Source: a virus
Virus record (IMG/VR): IMGVR_UViG_3300017760_000060
Span: 1 to 28,198 of that record
Reading direction: 5' to 3' (one strand)
DNA length: 28,198 nt
Part shown: in pieces, positions 1 to 28,198 of the stretch
Layout: each line of letters starts with the position of its first letter
How positions within the stretch are numbered: position 1 is the first letter of the stretch
Program-made: the position numbers and the translations under genes
The notes under the pieces: model-generated
Told to the model about the DNA's origin: nothing
Seen by the model: the letters and a program-made list of their open reading frames with translations, nothing else
The model's database searches: none

Positions 1-685
1 AACCACCAGTAGCGCTTTTTGCGCTACCTGCAGAAATATCTGCGGGTGTAGGATATGTATAATTTACAAATTGATCTGTGTAAAATTTAGAATCTTCATC
101 TAATGATGATACATATGCCCAAATATAACCTTCTCCATTAGAAATCGTGTTGGGTATATTATAAGTAAGATAACCATTTGAATCTCCTGTACCTGAAGGA
201 ATTGCTACTGCTGATTCTGTTACTTCACCATTTGTATCAACATTTGAAAGACAAAGATATATTCGATCGTTAGAAGTAACATAGCAAGGGTAGTATGCAA
301 CACCATCAACTGTTTCATAATCAAAACATTTTGGATCAGTTGGGTCAAAGGTCTTATAAATTCTATTAATTACCCAATTGTTTCGAGGAATAACATTAAA
401 AATTTCAACGCCCTTTGTTCTTACAAGAATCATAAGATTCTTTAATACATCTACCTTATTAACAGGAGTGTCTACAGGTAAAGGAGCAGAAAACTGTCTG
501 CTATATTCTGTTACTTGATTGCCCAGAGTATCTGTTGTATCAGGCCAACTATCTGTCTTGCCTAATCCAATAAAATAGTCGTTTAGCGCTGCGCCGTTCT
601 CGTCCGTTTCACCGTTACCTTTAAGATCACTAATGAATAATGCTCTGGAGTTTTTTCTAAATTCTGATGTAATTATTGCTGCCAT
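1..685 (-). CDS. gp8: Baseplate wedge protein gp8, partial (C-terminus off the left edge)
   Basis: An open frame begins with ATG at 685-683 and runs to base 2, so about 228 residues are visible and the C-terminus lies outside the window. T4 gp8 has 334 residues. Matches to T4 gp8 by eye are the start (AAIITSEFRKNSRALF against AIVTSKFRTEKM), a glycine-plus-SWP segment near residue 45, VIPRNNWVINRIY (T4 VIPRRDWGDTRY), a YLCLSN stretch (T4 YRCLDV) and GEGYIWAYV (T4 GDGYVWEYL). gp8 is a dimeric wedge component that joins gp7 and gp10 in the T4 baseplate. A TATAAATA octamer ends 6 nt before the ATG, with no Shine-Dalgarno sequence. In T4, gene 8 directly follows gene 7; here a large fibre gene separates them. 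Confidence 0.85.
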   Translation of the reverse strand, partial: MAAIITSEFRKNSRALFISDLKGNGETDENGAALNDYFIGLGKTDSWPDTTDTLGNQVTEYSRQFSAPLPVDTPVNKVDVLKNLMILVRTKGVEIFNVIPRNNWVINRIYKTFDPTDPKCFDYETVDGVAYYPCYVTSNDRIYLCLSNVDTNGEVTESAVAIPSGTGDSNGYLTYNIPNTISNGEGYIWAYVSSLDEDSKFYTDQFVNYTYPTPADISAGSAKSATGG

Positions 686-691
686 ATCTTT

Positions 692-699
692 TATTTATA
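692..699 (-). promoter_or_regulatory. Late promoter octamer before gp8
   Basis: A perfect TATAAATA on the minus strand is followed by AAAGAT and the gp8 ATG. It is identical to the T4 late promoter -10 element recognised by the gp55 sigma factor. At T4 spacing the transcript would start at or next to the ATG. Confidence 0.7.
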
Positions 700-731
700 T
701 AAATTTAAAATGTTTGCTATTAAGTAATTTG

Positions 732-3700
732 TTATGCAGTTCGTTGGAACATGTAAACTGTTATGTAAGGTGGCATATTATTGTGGGGCTGACTTCCACC
801 AGTCGCTTCAATAGAGTTTAAGTCGTTAGCAAAGGTCTCTGCATCATCTTTATACAAGGCGGGTGCGAATTTCTGATGTTTATTGGTGCCACGATTATTT
901 CCTTTTACCCGGTGATTGTGACTTGGCATTTCAGCTACGCTTAATGTGTGAGTTTTAGCTCCACCAGTCTTTTTCGATGCATTAAAATCAGAATCATTTC
1001 CATTAACACCTACTAGAACTCGCCCAGCACCAAAAACTTGCCACGTACCAAAACCAAAGAATGTTCCAGGGTTGGTTGACACTACAGACGTATATATTAC
1101 TCCTACTGGATATATTCTTTTGAGAACTGCGAGATCTTTAGCATCAGCTGTATCTGAAGAAATTCCTGCATTTGGAGTTGGAATAGCGGAGATTTTATTA
1201 TCAACATAAGCTTTCGTAGCAGCATGACTACTAGCGGTTGGCGTCTGGAAACTTGGTTGAGTGTTTATTTTCGCGAAATCTGATGCATGAGATCCATCTA
1301 ATTTATCAGCATCTAATCCAGAAGCAGATCCATCATTACCAGCATGCCATATTTGATGTTCGGTAATACCGTTATTTGGTGTAAGAACAAAGTTACTATT
1401 ATGAGGAACATCGATTACGACTTTATCAGTGTGTATACCGGGCGGATCATTTGTTACACCAATAACAAGATCTGATTGTTCACCAGTTGTATTTCCATAC
1501 CCGCGAGCATGATATTGAATATATCCAAAATCAGAAGCATGATTAATATTAGTTCCATTCTGTTCAGATTGGAAAAAGATTCCACTTACACCTTCACTAC
1601 TACCTTTAAGTAATAAATTAGTACCGTTTTTTACATAAGTAGAACCACTTCTTACCTCTGCTCCAGGATCTACTGTTCCAGCGATAGTAAGAGCAGCAGT
1701 CATTGATTGATTTATATTGCCGGTCTTTTTTATGTAATTATCATCCGGGAATGTTTTTCCAATCTCAGCATCAACATATTTTTTAGTTGTAAGAGCTTGC
1801 TCATTAGCGTTGATAATAACTGCAGTTTGATCTGGAGCAATTACTTTACCTTTAATTTCTACTCCTCCAGTATAATCTCCTACATAATTAATAGTTAGCT
1901 TATCTCCAGTGCCATGAACAAGTGCTCTACCAGCATGTATATTTCCATCGGCTCTTGTAGTATTATATAGTTTAAAGTCTGTTCCAGTTAAATGTATGTG
2001 ACCACCAACACTTAAATGACCGCCTACAGTAGCAATATCATTAACATGTAAATTATAAGGAATAGCAACAGTTGTAGTGTTCCATTGTGGTCCAAAATCG
2101 GTGAGGTCTGTAGGAGCAATTTTCTTGGTATCAACATAATTTTTAGTGATTAGACTCGTTGAGAGCGTGCCTTCGGTAAATAATTTAACTTGTCTAGTAC
2201 TTGAATCGATTTCAATAGCAGTGAATTCTCCATTTACTGATTTAAAAGTATGTTGAGCTGCACTATAAATTGCTTTAGATGAATTTCCACTTGAGGTTTC
2301 TCCGCGTAATTCAATTTTGGCGCCTTGGCCATCAAGTAATAAGCCATTAGTCGTGCCGACTGTTTTGACATTTCCGTTAGTTGTAATAAGACTTCCTTCA
2401 GTACGAAAGTCTCCGCTATTACCATGAATTTTAGCAATTGTAGTTAATCCAGTCTTAAATAGTATGTCTTGAGTATCTCCATCGGATACGCCTACATGTA
2501 GGTCATTTCCTTTTTGAAGAATCTCATTTTGATCAATAGCAATTCCGTTAGAAGAAGAACCAATTAAAAGTGGCGGAGTATCAAAATTTGAACCAGCAAT
2601 TGTTGTAGATCCTTCAGCTGTAATATGTACTGGGTTAGAAACAGTTGTTTTTACAGAGCTAACTAAAATTTTAGATTCGTCTGTTGGTCCAGGAGAAAGA
2701 CTGATCGATCCTCCAGTATTGTTAATTGAAAGAAGTCCAGCTGTTCCTGTTTGTCGTGAAATTTTAGCTGAACCACTTCCTCCTGGTGTAAGAGAAATTA
2801 AAGCTGGTCCAGTTGAACTCGATAATCCAACTGCAAGTTCTTGTCCATATACGTCTAACTTGCCAGAAACTACTACATCTCCAGTTGAATTCCACTGTGG
2901 ACCAATATTTTCAACCTTATCACTTGTAATAGAATCATCAGCAATTTCTAATGTATTAACCGCACCATCAGATATGTGTCTGTTTATTATTGCATCGTCG
3001 CCTATACGTGATGGATCAAGCGGTCGTATACGAATATCAGCAAAATCTACATATTCTTTTGTTACAACTGATTTCTCTCCACCGGGCCCGGTCTCGATGG
3101 TACCTCTAGACATGTCACTGACAGTTACTACGCCGCTAATGTTTACTCCTCCAGTAAAATCACCTAAATGATTAATACTTAAGTTATCAGTACTTCCGTG
3201 AACAATAGCTCTACCTTCATGAAGAAGACCTGCTCCTCGGCTTGCTGCATTGTATATACTAAATGTCGTTCCTTTTTGTGAGATATTGCCAATAGCGTTA
3301 ATATTGCTAGTAACAGATAAAGACCTTGGAATATTTACTGCTGAATTATCCCATGATGGAGAAAGAGGTGGTGTTGCGCTTGATCCAGATAATTTAGCAG
3401 GAGTTACAGCTTCATCGATAATCTTATTTGTTGTTACCGCGCCATCGCCAATTTTATCTTCTGTTACAGCAGATTGCCCAATTTTTGAATTAGTCACCTG
3501 AAGTGGGGCAATTTTACTATTTGTTACCGCTCCGCTATCAATAAGTCCACTTGTAATTCCTGAATCTTTTATATTTAAACGATTGGTATCATCTTCGGTA
3601 TTAATTCTAAAGTGTTTAAGATTTACCTGATCCGTTCCAATTTTAGTATTACGGTCAACGGTAGTAAGATCGAATTCTTCTTCGATCTTCTTAAATGTAT

Positions 3701-4343
3701 TTAGTTCAGATTTAACACCATCTAATAAATTTATAAAATCTTGTGCAACTTCGGTGTTTAATCTGAAGTTAGCCAATACGTGAGAACCAGTTCGTAAATA
3801 CTCTGCATCAGCCGGAGTAAACGGTTGATTATTGTTATTTACATTTAAAGGAATACCTTTAACTTCATCGCCGAAATGCTCTTTAACTGCAGAATCAGAA
3901 TTATTAAATAGTAAATCTTCTTTATATACAACGTGTTCATCAACTGCAGCTGATGTAACTAACTTATCATCGGCATTCGTATTGCCGTTTGAAATTGTTT
4001 GTGTAGATGTAATATATCCTGCTGGAGCAATGTGAGTAAATGCTACATCATTATCTTCAATGGCATACTTTTGAATCCTGAGAGTTTGCGGCGTGCCAGC
4101 TTCATCGATGTATTCTAATGTGAAGAACTTATTACTTGGATTTGTACCAGTATTACGTTCTTTACCTTCAGTAATAATAAGACTTGTTACTTTTTCATGT
4201 CCTTGACCACTCGCAAAAAGTTGATCAAGCTCGATCTTATATGTCTGATATGCCCCGACAGTGCCATCAACGATAGGAAAAAATTCTTCGCCGTTAATAT
4301 CTGCTTGTATGCGAGCGGGTAATGATGAAATTTTTGTACTCAT
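732..4343 (-). CDS. Tail fibre protein with C-terminal collar domain (1203 aa)
   Basis: This is a long, Gly/Ser/Thr/Asn-rich protein typical of trimeric phage fibres. From the N-terminus it shows: a short attachment-like region; a run of degenerate AVTxxKI repeats (about residues 268-316); two related modules about 430 residues apart (around 353-400 and 784-829) sharing the pattern LYN...HAGRALVHG...GDYTGG; several TKxYVD fibre repeats; a T4 gp37-like segment AGNDGSASGLDADKLDG (about 1000); and a C-terminal tail collar domain with YPVGVIY (about 1073), FGFGTW, PSHNH (about 1138) and a terminal NNMPPYITVYMF motif. The collar domain is common in short-tail-fibre and receptor-binding proteins. 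A receptor-binding role is inferred. The gene lies between gp7 and gp8 and has its own late promoter. It could correspond functionally to T4 gp12 or gp10, but neither is recognisable along its length. Confidence 0.85.
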   Translation of the reverse strand: MSTKISSLPARIQADINGEEFFPIVDGTVGAYQTYKIELDQLFASGQGHEKVTSLIITEGKERNTGTNPSNKFFTLEYIDEAGTPQTLRIQKYAIEDNDVAFTHIAPAGYITSTQTISNGNTNADDKLVTSAAVDEHVVYKEDLLFNNSDSAVKEHFGDEVKGIPLNVNNNNQPFTPADAEYLRTGSHVLANFRLNTEVAQDFINLLDGVKSELNTFKKIEEEFDLTTVDRNTKIGTDQVNLKHFRINTEDDTNRLNIKDSGITSGLIDSGAVTNSKIAPLQVTNSKIGQSAVTEDKIGDGAVTTNKIIDEAVTPAKLSGSSATPPLSPSWDNSAVNIPRSLSVTSNINAIGNISQKGTTFSIYNAASRGAGLLHEGRAIVHGSTDNLSINHLGDFTGGVNISGVVTVSDMSRGTIETGPGGEKSVVTKEYVDFADIRIRPLDPSRIGDDAIINRHISDGAVNTLEIADDSITSDKVENIGPQWNSTGDVVVSGKLDVYGQELAVGLSSSTGPALISLTPGGSGSAKISRQTGTAGLLSINNTGGSISLSPGPTDESKILVSSVKTTVSNPVHITAEGSTTIAGSNFDTPPLLIGSSSNGIAIDQNEILQKGNDLHVGVSDGDTQDILFKTGLTTIAKIHGNSGDFRTEGSLITTNGNVKTVGTTNGLLLDGQGAKIELRGETSSGNSSKAIYSAAQHTFKSVNGEFTAIEIDSSTRQVKLFTEGTLSTSLITKNYVDTKKIAPTDLTDFGPQWNTTTVAIPYNLHVNDIATVGGHLSVGGHIHLTGTDFKLYNTTRADGNIHAGRALVHGTGDKLTINYVGDYTGGVEIKGKVIAPDQTAVIINANEQALTTKKYVDAEIGKTFPDDNYIKKTGNINQSMTAALTIAGTVDPGAEVRSGSTYVKNGTNLLLKGSSEGVSGIFFQSEQNGTNINHASDFGYIQYHARGYGNTTGEQSDLVIGVTNDPPGIHTDKVVIDVPHNSNFVLTPNNGITEHQIWHAGNDGSASGLDADKLDGSHASDFAKINTQPSFQTPTASSHAATKAYVDNKISAIPTPNAGISSDTADAKDLAVLKRIYPVGVIYTSVVSTNPGTFFGFGTWQVFGAGRVLVGVNGNDSDFNASKKTGGAKTHTLSVAEMPSHNHRVKGNNRGTNKHQKFAPALYKDDAETFANDLNSIEATGGSQPHNNMPPYITVYMFQRTA

Positions 4344-4349
4344 TAATTC

Positions 4350-4357
4350 TATTTATA
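4350..4357 (-). promoter_or_regulatory. Late promoter octamer before the fibre gene
   Basis: A perfect TATAAATA lies in the 19-nt gap between the gp7 stop and the fibre ATG, with a 6-nt spacer (GAATTA) to the ATG. It would let the fibre gene be transcribed independently of the very long gp7 message. Confidence 0.7.
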
Positions 4358-4362
4358 TGTTT

Positions 4363-7300
4363 TTATGTGTTAATAGTAATGGTTGCTTCTGTTATTTTAG
4401 CTATTCCTACTGGACTAGTCGGCATAGGACTATCGTATTGTCCTTGAATTGTGTATATTGTACCATCTCTAAATAGCTGATCAAGTTCAGGCGTTGACGG
4501 TAAAGTTAGATCTGGTGATGCACTTGTATTTATAGCATTTCTCCAACCAACTAATATGCTGTTTTTACTATTTAGTGTGCCAACTACTAATCCCTCAATT
4601 ATAAGATTATTCCCATCATTATCTACAATATCTTGATAGACTGTATCTCCATGTTGAATTTGAGGACCGGTGTATGATGCAACATTTAGTTGAACTGGTG
4701 CTGATATATCATCATCCCTTGTAGGATCATTCCACCAGTTATCCACTAGATCATCAATAAGTAAACCAGCATCACCTTCAATGAATGGTGAAGAATCTCT
4801 TTCAAGGAATATTCCTTCATTCGCTTCAGTGTCTAACTGATTGCGCTTTCTAATAAGAGATCCAACATTCATAAAGACATCGCTATTATCAAGTGCATCT
4901 TTAATAGTGATAGGAAGATACGAACTAATGTCATCTATATCTTTGAACTTTAGATTTTGCTCGTAATCTCTCTTACTAAATTCTTTTTGTGGGACCAATG
5001 AAGGTATAACATACTTGAATGTAGTAAGAACTGCTCGCATAAACATCTCAGAGTTAACATCTTCAGTACTTCTATCTTGTAGTAAATACGCAGCGTCTTG
5101 TTCTTCAGTTCCAAATACACTTATGGTTTCATCTTTTCTTTTAACTTTAACTGCAATAATTGTTGCTGTTTTACTTGGGCTATCAACACTTTCTATAGTA
5201 CCGTCTTCGATAGATGTAAATCCACCAATTGCTTTAATTATTCCAGTAAATTCATTTCCATCTGCAGCTATAGTCGATATAATACCTCTCTTTTGTGGAA
5301 GCAATCGTTGAGGACTATTAGGATCATCTACATCTACTTCTGCAATACCCTGTACAATTACATCTCCTACTTCAAACGCGGCACCAGTATATGATTGTAT
5401 TCTAAATTCAATATCTCCAGTATCAAGTCCATCTTCGAAATATGAATATGTATATTTAGATGCTAAGTTATTTCCAGGAACAGATCTTGCTAACTTAGTC
5501 CATAGACCAGCTTCAAATATAAACTCTCTTACTCTTATATCTCCTTGCAACCAACCAGGTTGGAACATAGGCATATGATATCCACCTGTCTCGCTCTGAG
5601 AAGTAAGAGATTCAAGCCATCTCATATCTTCTAATGGTTGAGTAGTTCTAAATGGTGACAAGAATTTATCTTCTACCTTTAATAGATTATCATTTTCTCG
5701 AGTAACTGGATTAAATTGTATGAATTTAGGACCATACCAATGGTTATCTCTTATAACAAGAAGCATAACACTCGCAAAGAATCGAAGGCCAGCTGGATGA
5801 ACTAAATTTAAGAAAGTGCTTTCCCAATCAGATATCTTTAAGCCGCTTCGGATGTTATAAGAGAATTTCTGCCAAAAAATACTATCTTGAATACGATTAA
5901 CAGAGGATGCTCTTCCTTTTTTATTGTAGTACTTACCAACATAATCTAATGTATACTGATGACTCGTTTGAGCTTTATTAATAATAGTATCTGTTCTTCC
6001 ATCACCCCAATAAACTTCCTCTCTATCAATGTTTCCATTACCATAATCAACTGTTAATCTGATTGCAGTATTTTGTTTATCGTTTTCGTCTTCAGGATAT
6101 CTCATCTCTGGAGCATCGAATATTAAGAAAGAATTAAAGGCGTGACCATCTAAATTATCAAGTGTGAAATTCTTAGCTGCATCTGGCATAGAAGTAATTT
6201 TAGTAGCACCTGCTGTAGCTCCTTCTATTTTATCAAATACAATTTTGTAGAACTTCTTAACATTATTTTCAAAATATGTTCTAGCTCGCTCTGCCGAATA
6301 TATATTTAAGTCTTCTGTATAGTATTGAATATGACTAATATCTCCGTTATAATATCCGCTGCCATTTCTACCAATAATAAAATTTGCTTCAGGAGATATG
6401 GTTAGATGACGAATAGTATTTCCTTCTATTATTCTTTCAAACACTAATTCTTCTTCTGAGTCGTTAGATACCGCTATATCGACATAACCGTTATATCTAT
6501 CAGCCTTTCCTTTTACAACAATTGTATTAAATCGGTTAACGCTAGCTGTTTTTATGGGTGAACCGGAATCTGCATATACTGCCTCAGCTGACGGTGTTGA
6601 TATAACAAAATCAAGGATATATTCATTAATACTTTTATAAAAACCAATAGGATTTCCTTCTTGATCATAATTGTATTCTATTATCGGCTTTTCTGTTGTT
6701 GTCGAATATATAATACTAGGAAATGCAAATGCAGCGCTATATGATGGAGGACGATCAACGATTTTCAATACTCCACTCGAATCTAACCTTCCACCATACG
6801 AACTTACAACATCAAAGCCTTCATCGGGCTTAATATATGGAATAGATCTAATAGTGTTATCTGATATTTTTTTCCAAATATCATACTTAACATTTGTAGA
6901 ATTTGCTGTTGTAAAAAATTCAGAATTTGGACCGTTTAGTATTTTATTAACACTATCTGGTTCTAATGAAACTGCAAACATGTCATTATCATTATCAACT
7001 GCAATATTTACACCGTAGTTTAAGCCTACCTTAAATTGTTCTTCATTAGTTTGAATAAATTGTTCTGTAGGACTAAATACACTATTTAATTTCCACGAGC
7101 TGCGCGAAGCTGTGAATTGACTTCTGATATAATAAAGTTTTGGCACACTATTATGCTGTGACTTATTATATACGTCGGAAAAATTATATTGGTTTACAAA
7201 TTCTTTTGCATTGTTTAATCCTCCATTTACTATAAGCAATTCATCACCAAAGAATTTGTATGAGTATAATCTTGATCCGTTATGAGTAATATAATTGTCT

Positions 7301-10300
7301 GACTCATTGATTATATCTGAGCCAACACTTGTGACAGATTCTATAGTATTATAATAATTTTCCCAACTTGTTGCTGAGACCTTTTCCCAAATATTAATAC
7401 CGCAATCAGTTACCTTTACAATAATTGTTCCGGACTCACTTAATTCGAATTTTCCTCCATCGAGTAAGGAGTTAATACCAGTTGTAATACTTTGAGTATA
7501 ATTACTCGATAGCTTACGTTCTATTGCTTCAAATTCGGTGTGATTAAGACCTTTATTGTATAAAGAAAGGTGAGAGAATGCAACGTTTCCGTAAAGAGTT
7601 AAACTCGATTGAGATGTAATTCCATGTCTAGAATAAGAAGAGGCATCAAACCTATCTGTTATAATTTCAAGTGATTTAGATCTTTTAAATCCATTAAGTG
7701 AATATCGTAATCCGCTAATTAGGTTTGCGGCATCTTCTGTAAATTCAATTGTTAAGTTATTCCATTCTTCTTGTAGTATTTCGCTATTAAAATATTCATC
7801 ACTAAATATCTCAAGAGGATTCTCATCAAGAATGATATCATCATTAGACTTATCTAAAGATACCGACCATGGTGTTTTTCCGGTTTCTTGGTAAGAAAGC
7901 TGTAGCTCTCTCTTTTGCGTTAATAGATTATTAACTACTCTTAAAGTAATATTCCCTATTTTTAATATATTTGTGTCTGATATTAAATTTTCTGCATTAA
8001 ATCTTAAAGATAAAGAAAATTTGTTTGAAGGAGAAAATCCAAGACCATCACCAATAAATGTAGAAGGCGATTTAAGAATAATACCAGTATCACTTAAAGG
8101 ATTTTTAGTTATACTACTCGATACAAATTTACATCTTTTATCAGTTGATAACCATTCTCCATTATTTGCATTCTGATTGATATTAAATTCTAAATCAGAA
8201 CTAATATTACGTGAATATACCGGAGGAAGATTTAAATAATCTTCAGATGACCATCGACCGTCTTCTCCAATATTGTACACTTGAATAACCTGCGCGATAT
8301 CAACATTATTAAATGTATGGGTGCCAACTACAATTTGAGAATGGTTACTTTTAATATGAGCAAAATCTGCAGATCCTAAATGTGTAGATGGAAGATTTAA
8401 CGACAATGTCTGATAAAAATTATAACGATTATATTCATCTACTTTAAATATAACAAGTCGAGATGCACCATTTACAGGTCGATCTAATAAAATAAGATAA
8501 TCTCCGTTAATAGCATAATCTAAAATATTCCACAATCTTTCTTCATCATAAAGAGTTGTATCACCGATTGTGATATCTTGCCACGGTGTATATGTACCTC
8601 CGTGTTTATAAAATATAGACATGTATCCTCTATTGTGTAAAGTAAATAGATGACTGCTGCTGCGTTTAATATGATCACAATGTGGTAAAACAGGAAGACT
8701 TTTATCTCCTGGTTTATTTTCTTTATACCAAATTATACCAATATCAAACGGCTCTGCTGTCGCGAAGTCAGCATTTGACATCCACTCGCTATAATATACT
8801 ACCTTATCCTCAGATTTTATTGTAAATCTACTTTGACCTGAATTTAAAGCATTTTTCTGTGAATGAATAAACGTAGAAATAGTAGAATCGAGTGCAATTT
8901 GGAATGCTTCTACCCTACCATGATTAGAGTTAGCTGATCCAGTGTCGCCTCCAGGAGCTCCTACAATAACTCGTGTACCGTTACCATTTATACTTACATT
9001 TGATCCAGCATAATCCAAAGCGTTAAACCCAGAAATATCCGAACCAACTTTTATCCAATCCCTTAACGAAGTTGAATAAGCGAAAGCTGTAACTTTTCCA
9101 GATTCTCTCCCGCCTTCATCATTAGCAGGCGCGCCAATAGCAATAACATTTCCATCTGTATTTAAATGAACACTGGCCCCAAACATGTCACCAATATTTT
9201 CTCCTTCAAGGGTTTGACCGAATTCAGCCCATTTTCCAATAGAATTGAGTGAATAAATTTTAACTTGTCCTTTAAATGATAGGTCTGGATCTAGTCCACC
9301 AAGTTGTCCAAGAATACCAACTGCAAACTTCGTTCCATCATTACTTAAACTTAATGGTACTTGATTTTTGTCATAAGCTGAAATAAACGTAAGATCATCT
9401 CCGAGTTGATTCCACACATCAGTATTTTCTTCGTTGTAATATGCTCTTACAAGCATTACACTTACACCAAAATCGTCTATCTTGTGTGTTCCAATAAGAA
9501 GAGTTCTTCCATCATCACTTAGTCTAACAGTGTTTCCAGCCAATGGATCACTACCCAATATACTAATGCCTTGGGCACCTATTTTATTCCATGCACTACC
9601 ATCGTATTCAAGAACAAAGGTTTCATTTGCAATTCGATCTGGAATTCTAAGACCGATATGTTTAGCACCATCAATTTCTCCAAATTGAGGATTTATGCCA
9701 GTCTCTAAACTGTAAGAATTTGAAGTGAGCGTTGGTCCACTTCTTAAATAAGAAATAGCTGTTGAAGTAATAGAACTAATTTCAAATAGTCCATCATACT
9801 GATGTGATGCTCCGCTTACATATACGTGAGTAGCCGATGTGTTAAATTCATTTTCTGCTCCTGCGGTAATAGTGACACTTGTTCCATTTGCAACAAGTGT
9901 TGGAACTGGATTCGGACTTAATTCTGAGATGTCAGAATTAAGAGTACCATCGATGTTAATCCATGGATAAGCTGGAAGAGTATTTCCATCACCGTCTGTA
10001 ACACGAGAGAACTCATGAGTTTGCACATTACGGTAACTGCCTGAGTTGGAGCCACTTGTTATCAACTCTGTTTCATAATTAACCCATGCGGAGAATGCAG
10101 GTGTACCGCTCTCGCCAGTATCGCCTTCAACAATTATTTCGTGGCCAAGGTCATCATCATTAAGCCAACTGTATTGCCCAAATCCCTGCGGAGTCGTGGA
10201 GGTGAGGGTTTTAGTATATGTACGATTGTCAAAGACAAAACTAGTAACAGCTGAATGACTATGACCATAGACTCCACCAAATCCATTAAAATCTTCTAAA

Positions 10301-12669
10301 AGAAGAGCTTTACGTTCTTGAGTTCCAATATCATAGTCTACGTTAGGCTTGGCACCTGAACTAATCGCTACACGATCACCAGCACCATTTAAACTAACAT
10401 TCGCCCCTAACTTACTATCTAAAACTCCTCCTTCGATATCAGAACCACGCTGTGTCCAGTTTCCACTGATTAACTCATATACTTTTACTGTTCCAATATA
10501 ATTTGGATAGACTATGTTATCGACAAGTTGCTGTACTCCTTCTTTATGGGGAGCTCCAATAGCAAGAATATTTCCAGCAGAATTTAAACTAATGTCACTT
10601 CCTAAAAGATCACCATAAGCCTCGCCATCAATATCATCTCCAATTTGAACCCATGTATTTGCGTCAGGACCAATTCTTAGGCGATCACCAAGGCTAATTT
10701 CAGTAGCAGCGCTTAGTGTATAAGTTTGATAATATATTCCACTGCCTGCAGGAGACTCGAACGTGGCCGATACACTAACAATTTTAATTTCATCATCTGC
10801 ACCAAGTATAGGTAGTCCGGCTCCTGATATAACCATGCCAACCTCTGGTACAAAATTAGGGCTAGAAGGATCTTCCTCTAATATTACAGTTAACGACGTC
10901 GAGGGCGCAGTCTGAGTAATACCAACACTAGCATTACTTAATTCGTATACTCGTACACTTCCAGAATTCGTACCTCCACCACCATCATTATGAGCCGCTC
11001 CAATAGCAAGTATAAAACCATCTTCGCTCAGAGCATTTACACCGCTATGATCATAGATTGCCTCTCCGTAAATTGATTGACCAACTTGTAAATTATTTGG
11101 ACCGTTAAATGTATCTCCGTCAAACTGATAAAACTTTAAATCATCCTCTGTAAAAAGGGATAGCGATGGATCATTTTCATGGACAAACACTTGTTTATTG
11201 TTAAATGGTATAAGTGTTTGTTTCCACTTTCCATTATAGTTTCTACCTAAAGGAGATAAAAACGAATTCATATGATCGTATTCGGCACCTTCTAATGAAC
11301 TTAAACCAATAGAGGTTTCATCAATAAAATTAGAAAAAAGGTATGATTCTCCATCAGCATCAAGTTCAATTTTTATTTCATTCGTATCAACAAATGATCT
11401 ACCGATTTGACCTGTCGTCTTATTAAAAAATAACTCGTGAGAATGAAGATCTTCGTAATCCTTTGATAAAGAAAACAAAGGTTGAATCTCAGTATTTTCT
11501 TTATTAAATCTTGGAAATGAACGAATAATAAATGTGTGTTCTCCAGTATCGAGAGGAATAGCAGGATTCTCGCCGATGTCTCCAAAATCAATATATGAAC
11601 TAGTACCATTAAGTTTAACTAATTTATCAAATTCGTTAAAGGTAGCACCTTGACTAAAGTAACCTCTTAAAAGTTTATTCAGTCTAGTAGAATCCCATGT
11701 ATTATCATCTATATTTAATGATTTCTTTGAATCTAAATCGATCACTAAACCATTGATGGGCGGTGGTGTATCAAACAATATAGTTTCTTCAACACGAATA
11801 ATATTGCCTGCTCCTAATACTATATTATTATCATTTTTAATTTGGAATGGTGTCCAATTATATTCAGCCCCTAAATCTTCAAATGAAATAGATGCAGTAA
11901 GAGATCGAGTATATTCATCGCTTGCTTTTTCCCAACCACCGGAAGAAAGTTCAAATAATTTTTCTCTTGGATAAGAAACCTCTATAATTTCATCAAAGAA
12001 TAAGCGGAAAAATGTTGTAATACTTTCTTCTGAACCCTTAAGCGTATAGTACTGTATAATTTTTTTATACAGAGATACTCTATCCATTACATTCGAATCA
12101 GGAATATTTTTAGCGATCTCTCCCTGAATTCCATCTAAATATTTAGTTGATACTTTATCAATATCGTGTTCATCAATAATACGATTTGTCTCATATGTAG
12201 GAAGGCCAGTAGTATTAAGATGTTCGTAGTAATCTTTAATTAAAGTTATGAATCTTTCTGAACTTCCTCTTAGCTGACCAGGAATAAGCTCTTCTACGCG
12301 AAGAGATTCTGTATTTGCTGCATTATTATTAAACGGATCAAAGTCTCTTCCATTTGACGCGATTGCAATAACCGGTTGTGATTGTGCAGTCGAAATATTT
12401 GTATATGAAATTATAGTATTAGTAACATTATACGTTGCATACTCTTGATACATGTAATTACCATAATAACTTTCAGTAGGAGGATTTGTGACTGCGTGAT
12501 TTATAGAACCTTCCGGCATATAAAACACTTCATTGTCTAATCCAATGAATGTATGAACATGGTATGATCCGTCGATTAGTGACGGATTCGTATAAAGCGG
12601 ATAAAAATAACCAGTAAGTCCGGTAGTATTCCCACTATTGCTCTGACCTTGTAAATAATAAACTGACAT
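4363..12669 (-). CDS. gp7: Giant baseplate wedge protein gp7-like (2768 aa)
   Basis: Assignment to gp7 rests on position directly after gp6 and on conserved ends typical of marine T4-like gp7. The N-terminal part (about 130-250) has RFITLIKDYYEHLN and YTLKGSEESITTFFRLFFDE. The C-terminal part (about 2270 onward) has FWQKFSYNIRSGLKISDWE, HPAGLRFFASVML and HWYGPKFIQF. T4 gp7 has 1032 residues, so this one is about 2.7 times longer. The extra length includes lectin-like (LamG/concanavalin) stretches near 350-390, 1545-1720 and 1975-2133. It also includes a propeller-like array near 540-1245, with repeated motifs such as LNSAGNILAIGAPHKEG, LNTDGNVIAIGAPANDEGG and INGNGTRVIVGAPGGD (FG-GAP/beta-propeller type). 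gp7 is the wedge scaffold that links the peripheral baseplate to gp6. The inserted modules suggest an added surface-binding role, which is inference. No promoter or Shine-Dalgarno is visible in the 11-nt gap to gp6, so it is probably cotranscribed with gp25 and gp6. Confidence 0.82.
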   Translation of the reverse strand: MSVYYLQGQSNSGNTTGLTGYFYPLYTNPSLIDGSYHVHTFIGLDNEVFYMPEGSINHAVTNPPTESYYGNYMYQEYATYNVTNTIISYTNISTAQSQPVIAIASNGRDFDPFNNNAANTESLRVEELIPGQLRGSSERFITLIKDYYEHLNTTGLPTYETNRIIDEHDIDKVSTKYLDGIQGEIAKNIPDSNVMDRVSLYKKIIQYYTLKGSEESITTFFRLFFDEIIEVSYPREKLFELSSGGWEKASDEYTRSLTASISFEDLGAEYNWTPFQIKNDNNIVLGAGNIIRVEETILFDTPPPINGLVIDLDSKKSLNIDDNTWDSTRLNKLLRGYFSQGATFNEFDKLVKLNGTSSYIDFGDIGENPAIPLDTGEHTFIIRSFPRFNKENTEIQPLFSLSKDYEDLHSHELFFNKTTGQIGRSFVDTNEIKIELDADGESYLFSNFIDETSIGLSSLEGAEYDHMNSFLSPLGRNYNGKWKQTLIPFNNKQVFVHENDPSLSLFTEDDLKFYQFDGDTFNGPNNLQVGQSIYGEAIYDHSGVNALSEDGFILAIGAAHNDGGGGTNSGSVRVYELSNASVGITQTAPSTSLTVILEEDPSSPNFVPEVGMVISGAGLPILGADDEIKIVSVSATFESPAGSGIYYQTYTLSAATEISLGDRLRIGPDANTWVQIGDDIDGEAYGDLLGSDISLNSAGNILAIGAPHKEGVQQLVDNIVYPNYIGTVKVYELISGNWTQRGSDIEGGVLDSKLGANVSLNGAGDRVAISSGAKPNVDYDIGTQERKALLLEDFNGFGGVYGHSHSAVTSFVFDNRTYTKTLTSTTPQGFGQYSWLNDDDLGHEIIVEGDTGESGTPAFSAWVNYETELITSGSNSGSYRNVQTHEFSRVTDGDGNTLPAYPWINIDGTLNSDISELSPNPVPTLVANGTSVTITAGAENEFNTSATHVYVSGASHQYDGLFEISSITSTAISYLRSGPTLTSNSYSLETGINPQFGEIDGAKHIGLRIPDRIANETFVLEYDGSAWNKIGAQGISILGSDPLAGNTVRLSDDGRTLLIGTHKIDDFGVSVMLVRAYYNEENTDVWNQLGDDLTFISAYDKNQVPLSLSNDGTKFAVGILGQLGGLDPDLSFKGQVKIYSLNSIGKWAEFGQTLEGENIGDMFGASVHLNTDGNVIAIGAPANDEGGRESGKVTAFAYSTSLRDWIKVGSDISGFNALDYAGSNVSINGNGTRVIVGAPGGDTGSANSNHGRVEAFQIALDSTISTFIHSQKNALNSGQSRFTIKSEDKVVYYSEWMSNADFATAEPFDIGIIWYKENKPGDKSLPVLPHCDHIKRSSSHLFTLHNRGYMSIFYKHGGTYTPWQDITIGDTTLYDEERLWNILDYAINGDYLILLDRPVNGASRLVIFKVDEYNRYNFYQTLSLNLPSTHLGSADFAHIKSNHSQIVVGTHTFNNVDIAQVIQVYNIGEDGRWSSEDYLNLPPVYSRNISSDLEFNINQNANNGEWLSTDKRCKFVSSSITKNPLSDTGIILKSPSTFIGDGLGFSPSNKFSLSLRFNAENLISDTNILKIGNITLRVVNNLLTQKRELQLSYQETGKTPWSVSLDKSNDDIILDENPLEIFSDEYFNSEILQEEWNNLTIEFTEDAANLISGLRYSLNGFKRSKSLEIITDRFDASSYSRHGITSQSSLTLYGNVAFSHLSLYNKGLNHTEFEAIERKLSSNYTQSITTGINSLLDGGKFELSESGTIIVKVTDCGINIWEKVSATSWENYYNTIESVTSVGSDIINESDNYITHNGSRLYSYKFFGDELLIVNGGLNNAKEFVNQYNFSDVYNKSQHNSVPKLYYIRSQFTASRSSWKLNSVFSPTEQFIQTNEEQFKVGLNYGVNIAVDNDNDMFAVSLEPDSVNKILNGPNSEFFTTANSTNVKYDIWKKISDNTIRSIPYIKPDEGFDVVSSYGGRLDSSGVLKIVDRPPSYSAAFAFPSIIYSTTTEKPIIEYNYDQEGNPIGFYKSINEYILDFVISTPSAEAVYADSGSPIKTASVNRFNTIVVKGKADRYNGYVDIAVSNDSEEELVFERIIEGNTIRHLTISPEANFIIGRNGSGYYNGDISHIQYYTEDLNIYSAERARTYFENNVKKFYKIVFDKIEGATAGATKITSMPDAAKNFTLDNLDGHAFNSFLIFDAPEMRYPEDENDKQNTAIRLTVDYGNGNIDREEVYWGDGRTDTIINKAQTSHQYTLDYVGKYYNKKGRASSVNRIQDSIFWQKFSYNIRSGLKISDWESTFLNLVHPAGLRFFASVMLLVIRDNHWYGPKFIQFNPVTRENDNLLKVEDKFLSPFRTTQPLEDMRWLESLTSQSETGGYHMPMFQPGWLQGDIRVREFIFEAGLWTKLARSVPGNNLASKYTYSYFEDGLDTGDIEFRIQSYTGAAFEVGDVIVQGIAEVDVDDPNSPQRLLPQKRGIISTIAADGNEFTGIIKAIGGFTSIEDGTIESVDSPSKTATIIAVKVKRKDETISVFGTEEQDAAYLLQDRSTEDVNSEMFMRAVLTTFKYVIPSLVPQKEFSKRDYEQNLKFKDIDDISSYLPITIKDALDNSDVFMNVGSLIRKRNQLDTEANEGIFLERDSSPFIEGDAGLLIDDLVDNWWNDPTRDDDISAPVQLNVASYTGPQIQHGDTVYQDIVDNDGNNLIIEGLVVGTLNSKNSILVGWRNAINTSASPDLTLPSTPELDQLFRDGTIYTIQGQYDSPMPTSPVGIAKITEATITINT

Positions 12670-12680
12670 AATTTTTAATT

Positions 12681-14645
12681 CTAATAACTAGAATTATTAG
12701 ATGGTGGGTTATTGCTAGCTGGTGCTGTGTAAGTGCTACCACCGCTTGAAGATGCGCTGCTGCTTGAACTACTACTTGTACTTTGAGGTGCCGAATTGTC
12801 GGGACGCTGCCTTGCGAAAGGAGTATAGTCATTGACACCTGAAGAACCAGCAACTGCGATCGTATCAACTTGTGGGGTAATAGTTGTTCTTCCGATATCG
12901 ATTGAAAGAAGTTTATTTCTTTTTGATACTATATCATTTGAAGCTGGAGTAACAAATATTTTTAAAGTTTCGGTTTTATTAATTGGTAAACTGTCAATTG
13001 ATAGTACACCAGTATCGGTGTTAAGTGTTCCTACATTGTTAAATACAATTCTCTTAATTTTGTCTGCTCCAGTTGTGTATGCATATATACGTCGTTCGTT
13101 ATTAGAACCAATTATAGGTGCATCTTCTAAGCTAAGAGATACCGCATTATATGTCCACGCATCTGAATAAAGTGTTGGTTCTTCTTGACCAGGATCACAG
13201 AATAAACCCATTTGAAAATCAACAGGAGTAGATGTTAGTCTACCGTATTCAAGCTGCACTTCTTTATACACATAAACTCGAATAAACGAATTTATAATTG
13301 CAACATCTAAATCATCTATTAATCCAAGTAACTGAGAATAGCGAAATACTCCATCAAACTTTTGTAAATAATTTACATTGAAATCAGCCAATAATTCTTC
13401 TACAAGGGTAGAAAGTTGACCTGTTGATAGCGATGTTCGGTTTGAATCGTATTTAAATAAAACATCTAGATAAATATATGTGAAATCTGGATCAATGAGA
13501 ACAGGTTCAATACCAATAACTCGTTTCGACTCAAGTTCTTTGAGTAAATATACTTTATCTAAATCAGACAAAGCTTGTGCATCATACGGCTTAACTGATG
13601 CGTATACTTTACCATACTGAGGAGGATCATTATCTTCTCCACCCCATACTGATACTGTTTCGATGTTATTTAAAATCTGATTAATTAGCGTTTTATAATC
13701 TCCTGAAGTAACAGCTCTATTTTGAGTTATAAACGATAGCGGTGCATTTTGTCGAATACTTTCAATGTTTTCTTTTTCACTTCCATTAGTTGCTCCGGAT
13801 AAAGTGACAATAGTTGGTTCAGCTGAACCTGGGCTTTTCCATTCAAATACATTAGCTCCATTACCTTTACTTCCTTGAGTACTTAAATATTTAATTTTAA
13901 TTACATTAAGAGATGCAGGTTTTTTACCAAAGATATTATCTCCAAATTGAATTTGATAGTTGCCGTTATAATTTTCATTAATGAAATATGCAGCAGTCGA
14001 TGGACCAACATTCGAAAGACTTTCAAATAAAGAATATGTCTCAACAGCTGTAGAATATTGATTGTCAAATACATCAACTATTATATGATTTAAATCAATA
14101 TTAGTATCCTCGATAATATATTTCTGTTCGACATTACCAGACTCAACAACAAAGGAGATTTCTTTCATTTTCCCTTGATATATGTCAACACTATCAAAAA
14201 CATATTGTCCAGTAAGTTCATCGAGAACCGCAGTATAATCATCTACTGTTATAAATGTGTATTTTACATTATCGACCGAACAGCTAAGCGTTTGTCCCTT
14301 ATAAAGTGTATATGTTGAAAGATTGCGATTAACAGTTCCGTCAAATGTTAAAGAAATATTTGCCATTGCTGCTGACCTACTTCGTGGAGTATATCCTAAA
14401 AGCTTTGCTCGTGAAACAACATTTGCTCTAATTTGAGCAGAATCAATGAATGATTCGTTCATTGCGTTATGCGCTACCACTGCATTATAATGCGTGTTAT
14501 ATGCAAGTATGTCTAAAAGCTGGTTAAGACCAGAACCTTCAAAATCCCAATCTTTATAATGACCGCTCGGATCATTTTTAAAATAGTTTTTAAGATTTTC
14601 TTTGATTTGATCAAAGTCTAGTTCTGTAACATTAAGTTGTTTCAT
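12681..14645 (-). CDS. gp6: Baseplate wedge protein gp6 (654 aa)
   Basis: The length is close to T4 gp6 (660 aa). The N-terminus has the characteristic family block: FDQIKENLKNYF, then LLDILAYNTHYNA, ESFIDSAQIRANV and LLGYTPRS within the first 90 residues. A baseplate-J-like core follows. The last 35 residues are a Ser/Pro/Asn-rich low-complexity tail (a run of SSSSSSS near 630), absent from T4 gp6 as far as I recall and probably disordered. gp6 forms the dimeric ring that holds the inner baseplate wedges together. Its ATG overlaps the gp25 stop codon by one base (TAATG at 14647-14643), which indicates translational coupling. Confidence 0.92.
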   Translation of the reverse strand: MKQLNVTELDFDQIKENLKNYFKNDPSGHYKDWDFEGSGLNQLLDILAYNTHYNAVVAHNAMNESFIDSAQIRANVVSRAKLLGYTPRSRSAAMANISLTFDGTVNRNLSTYTLYKGQTLSCSVDNVKYTFITVDDYTAVLDELTGQYVFDSVDIYQGKMKEISFVVESGNVEQKYIIEDTNIDLNHIIVDVFDNQYSTAVETYSLFESLSNVGPSTAAYFINENYNGNYQIQFGDNIFGKKPASLNVIKIKYLSTQGSKGNGANVFEWKSPGSAEPTIVTLSGATNGSEKENIESIRQNAPLSFITQNRAVTSGDYKTLINQILNNIETVSVWGGEDNDPPQYGKVYASVKPYDAQALSDLDKVYLLKELESKRVIGIEPVLIDPDFTYIYLDVLFKYDSNRTSLSTGQLSTLVEELLADFNVNYLQKFDGVFRYSQLLGLIDDLDVAIINSFIRVYVYKEVQLEYGRLTSTPVDFQMGLFCDPGQEEPTLYSDAWTYNAVSLSLEDAPIIGSNNERRIYAYTTGADKIKRIVFNNVGTLNTDTGVLSIDSLPINKTETLKIFVTPASNDIVSKRNKLLSIDIGRTTITPQVDTIAVAGSSGVNDYTPFARQRPDNSAPQSTSSSSSSSASSSGGSTYTAPASNNPPSNNSSY

Positions 14646-15076
14646 TATCGTAAGCGTTGTAAGTAAAAATTAATTTCTTCTCTTTGTTGGGATGATATAA
14701 TATTAAAGCCGATTGTTACTTCATATGAGTTTCTTTCTGAGTTATCTATTACTTCAACAGTGTGTCCCTGTGTACGTGGCTCATATGCTTTTAAAACATA
14801 TAATATTTCTTCTTTAATAGCATTTGAAGTAAAGGTATCTGCTGGTTCAAATAGTAATGCTGTTACATTTGAACCAATCTCAGGATGAAATGGTCGTTCG
14901 TCAAAGTTGGTTAGAATTAGATTCTTGACTGCGTGTTTAACTGCGTCTAAATCCCTTATTGATGGTATATCTTTTGTATTGGGATGTCTATCAGTAAAAA
15001 ACAATGGAATGTCACTATAAAGGTTTTTACGTGCAACCTTTTCGCTTTGACTTAAATCTGATAATCTATTTGACAT
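14645..15076 (-). CDS. gp25: Baseplate wedge protein gp25 (143 aa)
   Basis: The size fits the gp25/gpW family (T4 gp25 is 132 aa). Family features include DLDAVKHAVKNLILTNFDE followed by RPFHPEIGSNV and LLFEPAD around residues 43-80, then a beta hairpin region ending in NFYLQRLR. gp25 sits in the inner wedge with gp6 and gp53 and seeds sheath polymerisation. It was once called a lysozyme in T4 but has no known catalytic site. The start is fixed by a late promoter octamer 6 nt upstream. The gene is the first in a gp25-gp6-gp7 unit. Confidence 0.9.
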   Translation of the reverse strand: MSNRLSDLSQSEKVARKNLYSDIPLFFTDRHPNTKDIPSIRDLDAVKHAVKNLILTNFDERPFHPEIGSNVTALLFEPADTFTSNAIKEEILYVLKAYEPRTQGHTVEVIDNSERNSYEVTIGFNIISSQQREEINFYLQRLR

Positions 15077-15082
15077 ATAATC

Positions 15083-15090
15083 TATTTATA
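15083..15090 (-). promoter_or_regulatory. Late promoter octamer before gp25
   Basis: A perfect TATAAATA begins directly after the stop codon of the upstream gene (TAA at 15093-15091) and is followed by GATTAT and the gp25 ATG. Confidence 0.7.
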
Positions 15091-16299
15091 TTATACGATG
15101 GCTCCTTTATACTTATTTAGTTCAGCAATCACACTCTTATTCGAAGCAAATCCTTGTATATATCCCTGTACTTCAGATTCAGATTTTTGTTTAACCGTAA
15201 CTAACTTACCACCTTTTACAACGTATTCTTTCCATTCTACTTTCCCGTTATCTCCTGATGACAAATCATCGGGATTAAAATCCAATTTTGTACTTAATGT
15301 ATTAATCTTAGAGAATTTTTTTGCTACTGCATTCGCCTTACTAGCTTTGTTTTGTTCAACAAAATATTTTTCTATTGCTTTTTTATCGCTTGCTGTTGCA
15401 TTTCCTGAGTTAAAGAATGTTGTTATATCAAGCGATTCAGCGCTTGCTTTATTAAATGCACTCTTTATTTCAGGACTTTTTCTCATTTTTGAAGCTGATT
15501 TAGCAGCTTCAATCTTATCCTTTTTCTGAGCATCTTCAATCGGTTTAAGAGTGTTATCTTTAAATTCAGTGAACTTACTGAATATCTCTTTTCTTGGCAT
15601 TGCACTAGTACCTGAACTGGGTAAAGTTTCATTTGATACAACAGTAGGTACAAGGTTCTTTACCTTTTCTGGTATTGCCACCGCAGTAGTTATTGCTGCA
15701 CCTTTATCTTTTACTCCGCTGATTTTACCGTTAACTATTGAAGTAGCATCAATATTTGGTACATCTTTACAGAAATCAAAACCAGCGGCACCTGCTAAAC
15801 CAGCAGCATCTGTTGGTAAACCAGCGGCACTTGCTAAATCAGTAACATCTGCACCGCCTGCCAATGCAACGGCGGCTCCAACTGCCAATGCAGCACCTCC
15901 TCCTAATCCTGCAGCACTTGCTAAACCAGCAGCATCTGTTGGTAAACCAGCGGCACCTGCTAAATCAGCAATTCCACCTCCACCTGCTATAGATCCTGCT
16001 AAACCAGCAATATCTACATCAGGAAGAGCATCACCCCATTTACTTTGAATAGCTGCGACAGCTACTGCTAACGCTACACCCTTTTTACCCTTTAGTCCAT
16101 TAAGTTCGTTCTTAAAGTTTGGTACTTCAGGTACCGAAGGTATCATTGCGTCAAGCTTAGCTTTCATTGCACCAGCTTGAGCTGTTATAGCTCCCATTCC
16201 TCCTGCTGAAACACCGACAAGTAAAGCCGCGAGTGCCAATTTCTCGGCATCGAGTTCATCGAGAAGCGGGTTACTTGCACATGGTATTTTAATCGACAT
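15091..16299 (-). CDS. Ala/Gly-rich protein of unknown function between spike and gp25 (402 aa)
   Basis: I do not recognise the family. Residues 1-175 are unusually rich in Ala, Gly, Leu and Val. They contain hydrophobic stretches (LALAALLVGVSAGGMG at about 21-36; ALAVGAAVALAGGA at about 137-150) and an internal duplication in which GLPTDAAGLA occurs at residue 118 and again at 160. Residues about 180-402 are charged and look like an ordinary soluble, partly helical domain ending in KYKGAIV. The gene starts one base after the gp5 stop (16303-16301), with no promoter between them, so it is cotranscribed with the spike gene. The position suggests a virion-associated hub or spike component, possibly one that touches membrane on ejection, but this is inference from hydrophobicity and neighbours only. 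Confidence 0.7.
   Translation of the reverse strand: MSIKIPCASNPLLDELDAEKLALAALLVGVSAGGMGAITAQAGAMKAKLDAMIPSVPEVPNFKNELNGLKGKKGVALAVAVAAIQSKWGDALPDVDIAGLAGSIAGGGGIADLAGAAGLPTDAAGLASAAGLGGGAALAVGAAVALAGGADVTDLASAAGLPTDAAGLAGAAGFDFCKDVPNIDATSIVNGKISGVKDKGAAITTAVAIPEKVKNLVPTVVSNETLPSSGTSAMPRKEIFSKFTEFKDNTLKPIEDAQKKDKIEAAKSASKMRKSPEIKSAFNKASAESLDITTFFNSGNATASDKKAIEKYFVEQNKASKANAVAKKFSKINTLSTKLDFNPDDLSSGDNGKVEWKEYVVKGGKLVTVKQKSESEVQGYIQGFASNKSVIAELNKYKGAIV
15794..15968 (-). repeat. Two-copy 49-bp direct repeat inside the Ala/Gly-rich gene
   Basis: A 49-bp segment at about 15794-15842 recurs at about 15920-15968 with very few differences, 126 bp (42 codons) apart and in frame. It encodes the duplicated GLPTDAAGLA block and looks like a recent tandem duplication of a coding module. 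Confidence 0.75.
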
Positions 16300-16300
16300 A

Positions 16301-17545
16301 TTAATTTAGTAAAATGTTGGCGCCGTTAGCAACGATGTTTGCTACTGCATCGATATCCATATCTGCGCTTGTATCAAGTTTCATGGTTGAAGTTGACGCA
16401 CATGTAAACTTTTGACCTACACCTATTTCGTGATTAGCTACTGTTACCATTTTAGTCGATGCTAAATTTGTAGTTGTATGATCCAAACTAGTTGTTTGAC
16501 TAAATTCACCAGTAATATTTGTAGTAGAATTTAAAATGACATCTCGTATTTCGTTGCCTCCAATTCGAGTAGTGTAATTCTTTGCTACATTACAACTGTA
16601 TTCTTCGTCTATTTCAAGTAGTTTATTAAGACCGACTTTCTCAATTGAATTACCTTTGATATATTCTGTTTTATCACCCTCGACTTCCAGATGATAGTTA
16701 CCTTTGACAAGAGTTTTTATATCACCGTTAATTGTCATATTTACGTTACCTTTCACATATACATTTTTATCTTGAAAGGTAACCTCAAATTCATTTCCGA
16801 CTACAGTTACAGTCTTATCTCCATTTGCAACAACCTCTTCGTAAGTACCTGAGGTGTGGTATGTTGAAATACGTTCAGCATTGGGTGTATCATCGTGTTC
16901 TATAATGTGACCAGACTCAGTTTCAATAGTATGATTCTTAGGATATGCTGGTCCAATAATCTCTTCGAGTTTGTGATTCTCCCAAGTCAATCTTTCATAA
17001 TATGAATCAGCTTTATCGGGAGATACACTTGGTACTCTTGGAGGAGTTGCAGTTTCAATTTCTGTTTGCCTATTATCTTCTTTCGAAATATATGGTTGAG
17101 CCAAAATATATGCATCTCTTGCTGGTCTTGGTGTATCAACTTCATTTTCATCAACAAAATTGCTCCTAGGATAAATTCCGTTTGGATCATTATATCCCAT
17201 AGAAGGGTCAGATTTTTTAGAAAACATAGATGGAATAGATCCCATAATAACAGGATCTTGAGTATTAATTCCGTCTCGAAAGAAACCAATAACCCACGTT
17301 CCGCACAATAAGCCAGTAGCAGATTGACCTATACCTGTCATTGATGCTGATGTGACAGGCAACATAGTCATTGCCCAAGGTAAATCTTCAGTAGGTATAC
17401 CTTTTTCTGGTGACTTATCAGCATTGTGATATCCGTAACATCTTACGCGATATCTACCCATTTCCATTGGATCATCAATGTCTTCAATCACACCGGTGAA
17501 CCATGCAAATCCACCACCATTATTAATAAAATTTTCAGGGTTCAT
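16301..17545 (-). CDS. gp5: Baseplate hub / spike protein gp5-like, lysozyme domain absent (414 aa)
   Basis: The N-terminal domain (about 13-115) is an OB fold of the gp5 type: FAWFTGVIEDIDDPMEMGRY, then VRCYGYHN, GTWVIGFFRDG and PVIMGSIP. After a linker, residues from about 230 to 414 form a repetitive beta-helix (VTVVGNEFEV, VYVKGNVNMTINGDI, LVKGNYHLEVEGDK), the triple-stranded needle that caps the tail tube. T4 gp5 has 575 residues and carries a T4-lysozyme-type domain between these two parts. No such domain or its catalytic pattern is present here. This architecture is known from marine T4-like phages. The late promoter overlaps the upstream gene's stop codon and lies 4 nt before this ATG. 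Confidence 0.88.
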   Translation of the reverse strand: MNPENFINNGGGFAWFTGVIEDIDDPMEMGRYRVRCYGYHNADKSPEKGIPTEDLPWAMTMLPVTSASMTGIGQSATGLLCGTWVIGFFRDGINTQDPVIMGSIPSMFSKKSDPSMGYNDPNGIYPRSNFVDENEVDTPRPARDAYILAQPYISKEDNRQTEIETATPPRVPSVSPDKADSYYERLTWENHKLEEIIGPAYPKNHTIETESGHIIEHDDTPNAERISTYHTSGTYEEVVANGDKTVTVVGNEFEVTFQDKNVYVKGNVNMTINGDIKTLVKGNYHLEVEGDKTEYIKGNSIEKVGLNKLLEIDEEYSCNVAKNYTTRIGGNEIRDVILNSTTNITGEFSQTTSLDHTTTNLASTKMVTVANHEIGVGQKFTCASTSTMKLDTSADMDIDAVANIVANGANILLN

Positions 17546-17549
17546 GATC

Positions 17550-17557
17550 TATTTATA
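17550..17557 (-). promoter_or_regulatory. Late promoter octamer before gp5
   Basis: A perfect TATAAATA contains the TAA stop codon of the upstream hub gene (17555-17553). The spacer to the gp5 ATG is only 4 nt (GATC). Confidence 0.7.
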
Positions 17558-18923
17558 CTTCCATTCCAAATGAGTCTTTTTTCACCCGTATCTCTGAGAA
17601 ATAATCGCCTCCTTCGAAAAGATGAGTTACAGAAGTAACTAAGTGTCTTCCAGATAGGTGTTTATCGTACAAATCTCGAGCAGATTTCGGCATAAAGGGC
17701 ATTGATGCTAATAACTTTTTCATTATTCCGGGATCTGCTGCTTTTGGAAACTTCAACTTAATGACTGTTCCAGGATTTAACTCCATATCACCAAAAAGTT
17801 TTATATCATGAGATATTGTTTCGAGCGCTTCTTCAATTGCAAGAGTTTTGCCGTTAGTATCTTCTTTTAGTTTATTGTAGTTTAAACTTTCTTCACCATA
17901 TGATAGGTTATTAATTGACACATGTTCAAGATGAGACTGCGGCATTAAGTTTAATGGTTCTCCATTCACATCAAACTGAGTTGACAGAGGAGTTTTTTTA
18001 TTTAATGTGAGAGATTGATCAAAATCGTTGTCATAGTTATAATCATATTTAGTGTATGTCTTATACGAATAATCTAAATAGTTATTTTCTGATGCCCATC
18101 CACCGTTTGCACCCTGATAAACCTTCCCTAGTTTAAGATTCGATGCAATGTCAAGAATACGAGAAGCTCTTTGAGCGTAATCAGCATCACTATTAGGGTC
18201 TTGACTAAATTCTCGTTCATCTTGATATGTATGATATTCTTCTGCAGTCATTAATTCATGCAAAGATGATAATCTAATTGTGTTATCTAAAGAATGATAA
18301 AGAAAAAATGGAGAAAAAGATTCATCATACGTCTTTTTCCTCAACCATTCAGCAGCCTCAAGAGGAGTTTGCCATCGTATAATTCCCTTCATTCTTGATG
18401 TTGCTTGGCCGTTTATTTCAAAATCTTCAAATCCAAGATCTTCAGTAATAATCTTTTTAATTTCCTCGTCGGTCGTGTTAGTAAACGAGCGAGATATTTT
18501 AGAAAGCCTGGAATAATATGCGTGATCTGATACACATGCAATATTATACACGTTTGTATGTTCTTCTTCGGAACTTGCATAAAGAGGATATTCAGTAACA
18601 ATAAAATTTAGATCAATTTTTTTCCCAAATAATCTGCTTGCAAAACCTTTACCAACACTGTTTGGTTTAGTCGATACTTTTATCCTTACTTTTTCTTGAC
18701 CAATAAGCGGTGTGCTCTCAAAGAAGTTTGTAGTATCTTTTATAGAAATCTGTGCAATTATATTTGCAGAATAAAGAGATTCAGTTAATGTCAATTTGAC
18801 AACAAGATTTTCTATATTATATTCTGCACCATCATGAGCAGTCAATACAACTTTATCGATTTTATACGCTCCGGGGCTTAGAGACTTGTTTGCCCCAAAA
18901 TTATTTCTTCCTGCCTTAGCCAT
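17553..18923 (-). CDS. gp27: Baseplate hub protein gp27-like (456 aa)
   Basis: Length is similar to T4 gp27 (391 aa). The layout matches the gp27/gpD hub fold. The N-terminal barrel reads KLTLTESLYSANIIAQISIKD (T4: [20 protein letters not shown]), then PLIGQEKVRIKVS. A central part carries a tail-protein-D-like helix pair (WQTPLEAAEWLRKKTYD) and FFLYHSLDN. The C-terminal barrel has NPGTVIKLKFP and GRHLVTSVTHLFEGGDYFSEI (T4: LTPGVKIIF and YVDEVIHELSNNN). gp27 trimers form the hub on which gp5 sits, and gp5 is the next gene here. The gene abuts gp53 (TAAATG), with an AAGG only 3 nt before the ATG. The identification is by pattern and context, without an alignment. Confidence 0.75.
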   Translation of the reverse strand: MAKAGRNNFGANKSLSPGAYKIDKVVLTAHDGAEYNIENLVVKLTLTESLYSANIIAQISIKDTTNFFESTPLIGQEKVRIKVSTKPNSVGKGFASRLFGKKIDLNFIVTEYPLYASSEEEHTNVYNIACVSDHAYYSRLSKISRSFTNTTDEEIKKIITEDLGFEDFEINGQATSRMKGIIRWQTPLEAAEWLRKKTYDESFSPFFLYHSLDNTIRLSSLHELMTAEEYHTYQDEREFSQDPNSDADYAQRASRILDIASNLKLGKVYQGANGGWASENNYLDYSYKTYTKYDYNYDNDFDQSLTLNKKTPLSTQFDVNGEPLNLMPQSHLEHVSINNLSYGEESLNYNKLKEDTNGKTLAIEEALETISHDIKLFGDMELNPGTVIKLKFPKAADPGIMKKLLASMPFMPKSARDLYDKHLSGRHLVTSVTHLFEGGDYFSEIRVKKDSFGMEV

Positions 18924-20114
18924 TTACCTTACTAGTTTTTCTTGATACAACTCAACAAATTCATCGATATGTTCTGGACGAACTACGCGAATTTTAGTTG
19001 CTTCAAAGATTTTTTCTTCTTGTTCTTCTTTAATTGAAACATACTCTGCCTGTTCGCTATAGTATGTTTCAACAAAGCTTGGTATATATTTTCGTTGACG
19101 ACTAATTGCGTTGTATTGTGATATTTGACTTTGATCAAAACCATCTAATCTAGAAGCTGCAACGTTAACATCTATATCTCCTCTAAAAAAATCTTTTGGT
19201 AATTCAACATCTTGTTGGCTGAATACTTTTGAATACGCGTCGAATGCAGTAGATCTATCACCTTCGTTTTCGTTATCAAGGAAATAGGATGGAGCATTAT
19301 ATGAATTCTCGTAAAAACGGTGAGAAGAAAAAACAATTTTCGAGAAGAAAAAATCTAAAAAGTATTTGTAATATGCATCGCTTCCTTCTGAAAAGGAAAC
19401 CTGATTGTTTGGATTATTTAAATAAGCTTGCCATGCATAGTACACGGTAGTTTGATTTAATCTTGTCCATTCAAGTGCAGATTTTGCCCATTCGCTTCTT
19501 TGTTCTTCGTACTGTGTATACCGTAGGCTATCAGTTTCTTCGTTTTGATTATATTCTATTTTCCATCGAGTGTTATTAGCGAATCTCCCTGCGTTACTGA
19601 TATTATAAACCCAAAGTTGAAACCGTTGATCATCAAATCGAAGGATTTCAGATTGAATTTTAGTTCCGTTTCCTGCGGTTTCTAAGGATGATAATTTAAT
19701 ATTACCAGTATTTAAATCTAATCCACCAAAATAGTTTACCATTTCAAACCCATTTTCATACTTACGAGCAACTGGATATTGACGTGGTATAAAAACAAGT
19801 GTAGAATAGTCTGCATAATCTTGTTCGAGCATTAACTCGAATTGACGATATGATTTTGGCCAAGTATTTAACCCTTGTTTAAGAGTTTCATTTACAACAA
19901 AGAATGTCCAATAGTAGTCAGGAGTTCCATACAATCTATTAGATACAATATCTGGTCTTTCTCCTTCTTTAATTTCATAGTATGTATAAGTTCCTATATC
20001 GTCAAGTATTTCTTCATTTACGTCAACATACCGAAATATATCAGTAAGATCGGTTTTAACACCATCAGCATTAATATCGTATTTTATTTTAGGGAATTGT
20101 GTGAAGAATGACAT
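18924..20114 (-). CDS. gp53: Baseplate wedge protein gp53-like, extended (396 aa)
   Basis: The first 115 residues match gp53: DLTDIFRYVDV (T4: MTDIFRNYKDY), YTYYEIKEGERPDIVSNRLYG (T4: RTYYIKGSPRPEELANAIYG), TPDYYWTFFVVNET and WPKSYRQFE. The LysM-like start of gp53 is included in this stretch. T4 gp53 has 196 residues; here about 200 more follow, rich in Tyr, Asn and acidic residues. A final helix (IRVVRPEHIDEFVELYQEKL) resembles the end of T4 gp53, so the extra sequence looks inserted into the middle. gp53 locks wedges around the hub. Two bases separate it from the gp48-like gene upstream, so it is cotranscribed from the promoter at 21058-21065. Confidence 0.85.
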   Translation of the reverse strand: MSFFTQFPKIKYDINADGVKTDLTDIFRYVDVNEEILDDIGTYTYYEIKEGERPDIVSNRLYGTPDYYWTFFVVNETLKQGLNTWPKSYRQFELMLEQDYADYSTLVFIPRQYPVARKYENGFEMVNYFGGLDLNTGNIKLSSLETAGNGTKIQSEILRFDDQRFQLWVYNISNAGRFANNTRWKIEYNQNEETDSLRYTQYEEQRSEWAKSALEWTRLNQTTVYYAWQAYLNNPNNQVSFSEGSDAYYKYFLDFFFSKIVFSSHRFYENSYNAPSYFLDNENEGDRSTAFDAYSKVFSQQDVELPKDFFRGDIDVNVAASRLDGFDQSQISQYNAISRQRKYIPSFVETYYSEQAEYVSIKEEQEEKIFEATKIRVVRPEHIDEFVELYQEKLVR

Positions 20115-20116
20115 AA

Positions 20117-21049
20117 TTAACTACCTTTAGTGGGTGCAGGTTCTGGTTGCGGAAGTTGAGTAACAGTTAATGGTCGACCATCCTCGCTAATTCCTCTATT
20201 TCCAAGTTGGTCATTTTCCATTTGTTCAACATCATGTCTATTCAACGCGCGAGTTTCTTGGAATGATAATTCTAAATCAACTTCGAGAGGAGCATTATCT
20301 GTATAATATATATTTCCACTGGAGTTAAAGTTTGTATTAACACCTGTACAATATGAAGAATATATGCGAGGAATAAATGGATTTTCTGTACCAGCATCCA
20401 TATTCATAAATTTAATTGTCCATACTGGAGGATATTCGAGAGTTAGAGTATTAGTTTCTCCTCCTCGTGATGCATAAAGGAAATGTCTAAACTTTGATTG
20501 TATTGTACGAATAAGCTCTGATTCACTTGCAGAGCGCGCAACCATTTTAAAACTAAACGTAAATTGTCTTACTCCGTTTTTAGTAAAGGTTGTATTTGTA
20601 TTGGGGTTCATGATTTGCTGAGTAACAAGTGATGCAGCATCATCACCCACTGGCAAAGCCTTTAATGCGATTGCTTTTACCTGTTCTTTGTTTACACTTT
20701 TTATTTGACCAAGTATGTCACCTGCTCCAGAATTTCCGGCAACTACGTCGACCGCGCCTGCTTTTGCTCCTAAATCTGACTGTCCGTATTCTGCTACATC
20801 AGCAAATGCTATGGCGGAAGCGGCTGGAAACCAGATGGGATGTCGTTGTACTTTGCCAGATAGCATTCTTTCATGAGCGGTAAATACCATGCATGGCCGA
20901 CTAAGATCGCCTTTCATTTCTGGAGGATAAATAAGAGGTGCGACACTTTTATTTCTACTAACAGATTTGATTCCTTGTTGAACCAATTGTTTTTGTGCGA
21001 CTTCTTCCGCCTTTCTTTTTAATATTTCTTCAAAATAATTAGTTGCCAT
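20117..21049 (-). CDS. gp48: Baseplate tail tube cap protein gp48-like (310 aa)
   Basis: This is the first gene of the minus-strand block and directly precedes gp53. The C-terminal half has the tail-tube-like pattern seen in gp48/gp54 proteins: TFTKNGVRQFTFSFKMVAR, LIRTIQSKFRHFLYAS, LTLEYPPVWTIKF and PLEVDLELSFQETRAL. The middle is Ala/Gly-rich (AKAGAVDVVAGNSGAGD). T4 gp48 has 364 residues and sits on the hub as the platform for tail tube growth. Assignment to gp48 rather than gp54 rests on length, the paired plus-strand candidate for gp54 and the location; the two families share a fold, so some doubt remains. Confidence 0.72.
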   Translation of the reverse strand: MATNYFEEILKRKAEEVAQKQLVQQGIKSVSRNKSVAPLIYPPEMKGDLSRPCMVFTAHERMLSGKVQRHPIWFPAASAIAFADVAEYGQSDLGAKAGAVDVVAGNSGAGDILGQIKSVNKEQVKAIALKALPVGDDAASLVTQQIMNPNTNTTFTKNGVRQFTFSFKMVARSASESELIRTIQSKFRHFLYASRGGETNTLTLEYPPVWTIKFMNMDAGTENPFIPRIYSSYCTGVNTNFNSSGNIYYTDNAPLEVDLELSFQETRALNRHDVEQMENDQLGNRGISEDGRPLTVTQLPQPEPAPTKGS

Positions 21050-21057
21050 AACAATTC

Positions 21058-21065
21058 TATTTATA
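21058..21065 (-). promoter_or_regulatory. Late promoter octamer before gp48
   Basis: A perfect TATAAATA on the minus strand is followed by an 8-nt spacer (GAATTGTT) and the ATG. It drives the gp48-gp53-gp27 run and overlaps a variant octamer on the plus strand that faces gp4. Confidence 0.7.
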
Positions 21066-21069
21066 ATAA
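21062..21069 (+). promoter_or_regulatory. Variant late promoter before gp4
   Basis: TATAATAA on the plus strand lies 4 nt before the gp4 ATG, in the place a TATAAATA octamer occupies before other late genes. It differs from the consensus and overlaps the minus-strand octamer, so the call is tentative. Confidence 0.4.
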
Positions 21070-21073
21070 AAAT

Positions 21074-21532
21074 ATGACATACAAGGGAAGATATACTGTA
21101 AAGAATCCGGACAAATACGACGGTGATCCTACGAATGTAGTATTCAGATCGTTATGGGAAAGGCAAGTCTTTAAATTTATGGATACGAATCCTGATGTAA
21201 TTAAGTGGCAATCAGAAGAAACTGTTATTCCATACCGTTGTAAGACTGATAATAAGATTCATCGGTACTTTATGGATGTCAAAATGGTTACAAAGGATAA
21301 GACATATCTTATTGAGATTAAGCCAAAAAAACAAACTGAGGCGCCGAAAGAACCAAAGAGAAAGACAAAGAGATATATTACTGAGGTAATGTCCTATATA
21401 AAAAACACCTCAAAGTGGGAAACTGCTGAAGCATACTGTGCTGATAGAGGATGGGAGTTTGTAATATGGACAGAAATAGAACTTGCAAAGCTTGGAATTA
21501 AACTCCTTGGTGCAAAGAAGCCAAAGAAATAG
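21074..21532 (+). CDS. gp4: Head completion protein gp4, nuclease-like (152 aa)
   Basis: Length is as in T4 gp4 (150 aa). The protein has the signature FRSLWERQVFKFMD at residues 24-37, then WQSEETVIPY, RYFMDVKM and YLIEIKPKKQ. Residues Glu29, Asp68 and Glu81-x-Lys83 have the spacing of a PD-(D/E)xK nuclease core like that of TnsA, to which the gp4 family is related. In T4, gp4 acts with gp50 and gp65 in head completion before tail joining. The start ATG at 21074 is the only one before the conserved block and follows a promoter-like AT-rich stretch by 4 nt. The gene is divergent from gp48. Confidence 0.88.
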   Translation: MTYKGRYTVKNPDKYDGDPTNVVFRSLWERQVFKFMDTNPDVIKWQSEETVIPYRCKTDNKIHRYFMDVKMVTKDKTYLIEIKPKKQTEAPKEPKRKTKRYITEVMSYIKNTSKWETAEAYCADRGWEFVIWTEIELAKLGIKLLGAKKPKK

Positions 21533-21540
21533 TATAAATA
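21533..21540 (+). promoter_or_regulatory. Late promoter octamer before the 195-aa gene
   Basis: A perfect TATAAATA starts directly after the gp4 stop codon (TAG at 21530-21532) and is followed by GAGGT and an ATG at 21546. This octamer decides the start: the longer frame opening at 21483 would begin inside gp4 and upstream of the promoter. Confidence 0.7.
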
Positions 21541-21545
21541 GAGGT

Positions 21546-22133
21546 ATGGCATCTTCTCTCTTTGATAAAATACAGGCAGCAGCTTTTAGGGCTGATGTAA
21601 AACGCGGCACCACACAGTCGCTAAAATGGTTTAGGGAAAAAGTTGCTGAGATGAGAACAGTTAACCGTAAAGCTCTTTTAAGAGATGAAGCAACTAAAAC
21701 AGTAACAAAGCCTCTAATTGGTCGTATGTTTATGTATGCATATGATCCTAAAAACAAAAAGACTCTGCCGTTTTATGATAAATTTCCTCTTATTATTATG
21801 GTCGACAAAGCTCCTGGAGGATTTTATGGAATAAACTTACACTATCTTCCACCATTATTAAGAGCTAAATTCTTTGATAGGCTTCTCGATTACTCTAATA
21901 ATAATAAATATAATACGTCTACAAAATTTCGAATAACATATGATCTTTTACAAGGAGCATCAAAACTTTCTGCATTTAAACCATGCTATAAACACTATTT
22001 AACTAAACACATCAAATCACAAATATCCGAAATATCTGCCAGCGAATGGGAGATTGCAATCTTTTTACCATCTGAACAATTTAAGGGTGCTGCTAAAGAT
22101 GCAGTTTGGAAAGACTCAAAATCTAAAATCTAA
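21546..22133 (+). CDS. Conserved T4-like protein of unknown function (195 aa)
   Basis: I do not recognise this gene with certainty. The ATG at 21546 is chosen because a late promoter octamer ends 5 nt before it; a longer in-frame start at 21483 lies within gp4. The protein is basic. Its central block is rich in aromatic residues (GRMFMYAYDPK, LPFYDKFPLIIMVDK, GGFYGINLHYLPP, about residues 59-102), followed by a basic region (FKPCYKHYLTKHIKSQ) and a C-terminal SEWEIAIFLPSEQF. I have the impression that proteins like this occur beside gp4 in marine T4-like phages. In T4 the neighbour of gene 4 is gene 2, the DNA end protector, so a gp2-like role is possible but I cannot show similarity. Its stop overlaps the next start by one base (TAATG). 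Confidence 0.7.
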   Translation: MASSLFDKIQAAAFRADVKRGTTQSLKWFREKVAEMRTVNRKALLRDEATKTVTKPLIGRMFMYAYDPKNKKTLPFYDKFPLIIMVDKAPGGFYGINLHYLPPLLRAKFFDRLLDYSNNNKYNTSTKFRITYDLLQGASKLSAFKPCYKHYLTKHIKSQISEISASEWEIAIFLPSEQFKGAAKDAVWKDSKSKI

Positions 22134-22666
22134 TGGAAATCGATAAACTAAAAAGCCTTGTATCAAGAAGAGACGGATTTGCCCGCTCTAATCGATTTGG
22201 AATATTAATGGTACCACCACCTGAAGCATTTGGTGATACAGACGAAATAAGAGATCTTAATATACTTTGTGATGCTACCTCTCTTCCTGGAAGGCAGATG
22301 CAGACATTCGAGACAAACTACACACGACAACAAGTAAAAGTTGTGCAATCATTTATTAACGAGGATGTTTCATTCACGTTTAATCTTACTAATGATATGT
22401 TTATTAAAAGACTGTTTGACAGGTGGACTAATATGATTATCGATCGAACCACGTTTAAGAAAAATTACGATTCTAAATACAAACGTGATATAGCAATATA
22501 TCAAAATGATATTAATAATGAAAAAGTTTACGGAATTAAGTTAATTAACGCATTTCCTGTATCAGTACAAGCGCTTGAATTAAATAGTTCTGAGGGAGAA
22601 ATACAAAAATTGACAGTAGAATTTACATACGAAGATTTCGAAGAACTTCTTATAAGACGCCCATAA
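22133..22666 (+). CDS. gp54: Tail-tube-fold protein, gp54/gp19-like (177 aa)
   Basis: The protein has the layout of the T4 gp19/gp54 tail tube family: a basic N-terminus (RRDGFARSNRFGILMVPP), CDATSLPGRQM at about 47-57, VSFTFNLTNDMFIKRLFDRW at about 79-98, YKRDIAIYQND, and a C-terminal beta region (KLINAFPVSVQALELN, then IQKLTVEFTYEDFEEL). The tail tube proper (gp19) has 163 residues in T4 and gp54, the tube initiator, 320, so by length it is closer to gp19. The location among baseplate genes, next to gp26 and the tape measure, favours the initiator role. The ATG overlaps the previous stop (TAATG), suggesting coupled translation. Confidence 0.72.
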   Translation: MEIDKLKSLVSRRDGFARSNRFGILMVPPPEAFGDTDEIRDLNILCDATSLPGRQMQTFETNYTRQQVKVVQSFINEDVSFTFNLTNDMFIKRLFDRWTNMIIDRTTFKKNYDSKYKRDIAIYQNDINNEKVYGIKLINAFPVSVQALELNSSEGEIQKLTVEFTYEDFEELLIRRP

Positions 22667-22685
22667 AAATAACCAGTGGGATAAT

Positions 22686-22693
22686 TATAAATA
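22686..22693 (+). promoter_or_regulatory. Late promoter octamer before gp26
   Basis: A perfect TATAAATA lies in the 68-nt gap after the tail-tube-like gene. Unlike every other octamer here, it is 41 nt from the start codon, so this message should have a real, very A/T-rich 5' leader of about 35 nt, still without a clear Shine-Dalgarno. Confidence 0.65.
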
Positions 22694-22734
22694 ATATTTT
22701 TATTATAACTGAATGAATAACAACTAACAAAATT

Positions 22735-23436
22735 ATGGCATTACCAAAACTAGAAAACCCAACATATACAATCGAAGTACCTTCACTTGACCGCCGAGTT
22801 GAATTTAGACCATTCCTCGTTAAGGAAGAGAAGGTTCTTATGATTGCTCAAGAATCAAAAGACGAAAAAAAGATTCTAAAAACAATTAAAGATATTATTA
22901 GCGCGTGTTCGTTTAATAAACTTGATCCAAATGAATGTACATCATCAGACATTGAGTATCTTTTCCTTCAACTACGAGCTAAAAGCGTAGGTGAAAGTGT
23001 AGAAGTCAGAGTTAAGTGTGTAGAATGTGGCGAATATGCCAATATAAAAATCGATCTTGAAGATATTAAACTATCTGAAGTTGAAGATATCGATAATACT
23101 ATCGAGATTACTGATTCAATTGGAGTAGTTCTTAAACACGTATCGATGCTCGATGCAGAAAAGGTAGATAAAAATAATTCAGAGAAAGCATTTAATCAAA
23201 TGCTTGTATCCTCAATTGAATCTATTTACGATGCAGATAATGTATATCCTGCAAGTGAATCAACTGAAAGAGAACTTATTGAATTCATTGATTCTCTATC
23301 GCATAAACACCTCGAAAAGATTCAAGCCTTTATTCAAAACGTTCCAAAGCTAACACACACTGTTAAGTTTACATGTAAAGAGTGTGGTCATGAAAATGAG
23401 GTTGTACTAGAAGGAATTGAATCTTTTTTCTCATAG
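22735..23436 (+). CDS. gp26: Baseplate hub assembly protein gp26-like (233 aa, zero-frame product)
   Basis: The length fits T4 gp26 (208 aa). The N-terminal pattern YTIEVPSLDRRVEFRPFLVK, then EEKVLMIAQE and TIKDIISAC is that of the T4 base plate protein family (T4: VPLLDLDVNFRPLKVKEYKQLLIAKE). Four cysteines in two CxxC pairs (Cys95/98 in KCVECGE and Cys214/217 in TCKECGH) are well placed for a zinc ribbon. In T4, gp26 takes part in hub assembly together with gp51. The frame ends FFS-stop, and the codons before the stop form a TTTTTTC slippery heptamer from which a -1 shift leads to a 61-codon extension. The 41-nt leader and separate promoter set it apart from its neighbours. Confidence 0.85.
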   Translation: MALPKLENPTYTIEVPSLDRRVEFRPFLVKEEKVLMIAQESKDEKKILKTIKDIISACSFNKLDPNECTSSDIEYLFLQLRAKSVGESVEVRVKCVECGEYANIKIDLEDIKLSEVEDIDNTIEITDSIGVVLKHVSMLDAEKVDKNNSEKAFNQMLVSSIESIYDADNVYPASESTERELIEFIDSLSHKHLEKIQAFIQNVPKLTHTVKFTCKECGHENEVVLEGIESFFS

Positions 23437-23465
23437 GCCTTTCTCATGATTCTTTAGCGAATCAT
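23424..23465 (+). promoter_or_regulatory. Putative -1 ribosomal frameshift signal (slippery heptamer and hairpin)
   Basis: The heptamer T TTT TTC occupies 23424-23430, in the X XXY YYZ register relative to the gp26 codons, 3 nt before its stop codon (23434-23436). A perfect 7-bp hairpin follows at 23446-23465 (ATGATTC, loop TTTAGC, GAATCAT). The 15-nt spacing is longer than usual for a stimulator, so the hairpin's role is less certain than that of the heptamer. Confidence 0.7.
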
Positions 23466-23615
23466 TATCAGACAAACTTTGCGATGATGCAGCATCACAA
23501 ATATAGTTTAACTGAACTTGACAATATGATACCGTGGGAGAGGCAAATATACGTATCTCTTCTTCAGGATCATATAAAGGAAGAAAATGATCGAATTAGG
23601 CGACAAAACAAATAA
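23424..23615 (+). CDS. gp51: Frameshift extension of gp26, gp51-like (61 codons in the -1 frame)
   Basis: In the -1 frame the sequence is open from the TTTTTTC heptamer to a TAA at 23613-23615, giving a 293-aa fusion (232 + 61). The encoded extension contains GLSHDSLANHYQTNFAMM, YSLTELDNMIPWERQIYVS and LLQDHIKEENDRIRRQNK. This reads as a genuine helical domain and has the ER-x-IYV and EE patterns I associate with T4-like gp51, the hub assembly catalyst. The first ATG inside this frame is at 23484, after the GLSHDSLANHYQTNF part, so independent initiation would lose a third of the sequence. Position (immediately before the tape measure gene) and mechanism parallel the G/GT chaperones of lambda-like phages. 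Confidence 0.75.
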   Translation, partial: FFLIGLSHDSLANHYQTNFAMMQHHKYSLTELDNMIPWERQIYVSLLQDHIKEENDRIRRQNK

Positions 23616-23618
23616 ATA
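23611..23618 (+). promoter_or_regulatory. Late promoter-like octamer before the tape measure gene
   Basis: AATAAATA, one base from TATAAATA, is followed by GATAC and the ATG (5-nt spacer). It contains the TAA stop of the gp26 extension (23613-23615). The same NATAAATA form has been reported as a late promoter motif in marine T4-like cyanophages. Confidence 0.55.
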
Positions 23619-23623
23619 GATAC

Positions 23624-26602
23624 ATGTCCCTTCCTAAAGAACTATTAGATGCACTAAAGCAAGATAAGAAAATGCTTGCGGCGAAAATTAAGGAATTAAA
23701 AGCAACGCTTACTAATATCTTAACTGAAAGCAAAACTCTTGCGGGCGAAGCAGTTAAACCTACTACAGGCGATTCTGATGTTGTTGATGCTGTCAATAAT
23801 TTAGGAGATAAGATTAAAGATGTTTCCGTTGAGGTAAATACGGAAACTGCATTTAGTGCTTTTATAGAACAGGGTAAAGTTGCTAGGTTTGATTTAGAAA
23901 TTCAGAATAAACTGAAAGACCTAAATACTCTTGCATATTCAACAGAAAGTGCTCTATCTCAAGAACAGATCAGCATTTTAAAAGCTCAGATTAAATTACT
24001 CGAGAAGGATAATGACGGATCGATGGAAGCGGCAGAAGATCAACTGGATGCGGTTGAAAACTTACTTGATGCCGCTAATGAAATAACAAACGCAGTAAAT
24101 GCACAAAAGCCGCCTACAAAAGAAGAAGCAGTTTTTAATTCTATTATAGAACAAGGTAAAAAAACTGCAGAAGGCTTAAAGATACAGGAGGAGATAAAAT
24201 CTCTTGAAGAAAACTTAGCTAAAACTTCAAAATCTCTTGATGAAGACCAAATTGCGGGTGTTAAAGCAAATATTGACCTATTAAAAAGCGGTAAGCTCAA
24301 GACTCTCGAGCAAATGAAAGAAGCCCGTGAGATGGCGGAACAACAAAATGCGGCTCTTGAAGAAATTGCTGAAGGCCAATATGATCTTGCAAAAGAATTC
24401 AAATCCGGATTTGGTCAACTGAGAGGTAAAGGTCTTGGTGGATTAATTCGAATGATTGTTGTTGGTATACCTGCTTTATTAGCAGGTATTGTAGCAGGAA
24501 TTGGTGCTCAGATAATATCAGTATTATCACGCTTTAAAACTGTAGGAGTTATATTTTCAAAAATAGGAAAGTTCTTTGCTCCTATGCTTAAAGCATTGTC
24601 TGGAGGCGCAGGAGCAATTGGAGGATTTTTGAAAACTCTTCCTATAGTAGGAAATTTCTTCGCGAACCTTGTAGGATTTGCTGGGAAAATGTTTGCTATT
24701 GGACAATCACTTGCTAAATTTGCCGGTCCTCTCGGTATTGCTATTACTATTATAACTGGCTTAATTGGCGGAATTAAAGGAGCATTTAAGGGATTTAAAT
24801 CAGATGGTATTATCGGAATGTTCCGCGAAGGTATTATTGGTATATTCAATGCTTTAATTGGCGGATTAGTAAAAATGGTTGGAAGCTTGATTGGAGGAAT
24901 ATTCAAGCTATTAGGATTTGAAAAAATCGGAGAAGGTATTAAAACTGGATTTTCTGATTTTATTGATGGTATAGTTGGACACTTTAGAGGAATGTTCAAT
25001 GTCATAGTTGGCCTGTTTACACTCAATACTGACAGAATAAAAGAGGGCATAGGTCAAATGATGGACGGTGTAATCAACACTTTAAAAGGAATTGTTAAAG
25101 GAATTGGAGGCATAATAATGGGTGCTCTCGGCCTTATTCTTAAAGCTGCTATTGCTCTTTTTATTAAATTGCCTATAATGTTAATTAAGTTTATGTTGAA
25201 AGCATTTAAGTTTATGTATTTCGATCTTCCTATAATGGCATTTAAATTAATATTTAAAGCGCTTAAGTTTATGCTAATCGATTTACCAATAAAGTTGATT
25301 AAGTTCCTCGCTAAGGCTTGGAAGTTTGTATATATTGATCTTCCTATAATGGCATTTAAATTAATATTTAAAGCTCTTAAGTTCATACTATTTGATTTAC
25401 CGTTAAAGCTAATTAAATTCCTTGCGAAGGCATTTAAGTTTATATATTTCGATCTTCCCATAATGGCATTTAAATTAATATTTAAAACTCTTAAGTTCAT
25501 ACTATTGGATCTTCCATTAAAATTAGTAGGCTTTGCGGCTAAGATACTTAAAGCTATGTTCTTTGATCTTCCTCTGATGGCATTAAAATTAGTATTTGAT
25601 GGTCTCAAGTTTCTCTTTATTGGTCTTCCTGGAATGTTGATCAGTAAGGTTACAGAATTCTTTACTAATATGGTTTCATCAATTGGAGATGCATTTAAAG
25701 GAGCATTCGGTTTTGTAAAGAAGCTAGGTAAAGCGTCTTGGGCAGCACTTAAAGCTGCCTTGCCTGGAGGTGAATCTCCTAAAGAGGCATTTATGAGAGT
25801 TATGGGCGGCGAAAGCGGAGGAGGAGAAGAGAAAGAAGAGAAAGAAAATAAAGAAGCCATCGAGGCCGAGGGTGATGATAAAGCGGAGCCTGATGTCAAG
25901 GCTGATGAAGCTATGGTACCTCAGATCATGCCAGAGAGAAAAGAGACCGTAGAAGATTTTGAATCGCGGATGATGGCAACTGTTGATGGTAAAGAAGGAG
26001 GTGGAGAAGATCCATTGCTTACCGGAATACCTGCCATGGAAACAATTGCACAACCAGCTGCATCAGAAGAAGGACTTCAAGATTCAGTAGCAGCCATGAC
26101 TGAAGAAGGTGTTGATCAGGTAAAAGGAATTGCTGAAGAAGGAACACCGACTGGCTTATTAGCTGACCCAGCTGCACCTTCACCCGCTGCGAGTATTGCT
26201 GCTGATGCACCAAAGAAACTTGGGTTTATGGAGATGATGTCGATGGCCAAAGCTGGAAAATTTGCTAAAAAGGCTGCATCATTTACTCCTCCTGGAATGC
26301 TATTAAAGGGTGCTTCAAAACTTGGAGGCATGGCGAAAGATGGCGTCGAGAAAGGTGGAAGCATGTTAGGTAAATTCTTTGGCAAAAAGAGTACAGAAAT
26401 GGCTGGTCCAGAACTTTCAATGGCTCAAAAGGAAAATGCTGAATTGAAGGGTGAAAGTGATAAAGGAGCAGGAGCAGTTGTTGCACCTAATAATTCTTCA
26501 GTAAATAACTCAAAGTCTTCAGTAACAAATACAACAATTTCTGCTCCACCTCACATAGACAGAACACACACTATGTTTGGAAAAACATGCATAGGTTGGT
26601 AA
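23624..26602 (+). CDS. gp29: Tape measure protein, gp29-like (992 aa)
   Basis: This is a long, largely helical protein directly after the hub assembly gene, the usual place of a tape measure. Residues 1-265 are charged coiled coil with a duplicated module (the FSAFIEQGK unit at 77 and FNSIIEQGK at 171). From about 275 there are hydrophobic glycine-rich stretches (LIRMIVVGIPALLAGIVAG). Residues about 514-684 are tandem 19-residue amphipathic repeats built on a DLP..-F/L-K pattern. From about 720 the sequence is acidic and low in complexity, then ends in NNSSVNNSKSSVTNT and PPHIDRTHTMFG. T4 gp29 has 590 residues; tape measure length scales with tail length, so a longer tail than T4's is expected. 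Similarity to gp29 itself is not evident by eye; the call rests on composition, repeats and position. Confidence 0.82.
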   Translation: MSLPKELLDALKQDKKMLAAKIKELKATLTNILTESKTLAGEAVKPTTGDSDVVDAVNNLGDKIKDVSVEVNTETAFSAFIEQGKVARFDLEIQNKLKDLNTLAYSTESALSQEQISILKAQIKLLEKDNDGSMEAAEDQLDAVENLLDAANEITNAVNAQKPPTKEEAVFNSIIEQGKKTAEGLKIQEEIKSLEENLAKTSKSLDEDQIAGVKANIDLLKSGKLKTLEQMKEAREMAEQQNAALEEIAEGQYDLAKEFKSGFGQLRGKGLGGLIRMIVVGIPALLAGIVAGIGAQIISVLSRFKTVGVIFSKIGKFFAPMLKALSGGAGAIGGFLKTLPIVGNFFANLVGFAGKMFAIGQSLAKFAGPLGIAITIITGLIGGIKGAFKGFKSDGIIGMFREGIIGIFNALIGGLVKMVGSLIGGIFKLLGFEKIGEGIKTGFSDFIDGIVGHFRGMFNVIVGLFTLNTDRIKEGIGQMMDGVINTLKGIVKGIGGIIMGALGLILKAAIALFIKLPIMLIKFMLKAFKFMYFDLPIMAFKLIFKALKFMLIDLPIKLIKFLAKAWKFVYIDLPIMAFKLIFKALKFILFDLPLKLIKFLAKAFKFIYFDLPIMAFKLIFKTLKFILLDLPLKLVGFAAKILKAMFFDLPLMALKLVFDGLKFLFIGLPGMLISKVTEFFTNMVSSIGDAFKGAFGFVKKLGKASWAALKAALPGGESPKEAFMRVMGGESGGGEEKEEKENKEAIEAEGDDKAEPDVKADEAMVPQIMPERKETVEDFESRMMATVDGKEGGGEDPLLTGIPAMETIAQPAASEEGLQDSVAAMTEEGVDQVKGIAEEGTPTGLLADPAAPSPAASIAADAPKKLGFMEMMSMAKAGKFAKKAASFTPPGMLLKGASKLGGMAKDGVEKGGSMLGKFFGKKSTEMAGPELSMAQKENAELKGESDKGAGAVVAPNNSSVNNSKSSVTNTTISAPPHIDRTHTMFGKTCIGW
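25163..25675 (+). repeat. Tandem 57-bp (19-residue) repeats in the tape measure gene
   Basis: About nine 19-codon units follow one another. Two alternating types (FDLPIMAFKLIFKALKF.. and IDLPIKLIKFLAKAWKF..) give a 114-bp higher period; GATCTTCC recurs at 25223, 25337, 25451 and 25565, exactly 114 bp apart. The first eight units (to about 25618) are clear and the ninth is degenerate. Copies are also close at the DNA level, which suggests expansion by duplication. Confidence 0.88.
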
Positions 26603-26603
26603 C

Positions 26604-26639
26604 AAAAAAAGAGGGAAGCGACATAAGCCACTTCCCTCT
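26604..26639 (-). terminator. Intrinsic terminator for gp32, between convergent genes
   Basis: A perfect 9-bp stem (AGAGGGAAG at 26610-26618 with CTTCCCTCT at 26631-26639) encloses a 12-nt loop. Read on the minus strand it is followed by seven T residues (complement of 26604-26610), a strong intrinsic terminator about 22 nt after the gp32 stop. On the plus strand the hairpin follows the tape measure stop closely but has only a weak T-rich tail (TACTTATTCT), so termination in that direction would be weaker. Confidence 0.85.
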
Positions 26640-26661
26640 ACTTATTCTAAATCAGAGATGC

Positions 26662-27579
26662 TTAGCCTTGTTGGGCTAACTTGGCAAAATAGTCAAGTGT
26701 GTCACCATCATCTTCTGTATCTAGGCTTACGTTAGTATCTTCCTGAGGAACATCTACTTTAGCAGCAGGTGCATCGACTCGTGGTGGAAGTGTCTCGTTA
26801 AGCTCGACTTGTGTATCTGTCGAAAATGTATCTGCTACGGTTTCTTCACCGAGGACCTCATATAATTTCTTCTTTAGGTCAGCGTAAGACTTATAGTTGT
26901 CTTGGCTAACAAACTCATTCAAGCTATGAAGAGTATTATATACAGACTCGAGCTTACCTTCGTCTCCTTCGAATAGTTCAGAAGAACCTTCGAATTCAGA
27001 CTTATCATAATTACGATAGCCTTCGAAGTTACGAATTTTCAGCTTGAAGTTAGCACCGCCCCAAAAATCAAATGGGTTAACAGGCTTTTCATCTTGAAAC
27101 TGCGGCTGCATAACATCCATTACCTTATCCATGATCTTCTTACCATACTTGTAAAGGAAAACTTTTCCTTCATTTTCAGGGTTAGCAGAGTCAGAGATAA
27201 CGAGGATATTCGATACGTGATGAAGGCGACGCTTACGCATACGTGCAAGCTCTTTATCTTCTTCACGACCTGTGTTCCACAGTTGTGTATTCATTTCACT
27301 TACAGGATCGGTTTGACCAATCGATGTAAGAGAGTTTTCGATATACCATCGACCAGTTGGACCTTTAAATCCATGATCCCAGTACTTAATCCACGGGAGG
27401 TCTTCACCTTCAGGGGAGGGTAAGAAGCGAATAACGGCATAACCATTACCTGCTTTATCTACGGTTGGTGCCCAGAATCGATCATCACCGTATGATTTCT
27501 TTTCGGTGTCTTTAGAAGCTGCATTAATGAGCTTATCGATTGCTGATGCACGGTTTTGTTTTAGGTTCGCGAACGACAT
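26662..27579 (-). CDS. gp32: Single-stranded DNA-binding protein gp32 (305 aa)
   Basis: Length is almost that of T4 gp32 (301 aa). Matches include [19 protein letters not shown] (T4: FVKLVNHGFKKNGKWYIE), [20 protein letters not shown] (T4: [20 protein letters not shown]), [10 protein letters not shown] and [22 protein letters not shown]. The N-terminus carries the basic cooperativity region ([12 protein letters not shown]), and the C-terminus is acidic (DTEDDGD) as expected for protein contacts. gp32 coats single strands in replication, repair and recombination. The T4 zinc ligand set is lost: His69 is kept, but the three cysteines are replaced and the protein has no cysteine at all. The gene is downstream of gp59, as a replication unit, and ends in a strong terminator. 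Confidence 0.93.
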   Translation of the reverse strand: [305 protein letters not shown]

Positions 27580-27590
27580 ATTATTTTTTA

Positions 27591-27624
27591 TATTGCGGTT
27601 TATTTATTTGTATTACGGTTTATT
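27591..27624 (-). repeat. Direct repeat in the gp59-gp32 junction
   Basis: TATTGCGGTTTATT (27591-27604) and TATTACGGTTTATT (27611-27624) differ at one base and are 20 bp apart. They cover the gp59 stop and the 33-nt gap before the gp32 ATG. The spacing of two helical turns, or an RNA site in the gp32 leader, would suit a regulator. An AATAAATA octamer (27608-27601) and a TATAAAAA near the ATG also lie here and may be promoter elements. Confidence 0.5.
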
Positions 27625-28198
27625 ATTAATACCGACAAACTCTATATTATACTGATTAGGTCTTGATGTAAACAACAAAATGAGTCTCATGCGATATTTG
27701 TCTTGGTTTGCAACCATCAGTGGAACAATGAATTTTTGGTATTTGCTTAGTGTAAGAAGAGTAGACTCTACGATTCCTAATGGATCTTTGAGTTCACTCC
27801 TCAGGCTTTTGATAAAACTTACTAAATGATCTATAATCACGAAGGTATCAGCTGATATCTTTTGACTCATATAGAGATTAAGTAAGAGGTTATCGTTTTT
27901 GTCAGAATTTGGTTTGCAAACTCCGTCAAAGTCGAGGTTATATTTATATGCTTCTTCGCGTATAATCTTAATTTCTTTTTCAAAATTATAGCTCAATGCT
28001 TGGCGATGTGCGTTTCGTTTTTCATGAGTCGCATCATCCATGTCTCCGACCCACACATTATCTGACATAATATTGTCAACAAAAAAGAGTTTTAACTCAT
28101 CTTCGTTAGGATATCTGCGTGCGATCTTCTCGAAAAAATATCGGTCTTTCCTTCTTTCAAAGGTAGAAGCTTTGACATTTGTTTTAAAGTTGTATTTA
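27613..28198 (-). CDS. gp59: Replicative helicase loader gp59, partial (start off the right edge)
   Basis: The frame is open from the right edge of the window to a TAA at 27615-27613, about 195 residues; T4 gp59 has 217, so only the N-terminus is missing. A methionine at 28068 is internal, because the sequence before it is clearly homologous: KYNFKTNVKASTFERRKDRY and FFEKIARRYPNEDELK match T4 KYNWCMRVSDAAYQKRRDKY and FFQKLSEKYKLKELAL. Further on, NVWVGDMDDA (T4: DAWIGDISDA), FEKEIKIIREEAY and KISADTFVIIDHLVSFI (T4: IISFETFILLDSFLNII) agree. gp59 loads gp41 helicase onto gp32-coated forked DNA. It lies directly upstream of gp32, its protein partner, with a 33-nt gap. Confidence 0.9.
   Translation of the reverse strand, partial: KYNFKTNVKASTFERRKDRYFFEKIARRYPNEDELKLFFVDNIMSDNVWVGDMDDATHEKRNAHRQALSYNFEKEIKIIREEAYKYNLDFDGVCKPNSDKNDNLLLNLYMSQKISADTFVIIDHLVSFIKSLRSELKDPLGIVESTLLTLSKYQKFIVPLMVANQDKYRMRLILLFTSRPNQYNIEFVGINNKP

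Follow-up and report, generated by a model that had tools for sequence, protein, structure and literature searches.

The window, as we call the whole 28,198-nt stretch analysed here (virus record IMGVR_UViG_3300017760_000060, positions 1-28,198), carries along its minus strand a series of other baseplate genes followed by gp25, gp6, gp7, a 1203-aa gp10/tail-fibre-like frame and gp8. The gp7 frame (12669..4363, minus strand) has no internal stops and directly follows gp25-gp6, and the presence of gp6 immediately upstream anchors its identification. The genes around it are as follows:

14645-15076: gp25, upstream of gp6
12681..14645, minus strand: gp6 baseplate wedge (PHROG 219, E 3e-150; Pfam Gp6-like_1st), immediately upstream of gp7
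4363..12669, minus strand: gp7 (BW3) baseplate wedge protein, one open frame of 2768 codons (2768 aa)
732..4343, minus strand: 1203-aa tail-fibre/gp10-like protein (Pfam Gp10_C, E 2e-33; tail-fibre PHROGs), immediately downstream of gp7

Window gp6 is nearest to the gp6 of Methylophilales phage Melnitz and of pelagiphages (35%), which places the phage among T4-like phages near the marine Kyanoviridae. The phage group with a giant gp7 is T4-like and known from environmental DNA alone. Other IMG/VR contigs carry a single gp7 frame of similar size directly after gp6: contig scans recovered full-length relatives of 2863 aa (L001), 2889 aa (L002) and 2924 aa (L004), and a scan with window residues 1263-2044 added relatives of 2673 aa (L085), 2318 aa (L086/L095) and 2321 aa (L091/L092/L094). 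All of these large relatives share the same synteny, with gp7 lying between gp6 and a fibre-like gene; in L002 the gene that follows likewise encodes a tail-fibre-like protein.

The frame was identified with a gp7 profile built from seven short (minimal) gp7s with the window sequence excluded, so that the search was non-circular. Every frame in the window, in a 13-kb region of T4 and in other phages was searched with the profile, together with shuffled sequences, and E-values refer to this small set of 724 sequences. It matched one frame per genome, always the one following gp6, with E-values of 2e-39 for the window, 5e-43 for HTVC008M, 4e-41 for Mosig, 2e-35 for Melnitz, 6e-15 for S-SM2 and 2e-11 for T4 gp7, against 0.45 for the best unrelated frame and more than 2 for shuffles. 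Within the window the profile found only this frame, in two parts (residues 124-254 and 2247-2305), bearing out the gp7-like ends that an earlier note on this DNA had recognised. By the sequence of its two core halves, the frame is a genuine gp7 of the T4 type, the wedge protein called BW3 in contractile tails.

Marine T4-like phages (pelagiphages and cyanophages of this type) have been said to lack gp7, with VrlC replacing it (PMC7029224). VrlC was unmatched by the gp7 profile, which matched the frame after gp6 instead. On this sequence comparison the published statement looks wrong and should be corrected, since a gp7 core sits right after gp6 in HTVC008M, Mosig, Melnitz and S-SM2. In the records used here for Melnitz (L080:14842-17532), Mosig (L081:14840-17464) and HTVC008M (L082:14849-17899), the frames are annotated as hypothetical or structural, yet contain the gp7 core.

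From N- to C-terminus, the features we assign within window gp7 are the following:

12415..12669, minus strand: residues 1-85, a small N-terminal module (GYFYPLY..HVHTF..FYMP..NH) that is mobile among tail proteins and missing in L086/L091
11908..12333, minus strand: first part of the gp7 core, residues 113-254, homologous to T4 gp7 about 649-759 (PHROG 17744, baseplate wedge)
5935..11907, minus strand: residues 255-2245, the ~1,990-aa insertion, in the place that domain V has in T4 gp7
11374..11742, minus strand: residues 310-432, probably the first half of a LamG/ConA-like domain that is split, by alignment with L010 and a joined-halves test in L010
8881..11088, minus strand: predicted seven-bladed FG-GAP beta-propeller, residues 528-1263, from repeats, profiles and model
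10666..10923, minus strand: residues 583-668, a small optional insert in blade 1 that L085, L086 and L091 lack
9670..10293, minus strand: exchanged cassette, residues 793-1000 (~210 aa), between predicted strands 2 and 3 of blade 3
8230..8700, minus strand: beta-rich stretch, residues 1324-1480, possibly three blades of a second propeller (twelve predicted strands of middling confidence, without profile support)
6820..8232, minus strand: residues 1480-1950, conserved only within the large-gp7 group
6241..6606, minus strand: residues 2022-2143, probably the second half of this split domain of LamG/ConA-like type, from Laminin_G_3 matches at the equivalent place in L010 and L002
5407..5934, minus strand: second part of the gp7 core, residues 2246-2421, homologous to T4 gp7 from about 858-895 onward

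The extra material lies at one site. The 323-325-aa gp7s (L016-L029) align to window residues 125-254 and then straight to 2246-2304, and because the core halves are contiguous in these minimal forms (254 joins 2246), the ~1,990 aa can be assigned to a single insertion, in keeping with the earlier estimate of well over 1500 extra residues. T4 gp7 is split at the same point: its matched parts cover 649-759 and 858-895, and Pfam Gp7_5th (domain V, 766-861) fills the gap. Since Gp7_5th lies between the T4 core halves, the extra residues of the window take up the domain V position. At 149 loci, complete frames following gp6 were between about 320 and 4156 aa long. The insert at the gp7 site is missing from the 323-aa forms; it measures about 90 aa in Ochrobactrum phage OC, 360-510 aa in pelagiphages and Melnitz, 625-940 aa in L013, L015 and L173, about 1,990 aa in the window and about 2,200 aa in S-SM2. 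Residues 1263-2044 form a block that is well conserved among relatives (about 50-60% identity, with stretches up to 80%). Searches of the whole gp7 protein against the PDB with phmmer/hmmsearch returned no match. Elsewhere in the set, one gp7 frame after gp6 matches the beta-barrel domain of a phage endosialidase (E 4e-6), another module of the host-recognition type in gp7.

The small module at the N-terminus, of the form GYFYPLY..HxHTF..FYMP..NH, occupies other places in other tail proteins (L034:6068-10327, L036, L012, L013, L014, L015, L023), including the C-terminal part of gp6 in L023 and its relatives, fibre-sized frames, and residue 658 of L015 gp7. From its sequence it looks like a mobile, possibly metal-binding (HxH) unit. 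In the gp7 of L001, L002, L004, L008 and L010 it is preceded by a low-complexity Ser/Thr-rich leader of up to ~60 residues (MSYHSSSG...), which is absent from the window and L085.

The insertion contains a repeat array for which the earlier note had counted at least seven units at about residues 540-1245. We find exactly seven (528-579, 673-734, 738-790, 1027-1080, 1086-1143, 1147-1199 and 1205-1259), and the same number in every large form tested (window, L002, L085, L091). A blade profile made from L091 alone recovered all seven window repeats at 210 bits (best of 200 shuffles, 6 bits), and profile self-alignment of residues 500-1265 gave an off-diagonal E of 1e-14. Pfam FG-GAP_2 (PF14312) matched window gp7 at 27.9 bits against a cut-off of 23, and exceeded the cut-off in 6 of the 11 records tested. 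An AlphaFold model of residues 515-1714, built with four sequences, had a low overall pLDDT of 43.9 with confident blades (blocks of ~70-87), and VIA-align matched residues 528-1263 (model residues 14-749) to seven-bladed propellers at Z 28-30. We relied on VIA-align because the top rows of Foldseek have poor rmsd, low-confidence parts of the model being included there; the VIA-align matches listed are without T4 gp7, which has no bearing either way. The repeats are thereby shown by prediction to form one seven-bladed propeller, in keeping with the propeller-like modules that the earlier note had seen in the letters.

Integrin alpha head pieces ranked with the best structural matches, at an rmsd of 3.5-3.7 over about 345 residues (Z about 28, ~16% sequence identity). 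Integrins alpha-M, alpha-L and alpha-X, with their inserted alpha-I domain, resemble window gp7 in having a seven-bladed FG-GAP propeller that carries an inserted domain. The integrin I domain lies between blades 2 and 3, whereas the window cassette lies within blade 3; the likeness is one of fold only, and we claim no shared function. In a further gp7, of 1541 aa (L113:11857-16479), the core halves at 395 and 794 flank a separate, distantly related FG-GAP propeller (74.4 bits), and the gp7 site therefore seems to have received a propeller more than once. We found no description of a gp7 with FG-GAP repeats or a propeller in the open-licence literature.

The cassette lies in a blade-3 loop of the predicted propeller, where the flanking strands of the AlphaFold model (766-770 and 1017-1022) are the second and third of the blade; the cassette itself was modelled with very low confidence (pLDDT about 25). 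Window and L002 are 94.7% identical in nucleotides inside the cassette and 67.0% outside, with a blastn segment at 9632-10409 of 90.9% identity. At fourfold-degenerate sites they agree at 90/95 positions inside and 314/535 outside (Fisher p about 7e-14). A second cassette type shows the same pattern between L004 and L085, which share 92.5% of nucleotides inside and 69.4% outside, and 79/84 against 297/547 fourfold sites (Fisher p about 5e-14). Because the identity extends to silent sites inside the cassette, it shows recent transfer and not protein constraint. L001, otherwise the nearest to L002 (77% aa), carries a divergent third cassette type, and L086 and L091 keep the propeller with the cassette absent. 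The same cassette has thus been exchanged in two independent events between otherwise diverged phages, and, with coinciding borders and four different contigs involved, chimeric assembly would hardly explain both. Such exchange is the pattern expected, from sequence, of a specificity module. A cassette-only search of viral contigs found it only inside these large gp7s.

Laminin_G_3 (PF13385) positions 66-150 match residues 645-736 of L010, a mid-size gp7, at 26.1 bits, and positions 55-148 match L002 at the equivalent place with 16.6 bits; both matches correspond to window residues of about 2022-2120. When the flanking parts of L010 were joined, the match reached 31.0 bits (cut-off 27.6) over profile positions 12-150; the second part alone gave 26.7 bits and the first part alone no match. 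Window gp7 had no PF13385 match, whether whole, by halves or joined, and the AlphaFold model of L010, made for the LamG question, had a mean pLDDT of 33. Window gp7 probably contains one LamG domain, split by the propeller block and recognised only through relatives. The propeller block itself would then probably be inserted into a LamG loop, giving a nested order of core, LamG, propeller, cassette, and again propeller, LamG and core. Of three lectin-like stretches proposed from the letters, this one, probably split, is supported indirectly, and the other two found no profile support. Residues 1480-1740 and 1940-2250 gave no lectin match in profile searches against Pfam and PDB sequences, and the lectin reading of 1480-1740, made by eye, was dropped as unproven. 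A second propeller assembled from 1324-1480 plus 1735-1950 was also set aside, as the strand pattern was its sole support and profile self-comparison shows no repeats there.

The 1203-aa tail-fibre/gp10-like protein downstream is a candidate rival for receptor binding. Within its gene, window positions 1293-2138 are 89% identical in DNA to L087 and 84% to L004, above their surroundings, and form a second exchanged segment; gp7 is therefore not alone in showing exchange here.

T4 gp7 (BW3; PDB 5hx2, 5iv5) shares with window gp7 the two-part core in the same order, the gp6-gp7 gene order and the presence of additional sequence where the core divides, in T4 the domain V of about 96 aa. It differs in having about 100 aa at this site and other domains N-terminal to the core, which starts at about 643, whereas in the window protein the site holds about 1,990 aa and no more than about 110 aa precede the core; a Pfam scan of T4 gp7, unlike that of the window, found no FG-GAP repeats. 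The gp7 of Synechococcus phage S-SM2 (YP_004322253.1, 4156 aa) has its core split at the same site by a longer insert (about 2,200 aa), but carries a YHYH domain, no FG-GAP match and a long C-terminal extension. A functional precedent comes from the herellevirus Vp4, a Bacillus phage: its wedge protein BW3, Gp119, bears carbohydrate-binding modules and is reported to decorate host cells, and a module-free homologue does not (PMC11406892). Gp119 differs from window gp7 in its size (831 aa), its type of module, its Gram-positive host and in not being a T4-type gp7, and is not known to have a propeller or an exchanged cassette. With this precedent and the giant YHYH-bearing gp7 of S-SM2, a wedge protein is a less unusual place for receptor-binding domains than the earlier note had supposed.

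Taken together, we favour, with a probability of roughly 0.6, the reading that this is a T4-type gp7 with a ~1,990-aa insertion at the domain V site, in which the propeller serves as a platform and the exchanged cassette as the host contact that sets specificity. In known baseplates gp7 (BW3) forms the wedge with two gp6, and receptor-binding proteins attach to BW3 (PMC10811340). With six gp7 copies, six propellers would be arrayed around the baseplate periphery and turned towards the cell, the cassette on a loop face of each being the contact part. Replacement of the cassette by recombination would alter the contact and leave the wedge core unaltered. Binding by gp7 would supplement the contacts that the tail-fibre-like neighbour makes, or take their place; being covalently part of gp7, the binding module could relay the contact directly to the wedge that triggers contraction. 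We infer that direct host-surface contact by propeller and cassette is the likeliest function. Receptor-binding modules at the baseplate rim are made more likely by the exchanged cassette in the propeller and by the independent propeller at the same gp7 site in L113.

Within a virion, contacts between proteins can be mediated by FG-GAP and LamG domains as well. The insertion might be structural, with propeller and LamG as platforms on which the neighbouring tail-fibre/gp10-like protein and other fibres dock, the cassette being exchanged together with matching fibre parts. The anchoring of receptor-binding proteins by BW3 in known baseplates (PMC10811340) fits such a role, as do the gp10/tail-fibre-like gene after gp7 in the window, its tail-fibre-like counterpart in L002 and the 84-89% exchanged stretch in the fibre-like gene. 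The partners differ, however: the window cassette resembles that of L002 and the fibre stretch resembles L087/L004, so there is no paired exchange in this case, and the fibre gene is retained in some relatives without the cassette. We regard docking as a serious but doubtful alternative. An extension of our favoured reading, in which gp7 itself is the main or co-equal receptor-binding protein, with six covalent integrin-like propellers, a swapped specificity cassette and no separate fibre needed for the signal, seems to us rather unlikely; if true, it would unite receptor contact and contraction trigger in one polypeptide.

Relatives with inserts of anything from zero to about 2,200 aa, and with different modules at the site, could also mean that modules pile up at a tolerant position and act as passive spacers or decorate a larger baseplate, without binding any ligand in particular. 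Conservation of the 1263-2044 block and of the seven-blade number in every large form tested speaks against this, and that one precise segment, the cassette, has been exchanged repeatedly argues that it is under selection; we consider a passive role improbable. The length is unusual for a gp7, and the earlier note had raised an assembly artefact or a fusion of separate genes. The same frame, order and neighbours recur in at least 6 distinct contigs from different samples, as a single frame in relatives of 2318-2924 aa, and cultured S-SM2 has a 4156-aa gp7, which leaves an artefact with a vanishingly small probability.

Large gp7s were already present in public records (S-SM2, annotated as gp7), and wedge proteins with binding domains were known; the single insertion site at the domain V position, its propeller and the exchanged cassette are not described in the literature we found. 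These results point to the domain V site of gp7 as a defined place where marine T4-like phages insert probable host-facing modules, from none to more than 2,000 residues, and host-range evolution becomes testable on one exchanged cassette.
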